From contig NZ_JALKAL010000009.1 of assembly GCF_023015765.1 (NCBI RefSeq), positions 173 to 64,172 on the forward strand: 64,000 nt of DNA, read 5' to 3'. The notes under the pieces are model-generated. The model saw only the letters and a list, made by a program, of their open reading frames with translations. It did not search any database and was not told where the DNA came from. The DNA is from Ornithinimicrobium sp. F0845 (GTDB lineage: Bacteria > Actinomycetota > Actinomycetes > Actinomycetales > Dermatophilaceae). Position numbers and translations under genes: made by a program. Below, one piece after another: positions 1 through 64,000 of the stretch (position 1 is its first letter; every line of letters begins with the position of its first letter).

Positions 1-1398
1 GGTGGCGGTGTCGGTGGGGAGGGTGTCGGTGTCGGTGGGTGGGGGGTTGGTGCGGTGGCCGATGAGGGTGTCGTAGGGGACGACGACGTGGATCTGTGCC
101 TCGGGGAGCCCGTTGAGGACCTTGGTCAGTTGGGCGGACTGCTCGATGGTGATCAGGTCGGGGTCCTCGGGCAGGGTCAGGGTGTCCAGGGTGCCGTGCA
201 TCAGCAGGGCGATGCCGACCTTGGAGCGCAGCTCGCGGATCAGCTCGGGGGCGCCAGCGGCCCGTGCTGACTTGGCGGCCTGCCCGATGCGGTCGGCGAT
301 CGCGGCGGCCTGCAGGGACGTGCAGCCGATGCTGATCTCGGCGGTGCCGTCGGCGTCCGCCCGTACTCGTAGGTCCTGGTTGGCCCGGGCCCGGTCGGCG
401 GCCGCCTGCTTGGCGTCCTCGTCGGCGGCGGTGTATTTGGCGACCTCCCGGTCCAGGGCCCGGTTGAACTTCCCGGTCCGCCATGGCTCGCCGGTGAAGT
501 CACCGTCGGAGTCCAGCCGGTCGGTGACGCTGGCTGCGGGGTCCTGGCCGAACAGGCCGTTGGCGATGGCGGCGGTGTCCTCGTGGGGCAGGGGCCCGGC
601 GGCCCGGTAGAACCGGCGGGCCGTGGCCCAGGAGGACTCCCCGGTCTCCAGGGAGGACAGGACCGGTGCCAGCGTGGTGGTCGGGGAGGTGGCCAACCCG
701 ACCAGGTCCTTGATCTCCGAGGCATACCAGCCCAGGGCCGCTTCCAGCTCGTGCCGGGTCTGGGACTTGGCCGCCCTGGTCCACTTCTGCGCCTGCGCGG
801 AGGTCAGCTCCTCGGGGTCGCTGACGCCCTTCTGGCCCAGCAGCAGTTGGGCCCGGCCCGCGGTCAGGTCCCGCACCGCCCTGACCAGGACCCCGTCGAG
901 CTGCCGGGACACCGTGGTCACCGACTCCACCACACCCAGCAGCTCCTGGGACCGAGCCAGCACCGCAGCCTGGCTGCCGGCGTCGCTGGACTGGCTGCCG
1001 GCGTCGCTGGACTGGTCCGGGGTGGCCAACGTCGCGCAGGCCAGGGTCACCTGCGTCAACGGACCGGCCAGGTCACCGACCCCGAGGGCGGCCATCGCTG
1101 CCTGCAACGCCTCGACCTTCTCGGTGTGCTCATCACCCAGCTCGACGACAACCACCGGGACGGTCGCCTCGGGGTGGTGCACCCGCATCCGCACCGGCGC
1201 CGGCGGCATCACCCCGGTCCGCTCGTAGGACGCTGCGCGGGAGGCGACCTGAGCCTTCAGCTCGGCGAGCACGTCGGCGGGCACCAATTCTTCCAACCGG
1301 GTCTCCCACGCACTGGACGCCTGGACCGTCGGTCCGCAGGGCGATGAAGAAGGCGACCCTGGTGCCTGTGTCTGGGCCGACTTCGCCTGCGGTGCCAT
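1..1398 (-). CDS. DUF222 (13E12 repeat family) protein, 3' end beyond window
   Basis: The reading frame is open from an ATG at 1398 to the window edge (466 codons), so only the N-terminal part is seen. The start is preceded by a strong purine-rich ribosome site (GGAGGAGGGG). The protein is Ala/Glu-rich and mostly helical, with the stretch ending in IHVVVPYDTLIGHRTNPPP, as in DUF222/13E12 proteins, which usually carry a C-terminal HNH nuclease domain; that domain would lie outside the window. A 21-bp tandem duplication gives a SSDAGSQ-SSDAGSQ repeat around residues 130-143. The family is multicopy in actinobacteria, its function is poorly known, and some mycobacterial members are LexA-regulated, which fits the box found upstream. 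Family call is fairly firm; nuclease activity is inferred. Confidence 0.8.
   Translation of the reverse strand, partial: MAPQAKSAQTQAPGSPSSSPCGPTVQASSAWETRLEELVPADVLAELKAQVASRAASYERTGVMPPAPVRMRVHHPEATVPVVVVELGDEHTEKVEALQAAMAALGVGDLAGPLTQVTLACATLATPDQSSDAGSQSSDAGSQAAVLARSQELLGVVESVTTVSRQLDGVLVRAVRDLTAGRAQLLLGQKGVSDPEELTSAQAQKWTRAAKSQTRHELEAALGWYASEIKDLVGLATSPTTTLAPVLSSLETGESSWATARRFYRAAGPLPHEDTAAIANGLFGQDPAASVTDRLDSDGDFTGEPWRTGKFNRALDREVAKYTAADEDAKQAAADRARANQDLRVRADADGTAEISIGCTSLQAAAIADRIGQAAKSARAAGAPELIRELRSKVGIALLMHGTLDTLTLPEDPDLITIEQSAQLTKVLNGLPEAQIHVVVPYDTLIGHRTNPPPTDTDTLPTDTAT
971..1012. repeat. 21-bp tandem duplication inside the DUF222 gene
   Basis: Two perfect adjacent copies of a 21-bp unit (tggctgccggcgtcgctgga plus c) at 971-991 and 992-1012. 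Being a multiple of three it keeps the frame and duplicates the heptapeptide SSDAGSQ. Confidence 0.85.
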
Positions 1399-1455
1399 CC
1401 CTACCCCTCCTCCCCGAGTCCCCGTTGACGACAACTTCCCTGATGCCAACCAACC

Positions 1456-1471
1456 TAGCACACATGTTCGA
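1456..1471 (-). promoter_or_regulatory. Candidate LexA (SOS) box upstream of the DUF222 gene
   Basis: On the minus strand the 16-mer reads TCGAACATGTGTGCTA. Against the actinobacterial SOS box TCGAAC-N4-GTTCGA one half site is perfect and the other matches 4 of 6. It lies 58-73 bp upstream of the DUF222 start codon. Apart from this box, nothing else is recognised in the roughly 300-bp gene-free stretch 1399-1698. Confidence 0.5.
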
Positions 1472-1698
1472 CAAGCCGTCCGGTTTATCCACACCCGGCG
1501 TGTCGGTCCCACCCCGGCCACAGACCGCGGTGACGGGCATGATTGCCTGGCTGACGACATACTCCCAGCAGCCACCGACAGTGCATGGGGACATGGCCCG
1601 GAGGACTGTGGACACCGCGCTCAGCGTGACGAGATCACGTGGGGCCGGCCGGGGAGTTGGGATGCTGCTCGGACGAGAGGGGGAGTGGGAGGAGTGCC

Positions 1699-2079
1699 TC
1701 AGCGCAGGAGCAGACCGGTCCACGAGGCCAGCAGGATTGCCAGGACGACGAACGGCATCCGTGGCTTCCACGAGGTCGGGTAGAGCACGCCCGTGAAGTA
1801 GTGGTCGATATAGCCGGTCTCGGACAGGCGAGGCCATCCGCCGCGGACGCGAGCCCGGTTCTCCCAGTCGGTCAGCGGGCACGGCAGGTCGCGCAGCTGC
1901 CCGGCGACGGCCCAGACGACGGCCGGCAGGTGCAGCCACAGCACCCAGGGCTGCCACCAGGCGATGAAGCCACCGAACACCACGAGCAGCGAGAAGGCGA
2001 GGTGCAGGATGGTCGTGCCGACGGCCAGGACGCGGTGCGGCAGTGATGCGGCACGGTTGAGCGTCGGGCTGTCGGTCAC
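1699..2079 (-). CDS. DUF2784 family membrane protein
   Basis: A 126-residue protein with three hydrophobic segments (about residues 18-38, 42-60 and 108-125). The middle part contains the pattern CPLTDWEN followed by Arg/Gly-rich sequence and YIDHYFTG, the signature of DUF2784 proteins: short integral membrane proteins of unknown function. The start is an ATG; no operon partner is evident, since lgt runs divergently from about 2.2 kb. No function can be assigned beyond membrane location. Confidence 0.75.
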   Translation of the reverse strand: MTDSPTLNRAASLPHRVLAVGTTILHLAFSLLVVFGGFIAWWQPWVLWLHLPAVVWAVAGQLRDLPCPLTDWENRARVRGGWPRLSETGYIDHYFTGVLYPTSWKPRMPFVVLAILLASWTGLLLR

Positions 2080-2226
2080 GGTCCCAAGAATAGTTGGGGA
2101 ACGGTCCGGATCGTTGGGGATTGGGCCACGTCGCTGAGGGGACCGACATCGCGCTCAACGAGCGTGGGAGGAGTCCCAGACCTCGTGATGTGCGGGGTGG
2201 GTTCGGTCCGGGGCGGCCGTTCCCGC

Positions 2227-3300
2227 ATGATGGTCCCCGTGATCATGTCGATCCCCAGCCCCAGCATCAGCGAGTTCACCCTCGGGCCGCTGACCATCCA
2301 CATCTATGCGCTGTGCCTCATGGCGGGCATGATCGTCGCCTGGTGGTTGGGCCGCAAGCGGTGGATCGCGCGCGGCGGCCTGGGGGAGACCTTTGAGTCG
2401 ATCGCCATCGTGGCCATCCCGTCGGGCATCATCGGCGCCCGGATCTACCACGTGGCCACGCACTGGGAGGACTACTTCGGCGAGGGCCGCGACCCGATCA
2501 GCGCGCTCTACATCTGGGAGGGCGGGATCGCGATCTTCGGCGCGGTCATCGGTGGTGCGCTCGGGGCGGCCTACGTCGCCTGGCGACGCGGCGCGAGGCT
2601 CTCCGTCTTCGCCGATTCCCTGGCCCCCGGGCTGATCTTTGCCCAGGCGGTTGGCAGGTTGGGCAACTGGTTCAACCAGGAGCTCTTCGGCGGGCCGGAC
2701 GACGGCCCGCTCGGAGTGGAGATCGACCCAGAGCACAGACCCCCGGAGTACCGAGATGTCGAGACCTTCCAGCCGACCTTCCTCTACGAGCTCACCTGGA
2801 ACGTGGCGGGAGGCTTCCTGCTGCTGTGGCTCGACCGGAAGTTCAAGTTCGGGTGGGGCAAGCTGATCGCCCTCTACATGGTTGTCTACGGCACGGGACG
2901 GTTCTTCATCGAGGGCATCCGGACCGACTTCAGCTATATGGTCGGGCCGTTCCGGACCAACCAGGTGACCGCCCTGGTCTTCATCATCGTCGGTCTGGTC
3001 CTGTTCGCCGTTCTGCAGTCGCTGTTCAAGGGCAGGGAGCCCTGGGTCGAGCGGGCCGGGGTCGGTGGACCCGACTACGTCGCGGACGAGGACGACAGCG
3101 GCACGGCTGAGAGCGAGGACGAGGACGACAGCGGCACGGCTGAGAGCGAGGACGAGGACGACAGCGGCACGGCGGAGAGCGTGGACGAGGACGACAACGG
3201 CACGGCGCAGGACGTGGACGACAACAATACGGCGGAGAGCGCGGACGCCACCGGGTCAGACTCGGCTGACGGGCGCAGCGCGGAGCCCAAGGCGCCGTAG
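2227..3300 (+). CDS. lgt: Prolipoprotein diacylglyceryl transferase with acidic repeat tail
   Basis: Lgt moves diacylglycerol from phosphatidylglycerol to the lipobox cysteine of prelipoproteins in the membrane. Family features visible: IPSPS near the N-terminus, YALCLMAG, AQAVGRLGNWFNQELFGGP, QPTFLYEL and GTGRFFIEGIRTD, with about seven membrane helices. The start is uncertain: ATG 2227, ATG 2248 (MSIPSPS, nearest to homologue starts) and GTG/ATG 2185/2188 behind a GGGAGGAG are all possible. After the last helix comes a tail of about 85 residues made of DEDDSGTAESE repeats, which is unusual; the catalytic core looks complete. It converges with the membrane protein gene at 3256-3873 and overlaps its end by 45 bp. 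Confidence 0.93.
   Translation: MMVPVIMSIPSPSISEFTLGPLTIHIYALCLMAGMIVAWWLGRKRWIARGGLGETFESIAIVAIPSGIIGARIYHVATHWEDYFGEGRDPISALYIWEGGIAIFGAVIGGALGAAYVAWRRGARLSVFADSLAPGLIFAQAVGRLGNWFNQELFGGPDDGPLGVEIDPEHRPPEYRDVETFQPTFLYELTWNVAGGFLLLWLDRKFKFGWGKLIALYMVVYGTGRFFIEGIRTDFSYMVGPFRTNQVTALVFIIVGLVLFAVLQSLFKGREPWVERAGVGGPDYVADEDDSGTAESEDEDDSGTAESEDEDDSGTAESVDEDDNGTAQDVDDNNTAESADATGSDSADGRSAEPKAP
3085..3243. repeat. 33-bp tandem repeats encoding the acidic Lgt tail
   Basis: Four full units at 3085-3117, 3118-3150, 3151-3183 and 3184-3216, plus a shortened fifth unit to about 3243. Each begins gacgaggacgac and encodes the 11-residue DEDDSGTAESE motif. Units 1 and 2 are near identical and later units drift. 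Confidence 0.9.
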
Positions 3301-3873
3301 CTCCAGGGCGGCCAATGCGGAGACCTGTTCCTGGTCACCGCTGCGCCACCCACCCAAGGGGTCCTCACCGACCTTGGCCAACCGGGCCGGCTTCTGGGTC
3401 ACCAGGGCGCGGAGTGCCAGGAGCTCCGCGCTGCCGGGGGCGTCTCGGAACGCGGCCATGGCAGCAGACCGTCGCGCGGAGGCCACCCGGACCAGCAGGT
3501 AGACCCCCAAGACGAGGACGATCGGCACGCCAGCGGTGAGCAGACCCACCAGCGTCGCCACCCGATGAACGGCCGACTCCAGGCTGTCCCCGGCGGAGAC
3601 CAGGGCACCGCCGGCGTTGGCCACCCCGGTGAACGGAGCCTCCAGCCGATCACCCACCAAGGGCGTGTCACCGATGTTGCCTGCGATCTCGGTCATCCGG
3701 TCCTGCACCCCGGACCCCGCGGAGCGCAGCGAGTCGGCGGGACGGCTGAGCGCGTTCACCAGCCCGAAGCCCCACCGGCCGACGAGCACCCAGAGGATCA
3801 CCCAGCCGAGGACGATCAGGTCGGCGATGATCTGACGGGTGCGTCGGGACCGGGTTTCGGCATACCACTGCAT
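3256..3873 (-). CDS. Hypothetical membrane protein with two TM segments
   Basis: A 205-residue protein starting [14 protein letters not shown] at an ATG (3873). One membrane segment is near residues 16-38 ([19 protein letters not shown]) and a second near 105-128 ([20 protein letters not shown]). The segment between them is Ser/Ala-rich and probably extracytoplasmic; the C-terminal region after the second helix is charged and helical. No family with a known function is recognised. Its start is only 12 bp from the divergent xerD start, and its 3' end overlaps the end of lgt by 45 bp. Confidence 0.75.
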
Positions 3874-3885
3874 GAGAATGACGGT

Positions 3886-4869
3886 ATGTCCCCAGCCCCC
3901 GCCGCCCCAGCACCGGACCGCCTGAGTCGCGCGGTGCGCGGCTGGCTGGACCACCTGCGGGTGGAACGGGGCGCCTCGGTGCACACCCTGAAGGCCTACG
4001 AGCGCGACCTGGGGCGGTATCTGAGCTTCCTGCGCGGGCGGGGCATCACCGCACCGGAGGGTGTGTCCGAGCAGGCGGTCACCGACTTCCTGGCGCACCT
4101 GCGGACCGGGCACGGGGAGCGCAAGCCGCTGGCCCCCTCCTCGGCGGCCCGGGCGCTGGTCGCGGTGAGGGGCTTCCACAAGTTCCTCGCCGCCGAGGGT
4201 GACGTGCCGAACGACCCCGCGCAGGTGGTGGCGCCCCCTACGCCGGCCCGTCGGCTGCCCAAGGCGATCAGCATCGGGGAGGTCGAGCGGTTGCTCGACG
4301 CTGCCGCAGTGGGGGACACCCCGGCGAGCCTCCGCGACCGGGCGCTGCTCGAGGTGCTCTACGGCTCGGGAGCGAGGGTCAGCGAGGCCATCGGTCTGGA
4401 CGTCGACGACATCGACCTGGGGGACGGGGCAGCAGGGCAGTATGACGAGGGCACGCCAGGTGCGGTCGTGCGCCTCTTCGGCAAGGGCAACAAGGAGCGG
4501 ATCGTCCCCCTGGGCCGGTACGCGACGGCGGCGCTGGATGCGTGGTTGGTGAGGGGCAGGCCCACGTTCGCAGCCAAGGGGAAGGGCACCGCGGCCGTCT
4601 TCCTCAACCAGCGGGGTGGGCGACTGTCGCGGCAGAGCGCGTGGAACGTCATACAGCAGGCCGCAGAGCGGGCCGATCTGTCGGGTCACGTGAGCCCGCA
4701 CACGCTCAGGCACTCCTTCGCCACCCATCTGCTGGACGGGGGAGCGGACGTGCGGGTCGTGCAGGAGCTCCTCGGGCACGCCTCGGTGACGACCACCCAG
4801 ATCTACACGCTCGTCACGGCCCAGCACCTGCGCGAGGTCTATGCCCAGGCCCATCCCCGCGCGCGATGA
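3886..4869 (+). CDS. xerD: Tyrosine recombinase XerD
   Basis: XerD, with XerC, resolves chromosome dimers by recombination at dif. The N-terminal SAM-like core-binding domain (about residues 8-105) and the C-terminal catalytic domain are both present. The full tyrosine-recombinase set is visible: R164 ([10 protein letters not shown]), K200 (GKGNKER), H272-x-x-R275 (SPHTLRH), H298 ([12 protein letters not shown]) and nucleophile Y307. At 327 residues it is slightly longer than E. coli XerD (about 298), partly from an insertion near [16 protein letters not shown]. The parA-like gene follows, as in other actinobacteria. A dif-like site is in the same window at 62.66 kb. XerC cannot be fully excluded, but the synteny favours XerD. 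Confidence 0.92.
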
Positions 4870-4952
4870 CACGACACCGTTGGTCAGCGGCAGCGACTCC
4901 CGTTAAGGTCGGAGCGATCGGCGGGACGCCGACCACGGACCCAGAGGGCGGA

Positions 4953-5885
4953 GTGAGCGTGACATCCGAGGCGACGAGGCAGGACGCGACGGCGGCCAGC
5001 GCGGCCCACGACCGGCTGCCCGGCACCGAGACCGCCGGGAGCGGGCAGCTGGGCCCGACCGGCCGCGTGATGCCGGACTTCCCCACGCCGCCGCCCCTGG
5101 ACCGGCACGGGCCGGCCCGGGTGATCGCCATGTGCAACCAGAAGGGCGGGGTCGGCAAGACCACCACCACCATCAACCTGGGCGCCTCCCTGGCGGAGTA
5201 CGGCCGCAAGGTGCTGCTGGTGGACTTCGACCCGCAGGGCGCACTGTCTGTGGGTCTGGGGATCCCGACCCACCAGCTGGACACCACGGTCTACAACCTG
5301 CTCGTCGAGCGGGGCCACGACGTCCGGGACGTCATCCAGTCCACCCGGGTCGAGGGCCTCGACGTGCTCCCCGCCAACATCGACCTGTCCGCGGCCGAGG
5401 TGCAGCTGGTCGGTGAGGTGGCCCGCGAGCAGATCCTGGCCAGGGTGTTGCGCCCGGTCCTCGACGACTATGACGTGGTCCTCATCGACTGCCAGCCCTC
5501 CCTGGGTCTGCTCACGGTCAACGCCCTGACCGCCGCGCACGGGGTCGTGGTGCCGCTGGAGTGCGAGTTCTTCGCCATGCGTGGTGTCGCGCTGCTCATC
5601 GAGACCATCGACAAGATCACCGACCGGCTCAATCCTGCCCTGACCCTGGACGGGATCCTGGCGACGATGTATGACGGACGCACCCTGCACTCCAAGGAGG
5701 TCGTGCGCAGCGTCGTGGACCACTTCGAGGACAAGGTCTTTCACACGGTGATCAGCCGCACCATCAAGTTCCCGGACGCCACGCTGGCGGCCGAGCCGAT
5801 CACCTCCTACGCCAGCACGCACAGCGGTGCCGAGGCCTACCGCCAGCTGGCGCGGGAGCTCATCTCGCGCGGTGGCGCGCCCTGA
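4953..5885 (+). CDS. ParA/Soj-type Walker ATPase
   Basis: A ParA-family ATPase with the deviant Walker A motif KGGVGKTTTT, the A' motif LLVDFDPQGALS and Walker B VVLIDCQPSLG. Start is probably GTG 4953 or GTG 4959 behind a GAGGGCGGAG; an ATG at 4866 overlapping the xerD stop is an in-frame alternative. The first roughly 60 residues are a low-complexity extension. It lies directly before scpA, the usual place of a second, non-oriC ParA paralogue in actinobacteria (as next to Rv1708-scpA in mycobacteria). No parB follows it, so it is not the canonical parAB pair. The likely role is DNA or protein positioning linked to the condensin genes; that role is inferred. Confidence 0.88.
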   Translation: MSVTSEATRQDATAASAAHDRLPGTETAGSGQLGPTGRVMPDFPTPPPLDRHGPARVIAMCNQKGGVGKTTTTINLGASLAEYGRKVLLVDFDPQGALSVGLGIPTHQLDTTVYNLLVERGHDVRDVIQSTRVEGLDVLPANIDLSAAEVQLVGEVAREQILARVLRPVLDDYDVVLIDCQPSLGLLTVNALTAAHGVVVPLECEFFAMRGVALLIETIDKITDRLNPALTLDGILATMYDGRTLHSKEVVRSVVDHFEDKVFHTVISRTIKFPDATLAAEPITSYASTHSGAEAYRQLARELISRGGAP

Positions 5886-5887
5886 CC

Positions 5888-6865
5888 TTGGAGACCACTC
5901 TGGCGGAGCCCGGGAGCGGGGCCGAGGACACCGCCACCGCCACAAGCGGGCCCGAGGACACCGCCACCGTCATGAGCGGGCCTGAGGACACCGCCACCGT
6001 CACCCCCGGGGGTGTGCTCACCCGCCGCGGTCCGACGCCCTTCGAGGTGCACCTGGACGTCTTCCAGGGGCCCTTCGAGCTCCTGCTCGGCCTCATCGCC
6101 AAGCACAAGCTCGACGTCACCGAGATCGCGCTGGCCAAGATCACCGACGAGTTCGTGGCGCACATCCGGGCCGCGCAGCAGGCCGACAACGAGTGGGACC
6201 TCTCGCAGGCCTCGGAGTTCCTGCTCATCGCCGCGACCCTGCTCGACCTGAAGGCCGCCCGCCTGCTCCCGAACCGGCGCGAGGATGACGACGAGGACCT
6301 GGAGCTCATCGAGGCCAGGGACCTGCTCTTCGCCCGGCTGCTGCAGTATCGCGCGTTCAAGGAGGTGGCCGCGGCCTTCTCCGCGCGGATGGACACCGTC
6401 GGCCGCATCTTCCCGCGTGACGTGGCGCTGGAGGACGAGTTCACCAAGCTGCTGCCCGAGCTGGTCATGAACATCACACCCGAGCAGCTCGCGATGTTCG
6501 CGGCCCGGGCGATGACCCCCAAACCCCCGCCCACCGTCGGCCTCACGCACCTGCACGCCCCCCAAGTCTCCGTGCGGGAGCAGGCGGCCATCGTGGTCGA
6601 CCGGCTCCGCCACCGCGGCACCACGAGCTTCCGGGACCTGGTGGCCGACGCCGACACCACCCTGGTGGTCGTGGCGCGGTTCCTCGCCCTCCTCGAGCTC
6701 TTCCGTGAGTCACTGCTCTCACTGGAGCAGGAGGATGCGCTGGGCGAGCTGACGGTGCGGTGGACCGGGAGCGCCACCGGCGCGGTCGAGGTCAGTGACG
6801 AGTTCGACGAGGGCGACGAGGACGACGCGCCGGAGTCCGACACCCAGGAGGTGCCCGATGAGTGA
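5888..6865 (+). CDS. scpA: Segregation and condensation protein ScpA (kleisin)
   Basis: ScpA is the kleisin that bridges the SMC heads with ScpB to form bacterial condensin. The core starts at FEVHLDVFQGPFELLLGLIAKHKLDVTEIALAKITDEF, the conserved N-terminal kleisin domain, and ends with the winged-helix part around GTTSFRDLVADADTTLVVVARFLALLEL. The assigned start is TTG 5888, two bases after the parA stop; the first roughly 40 residues are an EDTAT repeat segment, and an internal ATG at about 5972 is possible. The C-terminus is strongly acidic. It overlaps scpB (ATGAGTGA), so the two are translationally coupled. Confidence 0.92.
   Translation: METTLAEPGSGAEDTATATSGPEDTATVMSGPEDTATVTPGGVLTRRGPTPFEVHLDVFQGPFELLLGLIAKHKLDVTEIALAKITDEFVAHIRAAQQADNEWDLSQASEFLLIAATLLDLKAARLLPNRREDDDEDLELIEARDLLFARLLQYRAFKEVAAAFSARMDTVGRIFPRDVALEDEFTKLLPELVMNITPEQLAMFAARAMTPKPPPTVGLTHLHAPQVSVREQAAIVVDRLRHRGTTSFRDLVADADTTLVVVARFLALLELFRESLLSLEQEDALGELTVRWTGSATGAVEVSDEFDEGDEDDAPESDTQEVPDE
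5921..6010. repeat. 30-bp tandem repeat in the 5' end of scpA
   Basis: Three consecutive 30-bp units at 5921-5950, 5951-5980 and 5981-6010, sharing the core gaggacaccgccaccg. They encode (A/P)EDTAT-x4-G and form the non-conserved N-terminus of ScpA. Confidence 0.85.
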
Positions 6866-7538
6866 GCCCCACAACGAACCCCAGGATGAACGGCAGGACG
6901 AGACCCACGACGGTCCGGAGGACGAGTCGACCCCGGTGGAGGACGGGCCGGCCGAGCAGGTCGCCTTCGACATCAACGACTTCCCCGGTGGTGCCCGGTC
7001 GGCGATCGAGGCCGTCCTGATGGTGATCGATGAACCGGTCGAGGAAACCGTCCTCGCCTCGGCGCTGGAGCTGCCGGTGGAGGACGTCACCACGATCCTG
7101 GAGGAGCTGGCGGAGGAGTATGCCGTCAGCGAGCGTGGGTTCATGCTGCGCAGGTTGGGCGGTCGTTGGCGGATCTACACCAAGCCGGCCTATGCACCCG
7201 TCGTCGAGAAGTTCCTCATGGGCGGTCAGCAGGCGCGACTCACGCAGGCTTCCCTGGAGACCCTGGCGGTGATCGCCTACCGGCAGCCGATCTCGCGCTC
7301 CCGGGTCAGTGCGGTGCGCGGTGTCAACGTGGACGGTGTGGTCCGGACCCTGATCTCACGCGGCCTCATCCACGAGGTCGTGGTCGACGGCGAGCCCGGT
7401 GCTGCCGCGCTCTACGGCACGACGGACCTGTTCCTGCAGCGGATGGGGCTGGACAGCCTGGACGACCTGCCCGAGCTGGCGCCCTACCTGCCACCGGTGG
7501 ACATCATCGAGGAACTCGCAGCGGAAGGACACGCATGA
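6858..7538 (+). CDS. scpB: Segregation and condensation protein ScpB
   Basis: ScpB dimers bind ScpA and regulate SMC-condensin. After an acidic N-terminal tail (about 35 residues) come the two winged-helix domains. Recognisable family motifs are SAIEAVLMVIDEPV, RGFMLRRLGGRWRIYTKPAYAPVVEKFL, LTQASLETLAVIAYRQPISRSRVSAVRGVNVDGVVRTLISRGLI and LYGTTDLFLQRMGL. The ATG at 6858 overlaps the scpA stop, and the gene's own stop overlaps the next ATG (7535), so scpA, scpB and rluB form one translational unit. 226 residues is a normal length. Confidence 0.94.
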   Translation: MSEPHNEPQDERQDETHDGPEDESTPVEDGPAEQVAFDINDFPGGARSAIEAVLMVIDEPVEETVLASALELPVEDVTTILEELAEEYAVSERGFMLRRLGGRWRIYTKPAYAPVVEKFLMGGQQARLTQASLETLAVIAYRQPISRSRVSAVRGVNVDGVVRTLISRGLIHEVVVDGEPGAAALYGTTDLFLQRMGLDSLDDLPELAPYLPPVDIIEELAAEGHA

Positions 7539-8578
7539 ACCCGCCCCAGCAACGAGGAGGCTCCGGAGGGCAGAGGGGCGGCGGTTCCGGCGGTGGCCGG
7601 AGCGGCGGCCAGGGTGGCCAGGGTGGCCGTGGAAGTGGCCGTAGCGGTTCCGGCGCAAACCGGAGTGGTGGCCAGGGCGGTTGGGGTGGCCAGGATCGGG
7701 GCGGTCGTCCGGGCAGCGGCGGCAAGCGCCGCCACAAGGCCCGAGGTGCCGGCCGAGCGGTCGGGCCGGACGCGGGTCCCAGCCGCAAGATCGCCCCGAC
7801 GCGCCGCGCGACGCCACCACCGGTCGACGACTCCGGCGCTGACGTCCACACCCCTGACGGCGTCCGCCTGCAGAAGCTGCTGGCCTCTGCGGGCATCGGC
7901 AGTCGCCGCGCCTGCGAGTTGCTCATCAGCCAGGGACGGGTCGAGGTCGACGGTCACGTCGTCACCGAGCTCGGAGTGCGGGTCGACCCGGTGGCCCAGA
8001 CCATCCACGTCGACGGCACCCGCGTGGTGCTGGATGACAGCCGGGTCTACCTCGCGTTCAACAAGCCGCTCGGGGTGGTCTCCACGATGAGCGACGAGCT
8101 GGGGCGGCCCTCCATCGCCGACTACCTCCCGCCGCGCAACGAGCGGCTGTTCCACGTGGGGCGGCTGGACGCCGACACCGAGGGGCTGCTCCTGCTCACC
8201 AACGACGGCGAGCTCTCGCACCGGCTGCAGCACCCGGCGTACGAGGTGCCCAAGACCTATATCGCCCGCGTCCCGGGCCCGGTGCCCCGCGAGCTCGGCA
8301 AGACCCTGCGGGCCGGGGTGGAGCTGGAGGACGGCGTCGTCGCGGTCGACTCGTTCAAACTGATCGACTCGGCACCCGGCAAGGCGATCGTCGAGCTGGT
8401 CCTGCACGAGGGGAAGAAGCACGTGGTCCGCCGGCTGCTGGCGGAGGTCGGCCACCCGGTCGAGGCACTCTCGCGGGTGCAGGTCGGCCCGATCCTGCTC
8501 GGCCAGCTGCGGTCCGGACGCACTCGGGCACTGACGGCCGAGGAGGTCGGTGCGCTCTACCGTGCTGCGGGCCTGTAG
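7535..8578 (+). CDS. rluB: RluB-type 23S rRNA pseudouridine synthase
   Basis: The protein has an S4 RNA-binding domain (VRLQKLLASAGIGSRRACELLISQGRVEVDG, about residues 108-150) followed by the RsuA/RluB/E/F catalytic domain, with the catalytic-Asp motif GRLDADTEGLLLLTNDGEL and the C-terminal EGKKHVVRRLLAEVGHPVEALSRVQVGP. The first roughly 75 residues are an extreme Gly/Ser/Arg low-complexity tail, likely disordered and RNA-binding. It isomerises a uridine in 23S rRNA, by analogy with RluB. It is coupled to scpB by an ATGA overlap; scpB-rluB-cmk-der is a common gram-positive order. Confidence 0.9.
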   Translation: MNPPQQRGGSGGQRGGGSGGGRSGGQGGQGGRGSGRSGSGANRSGGQGGWGGQDRGGRPGSGGKRRHKARGAGRAVGPDAGPSRKIAPTRRATPPPVDDSGADVHTPDGVRLQKLLASAGIGSRRACELLISQGRVEVDGHVVTELGVRVDPVAQTIHVDGTRVVLDDSRVYLAFNKPLGVVSTMSDELGRPSIADYLPPRNERLFHVGRLDADTEGLLLLTNDGELSHRLQHPAYEVPKTYIARVPGPVPRELGKTLRAGVELEDGVVAVDSFKLIDSAPGKAIVELVLHEGKKHVVRRLLAEVGHPVEALSRVQVGPILLGQLRSGRTRALTAEEVGALYRAAGL

Positions 8579-8618
8579 GGCTCCAGGTCCGGTGGTCCCG
8601 AGCGGTTAGGCTTGCCCG

Positions 8619-9347
8619 GTGCCTGAGAATCCCATCACCATCGCCATCGACGGGCCCAGTGGATCAGGCAAGTCGAGCGTGTCCAAGCAGGTCGCCCGCC
8701 GACTGGGGCTGTCGTACCTCGACACGGGGGCGATGTACCGCGCGCTGACCTGGTGGTGCCTGCAGCAGGGGATCGACCTCACCGACAGCCAGGAGGTCGC
8801 CGAGCAGGCGCGAACCTTCCCGCTCGAGATCGGCACGGACCCCGACGCGCCCACCGTGCACGTGGGTGGCACCGACGTGGCCGCGGCGATCCGCGAGACC
8901 GCCGTGAGCGAGCAGGTCTCGCACATCGCCACCAACCTCGAGGTGCGTGCCACGATGCGTGACCAGCAGCGCCAGCTCATTGCCGACGCCCGCCACGCCG
9001 GGTCCGGCATCGTCGTCGAGGGCCGGGACATCACCACGGTCATCGCGCCCGACGCCGAGCACCGGTTCCTGATCACCGCCTCCGAGGAGGCCCGGCTGGC
9101 CCGCCGCGCGAGGGAGCTGTTCTCCAGCGACGACGTGCAAGCCATCGAGGCCACGCACGACCAGATCGTCCGCAGGGACGCCGCCGACTCGACCGTCTCG
9201 GCGTTCTTCGAGCCGGCCCCCGGAGTGGTGGGAATCGACACCTCAGACCTGACGTTCGAACAGTCAGTGGCAGCAGTGCTCGACGCCGTGCACGCCGCAC
9301 CTGCCCACCCACCTGTCCACACCCCTGACGACGGAGGCACCCGATGA
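8619..9347 (+). CDS. cmk: Cytidylate kinase
   Basis: Cmk phosphorylates CMP and dCMP. The P-loop GPSGSGKSS is at residues 12-20, followed by [28 protein letters not shown], the substrate-binding [15 protein letters not shown], and a LID region with RRARELF and [10 protein letters not shown]. The start is GTG 8619. 242 residues is a little long because of a Pro/His/Thr-rich C-terminal extension. The stop overlaps the ATG of the sulfurtransferase gene (9344). The der gene lies three genes downstream instead of directly next, because the rhodanese and SufE-like genes are placed between. Confidence 0.94.
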
Positions 9348-10213
9348 CCACCCAGACCGACCCGCAGAGCAAGCTCGCGGCATACTCCCACCCTGAGCGG
9401 TTGGTGAGCACGCAGTGGCTGGCCGAGCACCTGGGTGCGGACAACCTCGTGGTGCTGGAGTCCAACGAGGACGTGCTCCTCTATGACACCGGGCACATCC
9501 CCGGCGCGCTCAAGCTCGACTGGCACCTGGACCTCAACGACCAGCTGACCCGCGACTACGTCGACGGCGAGCAGTTCGCGCGGGTGATGGGGGAGCGCGG
9601 CATCGGCCGGGACACGACCGTCGTCCTCTACGGCGACAAGAGCAACTGGTGGGCCACCTACGCCCTGTGGGTGATGTCCCTGTTCGGCCACGAGGACGTC
9701 CGCATCCTCGACGGTGGCCGCGCCGCCTGGATCGCCGAGGGCCGCGAGCTGACCACCGACGTGCCGCAGGTGAGCCCGGTCGACTACCCCGTCGTCGAGC
9801 GTGACGACCGCACCATCCGCGCCTTCAAGCAGGACGTGCTCGAGCACCTGGGCCGGCCGATGGTCGACGTGCGGTCGCCCGGCGAGTTCTCCGGTGAGCT
9901 CCTGGCGATCCCGGACTACCCGCAGGAGGGCGCGATGCGGGGCGGGCACATCCCCGGCGCGAAGTCGGTGCCGTGGGGCAGGGCGGCCAACGAGGACGGC
10001 ACCTTCAAGTCCCGCGAGGAGCTCGAGGAGATCTACCTCGGCGAGCAGGGTCTGGAGCCCTCCGACGACGTCGTCGCCTACTGCCGGATCGGCGAGCGGT
10101 CCAGCCACACCTGGTTCGTCCTGACGCATCTGCTCGGCTTCGAGCGGGTCCGCAACTACGACGGGTCGTGGACCGAGTGGGGCAACGCGGTCGGCGTGCC
10201 GGTGGAGCGCTGA
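9344..10213 (+). CDS. Two-domain rhodanese, CysA/SseA-type sulfurtransferase
   Basis: Two rhodanese domains: an N-terminal inactive one ([35 protein letters not shown]) and a C-terminal active one ([27 protein letters not shown]) with the active-site loop [12 protein letters not shown]. That loop fits the thiosulfate sulfurtransferase (CysA/SseA) subgroup of actinobacteria, which accepts sulfane sulfur on the Cys. 289 residues is typical. It overlaps cmk by 4 bases and the SufE-like gene starts on its last base, so the two sulfur-handling proteins are probably made together and may form a donor-acceptor pair; that pairing is inferred. Confidence 0.9.
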
Positions 10214-10695
10214 TGGCGGCACAGTTCTCCGCGTCCACCCGTACCGACGACCTGCCCGCGGCGATGGCCGAGCTGGCGGGGGAGTTCCACGCGCTGGAGC
10301 AGAAGGACCGCCTCCAGCTGCTCCTCGAGCTCGCCGGCGACCTCCCCGACCTGCCCGAGCAGTATGCCGGTCGGCTGGATGAGATGGAACGTGTCGACGA
10401 GTGCCAGTCGCCTGTGTTCCTGGCTGTCGAGGTCGAGGATGACCCGTCCCGGACGGCGCACATCTTCCTGTCGGCGCCGCCCGAGGCGCCCACCACGCGC
10501 GGCTTCGCGGGCATCCTGCACGAGAGCCTCGACGGGTTGCCGGCCGAGGAGATCCTGGCCGTCCCGGACGAGGCCCCCTACCGGTTCGGGCTGGCCGAGG
10601 CCGTGTCGCCGCTGCGGATGCGCGGGATGGTCGGCATGCTGGGGCGTATCAAGCGTCAGGTGCGGGCCCGCACCACCCTTGACGAGAGGCAGTGA
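10213..10695 (+). CDS. SufE family protein (Cys-persulfide acceptor)
   Basis: A 160-residue SufE-like protein. The central segment [18 protein letters not shown] holds the single reactive cysteine in the position of the SufE CxS motif; the C-terminal part has [19 protein letters not shown] and [20 protein letters not shown]. SufE accepts persulfide from a cysteine desulfurase. No sufS gene is adjacent; instead the rhodanese directly upstream could be the donor. The ATG overlaps the upstream stop, and the TGA overlaps the der GTG. Confidence 0.9.
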
Positions 10696-12155
10696 CCGTG
10701 TCCGAGATCACCGGTGAGGCCAACCCCTCCCTCGAGGAGGCGCTGCGCGCCGGTCTCGACGAGTTCGACCTGAGCGAGGAGGACCTCGCGCTCGTCGAGG
10801 GCCGTCGCCGCCAGGCCGAGGAGGACCTCGAGGCCGAGACCCGGCCGGTCGTCGCCGTCGTGGGACGTCCGAACGTCGGCAAGTCGACGCTCGTCAACCG
10901 GATCCTGGGTCGCCGGGAGGCGGTCGTCGAGGACGTCCCTGGTGTGACCCGGGACCGGGTCGCCTACGACGCCGAGTGGTCCGGCCGCCGCTTCACCCTG
11001 GTCGACACCGGCGGCTGGGAGGTGGACGCCAGCGGCATCCACCTGCGGGTCGCCGAGCAGGCCGAGGTGGCGGTCGAGCTGTGTGACGTCGTGATGTTCG
11101 TCGTCGATGCGACGGTCGGCGCGACGGACACCGACGAGAGCGTGGTGCGGCTGCTGCGCCGCTCCGGCAAGCCCGTGGTGCTCGTGGCGAACAAGGTCGA
11201 CGACCAGCGGGTCGAGATGGAGGCGGCAGCGCTGTGGTCGCTGGGTTTGGGCCAGCCGTGGCCGGTCTCGGCGCTGCACGGCCGCGGCAGTGGTGACGTG
11301 CTGGACGCGGTGCTGGAGCACCTGCCGGAGAGGTCGGCGGTCTCCGGGGCCTATCCGCGGGGAGGCCCCCGGCGCGTCGCACTGCTCGGGAGACCCAACG
11401 TCGGCAAGTCCTCGCTGCTCAACAAGCTGGCCGGCGAGGACCGCGCGGTCGTCGACAACATGGCGGGCACCACCCGCGACCCGGTGGATGAGCTGATCGA
11501 GCTCGACGGCAAGCAGTGGCGCTTCGTGGACACCGCCGGGATCCGCCGGCGCGTGCACCAGACCCGCGGCGCAGACTTCTACGCCTCGCTGCGCACGCAG
11601 ACCGCGCTGGAGAAGGCCGAGGTCGCGATGGTGCTGCTCGACGCCTCCGACAAGATCGCCGAGCAGGACATCCGGGTCATCCAACAGGTCATCGACGCGG
11701 GCCGGGCCCTGGTCATCGCCTACAACAAGTGGGACGAGGTCGACGAGGAGCGCCAGCACTTCCTGGAGCGGGAGATCGAGCGCGACCTCGTGCAGATCAC
11801 CTGGGCGCCCCGCGTGAACATCTCCGCGCTGACCGGCCGGCACACCAACCGTCTGGTGCCGGCCCTGGAGAAGGCCCTGGCCTCCTGGGACAACCGGATC
11901 TCCACGTCCAAGCTCAACGCCTTCCTCGGCGAGATCGTCGCCGCGCACCCGCACCCGGTGCGTGGCGGCAAGCAACCACGGATCCTGTTCGCCACCCAGG
12001 CGGACACCCGTCCACCTCGCTTTGTGGTCTTTGCCAGCGGTTTCATCGAGCACGGCTACCGGCGCTTCCTGGAGCGCCGTCTGCGCGAGGAGTTCGGGTT
12101 CGAGGGCACCCCGATCGAGATCTCGGTGCGGGTGCGGGAGAAGCGCCGGCGCTGA
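10692..12155 (+). CDS. der: Ribosome-associated GTPase Der (EngA)
   Basis: Der is an essential GTPase for 50S maturation with two GTPase domains in tandem. Domain 1 shows [30 protein letters not shown] and NKVD; domain 2 shows [34 protein letters not shown] and YNKWD. The C-terminal KH-like domain runs through [20 protein letters not shown] and [15 protein letters not shown]. The start is GTG 10692 (or GTG 10698); an N-terminal acidic extension of about 50 residues precedes the first G-domain, as in other actinobacterial Der proteins. 487 residues is normal. Confidence 0.96.
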
Positions 12156-12275
12156 CCGCGGCTCCGTAGCGGTGGGTACCGAGCGGGTCCGGCACGTGTG
12201 CGACGTCCGACACGATCCCCGGATTCTTCGCGCAGAGCAGGGATGGGATAAAGTTCAGGTCGCTCACGAGCACCT

Positions 12276-12352
12276 CGGGCTGTGGCGCAGTTTGGTAGCG
12301 CACTGCACTGGGGGTGCAGGGGTCGCAGGTTCAAATCCTGTCAGCCCGACCA
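12276..12352 (+). tRNA. tRNA-Pro (anticodon GGG)
   Basis: A complete 77-nt cloverleaf: acceptor stem CGGGCTG/CAGCCCG, D arm with GCGC/GCGC, anticodon stem CTGCA/TGCAG around loop CTGGGGG (anticodon GGG), T arm GCAGG-TTCAAAT-CCTGT, discriminator A and an encoded CCA at 12350-12352. It reads CCC (and CCU by wobble). It stands alone between der and the convergent VOC gene. Confidence 0.96.
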
Positions 12353-12376
12353 CGAGATGCCACGAGCGTCCGCCGC

Positions 12377-12404
12377 AGCCGGATCCACACCCGTGGGTCC
12401 GGCT
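12377..12404. terminator. Perfect 12-bp hairpin between tRNA-Pro and a convergent gene
   Basis: AGCCGGATCCAC and GTGGGTCCGGCT pair over 12 bp (one T-G wobble) around a 4-nt loop ACCC. No T-run follows, as is common for actinobacterial terminators. It sits between the tRNA and the end of the minus-strand gene at 12430, so it may terminate both. Confidence 0.6.
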
Positions 12405-12429
12405 GTCGCGGTCCTACCGGGCGCCCAGG

Positions 12430-12918
12430 TCAGCGGGAGCCAGCCGCGTCCATGGCCGCCTTGATCTCCGCGACATCGATGCGGGACTGTTTGAGCATCG
12501 CCTCCATCGCGGCCTTGGCGCGCTCCGGGACCGGGTCGGCGAACAGGTCGTCCATCTCGGCTGGGTAGATCTGCCAGGACAACCCGAACTTGTCCTTCAG
12601 CCACCCGCACGGGCCGAATTCACCGCCGTCGCCGAGGGCCTCCCAGTAGGTGTCTGACTCCTCCTGCGAGTCGCAGGGAAGGACGATGGAGATCGCCTCG
12701 TTGAAGGTGAACTGCGGGCCTCCGTTCAGCGCCTGGTAGGGCTGGCCGTTCAGCTCGAAGTCCACCGTCATGACGCTACCCACGGGGTTCGGCCCGGGGG
12801 TCTCCACCACGTAGGGCGTGACCTTGGTGATGCGGGAGTTGGGGACGACGGAGGTGTAGAAGGTGGCGGCCTCCTCGCCCTGGGTGTCGAACCACAGGCA
12901 CGTGACGATCTGACGCAT
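12430..12918 (-). CDS. VOC-superfamily PhnB-like protein
   Basis: A 162-residue protein starting MRQIVTCLWFDTQGEEAATFYTSVVPNSRI, the typical beginning of the PhnB/3-demethylubiquinone-methyltransferase-like VOC family. It continues with VMTVDFELNGQPYQALNGGPQFTFNEAISI and GPCGWLKDKFGLSWQIYP. These are cytoplasmic dimers with a metal or substrate pocket, and most members have no known substrate. The start is ATG 12918 behind GAGAGGCG. The C-terminal tail is helical. It stands alone, convergent with tRNA-Pro and divergent from the phosphatidyltransferase gene. Confidence 0.85.
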   Translation of the reverse strand: MRQIVTCLWFDTQGEEAATFYTSVVPNSRITKVTPYVVETPGPNPVGSVMTVDFELNGQPYQALNGGPQFTFNEAISIVLPCDSQEESDTYWEALGDGGEFGPCGWLKDKFGLSWQIYPAEMDDLFADPVPERAKAAMEAMLKQSRIDVAEIKAAMDAAGSR

Positions 12919-13055
12919 GATGTTCGCCTCTCTGGGGCAGGGCACCCGGATGGCGCCGCTCTTGTACAGACCCCGGCCTGTCGGCATACTCATCGGTCCG
13001 GGTGGCGGCCCGGTCGGTGCCGGATCTGGGACCACGGGACCGTAGGCTGTTCCCC

Positions 13056-13664
13056 GTGAGCAGCGCGCAGGGTGACGGGGGTCGCCGCGGGGGTGTGTGG
13101 AATGTGCCCAACGTGCTCTCCATGCTGCGCCTGGCCGGGGTGCCGATCTTCCTCTGGGCCATCCTGACCCACCACGACCTGCTGGCGCTTTTGGTGCTGA
13201 TGGGGTCAGGGGTCACCGACTACCTCGACGGCAAGATCGCCCGCCACTACGGCCTGATCACCAAGCTCGGGCAGTACCTCGACCCGATCGCCGACCGGCT
13301 CTACATCGCCTCCACCCTGTTCGGCCTCGCCTGGCGGGAGATCATCCCGTGGTGGCTGGTCCTGGCGCTGCTGGCCCGGGACGCGTTCATCCTGGCGATG
13401 TATCCCACCGTGCGTGCCTACAAGCTGCCCGTGCCGCCCGTCCACTACATCGGGAAGGCAGCGACCTTCAACCTGCTGTATGCCTTCCCGCTGCTGCTCC
13501 TGGGCCAGTTCTCAGGTTGGCTGGGGGCGGTCGCACTGCCGGTCGGGTGGGCTTTTGCCTGGTGGGGGACGGGCCTGTACTGGCTCGGGGCGATCCTGTA
13601 TGCCTGGCAGGTGGGCGTTATGGTGTCTCGACGACGGCGACAGTGGCAGGCGGTGCAGGCGTGA
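13056..13664 (+). CDS. CDP-alcohol phosphatidyltransferase
   Basis: A membrane enzyme that joins a CDP-diacylglycerol phosphatidyl group to an alcohol. The signature DYLDGKIARHYGLITKLGQYLDPIADR (D-x2-DG-x2-AR-x8-G-x3-D-x3-D) is intact, at about residues 56-82. Five or six hydrophobic segments follow. The start is GTG 13056; upstream codons in frame are not supported by homologue starts. It opens the block that corresponds to mycobacterial pgsA2-Rv1823-Rv1824-Rv1825-gcvH, so the alcohol may be glycerol-phosphate, but the substrate cannot be told from the sequence. The stop overlaps the GTG of the DUF881 gene. Confidence 0.9.
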   Translation: MSSAQGDGGRRGGVWNVPNVLSMLRLAGVPIFLWAILTHHDLLALLVLMGSGVTDYLDGKIARHYGLITKLGQYLDPIADRLYIASTLFGLAWREIIPWWLVLALLARDAFILAMYPTVRAYKLPVPPVHYIGKAATFNLLYAFPLLLLGQFSGWLGAVALPVGWAFAWWGTGLYWLGAILYAWQVGVMVSRRRRQWQAVQA

Positions 13665-14527
13665 AGTTCCTACGCAGCCGGACCTCCGACGACCCCGAGC
13701 GCGACCCGGCAGCGTCCATGGCCCTGCTGCAGGAGGTGATGGACCCGCCCCTGGATCCCGGCTACACCTCGTGGTCCGACGCCCGCGAGAAGGCTGGGCT
13801 CCCGCGGAGCACAGGCGGACGTACGGTGCTGATGCTGGTCGCCGCCATCATCTTCGGTTTCCTGCTCTCCGTCGCGGCCCAGACCCTGCGGACCCCAGAC
13901 CCGGTCGCCGCCGCGACCCGCCAGCAGCTCCAGGAACGCATCGAGATGGCCTCACAGGTCGGCGATGACCGCGCGGCCCAGATCGAGATCCTCCGCGCCG
14001 AGATCGCCGACCTCCAGAAGGCCGTGGCCCAACCGCGGACGGGGCAGGACCAGCGCCTGTCGGCGGCGCAGCGGGCAGGGGCCACCGCGGTGATGGGCGA
14101 GGGTGTCGTGCTGACTCTGAACGACCCACCGCTGACGGCAGACAGCGAGGACGGCGAGCGGGTGCTCGCGCGGGACCTGCAGGTGATCGTCAACGGGCTG
14201 TGGGCCAACGGCGCCGAGGCGATCTCCATCAACGAACAACGGCTGACCGCCACGTCCACGATCCGCTTCGCCGGCGAGGCGATCGTCGTCGACCTCCGTG
14301 CCCTCGCCCGCCCCTACGAGGTGCGTGTGATCGGTCCGCAGGACCAGTTGCTGGACGAGTTGAGCACCGGGGCCACGGGTGACTATCTCGGCGAGCTCCG
14401 GTCGCAGTTCCGGATCAGCGTGGAGGTTGCCCCGGACGACGAGGTCACCGTGCCGGCCGGCTCCCGCCTCAGCACCCGGGTCGCGCGGGTCCACGACGCC
14501 ACATCAACCACGGAGGACTCGTCATGA
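13661..14527 (+). CDS. DUF881 family protein (first copy)
   Basis: A 288-residue protein with a cytoplasmic N-terminus, one membrane segment (TVLMLVAAIIFGFLLSVAA, about residues 48-66), a helical coiled-coil stretch (about 75-125), then the DUF881 domain with GEGVVLTLNDPP, LQVIVNGLWANGAEAISINEQRLTATSTIRFAG and RPYEVRVIGPQDQLLDEL. DUF881 proteins are single-pass proteins of unknown role in actinobacteria. It is translationally coupled upstream to the phosphatidyltransferase and downstream to the small basic protein. With the second DUF881 gene at 14859 it brackets that small membrane protein, a conserved arrangement that suggests a shared complex. Confidence 0.9.
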   Translation: MKFLRSRTSDDPERDPAASMALLQEVMDPPLDPGYTSWSDAREKAGLPRSTGGRTVLMLVAAIIFGFLLSVAAQTLRTPDPVAAATRQQLQERIEMASQVGDDRAAQIEILRAEIADLQKAVAQPRTGQDQRLSAAQRAGATAVMGEGVVLTLNDPPLTADSEDGERVLARDLQVIVNGLWANGAEAISINEQRLTATSTIRFAGEAIVVDLRALARPYEVRVIGPQDQLLDELSTGATGDYLGELRSQFRISVEVAPDDEVTVPAGSRLSTRVARVHDATSTTEDSS

Positions 14528-14856
14528 TCCCCCTCATCGGACTCGCCGCCGGCGTCATCCTGGGCCTCGTCCTCTCGCCCACGGTGCCACTGTGGCTGGA
14601 GCCCTACCTGCCGATCGCCGTGATCGCGGCACTCGATGCCGTGTTCGGCGGCATCCGGGCCGCCCTGGACGGTGCGTTCAACGACAAGGTGTTCGTGGTC
14701 TCCGTGCTCTCGAACGTCCTGGTCGCCGCGCTGATCGTCCTGCTCGGCAACCAGCTGGGCGTCGGGAGCCAGCTCTCGACCGGCGTGGTCGTGGTCCTGG
14801 GGCTGCGCATCTTCTCCAACGTCGCCGCCATCCGGCGGCACCTCATGGGGGCCTAG
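14524..14856 (+). CDS. Small basic protein, DUF1290
   Basis: A 110-residue hydrophobic protein with three membrane segments. It contains the family stretch YLPIAVIAALDAVFGGIRA and ends with GLRIFSNVAAIRRHLMG. DUF1290 (small basic protein, sbp in Firmicutes and Streptomyces) sits next to division and cell-envelope genes in gram-positives, but its function is not known. It overlaps the first DUF881 stop by 4 bases and is followed after 2 bases by the second DUF881 gene, so all three are probably made stoichiometrically. Confidence 0.92.
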   Translation: MIPLIGLAAGVILGLVLSPTVPLWLEPYLPIAVIAALDAVFGGIRAALDGAFNDKVFVVSVLSNVLVAALIVLLGNQLGVGSQLSTGVVVVLGLRIFSNVAAIRRHLMGA

Positions 14857-14858
14857 CC

Positions 14859-15893
14859 GTGGCCCCATCCCGCAGGAAGCGCAGGATCGCCAGTCGACCT
14901 GCCGGACCCCCAACGACAGCCGAGCAGCAGCCGGCGGAGGACCGGCTCCTGGCGGAGCAGGAGCCCGCACTGGCCGCCGAGGACCCGGGTGCGCCCGATG
15001 TGGAGCCCGCACTGGCCGCCGAGGACCCGGGTGCGGCCGAGCAGGAGCCCGCACTGGCCACCGAGGACCCGATGGAGGCGGAGCAGCAGGAGCCAGCGGC
15101 GACCGCCGAGAACCGTTTGGCGGAGCGACCGGAGGCCGAGCCCGGTGCCGGTGCCGGTGCCACCACGATGCCGGTCTCGACCCGGCACGCCTGGAGGCGA
15201 CTGGGACGGCTCATCAAGCCGCGCATCAGCACCGGCAACCTCGTGGTGGCGCTCCTGACCATCGTCGTCGGGTTCGCCCTCGTGGCCCAGGTGCAGGCCG
15301 CGCAGGACGTTGGTCTGGAGGAGTTGCGTGAGACCGATCTGGTGGCGCTCCTGGACGACGTGAGCGCTCGTGCCGAGAGCCTGGAGGACGAGATCCGGTT
15401 GCTGGAGGCCGACCGCGAGGCGCTCCAGCAGGGCACCGGTGCCGAGGCTGCCGCTGCCGCGGAGGCGCGCCTGACCAGCCACCAGATCCTGGCCGGCACC
15501 GTCCCGGTCGAGGGGCCCGGGATCACGATGACGGTTTCGGCACCCGAGGGTGGTTTCACGCCCACGATGATGATCGACCTGCTGCAGGAACTGCGCAACG
15601 CCGGGGCCGAGGCGATCCAGATCGGTCCGGTCCGGGTCGTGGCCAGCAGCTGGATCGGCATCTCCGACGGCGTGCTGACCGTGGACGGGCAACTGGTGGC
15701 CGACCCGTTCCGCATCGTCGCGATCGGCGATCCGCACACCCTGTCCGGTGCGATGGCCATCCCGGGCGGCTTCACCGACAGCGTTCGCGGCATCAACGGG
15801 AACGTGCAGGTTGTCGAGGGTGAGCTCCTGGTCATCGATGCGTTGCACCAGGCCGAAGAGCCTCAGTACGCTCGGCCCGTGCCGTCAGAGTAG
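14859..15893 (+). CDS. DUF881 family protein (second copy) with repeat-rich N-terminus
   Basis: A 344-residue DUF881 protein. Start GTG 14859. Residues about 20-105 form an acidic Pro/Ala/Glu region built in part from repeats of EPALAAEDPGA, then comes a membrane segment (NLVVALLTIVVGFALVAQVQAA), a coiled-coil (about 145-185) and the DUF881 domain (GPGITMTVSAPEGG, MMIDLLQELRNAGAEAIQIGPVRVVASSWI, DPFRIVAIGDPHTLSGAM). It is the partner of the first copy at 13661. The long N-terminal cytoplasmic linker is unlike the first copy. Function is unknown. Confidence 0.9.
   Translation: MAPSRRKRRIASRPAGPPTTAEQQPAEDRLLAEQEPALAAEDPGAPDVEPALAAEDPGAAEQEPALATEDPMEAEQQEPAATAENRLAERPEAEPGAGAGATTMPVSTRHAWRRLGRLIKPRISTGNLVVALLTIVVGFALVAQVQAAQDVGLEELRETDLVALLDDVSARAESLEDEIRLLEADREALQQGTGAEAAAAAEARLTSHQILAGTVPVEGPGITMTVSAPEGGFTPTMMIDLLQELRNAGAEAIQIGPVRVVASSWIGISDGVLTVDGQLVADPFRIVAIGDPHTLSGAMAIPGGFTDSVRGINGNVQVVEGELLVIDALHQAEEPQYARPVPSE
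14961..15077. repeat. 42-bp repeats in the N-terminus of the second DUF881 gene
   Basis: Units begin with gagcccgcactggcc at 14961, 15003 and 15045, giving a 42-bp period over roughly 2.7 copies. They encode EPALA(A/T)EDP plus a variable linker. Confidence 0.85.
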
Positions 15894-15938
15894 GGTCGGC
15901 GGCAACCGATCGTTTCGATGAGGAGACCGGAGACCCCC

Positions 15939-16328
15939 ATGAGTGAGCTGCAGTACCCCGACGACCTGCGCTACACCTCCGACCACGAGTGGGTCAGGGA
16001 CCAGGGAGAGGGCGTGGTCCGGGTCGGCATCACCTCCTACGCCCAGGACGCCCTCGGCGACGTGGTGTACGTGAGCCTGCCCGCGGTCGGCGACGAGATC
16101 AGCACCGGTGACGCCTGCGGCGAGGTGGAGTCCACCAAGTCGGTCAGCGACCTGTACGCGCCCTTGGCCGGTGAGGTCGCCGCCGTCAACGACGCGCTGG
16201 ACGCCACTCCCGAGCTCATCAACTCCGACCCCTACGGCGAGGGCTGGATGTTCGAGGTGAAGGTCGCCGACACGGCCGAGCTGGACGGTCTGCTCACCGT
16301 CGAGGCTTACCGGGAGCAGACGAACTAG
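15939..16328 (+). CDS. gcvH: Glycine cleavage system H protein
   Basis: GcvH carries the lipoyl arm that shuttles the aminomethyl group between GcvP, GcvT and the dehydrogenase. The sequence shows YTSDHEWV, VGITSYAQDALGDVVYVSLP, the lipoyl-lysine segment EVESTKSVSDLYAPLAGEV and DPYGEGWMFEVKV. The start is ATG 15939 behind GGAG; an ATG at 15918 would only add seven residues. 129 residues is standard. It is separated from gcvP by five genes; gcvT is not in this window. Confidence 0.95.
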   Translation: MSELQYPDDLRYTSDHEWVRDQGEGVVRVGITSYAQDALGDVVYVSLPAVGDEISTGDACGEVESTKSVSDLYAPLAGEVAAVNDALDATPELINSDPYGEGWMFEVKVADTAELDGLLTVEAYREQTN

Positions 16329-16355
16329 GCTTGGGGACGAACGAGGAGGTAGCTG

Positions 16356-16808
16356 GTGACCGAGCGAGAGCGTGAGCACTACGGGTCCGGCGTCGACCCG
16401 ACCGCCAACCTGCCCCACGGACTGGAGGTGCCGCAGCCGGGCTACTCATTCGAGGAGGACGCGCCCCGGCTCTCCGAGGCCGACCAGCGCACCGTTGACG
16501 CCCTCCGCCCCGGCACCGCCCTGCTCATCGTGCTGCGCGGCCCCAATGCGGGCGCGCGGTTCCTGCTGGACGACGATGAGGTGAGCTCGGGCCGCCACCC
16601 GAGCAGCGACATCTTCCTCGACGATGTGACCGTCTCCCGTCGGCACGCGGTCTTCGCCCGCTCCGACCAGGGTTATGAGGTGCGCGACGTCGGGTCCCTC
16701 AACGGGACCTACGTCAACCGGGAGCGGATCGACAGCCAGGTCCTCGAGCAGGGTGACGAGGTGCAGATCGGCAAGTTCCGCCTGGTCTACTACCGCGGGC
16801 GGCAGTGA
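16356..16808 (+). CDS. garA: FHA-domain protein, GarA/OdhI-like
   Basis: The C-terminal FHA domain (about residues 60-148) matches GarA: GRHPSSDIFLDDVTVSRRHAVF, DVGSLNGTYVNRERIDSQVLEQGDEVQIGKFRLV. In mycobacteria and corynebacteria GarA/OdhI binds and inhibits 2-oxoglutarate dehydrogenase, and phosphorylation of a Thr in an N-terminal ETTS motif by PknB/PknG turns it off. Here the roughly 55-residue N-terminal part has no TT pair or ETTS-like motif. Start GTG 16356. The gene sits between gcvH and the MerR gene exactly as in Rv1826-Rv1828. Orthology is strong from context; the regulatory mode must differ. Confidence 0.85.
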   Translation: MTEREREHYGSGVDPTANLPHGLEVPQPGYSFEEDAPRLSEADQRTVDALRPGTALLIVLRGPNAGARFLLDDDEVSSGRHPSSDIFLDDVTVSRRHAVFARSDQGYEVRDVGSLNGTYVNRERIDSQVLEQGDEVQIGKFRLVYYRGRQ

Positions 16809-17530
16809 CGCTGCACTCCATCGGGACGGTGCTGCGCGAGTTGCAGCAGGAGTTCCCAGAGCTCACCGTCTCCAAGATCCGGTTCCTCGAGACCGAGGGA
16901 CTGGTGCTGCCGCAACGACGAGAGTCCGGCCAGCGGGCCTTCACCGACGACGACGTCGAACGGCTGCGCTTCGTGCTCCGAGCCCAGCGGGACCGGTTCT
17001 GGCCGCTGAAGGTGATCAAGACCGCCCTAGACGGGATGGACCTCGGGGTGAGTGCCGACCCCGAGTCCGAGACAGCAACTGCAGCTGCACCTGCCGGGGC
17101 CGCTCCGACCCGGCCCCAGGGCGCCAGGCTGCCCACGGCCGACCAGCTGCGCCGGCGCCGCGCGGTGCGGTTGAGCCCGGCCGAGCTGCGTGAGGCGGTC
17201 GGCATCGACGTCGCCGCCTACACCCAGCTCAAGGCGTTCGGGCTCATCCGGGTCGACTCGGCGGGACGGCACTCGGCCGACGACCTTGACATCGCCCGGG
17301 AGTGCACGGCTCTGGCCGAGTACGGCCTGGAGCCGCGGCACCTGCGCCTGTTCCGGGTCGCGGCGGATCGCGAGGTGGGACTGGCCCAGCAGATCCTGGA
17401 GCCGGTGCGCCGCCGACAGGCCCGGGGGGCCGGTGACGCTGACCCGGAGGAGCTCGAGACCGAGATCGTGGCCCGCACTCTGGCCCTGCACGTGGCCCTG
17501 GTCCGGGCGGGACTCGGACAGAGGCAGTAG
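16805..17530 (+). CDS. ftsR: MerR-family regulator, FtsR-like
   Basis: A 241-residue MerR-type protein: LHSIGTVLRELQQEFPELTVSKIRFLETEGLVLPQRRESGQRAFTDDDVERLRFVL is the winged-helix DNA-binding part, followed by a variable linker (about 80-115) and a helical C-terminal domain (LSPAELREAVGID, LEPRHLRLFRVAADREVGLAQQILEP). The position after garA and before the bifunctional-nuclease gene matches Rv1828 and corynebacterial FtsR, which activates ftsZ. Start GTG 16805 overlaps the garA stop. The effector is unknown. Confidence 0.85.
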   Translation: MTLHSIGTVLRELQQEFPELTVSKIRFLETEGLVLPQRRESGQRAFTDDDVERLRFVLRAQRDRFWPLKVIKTALDGMDLGVSADPESETATAAAPAGAAPTRPQGARLPTADQLRRRRAVRLSPAELREAVGIDVAAYTQLKAFGLIRVDSAGRHSADDLDIARECTALAEYGLEPRHLRLFRVAADREVGLAQQILEPVRRRQARGAGDADPEELETEIVARTLALHVALVRAGLGQRQ

Positions 17531-17540
17531 CCTAGACGGG

Positions 17541-18035
17541 GTGAAGGAGTTGGACGTTCTGGGTGTGCGCGTCGAGATGCCGACCAACAACCCCATCGTG
17601 TTGCTCAGGGAGCGGGAGGGACACCGCTACCTGCCGATCTGGATCGCGGCCCCGGAGGCCACGGCGATCGCCTACGCGCAGCAGGGGGTGCAACCACCCA
17701 GGCCACTGACCCACGACCTGATGGTCACCCTGATCGAGGACCTGGGCCACCGTCTCGACGAGGTCCGGATCACCCGGATGCAGGACAACATCTTCTACGC
17801 CGTGCTCGTGCTGGACGGCACCACGGAGATCTCAGCCAGGCCCTCGGACGCGATCGCGCTGGCTCTCCGGGCTGCCACCCCGATCCTGGCGGCCGAGGAG
17901 GTGCTCGACGCCGCGGGGGTCGCCATGGCGGTCGAGGACGAGGACGAGGTCGAGCGGTTCCGTGAGTTCCTCGACCAGGTCTCCGCCGAGGATTTCGAGT
18001 CGGGCGAGGGCGACCCACCGCGTGGCGGTGATTGA
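17541..18035 (+). CDS. Bifunctional nuclease family protein (DUF151)
   Basis: A 164-residue protein with the DUF151 signatures VLLREREGHRYLPIWIAAPEATAIA, RPLTHDLMVTLIEDLG and SARPSDAIALALRAATPILA. Members have nuclease activity in vitro in plants and some bacteria, but the bacterial role is unclear. The C-terminal tail is acidic. Start GTG 17541, 10 bases after the MerR stop. It holds the Rv1829 position in the conserved block. Confidence 0.9.
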   Translation: MKELDVLGVRVEMPTNNPIVLLREREGHRYLPIWIAAPEATAIAYAQQGVQPPRPLTHDLMVTLIEDLGHRLDEVRITRMQDNIFYAVLVLDGTTEISARPSDAIALALRAATPILAAEEVLDAAGVAMAVEDEDEVERFREFLDQVSAEDFESGEGDPPRGGD

Positions 18036-18094
18036 CCAGCGGGTCGCAAGGGCCTACCGTCGAATCACACCAACGTAGTCTAGGAGGGGTGCCA

Positions 18095-18667
18095 GTGGGC
18101 ACTGGAGCCGAAGTGCGCGGTCCGCAGGATGCGGCAACGCCGGAGCAGGGGCTGCTGTTCACCTCCGACGTGCCCGCCCTGGAGGAGGGTGTCGGCTACC
18201 GCGGACCGACCGCGTGCGGCGCGGCGGGCGTCACCTATCGCCAGCTGGACTACTGGGCCCGCACCGGTCTGCTCGAGCCGTCGGTGCGCAACCCCAGTGG
18301 GTCGGGCACGCAGCGGCTCTACAGCTTTCGCGACATCCTCGTCCTCAAGATCATCAAGCGGCTCCTGGACACTGGCGTGTCCCTGCAGCAGATCCGGGTA
18401 GCCGTCACCCAGTTGCGCGAGCGCGGGGTCCAGGACCTGGCACACATCACGTTGATGAGCGACGGAGCGAGTGTCTACGAGTGCACCTCCGACGACCAGG
18501 TCATCGACCTCGTGCGCGGCGGCCAGGGCGTGTTCGGCATCGCGGTCGGCAGCGTGTGGCGCGAGGTCGAGGGGACGCTCGCCTCACTGCCCAGCGAGAA
18601 GGCGGAGACACCCGGCACGGGTGATGACGAGCTGGCCCAGCGCCGGCGCGCGCGCAAGACCAGCTAG
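18095..18667 (+). CDS. MerR-family regulator (Rv1830-like)
   Basis: A 190-residue regulator. The DNA-binding domain (CGAAGVTYRQLDYWARTGLLEPSVRNPSGSGTQRLYSFRDILVLKIIKRLL) is a MerR winged helix, followed by a helical segment with SLQQIRVAVTQLRERGVQDLAHITLMSDGASVYEC and a short C-terminal domain. The start GTG 18095 is chosen because AGGAGGGG at 18082-18089 lies 7 bases upstream; GTG 18089 is too close to it. This is the second MerR of the block, matching Rv1830. No target operator was identified. Confidence 0.88.
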   Translation: MGTGAEVRGPQDAATPEQGLLFTSDVPALEEGVGYRGPTACGAAGVTYRQLDYWARTGLLEPSVRNPSGSGTQRLYSFRDILVLKIIKRLLDTGVSLQQIRVAVTQLRERGVQDLAHITLMSDGASVYECTSDDQVIDLVRGGQGVFGIAVGSVWREVEGTLASLPSEKAETPGTGDDELAQRRRARKTS

Positions 18668-18795
18668 TCCTTCTCGATCACGCACGGTGCGTCGCCGACC
18701 ACGAGCAGTGCGTTGAGCCCGACGAATCAGGCGGCGGGCTACGTGCCGCAAGAGGATATCCGCGGCGAAGTCGCTAGACTGGCCGCGCTGTTGAC

Positions 18796-18925
18796 ACCCG
18801 CGTGAGAGACCTCACCTCGTTGGGGCGCCGAAGGGGCATTCTCCCCGCCAAGCTCTCAGGCGCAAGGAACGCGCGGTCGAGGCAACTCTGAACGGGACAC
18901 CCGGACAGAGGGGGCCGACCTGAGG
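18796..18925 (+). promoter_or_regulatory. Glycine riboswitch upstream of gcvP
   Basis: The leader holds the core elements of the glycine aptamer: GTGAGAGAC (18802-18810), GCGCCGAAGGGGCA (18835 onwards) and CTCTCAGGCGCAAGGAAC (about 18853-18870). P1 strands CCGCG (18798) and CGCGG (18872) pair. The tail AACTCTGAACGGGACACCCGGACAGAG resembles the part after a single aptamer. It ends a few bases before the gcvP ribosome site. Glycine binding would switch on gcvP. Confidence 0.88.
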
Positions 18926-18932
18926 AGTCCTC

Positions 18933-21743
<2,811 letters not shown>

Positions 21744-21844
21744 TCCGACACGACCTACGCCCGCCGCGGACGACGCGGGTCCGTGTCAGGCGGCACAAAG
21801 CGTCGCCGTCTGACTAGTCTGTCTGCAACGTCAGGAGGCGCACT

Positions 21845-23401
21845 ATGGGTCAGGAAGTCAGCTCAGCAGCGTTCACCCGCGAGGACCGGTTGGCCTACCG
21901 GCACAAGGTCCTGCAGTCCCTCGATGTCTTCGAGCACATGCTGGAGCAGAGCCGGTTCGACTTCACCCGACCCCAGATGGGCCTGGAGATCGAGCTCAAC
22001 CTGGTCGACGGCAACCTCGACCCGGCGCTGATCAACGGCACGGTGCTCGCCGAGCTGGAGGGCTCGGAGTTCGACTTCCAGGCCGAGGTCGGCCGCTACA
22101 ACATCGAGATGAACGTCGCGCCCCGGCCGATGGCGGGGGACCAGGCGGTGCGCCTGGAGCGCTGGCTCAACGAGTCGTTGCGCCGGGCCGGGGACGCCGC
22201 CCGGGGGCACGGCGCGCAGGTGGCGGCGGTCGGCATACTGCCCACCCTGATGCAGGACCTGTTCGACGGCGACTGGCTGAGCCTCGGGGTCCGCTACACC
22301 GCGCTCAACAACGCGATCCTGGCCGAGCGCGGCGAGGGGCTGGAGCTGGACATCGAGGGGCCGACGGGCGAGCGTGTCTCCGGCTACTTCGAGACGATCG
22401 GCCCGTTGTCCGGGTGCACCTCGGTCCAGCTCCACCAGCAGGTCACGCCGCAGGACTTCCCGCTCTACTGGAACGCCGCGTCGGCCATCACCGGGGTCCA
22501 GGTCGGCCTGGCGGCCAACTCGCCCTACCTGTTCGGCCGCCAGCTGTGGGCCGAGACCCGGATCCCGCTGTTCACCCAGATGGTGGACACACGCTCGATC
22601 GAGCTCAAGGCGCAGGGGGTGCGCCCGCGGGCCTACTTCGGGGACCGCTGGATCACCTCGATCTTCGACCTGTTCGAGGAGAACGTCCGCTGCTACCCCG
22701 CGCTGCTGCCCGAGCAGAGCCAGGAGGACCCGGTCGCGGTCTACAAGGCCGGCGAGGTGCCCGAGCTGGGCGAGCTCCGGCTGCACAACGGCACCGTCTA
22801 CCGCTGGAACCGGCCGATCTACGACAACGTCCGGGGCGTGCCGCACCTGCGGGTCGAGAACCGCGTCCTACCCGCCGGACCGACGGTCATCGACATGGTG
22901 GCCAACGCCTGCTTCTACTACGGCCTGCTCGAGAAGCTCACCAGCAGCGGGCGCCCGATCTGGACCAAGATGCCCTTCGAGGATGCCGCCACCAACTTCG
23001 ACGAGGCGGCCCGACACGGGATCTCCTCGGTGCTGAGCTGGCCGGGGGTCGGGCGGGTGCCGGTGACCGAACTGGTCGCCGAGCACCTGCTGCCGATGGC
23101 CGACGAGGGCCTGGCGGGCCTGGGTCTGCGCCGCGAGGTGCGCTCCCACTACCTGGACGTGCTCGCCGAGCGCTGCCGGTCGGCGCAGAACGGTTCGTCC
23201 TGGCAGGTCGCCTGCACCCAGCGTTTCGAGGCGGCCGGGGACGACCGCCCGACGGCGCTGAAGAAGATGTTCGCGCTCTACCTGGACCACATGGAGGCCA
23301 ACGAGCCGGTCCACACCTGGCCGCTGCCCAAGGTCACCGCACCCGATCCCGAGACCGAGTCGGCGCCGACGAGTGGCCCGGCGGAGCCGGTCACGGCCTG
23401 A
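21845..23401 (+). CDS. Glutamate-cysteine ligase-like protein (GCS2 type)
   Basis: A 518-residue protein resembling actinobacterial glutamate-cysteine ligase family enzymes. N-terminal MGLEIELNLVD is the glutamate-binding start of the GCS fold, followed by FQAEVGRYNIEMNVAPRP, a central GCTSVQLHQQVTPQDFPLYWNAAS and LRVENRVLPAGPTVIDMVANACFYYGL. It would form a gamma-glutamyl amide; the acceptor is not known. Actinobacteria use mycothiol, not glutathione, so cysteine as acceptor is not certain. Start ATG 21845 behind AGGAGG. Its last 11 bases overlap the convergent phosphatase gene. Confidence 0.85.
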   Translation: MGQEVSSAAFTREDRLAYRHKVLQSLDVFEHMLEQSRFDFTRPQMGLEIELNLVDGNLDPALINGTVLAELEGSEFDFQAEVGRYNIEMNVAPRPMAGDQAVRLERWLNESLRRAGDAARGHGAQVAAVGILPTLMQDLFDGDWLSLGVRYTALNNAILAERGEGLELDIEGPTGERVSGYFETIGPLSGCTSVQLHQQVTPQDFPLYWNAASAITGVQVGLAANSPYLFGRQLWAETRIPLFTQMVDTRSIELKAQGVRPRAYFGDRWITSIFDLFEENVRCYPALLPEQSQEDPVAVYKAGEVPELGELRLHNGTVYRWNRPIYDNVRGVPHLRVENRVLPAGPTVIDMVANACFYYGLLEKLTSSGRPIWTKMPFEDAATNFDEAARHGISSVLSWPGVGRVPVTELVAEHLLPMADEGLAGLGLRREVRSHYLDVLAERCRSAQNGSSWQVACTQRFEAAGDDRPTALKKMFALYLDHMEANEPVHTWPLPKVTAPDPETESAPTSGPAEPVTA

Positions 23402-23972
23402 GGTTCCATCCCTCGATCACCGGGTCCTCCCGGTGGTGACCCAGTATGCCGATCGCGCCGGTCTCGAAGGTCAGGTGCGCCCCGAACCTGGGCTCGGTCC
23501 GCAGGAAGACCGCGGTCAGGATCCGCAGCGCCTGGCCGTGACCGAACAGGGCGACGTCCCCGTCATACTGCCCGACCGCGGCCAGCACCCGGCTGGCCCG
23601 CGCAGCGACCTCCTCGACCGTCTCCCCGGGCGTCGCGCCGGGTGTAACACCGTCGCGCCAGACCGACCAGTCCGTGCCGGTCTCCGCCCGGACCTGGGCG
23701 GTGCTGATGCCCTCGTAGGCACCGTAGTCCCACTCGGCCAGGTCGGGGTCGACCTCGTCGACGGTGACGCCGGCCAGCTCGGCGGTGCGGCTGGCGCGCT
23801 GCAGCGGCGAGGACCGGACGTGCACGAAGTCGAAGCGTGCCAGGAAGGGCGCCAGTGACTGGGCGCCGGCCTCTCCCTCGGGCAGCAGCGGCAGGTCGGT
23901 CAGGCCGGTGTGCTGGCCGGACTCGGACCACTCCGTCGCACCGTGGCGGACCAGGATCAGTCGAGGACTCAC
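23391..23972 (-). CDS. Histidine phosphatase family protein
   Basis: A 193-residue phosphoglycerate mutase-like phosphatase. The catalytic RHG motif is in ILVRHGATEWSESGQHTG near the N-terminus; further residues are SSPLQRASRTAEL (second Arg), DLAEWDYGAYEG (acid) and ALFGHGQALRILT (second His). The small size and GATEWSESGQHTGLTDLPL fit the broad-specificity phosphatase/CobC-like branch. Start GTG 23972. It overlaps the end of the glutamate-cysteine ligase-like gene by 11 bp and is divergent from the OsmC gene. The substrate is unknown. Confidence 0.9.
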   Translation of the reverse strand: MSPRLILVRHGATEWSESGQHTGLTDLPLLPEGEAGAQSLAPFLARFDFVHVRSSPLQRASRTAELAGVTVDEVDPDLAEWDYGAYEGISTAQVRAETGTDWSVWRDGVTPGATPGETVEEVAARASRVLAAVGQYDGDVALFGHGQALRILTAVFLRTEPRFGAHLTFETGAIGILGHHREDPVIEGWNLRP

Positions 23973-23990
23973 TCTGGCAGGCTAGTCCCT

Positions 23991-24413
23991 ATGACCGCTG
24001 ACAACCTGCGAAGCATCTCCCTGACCCGCACCGAGAAGGGCGCCTACGAGGCGGTGAACGCCCGCGGGGGGCGGCTGCCGTTCGGGGACGGCAGCTCCAC
24101 CGACTTCACCCCCGTCGAGCTGCTGCTGGTGGCGATGGCGGGCTGCTCGGCGATCGACGTGGACTACCTGACCAGCCGGCTCGCCGAGCCCACCGGATTC
24201 GAGGTGACCGGCGAGTCCGAGAAGCTCAGCGACGAGCAGGGCAACCACCTGGGGGAGGTCCGGATCTCCTTCGACATCACCTTCCCCGAGGGGGAGGGCG
24301 GGGACGCGGCCCGCACCCGGCTGCCGGACGCGGTCGCCAGGTCCCGGGACCGGCTGTGCACCGTCTCCCGCACGGTCCAGCTGTCCGCCCCTGTCACCTA
24401 TACCGTCAGGTGA
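23991..24413 (+). CDS. OsmC family protein
   Basis: A 140-residue OsmC/Ohr-like protein. The two conserved cysteines are in VAMAGCSAIDVDYL and RDRLCTVSRTVQL, in the usual spacing, so a thiol peroxidase role against organic hydroperoxides or fatty-acid peroxides is plausible. The sequence reads SLTRTEKGAYEAVNARGGRLPFGDGSSTDFTPVELLL. Start ATG 23991. The stop overlaps the GTG of the permease gene. Confidence 0.9.
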   Translation: MTADNLRSISLTRTEKGAYEAVNARGGRLPFGDGSSTDFTPVELLLVAMAGCSAIDVDYLTSRLAEPTGFEVTGESEKLSDEQGNHLGEVRISFDITFPEGEGGDAARTRLPDAVARSRDRLCTVSRTVQLSAPVTYTVR

Positions 24414-25648
24414 CCACCCTCACCCGGAGCCTCGGTCTGGGCGACGCCGTCGCCATCGGCCTGGGGTCGATGATCGGCGCCGGTCTCTTCGTCGTCTGGG
24501 GACCAGCCGCCCGGGCTGCGGGCTCCTGGCTGCTGCTGAGCCTGGTGCTGGCGGCTCTCGTCGCCGTCTGCAACGCGTGGTCCTCGGCAGCCCTCGCCGC
24601 GCGCTACCCGTCCGCGGGCGGCACCTATGTCTATGGCCGGGAGCGACTCGGGGACTTCGCGGGCTATCTCGCGGGGTGGGCCTTCGTGGTCGGCAAGCTG
24701 GCCTCGTGCGCCGCGATGGCGATGGCGATCGCCGCCTATGTCGCGCCCGGCCGGGAACGCGTTGCCGCTGCGGTCGCGGTGGTCGTCGCGACCGGACTCA
24801 ACCTCACCGGGGTGCAGCGCTCGGCCCGGGTGTCCCGGGTGATCAGCACCCTCGTGATCGCCGTGCTGGCCGGGGTGATCGTGGCCGGAGCCCTCGGCGG
24901 TGAGGTCGTCTCCCGGCCAGCCGTGTTCGCCGACGACCTCAACGTCTACGGCGTGCTCCAGGGCGCCGGACTGATCTTCTTCGCCTTCGCCGGGTACGCC
25001 CGCATCGCCACCCTCGCCGAGGAGGTGGTGGAGCCGCGCAGCACGATCCCGCGCGCCGTGGCGATCACGGTCGCGGCCGTCCTGCTGCTGTATGCCGTGG
25101 TCGCGGTGCTCACCCTCGCGGTCCTGGGGCCGGAGCAGCTGGCCCGGGTCACCGACCCCGTCGCCGCAGCCACCGGCGTGGTCCTGTCCTCCCCGTGGGT
25201 CTGGGCCGTCCGCGCGGCAGCGGTGCTCGCCGCCTGTGGCGCCCTGCTCAACCTGGTGCTGGGTGTCTCCCGGACGGCCCTGGCGATGGGCCGCGACGGG
25301 CACCTCCCCGCCGTGGTCGCCCGCGTCAACGACAGGGGGGTGCCCCAGCACGCCGAGCTCGGCGTCGGCGCCGTCGTCCTGGTGCTGGTGCTCGTGGCGG
25401 ACCTGCGGGGCGCCATCGGCTTCTCGAGCTTCGGGGTGCTGACCTACTACGCGATCGCCAACGCCAGCGCCCGGACCCTGCGCGACTGGCGCTGGGTCGC
25501 TGTGGTGCCGCTGGTGGGGCTGACCGGGTGCGTGGTGCTGGCCCTGACCCTGCCCTGGGCGTCGGTCCTGGGCGGCGTCGTGGTGCTGGTCGTCGGGATC
25601 CTCCTGTATGGCGTGACGAGGCGCCGCGACACCCCGGCGGTTCGCTGA
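24410..25648 (+). CDS. APC-superfamily amino acid/amine permease
   Basis: A 412-residue membrane protein with about 12 hydrophobic helices. The N-terminal GLGDAVAIGLGSMIGAGLFVVWGPAARAAG holds the Gly-rich helix-1 motif of amino acid-polyamine-organocation transporters; AARYPSAGGTYVYGRERLG and FFAFAGYARIATLAEEV are further family segments. The substrate cannot be told. It is coupled to OsmC by a GTGA overlap, an unusual partner. No regulator is next to it. Confidence 0.85.
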   Translation: MTTLTRSLGLGDAVAIGLGSMIGAGLFVVWGPAARAAGSWLLLSLVLAALVAVCNAWSSAALAARYPSAGGTYVYGRERLGDFAGYLAGWAFVVGKLASCAAMAMAIAAYVAPGRERVAAAVAVVVATGLNLTGVQRSARVSRVISTLVIAVLAGVIVAGALGGEVVSRPAVFADDLNVYGVLQGAGLIFFAFAGYARIATLAEEVVEPRSTIPRAVAITVAAVLLLYAVVAVLTLAVLGPEQLARVTDPVAAATGVVLSSPWVWAVRAAAVLAACGALLNLVLGVSRTALAMGRDGHLPAVVARVNDRGVPQHAELGVGAVVLVLVLVADLRGAIGFSSFGVLTYYAIANASARTLRDWRWVAVVPLVGLTGCVVLALTLPWASVLGGVVVLVVGILLYGVTRRRDTPAVR

Positions 25649-25691
25649 AAACCGGTGGTCCCGTGCCCGGCGGCGAGCAACACTGTCGGTC

Positions 25692-26624
25692 ATGACGACG
25701 TGGAGCCACCTGCGCCCGGAGGACGTGCCCGCCTGGGCAGAGCTGACCAACCTGCTCGCCCGGGTGGACCAGACCGAGGAGTTCTACGAGGCCGAGGACC
25801 TCGCGGAGGAGCTGACCGAGCACGGTTTCACCCCGGAGCTGGACTCGTGGGCGTTGTGGGAGGGCGACCGGCTCATCGGCTACGGCCAGCTGAGGTGCCG
25901 TGCCACGCACGACGGTCGGGTGAAGGCCTACCTGGGCGGCGGCATCCACCCCGACGTCCGGCGACGGGGTCTGGGCACCGAGCTGATGGACCGGATGGAG
26001 CCCCGCGGGCGGGAGCTGGCGGCTCAGGTGGCGCCCGGGGCACCGGTGACCTGGTCGGTCTCCGGTGGGGTCGAGGGCGCCTCGGTCCGGCCGATGCTCG
26101 AGCACCGGGGGTATGCGATCGTCCGCTACTGGAACGAGATGAGGCGGGTCCTCGACGGTTCGCCGGTCGAGGTGCCCGAGGTCGACGCGGTCCTGGTGTC
26201 ACCGACTGACGAGCACCGGGAGGCCACCCGGCTGGCGCACAACGAGGCGTTCCGGGACCACTGGGGCTCCGGGCCGCAGTCCCCGGAGGACTGGGCCGAC
26301 ACCTGGGGCGCGCGATCCAACCGGATGGCGGCCTCCACGGTGGCGCTCGACCCGCAGGGGAGGGTGCTCGCCTACGTCCTGGCGGGGACCTGGGTCCCGG
26401 AGGAGCTCTATGTCAGCCGGGTGGGCACGGTGCCCGCCGCCCGGGGCCGGGGTCTGGCCCACGCGGCCCTGCTGCGCACGGTGAGCCTGGCCGAGGGGTT
26501 CGACTACGTGGCGCTCGACGTCGACTCAGCGAGCCCCACCGGTGCCACGCGGCTGTACGAGCGGGCGGGCTTCTCCCTGTCCAAGGTGACCTGCCTCTAC
26601 CACCGGGACGCACCCGCCCCCTGA
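25692..26624 (+). CDS. Tandem GNAT acetyltransferase
   Basis: A 310-residue protein with two GNAT domains. The first (about 1-150) has HPDVRRRGLGTELMDRME, the second (about 160-305) has TVPAARGRGLAHAALLRTVSLAEGFDYVALDVDSASPTGATRLYERAGF; both loops match the acetyl-CoA pyrophosphate-binding pattern. Tandem GNATs of this size include mycothiol synthase, but MshD-specific residues were not verified, so only the general family is called. Start ATG 25692. Confidence 0.85.
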   Translation: MTTWSHLRPEDVPAWAELTNLLARVDQTEEFYEAEDLAEELTEHGFTPELDSWALWEGDRLIGYGQLRCRATHDGRVKAYLGGGIHPDVRRRGLGTELMDRMEPRGRELAAQVAPGAPVTWSVSGGVEGASVRPMLEHRGYAIVRYWNEMRRVLDGSPVEVPEVDAVLVSPTDEHREATRLAHNEAFRDHWGSGPQSPEDWADTWGARSNRMAASTVALDPQGRVLAYVLAGTWVPEELYVSRVGTVPAARGRGLAHAALLRTVSLAEGFDYVALDVDSASPTGATRLYERAGFSLSKVTCLYHRDAPAP

Positions 26625-26726
26625 CCCTGGGCTCCCGGCCGCGACGGGCAGGCGGCCTCGGGAGCCCACCACGCGGCATACTCCCGACCGGGAGGCACAG
26701 GGGCAACGGGCTGGTTAGGGTGACGC

Positions 26727-27347
26727 ATGGCTACCTTCCTCGACATCCATCCCGTCGATCCGCAGCCCCGACTCGTCAACCGAGTGGTCGACACCCTCCG
26801 CGGGGGCGGACTGGTCGCCTATCCCACGGATGCCTGCTTCGCGCTCGGGGCCCAGCTCGGCAACCAGGAGGCCAAGGACCGGATCATCCGCATCCGAGCG
26901 CTCGACGACAAGCACCACTTCACCCTGGTGTGCGCGGACTTCGCCCAGCTCGGGCAGTTCGTGCACCTGGACAACGCCGTCTTCCGGGCGGTGAAGGCCG
27001 CGACGCCGGGTCCGTTCACCTTCATCCTGCCGGCCACCCCGGGGGTGCCCCGCAAGTTGCAGCACCCCAAGAAGAAGACCGTCGGTGTGCGGATCCCCGA
27101 GCACCGGATCACCCAGGCGATCCTGGCCGAGCTCGGTGAGCCGATGCTCTCCAGCACACTTCTGCTGCCGGGGGACGAGGAGCCCCTCGCGATGGGCTGG
27201 GAGATCAAGGAGCGTCTCGACGACCAGGTGGACATCGTCATCGACGGGGACGAGACCGGCAACGAGCCGACGACGGTCATCGACTTCTCCGACGGCTACC
27301 CGCAGGTGGTCCGTGAGGGCGCCGGGGACTCCACCGCCTTCGCCTGA
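26727..27347 (+). CDS. L-threonylcarbamoyladenylate synthase-like (Sua5/YciO/YrdC)
   Basis: A 206-residue protein of the YrdC/Sua5 fold: GLVAYPTDACFALGAQLGNQEAKDRIIRIRALDDKHHFTLVCADFAQLGQF, FTFILPATPGVPRKLQHPKKKTVGVRIPEHRIT and STLLLPGDEE. The ATP-threonine-bicarbonate pocket residues K and R of the YrdC signature are present. The DACFALGAQL and HPKKKT segments are nearer to the YciO subgroup, so a true t6A role is not certain. Start ATG 26727. It is the last ordinary gene before the hydrolase/CHAT cassette, 58 bp upstream of it. Confidence 0.85.
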   Translation: MATFLDIHPVDPQPRLVNRVVDTLRGGGLVAYPTDACFALGAQLGNQEAKDRIIRIRALDDKHHFTLVCADFAQLGQFVHLDNAVFRAVKAATPGPFTFILPATPGVPRKLQHPKKKTVGVRIPEHRITQAILAELGEPMLSSTLLLPGDEEPLAMGWEIKERLDDQVDIVIDGDETGNEPTTVIDFSDGYPQVVREGAGDSTAFA

Positions 27348-27405
27348 CCCCGGCCGATGTCATCCTGGAGGATGTAGACGCTCAGACGGGGCCTGAGTAC
27401 GCTCG

Positions 27406-28773
27406 ATGACGAGCGCACAGGTGCTCACTGCTTCTCCCGAGAGCCGAGGCACGATGGCTGCGATCAAGGGTCCCTGGAAGACCGTGGCAGGACCGGGTGG
27501 CACCACGGTCCCGTTCTACGTCATCCGTTTCGACAAGCGGGGCGTGTGCACCAGTCCCGCGAGCCTGGCGCATCTCGTGGACGCTGCCGCCGACGCCACC
27601 GACGTCTTCCTGTTCAGCCACGGCTGGAACAACGACTGGGCCGCCGCGACCCGTCGCTACGACCAGTTCATCACCCAGTTCACGCGCTCGCACGCCGCCC
27701 ACTGGCACCCCGAGACGCGTCCGTTCCGGCCTGTCCTGGTCGGTGTCCACTGGCCGAGCACCGTGCTGGTCATGCAGGACGAGCAGGGCCCGGACATCGC
27801 CGCGGGCACCGCGTCCGACCAGGACCCCGAGGAGGCGGTGCCCGTCGACCTGCTGGCCGAGGACCTGACTCCCGACCAGGCCGCCCGGCTCTACGAGCTC
27901 GCCGAGCGGGAGGAGCTGCGTGGCCAGGACGCCCTGGACTTCGCCGCCCTGCTCGTGCCGGTGCTGACCGGCCGCGACGACGAGACCGGCACCGGGGAGG
28001 AGGTCACCCCTGACGCCGCCGACCTCGTCGCGCTGTGGAGCACCATCCCGGACGGTGACACAGACCCCCCGCCCGAACGCGGCGGCTTCGCCCCCGACGC
28101 CTCCGATGACACGACCGCCGGACCGCAGACCGCGGGCTGGCTCGACAAGCTGAACCCGCGCAACGTGATCAGGAGCGCCACCGTCCTGCTGATGAAGGAC
28201 CGGGCCGGCCGCGTCGGGGCAGCCGGGGTGCGCACCATGCTCCACGGCATACTCGCCGCCTCCGAGGAGTCCCGGGTCCACCTGGTGGGCCACAGCTACG
28301 GAGCCAAAGTGGTGTTGTCGGCACTCGCCCACGGCTCCGCCCCGTCACGACAGGTGGAGTCGGTCCTGCTCCTGCAGCCGGCGACCTCGGCGAAGTGCTT
28401 CGCCGACGCGTCCGGAGGGAACCGTGCGGGAGGCTACCGTCCCGCGCTGGAGCGGTCGAAGCAGCCCATCATGACGACCTTCAGCCGCCACGACGCGCCA
28501 CTCACGAAGCTCTTCCACTTCGCCGCCCGGCGAGCCTCGGACAAGCGGGAGGCCGTCATTGCCGGGGCGCCGTCGGAGTACGCCGCACTGGGTGGGTTCG
28601 GACCGCAGGACACCTCCTCGGTCACCGTCGTGGACGCCCGGACCGCGCCGCATCGCTACGACCTGCCCACCACCGAGGTGCTCGCCATCCGCGCGGACGA
28701 CGTCATCAGCGGCCACGGTGACGTGCAGAACGCGGCGACGGCCTGGGCGCTGCTCTGCCAGGTCATGGAGTAG
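27406..28773 (+). CDS. Alpha/beta-hydrolase, first gene of the CHAT cassette
   Basis: A 455-residue cytoplasmic hydrolase without signal peptide. LFSHGWNNDW (H72, G73) is the usual oxyanion-hole segment and the nucleophile elbow is HLVGHSYGAKV with S297; a late SGHGDV (H437) preceded by Asp (about 430) is a possible acid/His end of the triad. Between them is a long insertion of about 150 residues, charged and Pro-rich. Start ATG 27406; ATG 27454, preceded by GAGG, is an alternative. It is separated from the next gene by 2 bases. It would cleave an ester or lipid, but the substrate is unknown. As the first gene it could be the effector of the cassette. Confidence 0.75.
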   Translation: MTSAQVLTASPESRGTMAAIKGPWKTVAGPGGTTVPFYVIRFDKRGVCTSPASLAHLVDAAADATDVFLFSHGWNNDWAAATRRYDQFITQFTRSHAAHWHPETRPFRPVLVGVHWPSTVLVMQDEQGPDIAAGTASDQDPEEAVPVDLLAEDLTPDQAARLYELAEREELRGQDALDFAALLVPVLTGRDDETGTGEEVTPDAADLVALWSTIPDGDTDPPPERGGFAPDASDDTTAGPQTAGWLDKLNPRNVIRSATVLLMKDRAGRVGAAGVRTMLHGILAASEESRVHLVGHSYGAKVVLSALAHGSAPSRQVESVLLLQPATSAKCFADASGGNRAGGYRPALERSKQPIMTTFSRHDAPLTKLFHFAARRASDKREAVIAGAPSEYAALGGFGPQDTSSVTVVDARTAPHRYDLPTTEVLAIRADDVISGHGDVQNAATAWALLCQVME

Positions 28774-28775
28774 CC

Positions 28776-30092
28776 GTGGCCCAGCTGGTGCGCGCCGAGC
28801 ACGACCTGCCGTCCCTGCGGATCGCCTACCGCGACGGGGGCCGGGTGGCGGTGTGCTTCTGGCTGGTGCGAGGCGGGGCGGAGCCGGAGCTGGTGGCCCA
28901 GTGCCCCGTCGCGGAGCTCGGGCCGGTCGACTTCCCCGACGAGGTCACGGTCACCGACGACCAGTTCAGTCTGCCCTCCGACGTGATGTACGAGCTGTCC
29001 CGGAGGATGTCGGATCTCGGCATGTCGGACTCGCCACCGGACAACGCGATCTGGTTGGAGCTGGTGAGCCCGCGCGGCTATCTGCACCTGATCCCGTGGG
29101 AGCAGCTCCTCCAGCCGCTGGGGCGCCCGCTGGTGCGCCTGCCGAACTACACGGTCCGGCCACAGGCCCAGTCGCCGACCATCGAGGTGGCGCTGTGCGC
29201 GAGCTCGACCGTGCTCGGCGGCGAGTTCGACCCGGCGGCCACCCTCGCGCGCCTCGCCCGCCTCTGGCTGACCATGTCGGGCAAGCGGACCCGCGTCCAC
29301 CTGTTCTGCGACGGGTGGGCCCACGAGCAGGTCGCCGAGCTGGTCGAGGGGATGGACGGCGTGAAGCTGGCGGACCCGGCCCGGTGGGAGGAGGTCGCCT
29401 ACCCCTCCTCGATGGTGAGCAACCCGTGGCTGGAGTGGATCGGAGGGGCCCTGGAGGGACTGGCCCTCGATGTCGTGCACCTGGTGGGCTACGGCTACCT
29501 GTCCGGCGGTCGCGGAGCCGTGGCGCTCGCCGCCACGCCCACGAGCCGTGCAGGAGAGCACGCCGAGTTTGTCGGCGCGGCCCAGCTCGCCCAGTTCGTG
29601 GCCGCCCGCGGGGCATGGACCTTCCTGGTCAGCGGTCCGCCGGACAACTACTCCGGTGCCGGGTTGCGGGATGTCGCGGACACGCTGGCGATCAACAGCC
29701 CCGGCATCAGCATCGCCCACGACCTGATGCAGGACCCCGACGTCGGCCAGCTCACCCGCGTGGTCGAGCTCGTCTTCGCGGGGAAGGAGTCGGTCACCGA
29801 GCCGCTGCCGGGTATCTGTGCCTGGGCCCACCCCAAGTTCGTGGAGTATCCCGAGGAGAACCTCATCACCCGCACCGGGCACTCGGCGATGGTCGGCGAG
29901 GCGACCCGCGAGGTGCTGGACGCCCCGGACACCCCCGCGTCGGTGGCCTCCGGCACCCGCTACCTGGAGTCCCTGCAGGCCCAGTGGAGCGCCAGTCAGG
30001 GCGGCGCGATCGACGCCGAGGCCGTGGCCGCGCTCCGGCGGGTGTCCGACGTGCTCGAGCGACGTTCGGTCGAGCTGAGGGATGAGTCATGA
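28776..30092 (+). CDS. Degenerate CHAT-like protein (probable pseudo-protease)
   Basis: A 438-residue protein with the layout of a CHAT domain: AIWLELVSPRGYLHLIPWEQLLQPLGRPLVRLP corresponds to the LPWELL region, and DVVHLVGYGYLSGGRGAVALA (residues 232-252) to the segment D-V-L-H-F-x-G-H-G. Where the active-site His should be there is Tyr (Y239 before G240), and where the Cys should be the sequence is WTFLVSGPPDN (281-291) with no Cys. It is therefore probably catalytically inactive. Start GTG 28776; its stop overlaps the ATG of the next gene. The role is probably as a sensor, scaffold or regulator of the neighbouring protein. The CHAT assignment is by motif layout, not by a search. Confidence 0.6.
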   Translation: MAQLVRAEHDLPSLRIAYRDGGRVAVCFWLVRGGAEPELVAQCPVAELGPVDFPDEVTVTDDQFSLPSDVMYELSRRMSDLGMSDSPPDNAIWLELVSPRGYLHLIPWEQLLQPLGRPLVRLPNYTVRPQAQSPTIEVALCASSTVLGGEFDPAATLARLARLWLTMSGKRTRVHLFCDGWAHEQVAELVEGMDGVKLADPARWEEVAYPSSMVSNPWLEWIGGALEGLALDVVHLVGYGYLSGGRGAVALAATPTSRAGEHAEFVGAAQLAQFVAARGAWTFLVSGPPDNYSGAGLRDVADTLAINSPGISIAHDLMQDPDVGQLTRVVELVFAGKESVTEPLPGICAWAHPKFVEYPEENLITRTGHSAMVGEATREVLDAPDTPASVASGTRYLESLQAQWSASQGGAIDAEAVAALRRVSDVLERRSVELRDES

Positions 30093-31639
30093 GCCGCATC
30101 GTCTTCAGCGTCGTGGGTCTGAGCACCTCAAGCGGCACCACCCTCGGGATCCAGCTCAAGGAACCCCCGGCTTTCGGCCGCCAGGCGGTCGAGCTCTCAG
30201 TGTCCGCGACGGACCCGACCTTCCAGGCGCTGCACGGCGTGCCGCCGGAGAACGCCGTCCGCGAGGCGGGCCGGGTGCTCTTCGACGCGCTCATCGCCAA
30301 CAACCCCGACCTGCGCAAGCACATCGAGGCCGCCCTCCTGGTCCAACCTCCCAACCGGTTCCCGGTCTTCGTCGAGCTGACCACCGGCGGTGCGGAGGGC
30401 TTCCCGTGGGAGGCGCTGTGCACCCAGGACGGCGACTTCCTGGGTCTGGACGAGCGGTGGGCGGTCGGCCGCATCGTCGAGTCGATCAGTCCGCTGCCCG
30501 GCACGTGGTTGTTCGAGCCGCCGCTGCGGATCGCGGCGGTGCTCTCCTGCCTCGGGGTCCCGGGGGCACCGGAGTGGGGGGCGCTCCGGGCGGCGTGCGA
30601 GGCCTCCGAGGTGCCGGTCGAGCTGGTCGTCCTGGTCAGCGAGGACGCGTTGCACCAGGAGATCAGCGCCGCGGGCCTGGACTGGGTCACCGTCGAGTTC
30701 GTGCCCTCGACGGTGGTGGACATCGCCGCGCGGCTGCAGACCTTCAACGCCCACGTCCTGCACATGTTCTGCCACGGGTTGTCCACCGGGACCAGCCCCC
30801 ACCTGCAGGTCGCGACCCGGGCCGACTGGCTGGAGGGGACCGCGAGCAGCCTGATGGTCGAGGCGCGCGATCTGCGCTCCTTCAACCCACCGATCGACAA
30901 CCTGCCCTGGCTCGTCGTGCTCAACAGCTGTGAAACGGCCGCGGCCGGCGACCCGGAGTCGGCCCGCTCGGTCGCCCTCGACCTGATCGCCGAGGGCGGG
31001 GTCCCGGCGGTCGTGGGCATGCGCGAGCCCGTCCGCTCCGACGACGCCACGCTGTTCACCAGGGCCTTCTACGACCAGCTGCTCCCCGAGGTCAACCGGC
31101 TGCTCGACCCGGAGCGGTCGGCCGACCCGGTCGACTGGGCCCGGCTGGTGGTCAGCGCACGGGAGCAGATCGCCGAGCAGTACGAGCCGCTGGACGCCCA
31201 GCGGGGCACCAAGAAGGAGTGGACGTTGCCCGTGGTCTACAGCCGGCCCGCCAGCTTCCAGGTGCAGCCCGTTGCGCCGTCAGCACCGGTGCCGCCCGCG
31301 CCTGTGCCGCCCGCGCCCGACGGGCCACCGCCGCCGGACCCTGGGCAGGCACCGCCGGACGCCGTGCAGCCACCACCTCCGGCACCGGATCCCGCAGCCC
31401 CCGCACCCGGTCCCGGGGACCGCGTGCGCCCACCGCTCGACGGGCAGCCCGGAGCCGGGGGAGCGGAGCAGCCGCCGCCCGAGGCGGGGGAGTCGAGCCG
31501 CTCCCTGGCCCTGAGCGTTCGCGCACTCACCGGTCTGCGGGCTCAGGTGGAGGCCGCCGGCGACCCCGAGATGCTGGCCCACATCGATCAGGAGATCGCC
31601 CGCCTGCAGGCGCTCCTGGACGGTCGGCGGTCACCGTGA
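30089..31639 (+). CDS. CHAT domain cysteine protease with proline-rich linker
   Basis: A 516-residue protein. The CHAT domain (about residues 60-370) has the sequence FPWEALCTQDGDFLGLDERWAVGRIVE, the His motif HVLHMFCHGLSTG (H229) and the Cys motif WLVVLNSCETAAAGDPESARS (C281), followed by AEGGVPAVVGMREPVRSDDATLFTRAFYDQLL. H229 and C281 are 52 residues apart, as in CHAT/separase-like enzymes. A Pro-rich linker (about 390-470) follows, then a helical tail (SLALSVRALTGLRAQVEAAGD, about 473-512) that could mediate binding. Start ATG 30089 overlaps the upstream stop and the stop overlaps the downstream GTG. This is the best-supported active protease of the cassette. Confidence 0.8.
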   Translation: MSRIVFSVVGLSTSSGTTLGIQLKEPPAFGRQAVELSVSATDPTFQALHGVPPENAVREAGRVLFDALIANNPDLRKHIEAALLVQPPNRFPVFVELTTGGAEGFPWEALCTQDGDFLGLDERWAVGRIVESISPLPGTWLFEPPLRIAAVLSCLGVPGAPEWGALRAACEASEVPVELVVLVSEDALHQEISAAGLDWVTVEFVPSTVVDIAARLQTFNAHVLHMFCHGLSTGTSPHLQVATRADWLEGTASSLMVEARDLRSFNPPIDNLPWLVVLNSCETAAAGDPESARSVALDLIAEGGVPAVVGMREPVRSDDATLFTRAFYDQLLPEVNRLLDPERSADPVDWARLVVSAREQIAEQYEPLDAQRGTKKEWTLPVVYSRPASFQVQPVAPSAPVPPAPVPPAPDGPPPPDPGQAPPDAVQPPPPAPDPAAPAPGPGDRVRPPLDGQPGAGGAEQPPPEAGESSRSLALSVRALTGLRAQVEAAGDPEMLAHIDQEIARLQALLDGRRSP

Positions 31640-33045
31640 GCAGCGCGACGCCAGCCCCCACGCCGCTGCGTGATCTCTCCGTCCGCGCCAACGCGTTCAC
31701 CGACGAGGGCCCGGCCACCGGGACCTTCGCCGACACCTTCGGCCGCTGGACCGTCGGCACCGCCGAGTTCGGGGTGCGTCAGCTGGTGCCGACGGCTGCC
31801 GACCCCACGGACTGGGCCAACCCCAGGATCGGCTGGGGGGTCATCCTGCCCGAGCCGGAGGGGCTGGAGCCCGCCGCCCTGCGGACGGCCGATGACGCAC
31901 CCGAGCCGATCCGGGACCTTGTGCGAGCGCGGGGCGGCAAGGTGCTGCGCTACCGCCCGGGCACCTCGCTGGCCCAGTGGGTGCTGCGTGACTATGCCAG
32001 CGAGGGTGACCTCTTCACCGCTGCCTCGCCGCAGGGGATGGGGCCCAAGGAGCTGCCGCTCTACCTCCTGATCGCCGCGTCGCCGGCGGAGGTGCCCTGG
32101 CAGGTCCAGTACGCCCTCAACCCGGTCCGCCACGTCGGTCGCCTCGACCTGGACGAGGAGGGGCTGGGCAACTATGTCACCGCGCTCCAGTCCGGGTGGG
32201 CCGACTCCCAGGCGCAGTATGCCGCGCCGCTGGTCTGGTCGGTCGACCACGGTGGGGGCGACATCACCACGCTGATGAGGGAGGTCATCGGGGCGGCGCT
32301 GTGGGCCCAGCTCAAGGACGACGGCGACATGCCCGGCGCCCGGTTCATCGACGGGTCCGAGGCAGACGCCTCCGGGGCGGCGCTCGCGGCCGCCCTGGCC
32401 GAGCTGCGGCCCGCCCTCGTGGTCACCACCAGCCACGGCAAGACGGGCCCGCTCAGCGACCCGGAGGCGATGCAGCGCGAGCTGGGCTGGCTCGTGGATG
32501 GCTCACAGCAGGTCGTCGATCCGGCGACCCTGATCAAGGCATGGTCGCCCGACGGCGCGGTCTGGTTCGCGCAGGCGTGCTGCTCGGCGGGGGCCGACCA
32601 GCCCTCCGCCTACGAGGGACTCTTTGCCGCGTCCGGATCGGTCGGCCGGGTGCTCACCGAGGTCGCGCGCCTCGGGGCGCAGACCGCGCCGACCCCCCGG
32701 GCCCTGCTGGGAGCGACCAGGCCGCTGCGGGCCTTCATCGGTCAGGTCGAGCCGACCTTCAACTGGACGATGGAGTTCCCCTCCACCCGCCAGGACCTGA
32801 CCTCCAGCCTGCGGCGCGCGGTCTACGACGGGATCTGCGGTGGCCAGCCCGTCGGCCTGGCCATGGCCGGCTACTACGACCCCATCGGCTCGCTGCTGGT
32901 CAACCACGGTCGCCAGCTGAGGGACTTCAACGACGGGGCGACCAACGCCCTCGACCTGGCGACCTACAGCAAGGCCACGGCCTACGACCGCGCCAGCACG
33001 GTGCTGCTCGGTGACCCGACCGCGGCGATCCCGCTGCCCGGCTGA
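31636..33045 (+). CDS. Caspase/CHAT-like (clan CD) His-Cys protein
   Basis: A 469-residue protein with a candidate clan-CD dyad: ALVVTTSHGKTG (H267, G268) and AVWFAQACCSAGADQPSAYEGLF (C315 or C316), spaced 48 residues, the pattern of CHAT/caspase/gingipain-type peptidases in which both residues follow hydrophobic strands. Before it lie ELPLYLLIAASPAEVPWQVQYALNPVRHVGRLDLDEEGLGNYV. The N-terminus has no signal peptide and no membrane segment. Start GTG 31636, overlapping the CHAT gene stop. The rest is a unique region; no known family is recognised. With the CHAT protein it would give two cysteine peptidases in one operon. Confidence is for the clan-CD-like call. Confidence 0.6.
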   Translation: MSSATPAPTPLRDLSVRANAFTDEGPATGTFADTFGRWTVGTAEFGVRQLVPTAADPTDWANPRIGWGVILPEPEGLEPAALRTADDAPEPIRDLVRARGGKVLRYRPGTSLAQWVLRDYASEGDLFTAASPQGMGPKELPLYLLIAASPAEVPWQVQYALNPVRHVGRLDLDEEGLGNYVTALQSGWADSQAQYAAPLVWSVDHGGGDITTLMREVIGAALWAQLKDDGDMPGARFIDGSEADASGAALAAALAELRPALVVTTSHGKTGPLSDPEAMQRELGWLVDGSQQVVDPATLIKAWSPDGAVWFAQACCSAGADQPSAYEGLFAASGSVGRVLTEVARLGAQTAPTPRALLGATRPLRAFIGQVEPTFNWTMEFPSTRQDLTSSLRRAVYDGICGGQPVGLAMAGYYDPIGSLLVNHGRQLRDFNDGATNALDLATYSKATAYDRASTVLLGDPTAAIPLPG

Positions 33046-33070
33046 GTCGGTCCCGCAGCCACCTGACGAC

Positions 33071-35794
33071 TTACTCGGTCACCCGGAGGATCCCGTGCGC
33101 GCCGCGCTCGGCGTCGATCATCAGGTGGGACACCAGCGGGTAGTGACCCGCCTCCGGCATCTCCAGCTCGACGAAGCCTCCCTGGGCGGGCAGCAGCCCC
33201 AGCACCTGGCTGCCGCCCGTGGGATCGCCCTCCTCGTCGGGGCAACCCAGCACCCAGCGCCCCTCCTGGTAGACCGTGTCGAACTGCCCACCGACGACAT
33301 GGAAGCTGCTGGGACGGTTGGGTCCGGAGTCGAGCACCCAGATGCGCACCCGCTCGCCGACCCTCGCCTCCAGCACGTGCTCGTCATACTGGTTGGCGAT
33401 GCCGTTGAAGACCACCAGGTCGGGTTGCTCGGCGGCGATCTTGTCCGCGTTGACCTCGGTCGCCTCCTCCGCCGAGGTCGCGACAGAGTCGAGGTAGACC
33501 TCGGTCTGCACCAGGAGGAACTCCCGGTCCACCTCGGGCAGGTCGGGCGGGTCGATGATGACGGCGCCGGTCATCCCCGCGGCGATGTGGGAGGACATCG
33601 GCATGGTCGAGCAGTGATACATCCAGATGCCCGACCTCGTCGCGGTGAACCGGTAGACCAGGGACTCACCCGGCGGGATCGTGCGCATCGGCTCGTCCGG
33701 GGCCAGCGCCCCGGCGTGGAAGTCCAGGGAGTGACCCATCGTCCCGTCGTTGACCAGCGTGATCTCGAAGACGTCGCCGACCTTGCCGCGCAGGGTCGGG
33801 CCGGGTGCCTGGCCGTTGAAGGTCCACCGCTGCTGCCAGAGGCCGGGGGCGACCTCCAGCGGCACCTCCTGGGCGGTCAGCGTGATCCGGTGGGTGGTGG
33901 CGTCCGGGGCCGGCGCGAGCACGGGGTCGACGGGCAGTATGACGGGGGGCGGGTCGTCCGTGAGCAGCGGGCCGCTGCCGTGGTCGGTGTGGGACCCGCC
34001 GGTGCTGCTGCCAGCGGTGCCGTCCGCGGGTGCCTCCCCGGGGCCGGCGTCGTCGCCGGTGTCGGTCCCAGCGGCGGGCGTCCCGCCGGTGGTCTGCACG
34101 TCGAAGGTCATCCCGCTCTGGCGGTGGCCGACGATCGTGCACCAGCCCTCGAGCGGGCCGGTGACCACGTCGATGACGATCTCCGCGTGCTCCCCGTGCC
34201 CCAGCCGTGGCGTCTTCTGGCCGGCGATGGCCAGGTCGTGGGTGGTCGACGGGTCGTCGTTGACCAGGTCGATGACCAGCCGGTTGCCGAGCGGCACAGT
34301 GACCGTGTCGGGGGTGAAGGTCATCCCCGCGGCCGAGACCTCGACCCTCGTGGTCTCGCCCGTGGCCACGACCGAGGTGTCCTGGGGTGCCGCGCTCGTG
34401 GACGCCCCGATCCCGGCGGCGACCGGGTCCAGCCCCACGCCGACGGTGATCGCGACGAGCACGGCGGAGGCACCCGCCACGACCTGCGCGAGGGTCAGCG
34501 ACGAGGACGGTCGATCGACCCGCGCCGAGCGGTCGATCGGCGGCAGTCCCCCCGCGAGCGCACGACGAGCCCGCACGGAGGTGATGATCCCCCTCACCAT
34601 GAGGGGCAGGAACGAGGCCAGCGCCACGAGGACCAGGACCGACACGACGACGCGCACGAGGCTGGGCACCGGTGCCAGGCAGACGACCAGGCCGACATTG
34701 ATGATCACCAGCCGCAGCGCGGCGAGGGTGTTGAAGACGGCCTGACCCGCTCGCACGACCGACGGGCCACCACCGAGCGCCGTGGGCATCAGGTAGGACA
34801 GGGCACCGGGGAGCACCTGGGCGGCGAAGCCCACCACGAAGATCGAGGCCAGGAGTCCGACGCGGTCACTGACGCCGCCTCGGGCCACGAGGACCGTCGT
34901 GGTGACGAGGCCGACGGAGAGCCACCCCAGGGCGCACGCCACGGAGGCGGTGGCGAACTCGCTCGGCGGCCGGCGACGGGCCGGCGCCCACAGGGCCCGT
35001 CCCCACCAGACCAGCCCCGCGGCATACAGGACCAGACCCGAGACGGTGACCGGACGGAGCCCGGCGAGCGCCCCGCTGTTGACGACGACCAGCGCCGCGA
35101 CCAGCACGGGCAGCGCCTGCCGGGCCAGGGACTCGGCCCGGGGGTCCATCGGCGTGCGCAGCATCGTCGGCCACAGGGTGACCAGCGTGCCGGTGACCGT
35201 CAGCCCGACCCAGGCGAGCAGGTTGGTCATCATGTGTGCGGTGAGCAGGCGGTCGTGCCAGGTCTGGCTCAGGCCGAGGGCCAGCGCCGCACCGAAGGCG
35301 ATGCCGACGGGGAGGCTGACTGCGGCCACCAGGTAGTAGCGGATCGTGATGCGGAAGCGACCGGGGAGAGCGTTCCGCAGGCGGCGCCAGAGCATCAGGC
35401 CGTGCCAGACGACGGCGGCCGAGACGAGCACGGCGCCGAGCACGACGAGCCACCACTGGGCCGTCGGCACGCCCACCATGACCAGTGCCGTGCCAACGAA
35501 CAGCAGGGCCAGGCGCAGGCTCTGCCGTGACCTCGGGTCGAGCGCCTCGGGCGTCTTGAGCAGGGCCTGGGCGAAGTGGGTGCTCCACACGAAGATCGAG
35601 TGGGTCAGCGCCCCGAGCAGCACCAGGTGCACCATCAGCCAGGTGGCGTCGGGGACCCACTGATGGATCAGTGCGACGCCGACGGCCATCACCATCCACC
35701 ACAGCGCCGGGTAGTCGCGCAGCGCCCAGCGGCCGCGGGCCTGTGCCCGCTCCGGGCGCTTCGTCGTGGGGGCGGAGGACGGGGCGGGGTTCAT
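33071..35794 (-). CDS. nirK: NirK nitrite reductase fused to membrane and cupredoxin domains
   Basis: Copper nitrite reductase, reducing nitrite to NO. The 907-residue protein has three parts: about 12 membrane helices (residues 25-440), a cupredoxin-like domain (about 485-580, ligand-like THDLAIAG and WCTIVGHRQSGM), and a C-terminal NirK-type multicopper oxidase (about 630-905). The NirK copper ligands are all present: H688 in HSLDFH (type 1), H693 (type 2), H727-C728 in YHC (type 2 and type 1), H736 (type 1), M741 (type 1) and H832 in SFHVVG (type 2 of the next subunit), plus the catalytic Asp 691. Start ATG 35794; the frame is open further upstream but overlaps the membrane gene. The fused membrane and cupredoxin parts suggest direct quinol/copper electron delivery. 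Confidence 0.85.
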   Translation of the reverse strand: MNPAPSSAPTTKRPERAQARGRWALRDYPALWWMVMAVGVALIHQWVPDATWLMVHLVLLGALTHSIFVWSTHFAQALLKTPEALDPRSRQSLRLALLFVGTALVMVGVPTAQWWLVVLGAVLVSAAVVWHGLMLWRRLRNALPGRFRITIRYYLVAAVSLPVGIAFGAALALGLSQTWHDRLLTAHMMTNLLAWVGLTVTGTLVTLWPTMLRTPMDPRAESLARQALPVLVAALVVVNSGALAGLRPVTVSGLVLYAAGLVWWGRALWAPARRRPPSEFATASVACALGWLSVGLVTTTVLVARGGVSDRVGLLASIFVVGFAAQVLPGALSYLMPTALGGGPSVVRAGQAVFNTLAALRLVIINVGLVVCLAPVPSLVRVVVSVLVLVALASFLPLMVRGIITSVRARRALAGGLPPIDRSARVDRPSSSLTLAQVVAGASAVLVAITVGVGLDPVAAGIGASTSAAPQDTSVVATGETTRVEVSAAGMTFTPDTVTVPLGNRLVIDLVNDDPSTTHDLAIAGQKTPRLGHGEHAEIVIDVVTGPLEGWCTIVGHRQSGMTFDVQTTGGTPAAGTDTGDDAGPGEAPADGTAGSSTGGSHTDHGSGPLLTDDPPPVILPVDPVLAPAPDATTHRITLTAQEVPLEVAPGLWQQRWTFNGQAPGPTLRGKVGDVFEITLVNDGTMGHSLDFHAGALAPDEPMRTIPPGESLVYRFTATRSGIWMYHCSTMPMSSHIAAGMTGAVIIDPPDLPEVDREFLLVQTEVYLDSVATSAEEATEVNADKIAAEQPDLVVFNGIANQYDEHVLEARVGERVRIWVLDSGPNRPSSFHVVGGQFDTVYQEGRWVLGCPDEEGDPTGGSQVLGLLPAQGGFVELEMPEAGHYPLVSHLMIDAERGAHGILRVTE

Positions 35795-36927
35795 GAGGTG
35801 GCCACCAGATAGACGGCGGTGAGCACCAGGAGCAGCACCGCGACGATGGTCAGGACGGAGCCGACCTGATAGACGAGGGGGTCCCCGCCGCCGAGCAGGT
35901 TGCCGGTGACGCGGATCAGCAGCCCGGTGTGCAGCACCGCCAAGGGTGCCCACAGGACGAGACGGTAGGGGAGCCGGACCGACAGGACCGCCGGAAGGAT
36001 GACGGGCGCGTGGGCCATCACCATAGAGATCGCGAACCCGAGGAAGGTGGCGTGAACGACGGTGTCGTAGGCCGCGGGATGGTTGGCCAGCGGGCCGCCG
36101 CCCGCGTCGGGGACCGCCCCGAGAGCCCACAGGGCACCGGCCAGCCCCAGCCAGCCGTAGCCGAGCAGCAGCGCCGCGGAACTGAACCGCGGCAACCCGC
36201 TGGAGTGGATGAGGCGCCGGGCGACGTCGTGCACGGACAGCCAGGCGGTGATCGCCAGGAGGCCGAGGCCGAACACCGGCCCGCCCAACGTCGGCCACAG
36301 CAGGCTGAGCGTCACCCCGACAGTGAGCAGGCCGGACAGGGCAAGGAGCTGCTCACCCGCTCCGGAGGGCATCGCGAGCCGGGCCAGCTCGGCACGCTCG
36401 GCGGCGATGGTCAGCACCAGGAAGGCCACCAGCCAGGGCAGGACGACGGCCACGTCGGTGTGGCCCCAGAGGGCGGCGCCGCAGCCGGCGAGTATGGCGC
36501 CGAGCAGCTGCACCAGGACCGTCACCTCCTGGGCGCGTCGCCAGAGCGCGGCGTAGACGGCGGTCAGGGCCAGGCACCCCACCACCAGCAGGACCTGCCC
36601 GACGACGAGGGGAGCCGGGGAGAGCAGGGCGATCCCGCCCAGGCCCAGGCAGGCGGGCGCGAGCAGACCCCACCGCCGCCGCAGCGCGACCGCGCGCTCA
36701 AGGGCGATGACCGTGCCGAGGAAGCCGAGCACCATGAGGATCCCGTGCAGGTCGGCCAGGCGGGCCAGGGACACCGGGGCCGGGAGCCCGAGCAGCAGCA
36801 GGCTGGCATCGAGCCCCGCGAGCAGGCACACGCCACCCCCGGCCAGCAACAGGAAGCGGCCCGGGCGGGCCAGGCGTGGCGCAGGCGTGGCGGGGGGAGC
36901 CGTGGTCACGGGTGGGGCTTGGGTCAT
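35791..36927 (-). CDS. Polytopic membrane protein next to NirK (NnrS-like candidate)
   Basis: A 378-residue protein with about 11-12 hydrophobic helices and several conserved-looking histidines (LADLHGILMVLGFLGTVIALERAV, AAYDTVVHATFLGFAISMVMAHAPVILPAVL), which could bind haem or metal as in NnrS-type or cytochrome-oxidase-like membrane proteins. A precise family is not recognised. Its ATG (36927) overlaps the hemerythrin stop and its stop overlaps the nirK ATG, so it is translated in one unit with both. A role in electron transfer to NirK, or in NO metabolism, is inferred from context only. Confidence 0.7.
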   Translation of the reverse strand: MTQAPPVTTAPPATPAPRLARPGRFLLLAGGGVCLLAGLDASLLLLGLPAPVSLARLADLHGILMVLGFLGTVIALERAVALRRRWGLLAPACLGLGGIALLSPAPLVVGQVLLVVGCLALTAVYAALWRRAQEVTVLVQLLGAILAGCGAALWGHTDVAVVLPWLVAFLVLTIAAERAELARLAMPSGAGEQLLALSGLLTVGVTLSLLWPTLGGPVFGLGLLAITAWLSVHDVARRLIHSSGLPRFSSAALLLGYGWLGLAGALWALGAVPDAGGGPLANHPAAYDTVVHATFLGFAISMVMAHAPVILPAVLSVRLPYRLVLWAPLAVLHTGLLIRVTGNLLGGGDPLVYQVGSVLTIVAVLLLVLTAVYLVATS

Positions 36928-37487
36928 GGGTGCGGGTGGCCCGCCCCGTGGGGGTCGTGGGAGTGGTCGTGCCCGTGGTCGTGGTGGTGACCGTCGTCGT
37001 GGCCGTGCTCCTCGGGGCGCAGGAGGTGGCCGCGGCCGTCGGTCACCGGTGCCTCCGCGGCCGGCGTCGTCGCGTCGACCCGCTCCCACTCCGGCCCGTC
37101 CAGCGACATGGCGGCCGCGGGGAACAGGCCGTTGTCCTCCTTGTCGATGTGCGTCCGGAGTGCCTTCTCGAACTCCGGCGCACGGGCAAGGTCACCGGCC
37201 GCGACGATCTCGAGCAGCTCGTCCAGCGTGCTGTGCTCCCCGCACAGCACGTCGATGTGGTCGGTGAACTCCTCCTGCTCTCGCATGACACTGAATAGGC
37301 CGACCTCTTCGGCGTGCGTGTGCGGGTTGAGCAGGCGTGCCACGACCTTCGCCGTCTCCCTCACCTCCGCGGTGTCACCGGTGGCGGCCGCTCGCACCAT
37401 CGCCCCGGTGGCGTTGATGATCTCGTCGTGCTCGGCCATGAACCGGCCGACGACGGTGATGGACTGGCACCCGCAGTACGAGCACAT
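36924..37487 (-). CDS. Hemerythrin-domain protein with His-rich tail
   Basis: A 187-residue protein. Residues about 18-130 are a hemerythrin HHE domain: MAEHDEIINATGAMVRAA, LLNPHTHAEEVGLFSVM, GEHSTLDELLEIV and ALRTHIDKEDNGLFPAA, whose His and Glu residues bind a di-iron centre. The N-terminus is MCSYCGCQ, a Cys-rich lead; the last 40 residues are mainly His, Asp and Gly. Such proteins in denitrification loci bind NO or O2 and protect or signal. The His-rich tail is probably a metal store. It is coupled to the membrane and nirK genes and lies 60 bases after the DUF2249 gene. Confidence 0.85.
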   Translation of the reverse strand: MCSYCGCQSITVVGRFMAEHDEIINATGAMVRAAATGDTAEVRETAKVVARLLNPHTHAEEVGLFSVMREQEEFTDHIDVLCGEHSTLDELLEIVAAGDLARAPEFEKALRTHIDKEDNGLFPAAAMSLDGPEWERVDATTPAAEAPVTDGRGHLLRPEEHGHDDGHHHDHGHDHSHDPHGAGHPHP

Positions 37488-37547
37488 GGTGGCGCTCCTT
37501 CGTCAGTGGCGAGGGTGGGGGAGTGGCCCCGTGGGACCGAGGCTAGT

Positions 37548-37835
37548 TCAGCGACTGCGCGTCAGGCGGAGCGTCCACGCCTCCGGGCCGGGCACCAGAT
37601 ACTCCACGTCGATCGCGCCGTTCTCCCGGTCAGCGATCTGGGCCAGCAGCGGCTTGGGGTCGTGGGGAGCCACCAGGTCCAGCGCACCGCCGACCCGGAT
37701 GGCGGACAGCGCGCCGAACACGGTCGCGTGGCGGATCGCGTGGGGGACGGCCCGGACGTCGAGCTCGGGCACCTGCGCATCGTGCTCACCGCACGCGCAG
37801 CCGGACACGTCCTGGACGGGGATCTCGCTGGTCAT
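37548..37835 (-). CDS. DUF2249 domain protein
   Basis: A 95-residue protein: ELDVRAVPHAIRHATVFGALSAIRVGGALDLVAPHDPKPLLAQIADRENGAIDVEYL and PEAWTLRLTRSR, the signature of DUF2249. It begins with GCACGEHD, a Cys-rich lead. DUF2249 genes are often beside hemerythrin and denitrification genes, with unknown role. Start ATG 37835 behind GAGGAGA. It would be the first gene of the nirK operon; its promoter region is shared with the divergent regulator at 37891. Confidence 0.85.
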   Translation of the reverse strand: MTSEIPVQDVSGCACGEHDAQVPELDVRAVPHAIRHATVFGALSAIRVGGALDLVAPHDPKPLLAQIADRENGAIDVEYLVPGPEAWTLRLTRSR

Positions 37836-37866
37836 GATGGGGGGTCTCCTCGGTTTGCGGATCGGA

Positions 37867-37882
37867 TGTCCCAATTATTACA
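37867..37882. promoter_or_regulatory. Possible operator TGT-N10-ACA between nirK operon and regulator
   Basis: In the 55-bp divergent region lies TGTCCCAATTATTACA, an AT-rich stretch unlike its surroundings. Its two ends are palindromic (TGT...ACA) with an AATT near the middle. It is a candidate binding site for the regulator encoded at 37891 or for the RNA polymerase -10 element. The evidence is weak. Confidence 0.3.
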
Positions 37883-37890
37883 CTCCTGAT

Positions 37891-38661
37891 GTGGATAAAT
37901 CGACGCGGCTTGGCCCGGCGCCCTGGCGACCGTCGGGAGAGACGGACCAGTCGCCCGCCGAGCGGGTGCTCGCCGCCCTGGCGGAGCAGGTCCGGCCGAT
38001 CACCACCGCCGACCTCGTGGGCGTGTTGGGGCTCCACGCCAACACGGTGCGCGCCCACCTCCAGGACCTGGTCGGGGCGGGGCTGGTCGCCATGGAGACC
38101 GTGCCGCCCGTCGGGCGCGGCAGGCCCGCGCACCGCTACCGGATCACCGACGAGGGCCGGGCGGCCCCGCGAGTCAGCGACCCCACGTTCACCGAGTACC
38201 GCGGCCTGACCACGGCCTTCGCCACCTACCTCGCCTCCCGCTCGGCGGACCCGTCCGAGGAGTCCCGGCAGATCGGCCGCGCCTGGGGGGCCCAGCTCGC
38301 GGCCGCGCAGCCCCGGACAACCGCGTCACCCCAGACCGACTCGCCGTCTTCCGGACCCAGCTCCCAGGACGCGGCGTCGATCGACCTGGTGGTCCGGCTC
38401 CTGGCGCGCCTGGGGTTCACGCCGGTGTCGCCGGAGCAGACCGAGGCTGTGGCCGACGAGGGGATCGCCCTGCGGACCTGCCCACTGCTGGAGCTGGCCG
38501 AGGAGATGCCGCACGTGATCTGCCAGGTGCACCAAGGTCTGGTAGAGGGGGCGCTCGACCAGTACGGTTCTGGTAGCACCGAGGTCGAGTTGCGTGCGTT
38601 CAGCGAACCCGGCGCCTGCCGGCTGCACCTGCGTGACGGGCAGGGGACGGGCCGCAGTTGA
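37891..38661 (+). CDS. Winged-helix regulator with C-terminal metal or Fe-S site (COG2345-like)
   Basis: A 256-residue regulator. The N-terminal winged helix reads ITTADLVGVLGLHANTVRAHLQDLVGAGLV followed by the wing PVGRGRPAHRYRITDEG. The C-terminal part has C197, C211-x2-H214 and C243 (RTCPLLEL, VICQVHQGL, GACRLHL), a pattern similar to SufR-type proteins, which carry an iron-sulfur cluster. The exact same spacing is found in the regulator at 41634. It is divergent from the DUF2249-hemerythrin-nirK operon, so control by NO, nitrite or redox state is likely; that is an inference. Start GTG 37891. Confidence 0.8.
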   Translation: MDKSTRLGPAPWRPSGETDQSPAERVLAALAEQVRPITTADLVGVLGLHANTVRAHLQDLVGAGLVAMETVPPVGRGRPAHRYRITDEGRAAPRVSDPTFTEYRGLTTAFATYLASRSADPSEESRQIGRAWGAQLAAAQPRTTASPQTDSPSSGPSSQDAASIDLVVRLLARLGFTPVSPEQTEAVADEGIALRTCPLLELAEEMPHVICQVHQGLVEGALDQYGSGSTEVELRAFSEPGACRLHLRDGQGTGRS

Positions 38662-38751
38662 GCGCAGCCACGGCCGACCCTCACCGGCGCTGACGTGTTT
38701 GCAGGACCAGCAGAGTTTCCTCAGTTTCCGCACACGACACGAAGGAGCGCG

Positions 38752-39993
38752 ATGTCCGCGTCACCGGGCACCACGGAGCACAAACCCACGACCACCGCCA
38801 GCCGCACGGCCTGGACCATGCTGATCATGGCGACGATCGGCTTCGCCGTGAACTTCTGGGCCTGGGCGCTCCTGAGCCCGCTCGGGCCCCTGTGGCGAGA
38901 GGAGGGCACGCTCGGCGACATCACGGAGGGGGACGTGGCCCTGCTCGTCGCCGTCCCGGTCATCGTCGGTTCCCTGGGCCGGATCCCGGTTGGTGGCCTC
39001 ACCGACAAGTACGGCGGGCGGGTGATGTTCCCGATCGTCTCCCTGGCGACCATCGTCCCGGTGCTCGTCATCGGTTTCGGGGGGCAGTCCTCACTCACCG
39101 CGCTCCTGATCACCGGCTTCTTCCTGGGCATCGGCGGCACGGCGTTCGCCATCGGTGTCCCCTTCGTCAACGCCTGGTTCCCGCCCAGCCAGCGGGGACT
39201 GGCGATCGGCATCTTCGGCGCCGGCATGGGTGGCACCGCCATCAGTGCCCTGACCACCGTGCCGCTCTACGAGGCCAGCGAGACCCTCCCGTTCCTGCTG
39301 ACCGCCGTCGGCCTGGCGGTCTTCGCCGTCGCCGCATGGTTCATCATGCGCGACGCGCCGGGACGGACGGTGCCGCCGGGGTCGCTGGTCAGCCGGGTGG
39401 TGGCCAACTCCAAGCTGTCCATCACCTGGTTGCTGGCCTTCCTCTACGCCGTGGCCTTCGGTGGCTATGTCGCCTTCTCGGTCTACCTGCCCTCCTACCT
39501 GAAGATCACCTACGACCTTGATCCGGGCGACGCGTCGAACCGGATGGCGGGATTCGTGGTCGTCGCCGTCATCTTCCGGCCGATCGGAGGGTGGCTCGCG
39601 GACAAGTTCGGGGCCATCTACGTGCTCGCCGCCTGCTTCGTCGCGGTCGCGATCGGCGCGACGATCGCCTCGTTCACCCCGATCCTGGAGCACGTCGGCA
39701 CCTTCGCCTTCCTGGGTATGGCTGCCGCGCTGGGGGCTGGCAGCGGTGCCACGTTCGCCCTCATCGCCAAGGTCACCGAACCGGCCAGGGTGGGTGGCGT
39801 GACCGGCATCGTGGGTGCGTGCGGCGGACTCGGCGGGTTCCTGCCGCCGCTGCTGATGGGCTACATCTACGGCCGCACGGACTCCTACGCCCTGGGCCTG
39901 CTGCTCCTGGCGGCCACCGCCCTCGTGGCGCTGGCCCTCACGATCACGGTCATCCGGCGCAAGGCAGAGGAGCAGGCGGCCCTGGAGGCCTGA
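38752..39993 (+). CDS. narK: Nitrate/nitrite MFS transporter NarK
   Basis: A 413-residue major-facilitator protein with 12 helices and the nitrate-porter signature: GSLGRIPVGGLTDKYGGRVMFPIVSL in the cytoplasmic loop after helix 2, and AALGAGSGATFALIAKVTEPARVGGVTGIVGACGGLGGFLPPLLMGYIYG in the second half. It moves nitrate in, or exchanges nitrate for nitrite. Start ATG 38752 behind GAAGGAG. It lies between the first regulator and the narGHJI operon, as expected for a nitrate-respiration island. Confidence 0.9.
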   Translation: MSASPGTTEHKPTTTASRTAWTMLIMATIGFAVNFWAWALLSPLGPLWREEGTLGDITEGDVALLVAVPVIVGSLGRIPVGGLTDKYGGRVMFPIVSLATIVPVLVIGFGGQSSLTALLITGFFLGIGGTAFAIGVPFVNAWFPPSQRGLAIGIFGAGMGGTAISALTTVPLYEASETLPFLLTAVGLAVFAVAAWFIMRDAPGRTVPPGSLVSRVVANSKLSITWLLAFLYAVAFGGYVAFSVYLPSYLKITYDLDPGDASNRMAGFVVVAVIFRPIGGWLADKFGAIYVLAACFVAVAIGATIASFTPILEHVGTFAFLGMAAALGAGSGATFALIAKVTEPARVGGVTGIVGACGGLGGFLPPLLMGYIYGRTDSYALGLLLLAATALVALALTITVIRRKAEEQAALEA

Positions 39994-40126
39994 GCGCGCC
40001 CCGTCACCCTTCCGGCGTGCCCCTGCGTGAACGGTCCAAGGGCGGGCGGTTGGCGACCGCGGACGAGGCCTCCTTCGCCGACCCGGCCCTCGGCATCCGG
40101 GCTGCAGGAGGTGGCAGCATGTCCCG

Positions 40127-41398
40127 GTGCGCCGCGTCCTGCTCGACATCACCCCGCTGCGGGAGTCCCGTCCCTATCGCTACCTCTACCTCGGCACCGT
40201 CACCTCGGGCATCGGCGCCCAGCTCGCCACCACCGCCATCGCCCTGCAGATCTACGACCTGACCGGATCGTCCTTCGCCGTCGGCCTCGTGGGGCTCTAC
40301 GCGCTGGTGCCGATCGTGGTGCTCGGGCTCTACGGCGGGGCCGTGCTGGACACCCACGACCGCCGCACCGTGGCCCTGGTGGGCGGAGTCCTCCTCTGGG
40401 TGACCGGCGGACTCAACGTCCTCCAGGCGGTGCTGGGCAACACCGAGGTGTGGGTGCTCTACGCACTCGTGGCCCTGCACAGCGCCGGCTTCGCGGTCAT
40501 CGGGCCGGCACGGTCCTCGATCTACCCCCGCATCCTGCCGCTGGAGCAGCTGCCGGCCGCGAACGCCCTCAACGTCACCTCGATGAACATCTCGATGACG
40601 GTCGGCCCGCTCCTGGCGGGCGTCATCGTGCAGTTCGGCGGCTACGTCACGGCCTACTCCCTGGACGTCATCCTCTTCACCGCCGCGATGCTGGGGATCT
40701 GGACCCTGCCGCCGATCCGACCGGAGCAGAGCGGGCCGGCGAAGGTCCCGGGGTTGTCCAGCGTCCTCGACGGCCTGACGTTCCTGGCCACCCGACCCAA
40801 CGTGCGGATGACCTTCCTGGCGGACTTCTGCGCGATGATCCTCGCCCAGCCTCGCGCCCTCTTCCCGGCCATCGCGATTGTTGCCCTGGCCGGCGGCGCG
40901 GCCACCGTCGGCATCCTCGCCGCCGCGCTGGCCGTGGGCGCAGTCGTCGCGATGCTCTTCTCCGGACCCCTCGGCACCGTCATCCACCAGGGACGGGCGG
41001 TGGTGTGGTCCGTGGTGGCCTGGGGCGCCTGCATCGTGCTGGTCGGCCTGGCGGTGCTCGGGTCGGGCCGCCTCTTCGGCCCTGGGACGGCCCTCGTGCT
41101 GGCCTGCCTGGGGCTGGCCGCGGCCGGCGCGGCCGACTCGGTCTCCTCGGTCTTCCGCAACACCATCCTCCAGTCGGCCACGCCCGATCATCTGCGCGGT
41201 CGGCTGCAGGGGATCTTCGTCGTCGTGGTGGCCGGCGGACCCCGGCTCGGCGAGCTGCTCTCCGGCACCGTGGCCGGGGCCTGGACCGAGTGGGGTGCCC
41301 TGGTCCTGGGAGGCGTGGCCTGCATCATCGCGATGCTGCTGCTGGCGCGGGCCCAACGCGGCTTCCTCGCCTACGACGCCCGCGACCCGCAGCCATAG
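40127..41398 (+). CDS. MFS transporter, EntS-like
   Basis: A 423-residue MFS protein of the EntS/siderophore-exporter type: LDITPLRESRPYRYLYLGTVTSGIGAQLATTAIALQIYDLTGSSFAVGLVGL, DTHDRRTVALVGG, IGPARSSIYPRILPLEQLPAANALNVTSMNISMTVGPLLAG. About 11-12 helices. Start GTG 40127. It stands between narK and the narG regulator but has no clear link to nitrate; the transported substrate is unknown. Confidence 0.85.
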   Translation: MRRVLLDITPLRESRPYRYLYLGTVTSGIGAQLATTAIALQIYDLTGSSFAVGLVGLYALVPIVVLGLYGGAVLDTHDRRTVALVGGVLLWVTGGLNVLQAVLGNTEVWVLYALVALHSAGFAVIGPARSSIYPRILPLEQLPAANALNVTSMNISMTVGPLLAGVIVQFGGYVTAYSLDVILFTAAMLGIWTLPPIRPEQSGPAKVPGLSSVLDGLTFLATRPNVRMTFLADFCAMILAQPRALFPAIAIVALAGGAATVGILAAALAVGAVVAMLFSGPLGTVIHQGRAVVWSVVAWGACIVLVGLAVLGSGRLFGPGTALVLACLGLAAAGAADSVSSVFRNTILQSATPDHLRGRLQGIFVVVVAGGPRLGELLSGTVAGAWTEWGALVLGGVACIIAMLLLARAQRGFLAYDARDPQP

Positions 41399-41482
41399 GC
41401 ATCTTTCAGCCATAGGCACGCCTCCCGCCCTCTCCGCTAAACCCTCCATTTGTGGGAAGCGTCCTCCGTCGATGAGAACGTT

Positions 41483-41506
41483 TTAGGGCATGAGGACGTG
41501 CCCTAA
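41483..41506. promoter_or_regulatory. Perfect 8-bp inverted repeat upstream of the narG regulator
   Basis: TTAGGGCA (41483-41490), an 8-bp spacer, and TGCCCTAA (41499-41506), an exact inverted repeat 127 bp before the regulator start. It is a good candidate operator for the regulator-narGHJI operon, possibly bound by the Fe-S regulator itself. No second copy was found upstream of narK or nirK. Confidence 0.5.
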
Positions 41507-41633
41507 TCTACGGCCTGCTTTCCAGGGAAACCGCAGGTCAAGACACTCGCGAGTCCCGGTGTCGCGGAGGGACACAACGCGCTAGGGTGTCACCTGGAGA
41601 CGTTCCGTTAAATGTCCGTCGGAAGGGTTGGTC

Positions 41634-42476
41634 GTGGCCAGGCACGGAGTGCGTGACGGGCTGGACCTGCTGCGCTCCGACGTGCGCCGGGCGCTGTACG
41701 AGCACCTCGCCGACCTACCGGTGGATCCCGAGGAGACCTCGGCCCGGGCGCGGGGACTGAGCGCCCAGGAGCTCGCGGACATCGTCGGCCTGCACCTGAC
41801 GACGGTGCGCTTCCACCTCGACCAGCTGGTCGCCGCCGACCTGCTCACCTCCGTCCAGGCAGCTCCGGCGGGGGCTGGGCGTCCCCGCAAGCTCTATGCC
41901 GTGCCCGGCCAGCGACTCAGCGCCCCCAGCGACCCCGAGGCGCTCCAGGCCTATGCCGCACTGTCGGAGATTGTCGGCCGCACTGTCGCACCCGAGCGGG
42001 TCACCGGTCAGGCGGACGTGCCGGACCACCTCGTCATCCAGTCCGGCGACTCCGGCCCCCTGGATCAGACGCCCGCCGTCCTGGAACAGTCCGGCAGACA
42101 GTGGGCCCGCGACCACGTGTCCCGGCTGGCCACGCGGGTGGGGGAGCGCACGCCTGCGACGACCCCGGGCGCCTGGCTGGGCAAGGTCGGCGCGGTCATC
42201 GACCTCCTCGTCGGCTGGGGCCACGCACCGGCGGTGCGCACCGCGGCCGGCGCCCGCGAGGTCGACATCGTCCTGCGTGACTGCCCCTTCCTGGCCCTGG
42301 CCAGGGACAACCCGCAGATGGTCTGCGGGGTGCACCGGGGTCTCCTGCGCGGCGCGCTCGACGCGCTCGGCGAGGAGAGCGCCGAGCTGGACCTGCAACC
42401 CCTCGTGGACCAACGCACGTGCAGGGCACACCTGAGCATCACCACCCCGTTTCCCGATCGTGGAGAGCAGACATGA
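41634..42476 (+). CDS. Winged-helix regulator with C-C-H-C site, coupled to narG
   Basis: A 280-residue paralogue of the regulator at 37891. Winged helix: LSAQELADIVGLHLTTVRFHLDQLVAADLL, wing GAGRPRKLYAVPGQR. C-terminal ligand pattern C217, C231-x2-H234, C263 (RDCPFLAL, MVCGVHRGL, RTCRAHL) has the identical spacing (14, 3, 29) seen in the first regulator. Start GTG 41634 follows GGAAGGG by 6 bases; TTG 41628 is a less likely start. The stop overlaps the narG ATG, so the regulator and the reductase are translated together. Control by redox state or NO through a cluster is inferred. Confidence 0.8.
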   Translation: MARHGVRDGLDLLRSDVRRALYEHLADLPVDPEETSARARGLSAQELADIVGLHLTTVRFHLDQLVAADLLTSVQAAPAGAGRPRKLYAVPGQRLSAPSDPEALQAYAALSEIVGRTVAPERVTGQADVPDHLVIQSGDSGPLDQTPAVLEQSGRQWARDHVSRLATRVGERTPATTPGAWLGKVGAVIDLLVGWGHAPAVRTAAGAREVDIVLRDCPFLALARDNPQMVCGVHRGLLRGALDALGEESAELDLQPLVDQRTCRAHLSITTPFPDRGEQT

Positions 42477-45400
42477 CCGACACCGCAGCACGTCCGCGCA
42501 CCAGCGAAGAGGTCGGCCTGGACGGCCCGCTGTCCTCGGCGCTGGTGGGAACCCGCCGGTTCTTCACCCGCGGCAAGGTCTCGGAGGACCAGCGCACGCT
42601 GTCCCTCGAGGGTGGCCGTCAGGGTGACTCGTTCTATCGAGACCGGTGGAGCCACGACAAGGTCGTCCGCTCGACCCACGGCGTCAACTGCACGGGCTCC
42701 TGCTCGTGGAAGGTCTACGTCAAGGACGGCATCATCACCTGGGAGGCCCAGCAGACGGACTACCCGTCGACCGGCGGGGACCGGCCGGAGTACGAACCCC
42801 GCGGCTGCCCGCGCGGCGCCGCGTTCTCCTGGTACACCTACAGCCCCACGCGTGTGCGCTACCCCTACGTCCGCGGCGCGCTGCTGGAGATGTTCCGGGA
42901 GGCCAAGGCGGAGTATGGCGACCCGGTCGTCGCGTGGGCCAGCATCGTCCAGGACGAGGAGAAGGCCAGGCGCTACAAGGCGGGCAGGGGGAGGGGCGGC
43001 CTGGTCCGCGCGACCTGGGAGGAAGCGGTCGAGCTGCTCGCGGCGGCTCACGTCTACACCATCAAGCGCTGGGGCCCGGACCGCATCGCCGGGTTCTCCC
43101 CGATCCCGGCGATGTCCCAGGTCAGCTACGTCTCGGGGGCACGGTTCAACGAGCTCATCGGAGCTCCCATGCTCTCCTTCTACGACTGGTATGCCGATCT
43201 GCCCAACGCCTCGCCGCAGATGTGGGGCGACCAGACCGACGTGCCTGAGTCGGGCGACTGGTGGGACGCGGCGTACCTCATCATGTGGGGCTCCAACGTC
43301 CCGCTGACCCGCACCCCGGACGCCCACTGGATGACCGAGGCCCGCTACCGGGGCCAGAAGGTCGTGGCGGTGGCACCCGACTACGCCGAGAACGTCAAGT
43401 TCGCCGACGAGTGGGTCGCCCCCGCTCCCGGCACCGACGCCGCCCTCGCGATGGGCATGGGTCACGTCATCCTCAAGGAGTTCTTCGTCGACCAGCAGGC
43501 CGACTTCTTCGCCGACTACACCAAGAAGTTCACCGACCTGCCCTATCTCGTCAGTCTCGTCGAGCGAGAGGACGGCACGTTCGAGCCCGGCAAGTTCCTC
43601 GTGGCCGGTGACCTCGAGGGCCACCCCGAGGCGGGCTCCGAGAACGCGATGTGGAAGACGGCCGTGCTGGACAGCCGCACGGACGACGTGGCCATCCCGC
43701 AGGGTTCCATCGGGCACCGGTTCGGTCCCGAGGGGGAGGGCCGGTGGAACCTCGAGCTCGGTGACATCGACCCCGCCCTGACCCTGTTCGGCCGCACCGA
43801 GGAGTCCGTGCCGGTCCGACTGCCCCGTTTCGACACCGGTGACCAGGTCGCCTACGAGCAGCGCGGGGTCCCGGTGCGTCGCATCGGCGGTCACGTTCTC
43901 ACGACCGTGCTGGACCTGATGCTGGCACACTACGGCGTGGGTCGGCCCGGCCTGCCGGGGGCGTGGCCCGATGACCTGGAGGACCCGACGGTGCCGGCCA
44001 CCCCGGGCTGGGCGGAGGCGATCACCTCGGTGCCCTCGCACCAGATCGCCCGGCTGGCCCGTGAGTTCGCCCAGAACGCGATCGACACCACCGGTCGCGG
44101 CATGATCCTGATGGGCGCCGGGACCAACCACTGGTACCACTCCGACCAGATCTACCGCGCCATGCTGGTGCTGACCACGATCACCGGCTGCCAGGGGCGC
44201 AACGGCGGCGGCTGGGCCCACTACGTCGGGCAGGAGAAGGTGCGCCCGCTCATGGGCTTCCAGCACATGGCCTTCGCGCTGGACTGGGTGCGCCCGCCGC
44301 GGCACATGAATCAGACGGCCTACTGGTACGTCAACACCAGCCAGTACCGCTACGACACCTTCACCACCGACGACGTCGGAGCCGGCACCGGTGCCTTCCA
44401 GGGCCGCTCCATGATGGACGTCCTGACCCAGGCGGTCCGCCTCGGGTGGGTGCCGTCCTACCCGCAGTTCGACCGGTCCAGCCTCGCCCTGGCCGACGAG
44501 GCCGCCGAGGCCGGCACCGACGTCAAGGAGTATGTCGTGCAGCAGCTCAAGGAGGGCTCGCTGCGGTTTGCCGTCGAGGACCCGGAGGCGGAGGAGAACT
44601 GGCCGCGGGTGCTGACCCTCTGGCGGGCCAACCTGTTCGGCTCCTCGGCCAAGGGCAACGAGTACTTCCTCAAGCACCTGCTCGGGACGACCAACGCCGT
44701 GAAGGCGGCCGAGGCCCCCGAGGAGAAGCGACCGCGCGAGGTGGCCTGGCCGGAGACGGCGCCCGAGGGCAAGCTCGACCTGTTGATGACCATCGACTTC
44801 CGGATGACGAGCTCCACGCTGCTGTCCGACGTCGTGCTGCCGGCGGCGACCTGGTACGAGAAGCACGACATCAACACCACCGACATGCATCCCTACATCC
44901 ACTCGTTCAACCCGGCCATCGCCCCGCCGTGGCAGAGCAAGAACGACTGGGACGCCTGGAAGGAGATCGCCAAGAAGTTCTCCGAGCTGGCGCAGGACCA
45001 CCTGGGCACCCGGACCGACGTGGTGGCCAAGCCGCTGTGGCACGACACGCCCGAGGCGATGGCCACCGTGCACGGTGTCGTGCAGGACTGGAAGACCGGG
45101 GAGGTCGAGCCGGTCCCCGGCAGGACGATGGCCGCGCTGGTGGCGGTCGAGCGCGACTACACCCAGGTCTACGCCAAGATGACCGCGATCGGCCCGCTCC
45201 TGGAGAAGGTCGGGATGATCACCAAGGGCGTGAAGTACGACCCGACCGACTTCGTCGCACGGCTCCGGACCATCAACGGCACCGTCCACGGGGGAGTGGC
45301 CGACGGCCAGCCGCGGCTGGACACCGACGTGCACGTCGCCGAGGCGATCATGCACCTGGCCGGCACCACGAACGGTCACCTGGCCACCCAGGGCTTCAAG

Positions 45401-46186
45401 GACCTGGAGAAGCGCACCGGCATCCAGCTGCACGACCTGGCCGCCGAGCACGAGGGCAAGATCATCAGCTTCGCCGACACGCAGGCGGCTCCGGTGCCGG
45501 TCATCACCTCTCCGGAGTGGTCCGGCTCCGAGGCCGGCGGTCGGCGCTACGCCCCGTTCACGATCAACATCGAGCGCTCCAAGCCCTTCCACACCCTCAC
45601 CGGCCGTCAGCAGTTCTACGTCGACCACGACTGGATGCTCGGCATGGGGGAGGCGCTGCCCACCTACCGACCGCCGCTGAACATGACCAAGCTGTTCGGC
45701 GAGCCCGAGATCGGCGCGACCGGTGAGCTCGGGGTCTCGGTGCGCTACCTGACCCCGCACAACAAGTGGTCGATCCACAGCGAGTACCAGGACAACCTGT
45801 TCATGCTGTCCCTGTCCCGCGGTGGGCAGTCCATCTGGATGTCCGACGTGGACGCCGAGAAGATCGGGGTGCTCGACAACGACTGGATCGAGGCGGTCAA
45901 CCGCAACGGTGTCGTGGCGGCCCGGGCGATCGTCAGTCACCGGATGCCCGAGGGCACGGTCTTCATGCACCACGCCCAGGACCGCCTGATCGACGTGCCG
46001 CTGACCGAGACCGACAACAAGCGCGGCGGCATCCACAACAGCCTCACCAGGATCCTGATGAAGCCCAGCCACCTGATCGGGGGCTACGCCCAGCTGGCCT
46101 ACTTCTTCAACTACATCGGGCCCACCGGCAACAACCGGGACGAGGTCACCACCATCCGCAAGCGCACCGCGCCGGTGACCTACTAG
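42473..46186 (+). CDS. narG: Respiratory nitrate reductase alpha subunit NarG
   Basis: The catalytic Mo-bisMGD subunit of the membrane nitrate reductase. The iron-sulfur site H69-C73-C77-C112 (STHGVNCTGSCSW ... RGCPRG) has exactly the NarG spacing, and the Mo-ligand segment PQMWGDQTDVPESGDWW is intact, as are FSPIPAMSQVSYVSGARFNELIG and MLVLTTITGCQGRNGGGWAHYVGQEK. 1237 residues is full length. Start ATG 42473 overlaps the regulator stop. First structural gene of narGHJI. Confidence 0.97.
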   Translation: MTDTAARPRTSEEVGLDGPLSSALVGTRRFFTRGKVSEDQRTLSLEGGRQGDSFYRDRWSHDKVVRSTHGVNCTGSCSWKVYVKDGIITWEAQQTDYPSTGGDRPEYEPRGCPRGAAFSWYTYSPTRVRYPYVRGALLEMFREAKAEYGDPVVAWASIVQDEEKARRYKAGRGRGGLVRATWEEAVELLAAAHVYTIKRWGPDRIAGFSPIPAMSQVSYVSGARFNELIGAPMLSFYDWYADLPNASPQMWGDQTDVPESGDWWDAAYLIMWGSNVPLTRTPDAHWMTEARYRGQKVVAVAPDYAENVKFADEWVAPAPGTDAALAMGMGHVILKEFFVDQQADFFADYTKKFTDLPYLVSLVEREDGTFEPGKFLVAGDLEGHPEAGSENAMWKTAVLDSRTDDVAIPQGSIGHRFGPEGEGRWNLELGDIDPALTLFGRTEESVPVRLPRFDTGDQVAYEQRGVPVRRIGGHVLTTVLDLMLAHYGVGRPGLPGAWPDDLEDPTVPATPGWAEAITSVPSHQIARLAREFAQNAIDTTGRGMILMGAGTNHWYHSDQIYRAMLVLTTITGCQGRNGGGWAHYVGQEKVRPLMGFQHMAFALDWVRPPRHMNQTAYWYVNTSQYRYDTFTTDDVGAGTGAFQGRSMMDVLTQAVRLGWVPSYPQFDRSSLALADEAAEAGTDVKEYVVQQLKEGSLRFAVEDPEAEENWPRVLTLWRANLFGSSAKGNEYFLKHLLGTTNAVKAAEAPEEKRPREVAWPETAPEGKLDLLMTIDFRMTSSTLLSDVVLPAATWYEKHDINTTDMHPYIHSFNPAIAPPWQSKNDWDAWKEIAKKFSELAQDHLGTRTDVVAKPLWHDTPEAMATVHGVVQDWKTGEVEPVPGRTMAALVAVERDYTQVYAKMTAIGPLLEKVGMITKGVKYDPTDFVARLRTINGTVHGGVADGQPRLDTDVHVAEAIMHLAGTTNGHLATQGFKDLEKRTGIQLHDLAAEHEGKIISFADTQAAPVPVITSPEWSGSEAGGRRYAPFTINIERSKPFHTLTGRQQFYVDHDWMLGMGEALPTYRPPLNMTKLFGEPEIGATGELGVSVRYLTPHNKWSIHSEYQDNLFMLSLSRGGQSIWMSDVDAEKIGVLDNDWIEAVNRNGVVAARAIVSHRMPEGTVFMHHAQDRLIDVPLTETDNKRGGIHNSLTRILMKPSHLIGGYAQLAYFFNYIGPTGNNRDEVTTIRKRTAPVTY

Positions 46187-46257
46187 ACCGCACACACGGA
46201 GGCTCCGCCCCCGTGGACCCCAAACTGCGCACAGACCCCGGACCAAGGAGTTTCTAG

Positions 46258-48009
46258 ATGAGAGTCATGGCACAGATGGCCATGGTCATGAACCTGGACA
46301 AGTGCATCGGGTGCCACACCTGCTCGGTCACCTGCAAACAGGCCTGGACCAACCGCAGCGGCATGGAGTACGTCTGGTTCAACAACGTCGAGACGCGCCC
46401 CGGGCTGGGGTACCCGCGCGGCTACCAGGACCAGGAGGAGTGGAAGGGCGGCTGGGTGCGCACGCCGGCAGGGCGGCTCAAGCTGAAGGCCGGCGGGCGG
46501 CTGAACAAGCTGCTCAACATCTTCTCCAACCCCAAGATGCCCTCCATCCAGGACTACTACGAGCCCTGGACCTACGACTACGAGACGCTGCTCAACGCAC
46601 CGGCCCAGGAGCACTTCCCGGTCGCCACGCCGCACTCGCTCATCTCCGGCGAGCAGATGAACGTCGAGTGGTCCGCCAACTGGGATGACGACCTCGGCGG
46701 GAGCAAGCAGCACGCGGCCAAGGACCCGATGATCAAGGGCATCGAGGACAAGGTCAAGATGGAGTTCGACGAGACCTTCATGTTCTACCTGCCGCGCATC
46801 TGCGAGCACTGCCTCAACCCCAGCTGCGCCGCGTCCTGCCCCTCCGGAGCGATCTACAAGCGCGAGGAGGACGGGATCGTCCTGGTCGACCAGGACAAGT
46901 GCCGTGGCTGGCGGATGTGCGTCACCGGCTGCCCCTACAAGAAGGTCTACTTCAACCACAAGACCGGCAAGGCCGAGAAGTGCACCTTCTGCTACCCCCG
47001 CATCGAGGTCGGGATCCCCACCGTCTGCGCGGAGACGTGCGTGGGCCGGCTGCGCTACATCGGGCTCATGCTGTACGACGCGGACAAGGTCCTCGAGGCC
47101 GCGTCGGTGGAGGACGACCATGACCTCTACGAGGCCCAGCGGTCGGTCTTCCTGGACCCCCACGACCCGGCCGTCCAGCGCGAGGCCGAGCGCGCCGGGA
47201 TCCCGGGGGACTGGATCGAGGCGGCCAAGAGGTCGCCGGTCTGGCGGCTGATCAGCGAGTACAAGGTGGCCCTGCCGCTGCACCCGGAGTACCGCACGAT
47301 GCCGATGGTCTGGTACATCCCGCCGCTGTCACCGGTCGTCGACGTGATCAAGGACACCGGCTACGACGCCGAGGACAGCCGCAACCTGTTCGCGGCGATC
47401 GACGCGCTGCGGATCCCCGTCGAGTACCTCGCCAACCTGTTCACGGCAGGTGACCCCGCCCCGGTCGACCTGGTCCTGCGCAAGCTGGCGGCGATGCGCT
47501 CCTACATGCGGGACATCAACCTGGGACGCGACCCACAGGCACACATCCCCGAGTCGGTCGGCATGACCGAAGAGGAGATGTATGAGATGTACCGCCTGCT
47601 GGCGATCGCCAAGTATGACGAGCGCTACGTCATCCCGACCGCCCACGGCGAGGAGGCCCACGCGCTCGAGGAGACGGCCACGGACTGCCCGGTCAGCGGC
47701 TACGACGACGAGCTGATGGAGCTCTCCGGCCCGTTCGGCGAGGGGTCCGGGCGCGGCGGCACCACGCCGGTCGCCGTCGAGAACTTCCGGATGCTGCAGC
47801 AGCGCCAGACCTCCGACGCCCTGCTGTCCGGGGGGTCCAAGAGGGGCCGGGTCAACCTCCTGAACTGGGACGGCAAGGGTGTGCCTGCCGGGATGTTCCC
47901 CGACAGCGGCAAGGACGCCTCGGTCCAGACCATCGACGAGGCGGCGCAGCTCGACGGACCTCACGCCCGGCCCGACAACACCGCCGGGTCGGACGGAAAG
48001 GTCACCTGA
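46258..48009 (+). CDS. narH: Respiratory nitrate reductase beta subunit NarH
   Basis: Electron-transfer subunit with four iron-sulfur clusters. Visible cluster segments are CIGCHTCSVTCKQAW near the N-terminus, CEHCLNPSCAASCPSGAIYK, CRGWRMCVTGCPYKKVYFN (with the Trp that marks the [3Fe-4S] cluster) and CTFCYPRIEVGIPTVCAETCVGRLRYIG. 583 residues. Start ATG 46258 is preceded by AAGGAG. The C-terminal roughly 80 residues are less conserved. The stop is overlapped by the narJ start. Confidence 0.97.
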   Translation: MRVMAQMAMVMNLDKCIGCHTCSVTCKQAWTNRSGMEYVWFNNVETRPGLGYPRGYQDQEEWKGGWVRTPAGRLKLKAGGRLNKLLNIFSNPKMPSIQDYYEPWTYDYETLLNAPAQEHFPVATPHSLISGEQMNVEWSANWDDDLGGSKQHAAKDPMIKGIEDKVKMEFDETFMFYLPRICEHCLNPSCAASCPSGAIYKREEDGIVLVDQDKCRGWRMCVTGCPYKKVYFNHKTGKAEKCTFCYPRIEVGIPTVCAETCVGRLRYIGLMLYDADKVLEAASVEDDHDLYEAQRSVFLDPHDPAVQREAERAGIPGDWIEAAKRSPVWRLISEYKVALPLHPEYRTMPMVWYIPPLSPVVDVIKDTGYDAEDSRNLFAAIDALRIPVEYLANLFTAGDPAPVDLVLRKLAAMRSYMRDINLGRDPQAHIPESVGMTEEEMYEMYRLLAIAKYDERYVIPTAHGEEAHALEETATDCPVSGYDDELMELSGPFGEGSGRGGTTPVAVENFRMLQQRQTSDALLSGGSKRGRVNLLNWDGKGVPAGMFPDSGKDASVQTIDEAAQLDGPHARPDNTAGSDGKVT

Positions 48010-48791
48010 TGCTGCCCTGGCGGCGCCACCGGCGCACCACCTCCCAGCTCGAGTCCCGGGTGCAGGCCGATGCCTGGCAGCTGTGCTCGCTGCTCCTGGA
48101 CTACCCGGAGCCGGGGCTCCTGGAGCGCCTGCCGGTGCTGCGGGAGGTCACCGCTGGACTGCCCGAGCAGCTCTCGACCCCCCTGGGGCGGTTCCTCGAC
48201 CACGTCGAGGGGACGGACCTGGGCCAGTTGCAGCAGGACTACGTCGACACCTTCGACGTGACCCGCAAGTGCGCCCTGCACCTGACGTACTTCCTGCACG
48301 GGGACACCCGCAACCGGGGGGTCGCGCTGGTCCAGTTCAAGCAGCTCTACCGGCAGCACGGTGTGGAGCTCTCTGATCACGACGCTGAGCTGCCCGACCA
48401 TCTGGCTGTCGTCCTGGAGTTCGGCGCCACGGTCGCTCCGGAGGCCGCCTGGAAGCTGCTCAACGACCACCGGGTCGGCCTCGAGCTCCTCCGGCGCGCC
48501 CTCCTGCGGCGCGAGTCGCCGTGGGTCGACGTCGTCCAGGCGGTGCGGGTGACCCTGCCCGAGCTCCAGGGTGATGACAACGAGGCGTTGGCCCGGCTCA
48601 TCGCCCAGGGCCCGCCGCAGGAGACGGTCGGCCTCGACGACCAGGCGCTGAACGCCCCTTACGCGATGGACCCGGCCCTGGACGAGCTCACCCGGGGAGC
48701 CCCGCCGCCCTCCGCCTGCGGCGACGCGGCCACGCCAGCCGACTCACGTCATACTCTCGGCCCGACTATCCCCGTAGGAGCCCCCCGATGA
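48009..48791 (+). CDS. narJ: Nitrate reductase assembly chaperone NarJ
   Basis: A 260-residue chaperone needed to insert the molybdenum cofactor into NarG before the enzyme binds NarI. Sequence features: DAWQLCSLLLDYPEPGLLERLPVLRE, LDHVEGTDLGQLQQDYVDTFDVTRKCALHLTYFLHGDTRNRGVALVQFKQLYRQHG and ELPDHLAVVLEFGA, typical of the NarJ/DmsD helical family. Start ATG overlaps the narH TGA by one base. The C-terminus after about 215 is low complexity. Confidence 0.93.
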   Translation: MLPWRRHRRTTSQLESRVQADAWQLCSLLLDYPEPGLLERLPVLREVTAGLPEQLSTPLGRFLDHVEGTDLGQLQQDYVDTFDVTRKCALHLTYFLHGDTRNRGVALVQFKQLYRQHGVELSDHDAELPDHLAVVLEFGATVAPEAAWKLLNDHRVGLELLRRALLRRESPWVDVVQAVRVTLPELQGDDNEALARLIAQGPPQETVGLDDQALNAPYAMDPALDELTRGAPPPSACGDAATPADSRHTLGPTIPVGAPR

Positions 48792-49543
48792 GCACCTTCC
48801 TCTGGGTGATCTTCCCCTATATCTGCCTGGCGATCTTCGTCGTCGGACACATCTGGCGCTACCGCTACGACAAGTTCGGGTGGACGACGCGCAGCTCCCA
48901 GCTCTACGAGAGCAAGCTGCTGCGGATCGGCAGCCCGCTGTTCCACTTCGGCATCCTGGGCGTGGCGGTCGGACACTTCATGGGGCTGATCATCCCGCAG
49001 AGCCTGACCGACCGGATCGGCATCAGCCACGAGATGTACCACATCATCGCCATGGCAGGCGGCATCCCGGCCGGCATCGCGGCCGTCGTCGGGCTGACCA
49101 TCCTGATCTACCGCCGGCGCACCGTCGGGCCGGTCTTCTCGGCGACGACCGTCAACGACAAGGCGATGTATGCCGTGCTGGCCCTGGTGATCTTCCTGGG
49201 GATCTGGAACACCATCGCCGGGGGCATCTTCACGATCGGCGGCGAGTACAACTACCGCGACGGCGTCTCCCCGTGGTTCCGGTCGATCTTCTGGTTCCAG
49301 CCGGACGCCACGCTGATGGCCGGTGGCGGCGACGTCCCGGCCGCGCCGCTGGGCTTCCAGCTGCACGCGATCCTTGCGTTCCTGCTCTTCGCGATGTGGC
49401 CCTTCACCCGGTTGGTCCACGTCTTCAGCGCTCCGATCGGCTACTTCACGCGGCCCTACATCGTCTACCGCAGCCGGGACGCCCGGCCGGGCTCGGCGAC
49501 CGGGACCCGCGCCCCCAAGCGAGGCTGGGAGAAGGTTGGCTGA
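48788..49543 (+). CDS. narI: Nitrate reductase gamma subunit NarI (cytochrome b)
   Basis: The quinol-oxidising membrane subunit with two b haems. Five helices are visible, and four haem-ligand histidines occur in the standard spacing: H53 and H63 (PLFHFGILGVAVGHFMGL) and H193 and H211 (LHAILAFLLFAMWPFTRLVH). 251 residues. Start ATG 48788 overlaps the narJ stop. It anchors NarGH on the inner face of the membrane. Confidence 0.95.
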   Translation: MSTFLWVIFPYICLAIFVVGHIWRYRYDKFGWTTRSSQLYESKLLRIGSPLFHFGILGVAVGHFMGLIIPQSLTDRIGISHEMYHIIAMAGGIPAGIAAVVGLTILIYRRRTVGPVFSATTVNDKAMYAVLALVIFLGIWNTIAGGIFTIGGEYNYRDGVSPWFRSIFWFQPDATLMAGGGDVPAAPLGFQLHAILAFLLFAMWPFTRLVHVFSAPIGYFTRPYIVYRSRDARPGSATGTRAPKRGWEKVG

Positions 49544-50687
49544 CCTGGTCGACCCCGTGGACGCCCTGTCTCCGGACCAGCTGAGCCGCTACTCCAGGCA
49601 CCTGCTGCTGCCGGGCATCGGCCTCGAGGGGCAGAAGCGGCTGGTCAACGCCAGGGTGGCCATCGTCGGTGCGGGCGGGCTCGGGTCCCCGGCGCTGCTC
49701 TACCTGGCGGCCGCCGGCGTGGGCCACCTGACGGTCATCGACGACGACGAGGTCGACCTCACCAACCTACAGCGACAGGTGATCCACCGCGTCGAGGACC
49801 TGGGCAGCCCCAAGGTGGACAGCGCGATCCGCGCGGTCCGTGACCTCAACCCGACGGTGTCGGTGACGGGTGTGCGGGACCACCTCGACGAGGGCAACGC
49901 CCGGGAGGTCCTGGCTGGGCACCACCTCGTCCTCGACGGCAGCGACAACTTCGACACCCGATATGTGGTCAACGACGCGGCCGTCGCGCTGGGGATCCCG
50001 CTGGTGTGGGCCGCGGTGCTCCGGTTCGACGCCCAGATCACCACCTTCCTGCCGGCGGCGGTTGCGGGCGAGGCCGCGGTCCAACTGCGGGACCTGTTCC
50101 CCGTCCCGCCCCGCCCGGAGGACGTGCCGAGCTGTGCCGAGGCCGGCGTGCTCGGTGCGATGGTGGGCCAGGTCGGCTCGATCATGGCGGCGGAGGCGGT
50201 CAAGCTGATCACTGGCACCGGCGAGCCGCTGGTCGGGCGGGTGCTGCTGCTCGACGCCCTCACCCAGCGCACCCGGGAGGTCCCGCTCCGCCCGCGTGAC
50301 GCCCCCGAACACGACCCCCAGGGCGCCGGGCGGGGCTGGATGCCCGAGGCGGGGGAGAGCCGCGAGGTCGTCGCGATCCCGGAGATGTCCCCCGAGGAGG
50401 TGCGCGACCAGGTGGACGGGCTCCAGGTCATCGACGTCCGGGAGCCGGGGGAGCACGCCCTGGGCACCGTCCCCGGGGCACGCACCGTGCCGGTCGGCGA
50501 GGTGCTCACCTGGGACGACCTGTCGCAGGTCCGGGACCAGCCGGTGGTGTTCTACTGCAAGGTGGGACCGCGTGCCGGGCGCGCGGCCCGGCACCTGGTG
50601 CACCTGGGCCACCCGGACGTGCGCGTGATGACCGGCGGGATCCTGGGCTGGATCGACCACGTCGACCCGACCCTCCCCAGGTACTGA
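49536..50687 (+). CDS. moeB: MoeB/ThiF-like adenylyltransferase with rhodanese domain
   Basis: A 383-residue protein with an N-terminal E1-like adenylyltransferase (RYSRHLLLPGIGLEGQKRLVNARVAIVGAGGLGSPALLYLAAAGVG, IDDDEVDLTNLQRQVIH, GSDNFDTRYVVNDA) and a C-terminal rhodanese (about 285-380; LQVIDVREPGEHALGTVPGARTVP, VVFYCKVGPRAGRAARHL with the active Cys). It adenylates the MoaD C-terminus and can pass sulfur to it for molybdopterin synthesis. Start is TTG 49536, overlapping the narI stop; GTG 49554 is possible. It links nitrate reductase with its cofactor supply; moaD is two genes downstream. Confidence 0.88.
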   Translation: MADLVDPVDALSPDQLSRYSRHLLLPGIGLEGQKRLVNARVAIVGAGGLGSPALLYLAAAGVGHLTVIDDDEVDLTNLQRQVIHRVEDLGSPKVDSAIRAVRDLNPTVSVTGVRDHLDEGNAREVLAGHHLVLDGSDNFDTRYVVNDAAVALGIPLVWAAVLRFDAQITTFLPAAVAGEAAVQLRDLFPVPPRPEDVPSCAEAGVLGAMVGQVGSIMAAEAVKLITGTGEPLVGRVLLLDALTQRTREVPLRPRDAPEHDPQGAGRGWMPEAGESREVVAIPEMSPEEVRDQVDGLQVIDVREPGEHALGTVPGARTVPVGEVLTWDDLSQVRDQPVVFYCKVGPRAGRAARHLVHLGHPDVRVMTGGILGWIDHVDPTLPRY

Positions 50688-50697
50688 CAGGAGTTTC

Positions 50698-51429
50698 GTG
50701 GAGCCCCACACCCGTGCCGGCGGCCCCGACGGCGCGAGCACCCCTGACGGCCCGCCCCAGGACGTCCCCTCCCTCGACGTCCCACCCACGGAGGATGCGC
50801 ACGACGTCATCGTCCTGGCGGGCGGCGGGGGGACGCGCCTCGGCGGCGTCGACAAGGCGTCTCTGGAGGTGGGGGGTCGACCGTTGCTGGACCGGGTCCT
50901 GGAGGGGACAGGCCGGGCCAGGCGGGTGGTCGTGGTGGGCGACACCACAGTGCCCGACGGGGTGCTGCGCACCGTCGAGGACCCACCCGGCGGAGGCCCC
51001 GTCGCCGGCATCGCCGCGGGGCTGCGCGCGCTGGCCACGACCACGGGCCCGACCGCAGGCCGGGCACCCGCCCGCCCGGTAGCCGCCCGCCCGGACTGGA
51101 CCCTCGTGCTGGCGGTCGACCAGCCCGGGGCCGGTCAGGCGGTCACGGCTCTGCTCGCGGCAGCGGCCGGGGCCGGACCGACCACCGACCTCGTGTGCCC
51201 GCACGACGACGAGGGGCACCCGCAGTGGCTCCTCGCCGCCTACCGCACCTCGGCCCTGACGGCAGCGCTGCAGCCTCTCGGCACGGGACACGACATCTCG
51301 GTGCGACGCCTCGTGAGCGGGCTGACGGTGGCCGACGCAGCGGTCGTCGGTGTGGGAGACATCGACACGTGGGAGGACCACGCGGCCTGGCAGGCACGGC
51401 TCACCGACGGACGTGGTGGCCAGGAGTGA
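50698..51429 (+). CDS. mobA: Molybdenum cofactor guanylyltransferase MobA
   Basis: A 243-residue NTP-transferase: VIVLAGGGGTRLGGVDKASLEVGGRPLLDRVL is the nucleotide-binding start (the K after GG), EDPPGGGPVAGIAAGL the family loop, LVLAVDQPGA the metal-binding part and EGHPQWLLAAYRTSAL the late motif. It attaches GMP to molybdopterin to give MGD, the form used by NarG. An N-terminal roughly 35-residue Pro-rich lead precedes the fold. Start GTG 50698 behind CAGGAG, 10 bases after moeB. Confidence 0.85.
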   Translation: MEPHTRAGGPDGASTPDGPPQDVPSLDVPPTEDAHDVIVLAGGGGTRLGGVDKASLEVGGRPLLDRVLEGTGRARRVVVVGDTTVPDGVLRTVEDPPGGGPVAGIAAGLRALATTTGPTAGRAPARPVAARPDWTLVLAVDQPGAGQAVTALLAAAAGAGPTTDLVCPHDDEGHPQWLLAAYRTSALTAALQPLGTGHDISVRRLVSGLTVADAAVVGVGDIDTWEDHAAWQARLTDGRGGQE

Positions 51430-51479
51430 TGGGCACTGTTGCGTCTGAGAGGATGGCCACTAGACCACAGGAGGCTCAG

Positions 51480-51719
51480 ATGGCAACCGTTCGCTACTTC
51501 GCCGCAGCTGCTGAGGCAGCCGGGACGGAGCAGGAGCAGGTGAGCGCAGGCAACGTGCAGGAGCTGGTCAGCCAGCTCACCGCCTCGCACGGCACCACGC
51601 TCGCCGAGGTGCTGCGGCGCAGCTCGTTGCTGCACCAGGGACGTCATGTCTCGGACCCGGCGACCCGGCTCACCTCGGACTCGGTGGTCGACGTCCTGCC
51701 ACCCTTCGCCGGCGGCTGA
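51480..51719 (+). CDS. moaD: MoaD family sulfur-carrier protein
   Basis: A 79-residue ubiquitin-like protein ending in PPFAGG, the C-terminal GG that is thiocarboxylated by MoeB. VRYFAAAAEAAGTEQEQVS and VDVLPPFAGG fit MoaD, the small subunit of molybdopterin synthase. Start ATG 51480 behind CAGGAGG. The moaE partner is not in this window. Confidence 0.88.
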   Translation: MATVRYFAAAAEAAGTEQEQVSAGNVQELVSQLTASHGTTLAEVLRRSSLLHQGRHVSDPATRLTSDSVVDVLPPFAGG

Positions 51720-51726
51720 GGAGCCC

Positions 51727-52260
51727 TTGCCCCACACGATCCGGAGGTTGCGGCGTCCCGAGGCCCTCGAGCTCGCGCCCCGGCTGGCCGGGATCTACGG
51801 CCGTGCCATGAGACGCGAGGCCGAGCCGGTGGATCACTTCGAGTCCACGTTCCGGCGGTGTGTCGGGGAGTATGACGGCGCAACAGTCCTCGTCGCCTCG
51901 CGCGGCGAGGACACCGTGGGCTTCCTCTACGGCTTCGACCTGCAGCTCGGGCACTGGTGGCCCCAGCAGATCGAAGGTCCGGTGCGCGCCGCGGGTCATG
52001 GTCACTGGTTGACCGAAGCCTTCGAGCTGGTGGAGCTCCAGGTGACACCAGAGGCGCAGGGGCTGGGCGTCGGCTCGGCGCTGCTGAGCCGACAACTGTC
52101 CGAGATGCCCCACCAACGGGCGCTGCTCGCGACCGACCCCGACGGCCGGGCGCGCATGCTCTACCGGCGCATCGGGTTCCGCGACCTGGTGCCGGACTTC
52201 GTCTACGCGGGCACGTCGTATCGCGCCACGCTGATGGGTTGGGAGCGGCGGGCCTCCTGA
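51727..52260 (+). CDS. GNAT family acetyltransferase
   Basis: A 177-residue GNAT protein. The acetyl-CoA loop is LVELQVTPEAQGLGVGSALLSRQL, preceded by TVLVASRGEDTVGFLYGFDLQLG and followed by ARMLYRRIGFRDLV. The start is likely TTG 51727, 7 bases after moaD; the frame is open upstream but overlaps moaD. Acceptor unknown; the position after moaD probably has no functional meaning. Confidence 0.8.
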   Translation: MPHTIRRLRRPEALELAPRLAGIYGRAMRREAEPVDHFESTFRRCVGEYDGATVLVASRGEDTVGFLYGFDLQLGHWWPQQIEGPVRAAGHGHWLTEAFELVELQVTPEAQGLGVGSALLSRQLSEMPHQRALLATDPDGRARMLYRRIGFRDLVPDFVYAGTSYRATLMGWERRAS

Positions 52261-52275
52261 CCGCGCCGAGCGCGC

Positions 52276-52311
52276 GGCTCAGCCGTGCTCGTCGGCTCAG
52301 CCGTGCTCGTC
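52276..52311. repeat. 18-bp tandem duplication across a gene end
   Basis: GGCTCAGCCGTGCTCGTC occurs twice in direct tandem (52276-52293 and 52294-52311). The second copy contains the stop codon (complement of 52297-52299) of the gene at 52297-52788, so the first copy is a duplication of the gene's 3' end lying just beyond its stop. Confidence 0.8.
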
Positions 52312-52788
52312 CGCGAAGGCGGACCGCTCGATGTGCTCGATCGCCAGCTGGATGGTGCGGGCGGGGGAGTTGTGGTCGGCATGGCAGAACAGGCTGACCC
52401 GTGCGGGTCCGACCACCCAGTGCGACACCTCGCTCGGGGGGCGCCGCCGGTCATAGGCTTTCTCCGGAGGACCGTGCTGGTCCTCCAGCTCACCGGCGGC
52501 GTCCTCGTAGACCTGGAGCACGTCGCCGGCGGAGCCGTTGGCCAGGGCGTGGATGCCGACCAGCGAGCTGCGGAACTCGTGCACGATGAGGTAGTCCGCG
52601 GCGAGGTCCCGCTCGCCGGTGAGTCGAAACGCCTGCCCGGTGTGCCCGGGTGCCGTGTCGCCCCGGGAGAGCGCGAGACGGTCCAGGAACGCGTCGACGG
52701 ACCCCTGACCATCGGGCCACTCCCCATCCAGGACGTCGTCCACCAGGTCATGGAGCATGGCTGCAGTAGGCAGACCCTTCGTGACCAT
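52297..52788 (-). CDS. Conserved hypothetical protein
   Basis: A 163-residue protein starting MVTKGLPTAAMLHDLVDDVLDGEWPDGQGSV. It contains YLIVHEFRSSLVGIHALANGSAGDVLQVYEDAAGELEDQHGPPEKAYDRRRPP and ends with SVAFADEHG-like sequence. No membrane segment, signal or known motif is seen, and I do not recognise the family. The GC content is like its neighbours. Start ATG 52788; the reading frame is open further upstream but homology is not known. It is divergent from the DUF5995 gene. Confidence 0.65.
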   Translation of the reverse strand: MVTKGLPTAAMLHDLVDDVLDGEWPDGQGSVDAFLDRLALSRGDTAPGHTGQAFRLTGERDLAADYLIVHEFRSSLVGIHALANGSAGDVLQVYEDAAGELEDQHGPPEKAYDRRRPPSEVSHWVVGPARVSLFCHADHNSPARTIQLAIEHIERSAFADEHG

Positions 52789-52882
52789 GGTTCCCACCGT
52801 AGGACCGCTGGTGCGATGTCGCACGTCCGGACCGGCGTCTCGACCCCTTGCCGCCGACCGGCGATCGGTGGTCGAATCGTCC

Positions 52883-53653
52883 ATGGGCTTCCTCGACCTC
52901 CTCGACCGGTTGCGCGGTGCCGTGGGGTTGCCGCCCCGCCGGCCCGCCACGACCCCGGTGCCGCCGCACCAGCTCCCCAGCGTCCCGGCCGTCGTCTCCG
53001 CACTCCGCGACCTCAGCGACGAGCTCGACCACGGCGATGGTGTCTGGCAGTTCAACCGGATGTACCTCCAGGTCACCGAGCTCGTCGAGCAGCGGCTCAA
53101 CGAGGGCTACTTCGAGAACGACCGGTTCATGGAGCGCCTCGACATCGTCTTCGCCCATCTCTACCTGGACACGGTGCAGGCGGACGCGGAGGGCAGAGCC
53201 ATCCCGGACTGCTGGGAGCCGGTCTTCGCGAGCCGATCGGTGCCGTTGGCGCCCATCCAGTTCGCCATCGCGGGGATGAACGCCCACATCAACCACGACC
53301 TGGCCGTGGCGGTGATCACCACCTGCGAGCAGCTCGGCCTGTCGCCGTCGAGCCGCGGGGTCCGCGCGGACTACCAGAAGGTCACCTCCCTCCTCGCGGA
53401 GGTGCACGAGGAGGTGCGCCAGTCCTTCCTGGACGGCCTGGTGCTGGCCGTGGATCAGGAGCTCACGCCGCTGCTGACACTGGTCGGGTCGTGGAGCATC
53501 GGACGGGCCCGGGACGCGGCGTGGGTCAACAGCGAGGTGCTCTGGCACCTGCGCGACACACCGCTCCTCCGCGAGGAGTTCCGGGCGAGCCTGTGCCGGG
53601 CGGTCGGTCTGGCCGGCCGCACCCTGCTGGTCCAGGTGGCCGAGCCAGTATGA
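52883..53653 (+). CDS. DUF5995 family protein
   Basis: A 256-residue protein: VVSALRDLSDELDHGDGVWQFNRMYLQVTELVEQRL, PLAPIQFAIAGMNAHINHDLAVAVITTCEQLG and ADYQKVTSLLAEVHEEVRQSFLDGLVLA. The NAHINHDL segment fits DUF5995, whose function is unknown; the two His residues could bind metal. Start ATG 52883. No neighbour suggests a job. Confidence 0.75.
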   Translation: MGFLDLLDRLRGAVGLPPRRPATTPVPPHQLPSVPAVVSALRDLSDELDHGDGVWQFNRMYLQVTELVEQRLNEGYFENDRFMERLDIVFAHLYLDTVQADAEGRAIPDCWEPVFASRSVPLAPIQFAIAGMNAHINHDLAVAVITTCEQLGLSPSSRGVRADYQKVTSLLAEVHEEVRQSFLDGLVLAVDQELTPLLTLVGSWSIGRARDAAWVNSEVLWHLRDTPLLREEFRASLCRAVGLAGRTLLVQVAEPV

Positions 53654-53703
53654 CGTCGGGCACCCCGCCGAGACGCGTCCCCCGAGGACCTGGGCCGGGT
53701 GGG

Positions 53704-54831
53704 TCAGCCGGCACGGTGCAGCAGCGTGAGCACCTCCAGGTGAGGCGTCTGCGGGAACATGTCGAACAGGCGGGCCCGGACCGGGACCAGGGACGGCATG
53801 CGCGCCAGGTCACCCGCGAGCGAGTCGACGTTGCAGGAGGAGTAGAGCACGTGCTCCACGCCTGACTCCTCCAGCCATGCCGCCAGGTCGGTGCCGATGC
53901 CCCGGCGCGGAGGGTTGACGACGACGAGGTCCGGGGACGGCGAGGTCTGCAGGTGGGCTATCACGTCGCCGGCCACGAACCGGCTCGCGCCGGGCAGGTC
54001 GGCGGCGGCAGCGCGGGCGCTCTCCACCGCCTCGGGGGACACCTCCACGCCGAGCACGTCGCGGGCAGACGCGTCCGGCCGCTGCAGGGCATGCAGCGCA
54101 AAGCCCCCGACCCCGCAGTAGAGGTCCCACAACGACGGCGGGTCGACCTCGTCGATCCACTCCCGCGCCTGGCGGTAGAGCCCGGCCGCCACCGCGGTGT
54201 TGGTCTGGAAGAAGGAGCGCGCCCGCAGCCGCAGTCGGACGTCGTTCACCACCATCGGGAGCTCCTGGTCCTCGGTGAGCACGATCTCCTCCGGTCCCTC
54301 GAGGACCGCGGCGTGGGCCGGCTGCAGGTTCACCGACACGACCCGGGCGGTGGGCCACCGGTCCCGCAGGGCCGGGAGCCCGCGCCTGATCCGGCCGAGC
54401 TGACCGGGCGAGCGCAGCACGAACCGGACCATCAGCTCACCGGCGGGGGAGTGGGTGATGAGCACGTGCTTGAGCTCACCGCTGCGCCGCGGCACGTCAT
54501 ACGGCACCAGGCCGAGCTCCCCGACGAGCGCGGGCACCTGCTCGACCACCTCGGCCAGCCCGTCCTCGTACAGCCCGCAGTGCCGCAGGTCGACGCCCCG
54601 ACCGCCGCGGTCCAGGATGCCGACGGTCGGCGCGCCGCGGTGACCGCCGACGACCAGCTTGGCCTTGTTGCGGAAACCCGCGGGTCGACTGGCGAACGGC
54701 TCCGCCCACCGGGGGCCGGGACCGAGGGCCGCCACGCACCGCGCCTGCTTGTCGGCCAGCTGCCCGGAGTATGCCGTGCCCATCAGCGTGCAGGACCGGC
54801 ACCGACCTGCGTCGAAGTAGTCGCACTGCAT
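53704..54831 (-). CDS. rlmC: 23S rRNA m5U methyltransferase, RlmC-like
   Basis: A 375-residue RNA (uracil-C5) methyltransferase. The N-terminal MQCDYFDAGRCRSCTLMGTAYSGQL with Cys-3, -11, -14 and the later RHCGLY give the four iron-sulfur ligands of RlmC/RlmD. The SAM-dependent part has LWDLYCGVGGFALHAL, LGVEVSPEAVESA, DLVVVNPPRRGI and the nucleophile SSCNVDSLAGDL. The start ATG 54831 matches the RlmC N-terminus; GTG 54849 is possible. The RlmC versus RlmD call rests on size and N-terminus. Confidence 0.88.
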   Translation of the reverse strand: MQCDYFDAGRCRSCTLMGTAYSGQLADKQARCVAALGPGPRWAEPFASRPAGFRNKAKLVVGGHRGAPTVGILDRGGRGVDLRHCGLYEDGLAEVVEQVPALVGELGLVPYDVPRRSGELKHVLITHSPAGELMVRFVLRSPGQLGRIRRGLPALRDRWPTARVVSVNLQPAHAAVLEGPEEIVLTEDQELPMVVNDVRLRLRARSFFQTNTAVAAGLYRQAREWIDEVDPPSLWDLYCGVGGFALHALQRPDASARDVLGVEVSPEAVESARAAAADLPGASRFVAGDVIAHLQTSPSPDLVVVNPPRRGIGTDLAAWLEESGVEHVLYSSCNVDSLAGDLARMPSLVPVRARLFDMFPQTPHLEVLTLLHRAG

Positions 54832-54882
54832 GGTGTGGTCGGCGGGCACCAGCCCAGGGTAATCGCGGCATAGGCTGGCGGG

Positions 54883-55695
54883 GTGAGCCCGGACAGCATC
54901 GAGATCCACACCACCGCGGTAGGCCGTCCTCCCGAGGGGGAGGGGCGGACCCGCCGCATCGCCTTCCTGCACGGCCTGTTCGGGCAGGGCAAGAACTTCA
55001 CCAGCATCGCCAAGGCGCTGCAGCCCGACTTCGCCTCGCTCCTGGTCGACCTGCCCAACCACGGCCGCTCGGCCTGGACGGAGCGGGTGGACTACGAGCA
55101 GATGGCTGACGCCGTGGCCGCGGAGCTGCGCCGCGACATCGCCGCAGACGGCCCGGTGCACCTGGTGGGGCACTCGATGGGTGGCAAGGTCGCGATGGCG
55201 CTGACCCTGCGCCACCCCGACCTGATCGACCGCCTCGTGGTCGTCGACATCGCCCCGGTCGCCAGCTCCGACATGAGCGAGTTCCGGCACCTGCTCGGCG
55301 CGCTCGACACCCTCGATCTCGCCGACCTGCCCAGCCGCACGGAGGCCGACGCCCGCCTGACCGAGCTGATCCCGAACCGGACGACCCGCGGCTTCCTGCT
55401 GCAGAACCTGCGCTCGGACGGCGACGGATGGCGCTGGCAGGCCAACCTGGACCTGCTGCTGCACGACCTGCCCTCGATCGGTGACTACGTCCCGTCGGGG
55501 GGACCGTTCGACAACCCGGTCCTGTGGGTGGCGGGGGAGCGGTCGCCCTACATCACCGAGGATGCCGAGCCCGCCATGCGGGAGCTGTTCCCGCGCACCG
55601 TCCTGGTCACCATCAAGGGCGCCGGTCACTGGGTGCACTCCGAGAAGCCGGAGGCCTTCACCTCGGCGCTGCGCGTCTTCCTGTCCGCGGCCTAG
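54883..55695 (+). CDS. Alpha/beta-hydrolase, YbfF-like esterase
   Basis: A 270-residue hydrolase: FLHGLFGQGKNFTSIAKAL (oxyanion loop), VHLVGHSMGGKVAMALTLRHP (nucleophile Ser), and GAGHWVHSEKPEAF (catalytic His). It looks like the YbfF/YcjY group of small esterases that act on acyl-CoA or other esters. Start GTG 54883. The gene is divergent from rlmC, 51 bp away. Its stop overlaps the convergent GNAT gene. Confidence 0.88.
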   Translation: MSPDSIEIHTTAVGRPPEGEGRTRRIAFLHGLFGQGKNFTSIAKALQPDFASLLVDLPNHGRSAWTERVDYEQMADAVAAELRRDIAADGPVHLVGHSMGGKVAMALTLRHPDLIDRLVVVDIAPVASSDMSEFRHLLGALDTLDLADLPSRTEADARLTELIPNRTTRGFLLQNLRSDGDGWRWQANLDLLLHDLPSIGDYVPSGGPFDNPVLWVAGERSPYITEDAEPAMRELFPRTVLVTIKGAGHWVHSEKPEAFTSALRVFLSAA

Positions 55696-56093
55696 CGGAT
55701 GGCCGCCGGGAAGCGGAGCCCGGCCCCGCCGAACGTGGTGAACCCGAGCCGCTCGTAGTAGGGGAACAGCTCGGTGTCGCAGCACAGGTCGACGGCATAC
55801 ATCCCGTCCAGCTGCGCGACGATGCGGCGGACCAGCTCGGCGCCGATGCCCTGCCCCTGGTGGTCGGGGTGCACCTCGAGCCAGGGGATGAACGCGTTGA
55901 GTACCCCGTCGGAGATCGCGTTGACGTAGCCGACGACCCGCTCCTCCCGCACCGCCCACACTCTGCGGTGGCTTCCGGCCATCACCTCCATGAGCTTCTC
56001 GGCGGTCGGGGCCACGGGCCACCCGACGAAGAAGCCCTCGATCATCTCGGCGCGGATGCGGTCGTTCGTGGTGAGGTACTCGACGGGGATCAC
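55692..56093 (-). CDS. GNAT family acetyltransferase
   Basis: A 133-residue GNAT: VVGYVNAISDGVLNAFIPWLEVHPDHQGQGIGAELVRRIVAQLDGMYAVDLCCDTELFPYYERLGFTT, which includes the acetyl-CoA loop HQGQGIGAEL. The start GTG 56093 is taken because AGGATC lies 7 bases upstream. Its end overlaps the end of the YbfF-like gene. Substrate unknown. Confidence 0.8.
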   Translation of the reverse strand: MIPVEYLTTNDRIRAEMIEGFFVGWPVAPTAEKLMEVMAGSHRRVWAVREERVVGYVNAISDGVLNAFIPWLEVHPDHQGQGIGAELVRRIVAQLDGMYAVDLCCDTELFPYYERLGFTTFGGAGLRFPAAIR

Positions 56094-56103
56094 GGCGTTG
56101 ATC

Positions 56104-56451
56104 CTACGGACGGTGCCGACGCACCCTGCGGGCCTCCACCTCATAGCGCGAGACCCGGCCTCCCGGGCCGGCGAAGAAGCGGCGGCGCAGGCTGCCCTCG
56201 ACCTCCACGGTGTCGTCCTCCTGGAGGCGCAGCGCGCTGGCTCTGCTGCGGGCGCTCCAGCAGGCGATGTCGATGGCGTCCACCTGGGTGCGGGTGTCGC
56301 CGCGTTGCCTCGGCCGGGTCACGACGACGCGGAACTGGACGAGCTCGTCCCCGCTCGGCATGGTGCGGGTCTCCGGGGCCGAGCTGACCCGTCCGACCAG
56401 GAGCACGGTGTTGACGTGCTCGCCGGGACCGTTCTGCGTGACTGCGTTCAT
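56104..56451 (-). CDS. Small single-stranded DNA-binding protein
   Basis: A 115-residue OB-fold protein like SSB: NTVLLVGRVSSAPETRTMPSGDELVQFRVVVTRPRQR, DAIDIACWSARSRASALRLQEDDTVEVEGSLRRRFF. It lacks the long acidic C-terminal tail of SSB proper, so it is a short paralogue. Start ATG 56451. It may protect ssDNA or act in a specific repair process; no partner gene. Confidence 0.8.
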   Translation of the reverse strand: MNAVTQNGPGEHVNTVLLVGRVSSAPETRTMPSGDELVQFRVVVTRPRQRGDTRTQVDAIDIACWSARSRASALRLQEDDTVEVEGSLRRRFFAGPGGRVSRYEVEARRVRRHRP

Positions 56452-56569
56452 GCGCACACCCTGGGACGGGGTGTGAGACGGCGGTAGGTGTCTGACCGCG
56501 GCTGTGGACAGCTCGGTCCGATCGAGGTGCCCTGGGGACAGGATCCGCCGGTCCTGACACAGTGGGGGC

Positions 56570-57535
56570 ATGACCGAGCCACGTGTCCAGGACGAGCTCA
56601 CCGAGGTGCTGGAGGAGGCGCGCGAGATCGGCTGGGGCGACCCGGCCGACTACCTGCGTGACATCCAGCGACGGGACCTCGACGCCCTCGCGGCGGCCGT
56701 CTGCAGGACGGACGGCGAGGTCGTGGGCGTGGGCGACCACGACCGGCTGCTCGCACTGCAGTCGGTGTCCAAGGCCTTCACCTATGCCGTGGCCCTCCAG
56801 GAGTGTGGGTTGGACCGGGTGCTGGACCACATCGGCGTGGAGCCGACGGGGGAGGCCTTCAACGAGCTGTCGCAGCACGAGGACGGGCGGCCGTTCAACC
56901 CCCTCATCAACGCGGGCGCGATCATGGCGCAGGCGCTGATCCCCGGGGACAGCCAGCAGGACCGGGATGCGCTCCTGCTGGACCGCTACTCGGCCCTGGC
57001 GTGCGCGCAGCTGGAGGTGAACGAGGAGGTGCTGCGAGCCGAGCAGGTGCGTGGAGACCGCAACTTCGCGCTGGCGCACATGCTGGCCTCCTCGGGCATG
57101 CTCACCCATGACCCGCACGAGGTGGTCCAGGGCTATCTGCGCCAGTGCTCGGTCGAGGTGACCACCACCCAGCTGGCCGTCATGGGCGCCACCTTCGCCG
57201 GTGGCGGGCGCAACCCGGTCACCGGCGAGCGCATCTTCGACGAGCGTGTCGTGCAGCAGACGCTGTCGGTCATGCTGACCTGCGGGATGTATGACGCGAG
57301 CGGGCGTTGGGTCGCCCAGGTCGGCATCCCCGCCAAGAGCGGGGTGTCCGGCGCCATGCTCGGCGTGGTCCCCGGGGCCCTGGGGCTGGCGAGCTGGTCA
57401 CCGCGGCTGGACGGCCATGGCAACTCCATTCGCGGCGTCGAGATCTTCCGGCGGCTGAGCGACCGGTGGGACCTGCACGTGCTTCGACACCGGGACCCGC
57501 TGGGTCACCCGGGGGAGCCGAACGAGCCGGCCTGA
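56570..57535 (+). CDS. glsA: Glutaminase (serine-type)
   Basis: A 321-residue glutaminase hydrolysing glutamine to glutamate and ammonia. The Ser-x-x-Lys catalytic pair is in LLALQSVSKAFTYAVAL; other family parts are EDGRPFNPLINAGAIM, YSALACAQLEVNEEV, TTTQLAVMGATFAGGGRNPVTGERI and PAKSGVSGAMLGVVPGALGLASWSPRLDGHGNS. Full length. Start ATG 56570. Divergent from the small SSB gene. Confidence 0.95.
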   Translation: MTEPRVQDELTEVLEEAREIGWGDPADYLRDIQRRDLDALAAAVCRTDGEVVGVGDHDRLLALQSVSKAFTYAVALQECGLDRVLDHIGVEPTGEAFNELSQHEDGRPFNPLINAGAIMAQALIPGDSQQDRDALLLDRYSALACAQLEVNEEVLRAEQVRGDRNFALAHMLASSGMLTHDPHEVVQGYLRQCSVEVTTTQLAVMGATFAGGGRNPVTGERIFDERVVQQTLSVMLTCGMYDASGRWVAQVGIPAKSGVSGAMLGVVPGALGLASWSPRLDGHGNSIRGVEIFRRLSDRWDLHVLRHRDPLGHPGEPNEPA

Positions 57536-57583
57536 CCGGGCTTTGATTTCGCTGGCTCCCTGCCCCCCGGCGGTCCCCAACGT

Positions 57584-59392
57584 TCAGTCGAGCACGAAGG
57601 TGTCGATCGCGGCGATGATCTCGGAGTAGTCGTCCATCGGGTCCATGCCCAGCACCCCGGCCCACAGCGCGACCATCTCGTCCTTGTACTCATGGCCGTG
57701 GCCCGGTGGGACGTCGACCGACAAAGGCATGTCGCTGGCGATCTGCCAGAACGTCACGTAGGGCGTGTAGCTGAGGTCGGGGGAGACGTCCCGGCCGACC
57801 CGCTCCCGCAGCCAGTCGGGCTCGCGCCACAGCAGGTCCCAGGACCACCAGACCACCGGATCGGACGCGTGCTGGCCGTAGACGATGCGCGGCTCCTCCC
57901 ACTCCACGAACGGGCCGCCGTAGAAGTCCTCGGTCAGCTCCAGTGGGCGGGTGGCGAACCGGATGTGACGACCGTTGTCGATCACGGGGGCGATCTCCGG
58001 GCTGCCCTGACGCCGGGACTCCGTCAGCGAGCTCCACAGCGGTGTGAAGCGTGGCGTGCCGGTCCACACGGCCCCGTCGACCCGCTCCAGCAGATCGTCG
58101 GCGTCGGCGAAGGCACCCTGGCTGCCGTAGGAGCCGAGCGACTCACCGCTGACGTAGAGCAGCGGCCGCTCATCCTCGGGGAGGGCCTCGATCCGCCGCT
58201 CGACCTCCTCGAAGAGCAGCCGCCCGGCCAGGGGCGGGGTCTCCAGGTCGGAGATGTAGGCCAGCCCGCTGGGGAAGAAGCTGTACTGCATCGAGACGGT
58301 CGCGACGTCGCCGCCGGTGAGGAACTCCAGGGCCTGCACGGACCACTGCTGCACCCACCCGGTGCCGGTCGTGGTCGTCACGAGCACCGCCGAGCGCTCG
58401 AGCCCACCGGCCCGGACCAGCTCGTCGACCGCGGCCCTGGCGGCATCCTCCACCTCGGCGTGCTCGGTCAGGCCCGCGTAGGTGCGGATCGGCTCCAGCG
58501 CCGGCACGCCGGTGACCCGTTCGATGTCCACGGCACGAGGGCCGTCGGAGACGAACTTCTGCCCCTCGTGGCCGAGGGTGTCCCAGGGCTCGTATGACGT
58601 GGGGCTGCCGGTGCGCTCCGGCTCGCTCGGTGCGACGCGCCCGTCCGGGGGTCGCTGGTTGAGCTGGGTGGCGTTGCCGAGCGCCCAGTTCATGCCGCGC
58701 TGGTAGAGCACCTGGTTGCTCACGAAGACCACGATCAGGACGACGATGATGGTGGCCGCGACGGGCGCCAGGTAGCGGGGGAGGACCGGCCGGACCATGC
58801 GTCCCACGCCGCGGCGCAACCGGGCCAGACCACGTCCCAGCAGCAGGAGCAGCCCGAAGAGGACAACCCCCGCCAGCACGCCGAAGAACTGGTTGAGGGC
58901 GCCGCCGCGGCTCACCCCGGCCATGAGCGAGATCTGCTCCTGCTGGTGCAGGCTCTGGATCCACACCACCCCGCTCACCACGACGAGCAGCACCACCCAC
59001 AGGGTGCGGACCCCCCAGTCCGACCTGGCGCTGAGCTCGACGCGCAGCTCGGTGCGGCGGGCCAGCCAGGAGGCAAACCGTCCGAGCAGGTCACCGATGA
59101 CGTAGCCGTAGGCCATGCTGACGCCCACGTTGACGGCGGTCATCCACCACGCGCGCGGGAGCAGGCTCGGGGACAGGGCGACCCACAGCAGCACGAGGGC
59201 GACCGTCAGCCCCGGGACCGACATGTGGCGCAGCACGCCCTCCGAGCGCTGCTCGGCCCGCACCGGATAGACCGAGTGCGGGGTCCCACGCGGCGGCATC
59301 CGCAGGATGTTGTGCGGTGAGGGTGCCCGCGTCGTCCGCGACGGACGTGGGTGCACGGCCGTGGCGCCCGCCCGCTGCCCCTGCTCCGTCAC
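57584..59392 (-). CDS. Alpha/beta-hydrolase membrane protein (Abhydrolase_9 type)
   Basis: A 602-residue protein with four membrane helices in the N-terminal half (about 60-230) and a C-terminal extracytoplasmic or cytoplasmic catalytic domain. The segment LLYVSGESLGSYGSQGAFA holds the nucleophile Ser; VLVTTTTGTGWVQQWSVQALEFLTGGDVATVSMQYSFFPSGLAYI is typical of PF10081. Function is unknown; members sit near cell-envelope genes. Start GTG 59392. Convergent with glutaminase. Confidence 0.85.
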   Translation of the reverse strand: MTEQGQRAGATAVHPRPSRTTRAPSPHNILRMPPRGTPHSVYPVRAEQRSEGVLRHMSVPGLTVALVLLWVALSPSLLPRAWWMTAVNVGVSMAYGYVIGDLLGRFASWLARRTELRVELSARSDWGVRTLWVVLLVVVSGVVWIQSLHQQEQISLMAGVSRGGALNQFFGVLAGVVLFGLLLLLGRGLARLRRGVGRMVRPVLPRYLAPVAATIIVVLIVVFVSNQVLYQRGMNWALGNATQLNQRPPDGRVAPSEPERTGSPTSYEPWDTLGHEGQKFVSDGPRAVDIERVTGVPALEPIRTYAGLTEHAEVEDAARAAVDELVRAGGLERSAVLVTTTTGTGWVQQWSVQALEFLTGGDVATVSMQYSFFPSGLAYISDLETPPLAGRLLFEEVERRIEALPEDERPLLYVSGESLGSYGSQGAFADADDLLERVDGAVWTGTPRFTPLWSSLTESRRQGSPEIAPVIDNGRHIRFATRPLELTEDFYGGPFVEWEEPRIVYGQHASDPVVWWSWDLLWREPDWLRERVGRDVSPDLSYTPYVTFWQIASDMPLSVDVPPGHGHEYKDEMVALWAGVLGMDPMDDYSEIIAAIDTFVLD

Positions 59393-59529
59393 CTGCCGAG
59401 GATACCCTCCGTGCCTGACCGACCGACTGACCGACCTGAGAGGCTTGCGCCCATGAGCGATCGACGCCCGGCCACCCTGCGGGGGACCGTCGGACGATCC
59501 GTGCGGTCGCCGCGCTGGCGCTCGCGGAG

Positions 59530-60378
59530 GTGCAGCCCGTCGCGTCCCGGGACTGGCTCCTGCACCTGCACTGGCTGCTGCGGGACCGCCGGGCGGCCCT
59601 GCGCGAGCTGCGTCAGGCGGGACACGGCGCCCGGTCCCGTGACCTCGCGACCCGGGGTGAGCGCTACGGCCTGGCCGGGACCATCTGGTGGATCGGGATG
59701 TCCGTGACGCTGCTCCTGGTCATCGCCGGCGCAGCACTGCTCCTGCCGACCCGCCGGAGCTCCGCCCGCACCGTCGAGGACGGGATGTGGGAGGCGCCGC
59801 CGCTGCTCATCGCCGGAGCGGTGCTCCTCTGCCTCCTCGCCGTGCTGCCCGTGCCCGCGGTGGTGCGCGAGAGTCCCCTCGGCTTCGGGGCGGCGCTGAT
59901 GGCGGGCGCCTTCGCCCTCGTGACGCTCGCCTACAACGCGACCAGGATCGAGGAGCTCCTGGCCACCGAGCACGGCGGGCGCACCGGAGCCTACTTCTCC
60001 GCGGCGGGCGTGGCCCTCCTGGCCTCGGCGGTCCTCGCCGTCCGGTCCCGCGAGAAGCCCCCGCACCACCGGGTCCACTGGCGGCAGACGGCGCGTGAGG
60101 TGCGCCGGCACGTCCGCTGGCTGCAGCGCTACACCCCGGTTCCTGAGGCGCCACCTCCCGGTGGCCCGGCCTGGGGCGATGCACTCTCCCGTCTCGGCCC
60201 GGAGGCCGACGCCACGGTCATCGCCCAGGCGCGGGCGCTCGGGCCCTGGCACTTCCTCGTCGCCGCGTGCTACGACGGCGAGAAGGAGGTCCCCACGATC
60301 CGCGTCCCGCCGGTGGAGGTCGACCGCCCGACGGCCGTACGCCATCCTGGGGAGGAGGAGACAGGAGCTGGCAGGTGA
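59530..60378 (+). CDS. Hypothetical membrane protein with four TM segments
   Basis: A 282-residue protein. Helices near residues 50-72, 90-112, 117-135 and 150-170; the C-terminal roughly 110 residues are soluble and basic. No family is recognised. GTG 59530 is the first usable start in this frame, with GCGGAGG directly before it; the frame is open further upstream without a good start. An ATG at 59453 lies in another frame. Its stop overlaps the Nudix GTG, so the two genes are co-translated. Confidence 0.65.
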   Translation: MQPVASRDWLLHLHWLLRDRRAALRELRQAGHGARSRDLATRGERYGLAGTIWWIGMSVTLLLVIAGAALLLPTRRSSARTVEDGMWEAPPLLIAGAVLLCLLAVLPVPAVVRESPLGFGAALMAGAFALVTLAYNATRIEELLATEHGGRTGAYFSAAGVALLASAVLAVRSREKPPHHRVHWRQTAREVRRHVRWLQRYTPVPEAPPPGGPAWGDALSRLGPEADATVIAQARALGPWHFLVAACYDGEKEVPTIRVPPVEVDRPTAVRHPGEEETGAGR

Positions 60379-61118
60379 CGCACCAGGAGCAGGAGGCGCC
60401 CGGCATACTGCCGCCGATCACGTATGACGAGGGGTTGCGCGAGCGGATCGCCGCCAACCTGGCGGCGCACCAGCCGCGGGCCGTGGACCTGGCCGGTCGG
60501 CGGCACGCCGCGGTCGCTCTGGTGCTGGTCGACTCCTCGCCACAGGATCCCGTGGTCCGTGCCCGGCTCGAGGACGGCACTGTCGTCCAGGATCCGCGGC
60601 GCCGACCCGAGGGCCTGCTGAGCGCGGCCGGGGGAGCGGCCTTCCTGCTGTGCCGTCGCCCCGTGACGATGCGGCGGCACGCCGGGCAGTTCGCGCTGCC
60701 CGGGGGGCGGCTCGAGCCGGGGGAGAGCGTGGTCGACGCGGCACTGCGGGAGACCCATGAGGAGGTGGGTGTCGATCTGGGACGGGAGCGCGTCCTCGGG
60801 CGGCTCGACGACTACGTGACCCGGTCCGGCTTCGTCATGTCGCCGGTCGTCGTCTGGGGCGGGGAGGCCCGACTGCGGCCGGACCCCGGAGAGGTGATGG
60901 CCGTCTACCGCGTCGGCCTGCACGAGCTGCAACGGGACGACTCGCCGCGCTTCGAGTCGATCCCGGAGAGCGACCGCCCGGTCGTGTCGGTGCCGCTGGG
61001 GTCGACCATCGTGCACGCCCCGACGGCTGCGGTCCTCGTGCAGCTCAACTGGCTGGGGCTGCTGGGGCGCTCTGACCCGGTGCACGACTTCGACCAGCCG
61101 GTGTTCGCATGGCGCTGA
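60375..61118 (+). CDS. Nudix hydrolase, CoA diphosphatase-like
   Basis: A 247-residue Nudix enzyme. The Nudix box is GGRLEPGESVVDAALRETHEEVGV; before it is RRPVTMRRHAGQFALPGG, the R-x-x-x-L/M-x-x-H-x-GQ-x-A-x-PGG motif of the CoA diphosphatase (NudL) group. It probably hydrolyses CoA or acyl-CoA to 4'-phosphopantetheine and ADP. Start GTG 60375 overlaps the stop of the membrane gene. Confidence 0.88.
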   Translation: MTHQEQEAPGILPPITYDEGLRERIAANLAAHQPRAVDLAGRRHAAVALVLVDSSPQDPVVRARLEDGTVVQDPRRRPEGLLSAAGGAAFLLCRRPVTMRRHAGQFALPGGRLEPGESVVDAALRETHEEVGVDLGRERVLGRLDDYVTRSGFVMSPVVVWGGEARLRPDPGEVMAVYRVGLHELQRDDSPRFESIPESDRPVVSVPLGSTIVHAPTAAVLVQLNWLGLLGRSDPVHDFDQPVFAWR

Positions 61119-61177
61119 CGCCCCGTGCATCCCGAGATGCTGGCGAGCGCGTTGTTCGTCGGGCTAGGGTCGACGTT

Positions 61178-61540
61178 ATGTCAAGTCCGGTCCGCAGCAG
61201 ACGAGCGCGGGGGAGCGGGGTGCTCGGCATCGCAGCCTGCGCGGCGCTGCTGGCCGGGTGCTTCGGCGACCCACCACCGGACCCGGCCACCGCACCCCTG
61301 GAAGTCGTGCTCGAGGGGTGTCTGCTGAACCGCGCGGAGGTCGGTGCCGGGCCGCACGACGTGGCGCTGGTCGGTGACGGTCGGCTGGTGGTGGAGGACG
61401 AGCGCGGTGCCGAGGTGCTGGCCCTGCCGGGCGGCTCCGCCACCCTGGTGACTTCCGCGGGCAGCTACACCGTCACCTGCACCGTGGGCTCCGACGAGTC
61501 CACCTCTGTGCTGACTTCGGTGCCATCGAGCGATGGTTAG
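61178..61540 (+). CDS. Putative lipoprotein
   Basis: A 120-residue protein with a lipoprotein signal: basic N-terminus (MSSPVRSRRARGSG), hydrophobic core (VLGIAACAALLAG) and lipobox LLAGC, so it is a substrate for the Lgt encoded at 2.2 kb. The mature part, with two further Cys residues, has no known domain. Start ATG 61178. Confidence 0.8.
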   Translation: MSSPVRSRRARGSGVLGIAACAALLAGCFGDPPPDPATAPLEVVLEGCLLNRAEVGAGPHDVALVGDGRLVVEDERGAEVLALPGGSATLVTSAGSYTVTCTVGSDESTSVLTSVPSSDG

Positions 61541-61627
61541 CGGCCGCTGCACACGATCTCCGGCATGCCGGAGGCCGCAGTAGCCCCTCGGCTCGTCAGC
61601 CAGAGCGAGCCTCGATAGCGTCGCACC

Positions 61628-62491
61628 ATGCACACGCTCGCCCATGACGGACTCGTCCTCGACGTCCTGGACGGTGGGCCGACCGACGGCGAGCTGGTGG
61701 TCCTGCTCCACGGCTTCCCGCAGGACGCCACCGCCTGGGGGAGAGTGGCCCCGCACCTGCACCGGGCCGGATTGCGGACCCTCGCCCTGCACCAGCGGGG
61801 GTACTCTCGCGGCGCGCGGCCCCGGCGAGTCTCGGCATACTCCCTGCGCGAGCTGGTCGGCGACGTGCTCGCCCTGCTCGACGCTGCCGGCGCGGAGCGA
61901 GCCCACATCGTCGGGCACGACTGGGGCGGCGCCGTCGCCTGGACGCTGGCACAGCGGCACCCCGAGCGCGTGTCGAGCCTCGTGGTCCTGTCGACGCCTC
62001 ACCCGGCTGCCTTGTGGTGGGCCATCCGGCACTCCGACCAGCTGGGCCACAGCTGGTACATGCTCGTCTTCCAACTCCCGGTCGTGCCTGAGTTGCTCCT
62101 GGCACGGCTGCTGCGCTCCGGCGCCCTCCACCGGTGGGGGGTCCCGGGTGGTGACAGCCGCCGATATGCCCTCCGGCTGGGCCGGTCACGAGCGCTTCGC
62201 GGACCGATCAACTGGTATCGAGCAGCGCTGCGGCAGGCGCTTCGCCGACCCGCTGAGCTGGAGACCGCGGTGACGGTGCCGACGACGTATGTCTGGGGCG
62301 CCCGGGACCCGTTCCTCGGTCGTGTCGCGGCCGAGCGCACGGCACGGCACGTCGCCGGTGACTACCGCTTCGTCGAGGTCGACGCCGGCCACTGGTTGCC
62401 GGAGCGGGAGCCGGTGCTCGTGGCTCAGGAGGTCCTGGCGCGTATCGCCGCCGTGAGTCACGGGGTCGGCGCGCCAGGGCATGAGGACTGA
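61628..62491 (+). CDS. Alpha/beta-hydrolase, epoxide hydrolase-like
   Basis: A 287-residue hydrolase with LLHGFPQDATAWGRVAPHL and the nucleophile motif HIVGHDWGGAVAWTLAQRHP; the Asp nucleophile (GHDWGG) is that of epoxide hydrolases and haloalkane dehalogenases. The catalytic His is in DAGHWLPEREP. Two Tyr for epoxide activation are not verified. Start ATG 61628. Last gene before the dif-like site. Confidence 0.88.
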   Translation: MHTLAHDGLVLDVLDGGPTDGELVVLLHGFPQDATAWGRVAPHLHRAGLRTLALHQRGYSRGARPRRVSAYSLRELVGDVLALLDAAGAERAHIVGHDWGGAVAWTLAQRHPERVSSLVVLSTPHPAALWWAIRHSDQLGHSWYMLVFQLPVVPELLLARLLRSGALHRWGVPGGDSRRYALRLGRSRALRGPINWYRAALRQALRRPAELETAVTVPTTYVWGARDPFLGRVAAERTARHVAGDYRFVEVDAGHWLPEREPVLVAQEVLARIAAVSHGVGAPGHED

Positions 62492-62558
62492 GACGCACAG
62501 GGGAGTGGCTGAAGAACGCGCGCGTCACTGCAGGTCCGGAGGTCGTCCCTCTGCACGG

Positions 62559-62654
62559 CTACCGAGCCAGCCCGAGAAGCGCCATCAGGGCCCGCTCGAC
62601 CTCCACGAGAGTCTCTGGGGACAGTCGGCCGACTCTGATGCAATACGCATAGCG
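62559..62654 (-). pseudogene. MazF/PemK-type toxin C-terminal remnant
   Basis: An open segment of about 31 codons on the minus strand ends at a TAG (62559-62561) and reads RYAYCIRVGRLSPETLVEVERALMALLGLAR. The part RVGRLSPETLVEVERALMALLGL matches the C-terminal helix of MazF/PemK toxins. Nothing before it is toxin-like: the frame runs into a stop at 62655-62657, exactly at the edge of the dif-like site. Only the last quarter of the gene is left, with no start and no antitoxin. Confidence 0.55.
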
Positions 62655-62656
62655 TT

Positions 62657-62684
62657 ACTTGACATAATGTGTCTTATCGGCGTT
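62657..62684 (-). other. Candidate chromosomal dif site (XerC/XerD target)
   Basis: On the minus strand this 28-mer consists of XerC arm AACGCCGATAA, 6-bp centre GACACA, and XerD arm TTATGTCAAGT. The XerD arm differs from E. coli TTATGTTAAAT at two places. The arm and centre agree with the actinobacterial dif consensus, as I recall it, at all but about three places. The site lies in the AT-rich part of a gene-free region (62492-62708), between convergent genes, as expected for dif. XerD is encoded in the same window. Confidence 0.8.
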
Positions 62685-62708
62685 TACGAATGGTCGTCAA
62701 CCCTGCGC

Positions 62709-63167
62709 TCACTGGTCAAGCATCTCGTCGAGCTCGGCGTCGGTGAACTCGAAGTCGTCTCCGATCCAGACTTCCCTCGCCAGCGAGCCGCGCGCCGCGA
62801 GGAACCGGCCACCTGACTTCACCTGTTCGAGTCTGTCGTGGTCGCTCGCGTGCCCTGCGGCACGGTGCAGCACGGCGTGCGTCGGAGTGAGCTCGAGCGC
62901 GCCGTCGTCGCGGATCCTCGCGTCACCGTCGATGATCAGCGTGTGGCCACCGGCGTCCTGCGGCGGGAGCATCACCGTGACCTCCGGCAGTTCGGGAACG
63001 GTCCGCCGCGCCGTGCGGCCCGGTTCGACGATCACCAGGACGTTGCCCACGAGCTGTGGGAACACCTGTGCGACATGCGGACGCCCGTTGCGTCCGGACA
63101 GCAGGTACGCCGTGTGGTGGCGACCGAGCGCCTCGCCGAGTTCCGCCAGGTTGACCGGGATGCTCAT
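62709..63167 (-). CDS. PPOX-like (split-barrel flavoprotein family) protein
   Basis: A 152-residue protein: MSIPVNLAELGEALGRHHTAYLLSGRNGRPHVAQVFPQLVGNVLVIVEPGRTARRTVPELPEVTVMLPPQDAGGHTLIIDGDARI. The pattern of strands and TARR/TVML segments fits the pyridoxamine-phosphate-oxidase-like split-barrel family, which binds FMN, F420 or haem. Start ATG 63167 overlaps the barstar stop, so it is translated with it. A cofactor cannot be stated. Confidence 0.65.
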   Translation of the reverse strand: MSIPVNLAELGEALGRHHTAYLLSGRNGRPHVAQVFPQLVGNVLVIVEPGRTARRTVPELPEVTVMLPPQDAGGHTLIIDGDARIRDDGALELTPTHAVLHRAAGHASDHDRLEQVKSGGRFLAARGSLAREVWIGDDFEFTDAELDEMLDQ

Positions 63168-63697
63168 GCCCCCATCATGCCCGGATCGCTGTCGTCGCGC
63201 GGAGTGTCTAGCAAATTCCATAGAGGACGCTGACTGGGCTCGGGGCGGTCGAAGTCCGGGCCGTCGCCCACGGCGAAGACCACGAGCTCGATCCGGGTCC
63301 TGTTGGCCGGGTTCTGCGCGGGCATGTCGCCGATCTGCACCTCCAGCAGCCCCCAGCCGACCTCCGCCACCGTGGCCGGAGCGGCACGCGCCGCAACGTC
63401 CAGGTGACGCCAGATGACGGCCACCCGCTCGCCGTCGTGGTCCACGACATACTGCCCGATGCAGTCGTTGAAGGCGTCCCAGCCGGCGCCGTACCAGTCC
63501 GGGAAGCCGAAGACCTCCCCGAGGTGCCGGTGGGCGGCGGCCCGGGAGGTCATCCGCCGCCCGTCCAGCTCCACGCGCAGATAGCCCCAGCGGTCCAGGT
63601 GGGCGTCCAGCAGCGGCCACGCGTCCACGTGGACGTGGGACAACGGACCGGACCGCAGGAAGGGCAGGTCGCGCCGGGCGTTCGGCCGATCGCTCAC
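63164..63697 (-). CDS. Barstar family protein
   Basis: A 177-residue protein with the barstar signature VELDGRRMTSRAAAHRHLGEVFGFPDWYGAGWDAFNDCIGQYV. Barstar inhibits the RNase barnase. This one has a long C-terminal extension (about 90 residues, LEVQIGDMPAQNPANRTRIELVVFAVGDGPDFD). No ribonuclease gene is seen on either side, so it is an orphan inhibitor or acts on another target. Start GTG 63697. It overlaps the PPOX-like gene. Confidence 0.8.
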   Translation of the reverse strand: MSDRPNARRDLPFLRSGPLSHVHVDAWPLLDAHLDRWGYLRVELDGRRMTSRAAAHRHLGEVFGFPDWYGAGWDAFNDCIGQYVVDHDGERVAVIWRHLDVAARAAPATVAEVGWGLLEVQIGDMPAQNPANRTRIELVVFAVGDGPDFDRPEPSQRPLWNLLDTPRDDSDPGMMGA

Positions 63698-63836
63698 CCC
63701 ACGACCCTAACCTCGCAGAGTCGTGGCCGTGCCGGGCCAAATTTTCGTTGTGCGCGGTGGCGGTCCGGTTCTACCGTGACAGACGACCGTGATCAGCCAG
63801 TGTGGGACGGTTCGCCGCCCGCTTGAGGAGGTAGTG

Positions 63837-64000
63837 ATGCCCTGTGACGCCAGCGGCATGGCCGAGATCCACCGCCTGTACAAGTCGGGGTTCGGCGAGG
63901 GCCCCAGCCTGGTCGAGGGGGTGCGCGACGGCGACACCGCGCACGCCTCCCTGGTCGCCGACCACCTGGCGACGCTCTCGGCCTCGCTGCACGCCCACCA
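63837..64000 (+). CDS. Hemerythrin-domain protein, cut by the window end
   Basis: Only the first 54 codons are seen: MPCDASGMAEIHRLYKSGFGEGPSLVEGVRDGDTAHASLVADHLATLSASLHAHH. The Ala-Glu-Ile-His and Asp-His-Leu ... His-His pattern fits the HHE/hemerythrin family. Start ATG 63837 is preceded by GAGGAGG. Its relation to the hemerythrin at 36.9 kb cannot be judged. Confidence 0.65.
   Translation, partial: MPCDASGMAEIHRLYKSGFGEGPSLVEGVRDGDTAHASLVADHLATLSASLHAH

Follow-up and report, generated by a model that had tools for sequence, protein, structure and literature searches.

The 64,000-nucleotide stretch of the Ornithinimicrobium sp. F0845 genome analysed here (the window; from contig NZ_JALKAL010000009.1) contains near its right end a 28-bp sequence resembling a dif site, which raises the question whether this is the chromosomal dif site and whether the replication terminus lies here. 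We regard it as nearly certain that window positions 62657-62684 are the chromosomal dif site. The site is an ordinary and well-supported one, and both the site and the polar motif that converges on it are of known kinds. The XerC arm, 6-bp centre and XerD arm that had been described for the 28 bp are present with exact coordinates, and they match the lineage consensus. In the usual orientation, which is the minus strand read 5'-3', the site is AACGCCGATAA GACACA TTATGTCAAGT; the plus strand at 62657-62684 reads ACTTGACATAA TGTGTC TTATCGGCGTT. The features concerned are as follows, in window coordinates.

1679 to 61743, plus strand: GGGGGAG, 33 copies (first at 1679, last at 61737), all pointing towards dif
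3565 to 4869, plus strand: xerD, tyrosine recombinase (TIGR02225, family match 3943-4863)
18933 to 21743: gcvP, glycine cleavage P-protein gene
61628 to 62491, plus strand: alpha/beta hydrolase gene (PF00561), left of dif, convergent
62657 to 62684, minus strand: dif site, 28 bp (sequence, copy number, shuffles, conservation)
62657 to 62667: XerD arm of dif, left side on the plus strand
62668 to 62673: dif centre, 6 bp
62674 to 62684: XerC arm of dif, right side on the plus strand
62709 to 63167, minus strand: small gene (TIGR03618, weak), right of dif, convergent

The AT-rich intergenic setting between convergent genes was also described correctly. The site has a GC content of 39% versus 71% for the window, where 38 of the 63,973 28-mers are equally or more AT-rich, and the gap between the two genes measures 217 bp with 61% GC. 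The product of the small gene matched TIGR03618 (F420-dependent PPOX-class) with 25.8 bits, under the cut-off of 79, and had no match in the Pfam search. A Barstar-like protein (PF01337, 54 bits) is encoded two genes from dif, at window positions 63164-63697. Compared as an inverted repeat, the arms agree at only 5 of 11 positions, and 12,706 of the 63,973 window 28-mers have an arm symmetry at least as high; the arms are therefore recognised through family conservation, not symmetry. With the dif sequences of E. coli and B. subtilis used as probes, the best window match was in both cases this site (17 vs 16 letters and 18 vs 16 letters, respectively).

The full 28-mer, at up to three mismatches, has a single copy in the 4.2-Mb draft genome (59 contigs, 99.9% complete), as a chromosomal dif site should, and the backwards control gave none. 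Its core CGCCGATAANNNNCATTATGTCAAGT, also at up to three mismatches, has one copy in the window and none in 100 shuffles. This core pattern was present in 49 of the 58 genomes searched, our own included, with exactly one match in 47 of these 49, two in G009 and four in G033; the backwards control matched in none of the 58. Nine of the 58, among them G022 of the same genus, had no match at three mismatches. In a class-wide sample, a shorter dif pattern with one mismatch was matched in 122 of 197 genomes and unmatched at that threshold in 75, including all 19 of family f34, whose genomes measure 6-11 Mb, and all 10 of family f19; G055 of the latter family does have a dif match at three mismatches, though none with the shorter pattern at one.

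Conservation among 20 genus loci (our own plus those of the 19 genomes, out of 29 other matching ones in the genus, that had a locus listed) amounts to 1.0-2.7 bits at each arm position, 0.47 and 0.95 bits at the bases immediately outside the site and at most 0.63 bits farther out, while two of the centre bases are free. The site resembles the actinobacterial dif sites surveyed by Kono et al. 2011 in its 28 bp, 11-6-11 layout, single copy and position opposite the origin; in its accessible parts, that survey gives a dif for 66 of 66 single-chromosome Actinobacteria (PMC3025954). A comparison of the C. aurimucosum dif with the actinobacterial dif consensus of Hendrickson and Lawrence 2007 is also on record in the accessible text of PMC2830990. 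The present site differs in position 12 of 28, the first centre base, which is G in 19 of the 20 genus loci, whereas T is common elsewhere; since G (families f22 and f38) and C also occur in other families, the G of the genus is a minor variant.

A scan of named genomes with the genus-type dif centre yielded at least 120 loci, and 119 of the 120 listed are labelled as actinobacterial, the exception being L078 (Fonsibacter). Among the loci listed, the best named records in a blastn search with the window were mostly Ornithinimicrobium (L130, L089, L065, L074), followed by Nostocoides jenkinsii and Serinicoccus, which points to the Ornithinimicrobium group as the most likely source of the window. 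Ten loci (L078, L088, L107, L117, L155, L091, L095, L119, L149, L156) have 45-50% GC and are labelled Fonsibacter, Bifidobacterium breve, Streptomyces griseus or Streptomycetaceae. Six of these ten have in common, among the matches listed, the gcvP stretch of lake actinobacteria, and the ten are possibly mislabelled bins. Many dif-bearing loci of lake actinobacteria (up to 8 kb long) contain a stretch homologous to the gcvP of the window, so that gcvP seems to be part of an old terminus-side neighbourhood.

The genome encodes the proteins expected to act at such a site, namely XerD (TIGR02225, 336 bits vs a cut-off of 329.6), XerC (best family TIGR02224, 323 bits, slightly under the curated cut-off of 335) and an FtsK gamma domain (PF09397, 86 bits vs a cut-off of 30.6). 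The part of the FtsK motor that was scanned matched the FtsK model best, with 421.5 bits, under the model cut-off of 1566. The preliminary description had paired the site with xerD, and of this claim the nearness stands within the family and the pairing does not. In 19 family members xerD lies 33-83 kb from dif, at most 2.2% of the genome, but over 74 genomes from 19 families the distance ranges from 13 to 671 kb, with 13-15 kb in f38 (19 genomes, all small) and 226-671 kb in f35, f22 and f32. These distances come from genomes with both features on one listed contig and rounded genome sizes, and they favour short values, as drafts with the two on different contigs, genomes outside those listed and G009 (xerD in pieces) are left out. 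G055, which is outside this set, has xerD 290 kb from dif and transcribed towards it. A functional link through proximity was accordingly rejected; because the two can be as far as 671 kb apart in other families, the nearness of xerD is a matter of gene order and no requirement, i.e. an inherited terminus-side position. In 74 of the 74 genomes its transcription runs towards dif, no more than the usual co-orientation with replication, and in 63 the gene is on the side of the XerD arm.

As our own genome is in 59 contigs, the distance to the origin is measurable in relatives and not in this assembly. With dnaA standing for the origin and a single contig treated as circular, dif is close to the point opposite the origin in these relatives; its distance from the antipode is 0.4-3.0% of genome length in G002, G004, G010, G011 and G012. 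G006, the single-contig relative that matches best around xerD (complete genome, length 4092907), has dnaA at 298102 and dif at 2323943, hence 20.6 kb (0.5%) from the antipode of dnaA, a figure that is uncertain by about 100-200 kb because the strand-biased heptamer GGGGGAG described below is reversed near dnaA. In the stretches sampled at positions 200, 300 and 400 kb, on both sides of this gene, GGGGGAG runs mostly the reverse way (four plus and one minus, one plus and six minus, and one plus and two minus copies), as would be seen with an inversion around dnaA or with an origin 100-200 kb away from it.

The GC skew, which had been proposed as a check on the terminus, agreed in sign and was offset in position. 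The mean skew in G006 is +0.013 before dif and -0.016 after it (48 sampled stretches, 960,000 bases), with single stretches contrary to the trend on both arms. The cumulative maximum, however, lies 103 kb before dif in G006 (within 2.20-2.42 Mb) and 44 kb before dif on our own contig, where it forms a broad plateau at contig positions 3.4-41 kb. This offset goes mildly against the test that the preliminary description had itself set, and GC skew was discarded as a locator of dif; it places the terminus only roughly. The 103 kb correspond to 2.5% of G006 and are thus within the published scatter, as the dif-skew outliers of Kono et al. never exceed 3% of genome size, and the accessible text of the same survey describes dif as the end point of chromosome segregation, where forks need not meet exactly (PMC3025954). 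On both our own contig and G006, the skew switch lies on the xerD side of dif and the GGGGGAG switch at dif.

GGGGGAG was chosen by ranking oligomers for leading-strand excess in sampled G006, where it is the top heptamer (289:27); counts from G006 are for this reason not independent, and those from our own contig, G038, G044, G046 and the 120 listed contigs are. On our own contig, GGGGGAG points towards dif in 65 of 65 cases, with 33 of 33 copies on the plus strand to the left and 32 of 32 on the minus strand to the right. The switch falls in the interval from 61909 to 64704 of the contig, which includes dif at contig position 62829, so that the flip in polarity that had been predicted for this point does occur, just outside the window. 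Since all 33 window copies are on the plus strand, the flip is invisible from the window alone; the first minus-strand copy, at contig position 64704, is beyond it. Their number is close to that in a dinucleotide shuffle (33 vs 31.5) and only their polarity is unusual. The polarity switch could thus be narrowed down to 2.8 kb in a draft genome, without a closed chromosome, whereas GC skew would have set it tens of kb off. Together with the dif site itself and its antipodal position in relatives, the flip supports the earlier placement of the terminus in the window.

Other families behave in the same manner. In G046, G044 and G038, which represent three other families, GGGGGAG again heads the ranking and switches strand no more than 1.5 kb from dif (115/120, 55/58 and 21/22 copies, respectively). 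Among the 120 dif-bearing contigs listed, it is the most convergent heptamer, with 322 of 326 copies pointing towards dif, although these 322 are not independent events because many of the contigs come from closely related lake bacteria; AGGGGAG (201:8) and GGGGGAT (90:3) are polar as well. It is found on 109 of the 120, and 105 of these 109 have no copy pointing away. Copies pointing away are concentrated in Frankia/Pseudofrankia (3, against 9 towards dif) and Gordonia (1, against 2 towards dif), again among the contigs listed. Within about 120 kb of dif in G006, 90 of 91 copies conform, with a change point between -740 and +781. Architecture-imparting sequences are, in the accessible text of PMC5993296, strand-biased oligomers that become more abundant and more biased towards the terminus. 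GGGGGAG shows this rise in G006, mainly at the two ends: 53 copies per 100 kb with a polarity of 0.96 at less than 50 kb from dif, a flat 28-33 per 100 kb with 0.89-1.00 from 50 kb to 1.7 Mb, and 14 with 0.59 beyond 1.7 Mb.

GGGGGAG is a published actinobacterial architecture-imparting sequence. The octamers G(A/T/C)GGGGGA and (T/C)GGGGGAG have been used to place dif in Corynebacterium genomes (accessible parts of PMC2830990, PMC3022926, PMC3350403). They are attributed to Hendrickson and Lawrence 2006, and C. aurimucosum has 856 leading and 61 lagging copies (PMC2830990). The motif found here is like these octamers in core, strand polarity and convergence on dif, but its flanks matter little: with each single flank the leading fraction is 0.75-0.94 in G006 and 1.00 on our own contig, so that the unit looks like the heptamer. 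Motifs of other bacteria were poor markers of polarity. GAGAAGGG is the SRS of B. subtilis and GAAGAAG the corresponding motif of L. lactis, and these were weak or without bias; the E. coli KOPS GGGNAGGG was weakly polar (0.62 in G006, 0.67 on our own contig).

In the accessible text of PMC2680272, the E. coli KOPS is read by FtsK gamma. The system described here resembles that of E. coli in having an oriented G-rich motif that converges on dif, the run GGGGAG and an FtsK gamma domain; it differs in the recognition helix, which is GFAKAGRLMDLME here and GYNRAARIIEQME there. A helix of the form GFA(K/R)AGRLMD was found in 13 of 13 genomes (our own and 12 picked ones) from 10 families. The corresponding helix in the FtsK gamma chain 2j5p, presumably the E. 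coli protein, is GYNRAARIIE. Residues R1300, E1303 and E1306 are those changed in a KOPS-blind E. coli FtsK mutant (PMC2680272, accessible part); placed by alignment, R1300 and E1306 are kept in the actinobacterial helix and E1303 is replaced by D. A near-invariant helix and a widely shared motif are what would be expected if the helix reads the motif, and the relation is a correlation. From these sequence comparisons, GGGGGAG is probably the sequence that orients FtsK in most of the actinobacterial class, read by this near-invariant helix. If so, one motif and one helix have been kept together, with the motif present near dif in contigs whose GC content runs from 41% to 74%. We found no report of an actinobacterial FtsK reading GGGGGAG in the titles and abstract openings of the open-access literature searched, and the accessible parts of PMC13277299 and PMC11898615 contain no word beginning with GGGG.

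By homology with characterised systems, the site would act on chromosome dimers, which form when two sisters become joined through an odd number of crossovers. FtsK, the pump at the septum, would load on strand-oriented G-rich motifs, here most likely GGGGGAG, and travel along either chromosome arm towards dif. There it would meet XerC and XerD on their 11-bp arms and activate XerD, which would start strand exchange across the 6-bp centre and give two monomers. Binding of the site by XerC/XerD, recombination there and the reading of GGGGGAG by FtsK are all inferred from this analogy.

Two other origins of the 28 bp have to be weighed. A chance AT-rich stretch that merely looks like dif is so improbable that it hardly needs consideration: we found nothing in its favour, the absence of the core from all 100 shuffles and of the backwards 28-mer from the genome speaks against it, and the drop in conservation at the edges of the 28 bp refutes it. 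Very unlikely, though less so, is a dif-like attachment site in, or left behind by, an integrated mobile element or plasmid dependent on the host XerCD, with the real dif elsewhere. Such elements exist (PMC9765430), and in the relative G033 three contigs together carry four dif-like sites, but our genome has one site, most relatives have single sites and the oriented motifs converge on 62657-62684; a second, better site would have to be hidden in an assembly gap. Nor does a neighbouring recombinase suggest such an element; within the XerD family, to which this comparison is confined, the genome has four matches, of which one is xerD, at a distance of 57.8 kb, and the remaining three lie on different contigs.

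A chromosomal dif site would still leave room for GGGGGAG polarity to arise from a mutation or gene-direction bias and not from FtsK guidance, the flip then marking the usual meeting point of the forks. We consider this explanation improbable. It would fit the excess of G on the leading strand, the shuffle-like number of copies in the window and the mostly rightward genes left of dif (46.5 kb vs 11.6 kb). Right of dif, however, 15 copies are sense, 16 antisense and 1 outside called genes (genes called by GC at third positions), and this even split argues that the polarity is no effect of gene direction; left of dif the numbers are 26, 3 and 4. Of the 21 one-letter changes of GGGGGAG (0.91 leading in G006), 20 fall to 0.42-0.64 in that genome. 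The single change that stays high is AGGGGAG (0.77); GGGGGAC, at 0.64 in G006, reaches 25:6 on our own contig. Further evidence against a general bias is that density and polarity peak near dif and are lowest near the origin, and that GC skew switches 44-103 kb away whereas GGGGGAG switches at dif.

The dif-like sites of G033, a member of the same family, are at C1:1757713, C2:391976, C2:627411 and C5:56679. The GGGGGAG copies at up to 10 kb converge on the C1 site in 11 of 11 cases, on C2:627411 in 6 of 6 and on C5:56679 in 3 of 3, whereas the three copies near C2:391976 are all to one side of it. This may be a sign of secondary replicons, each having a dif of its own.
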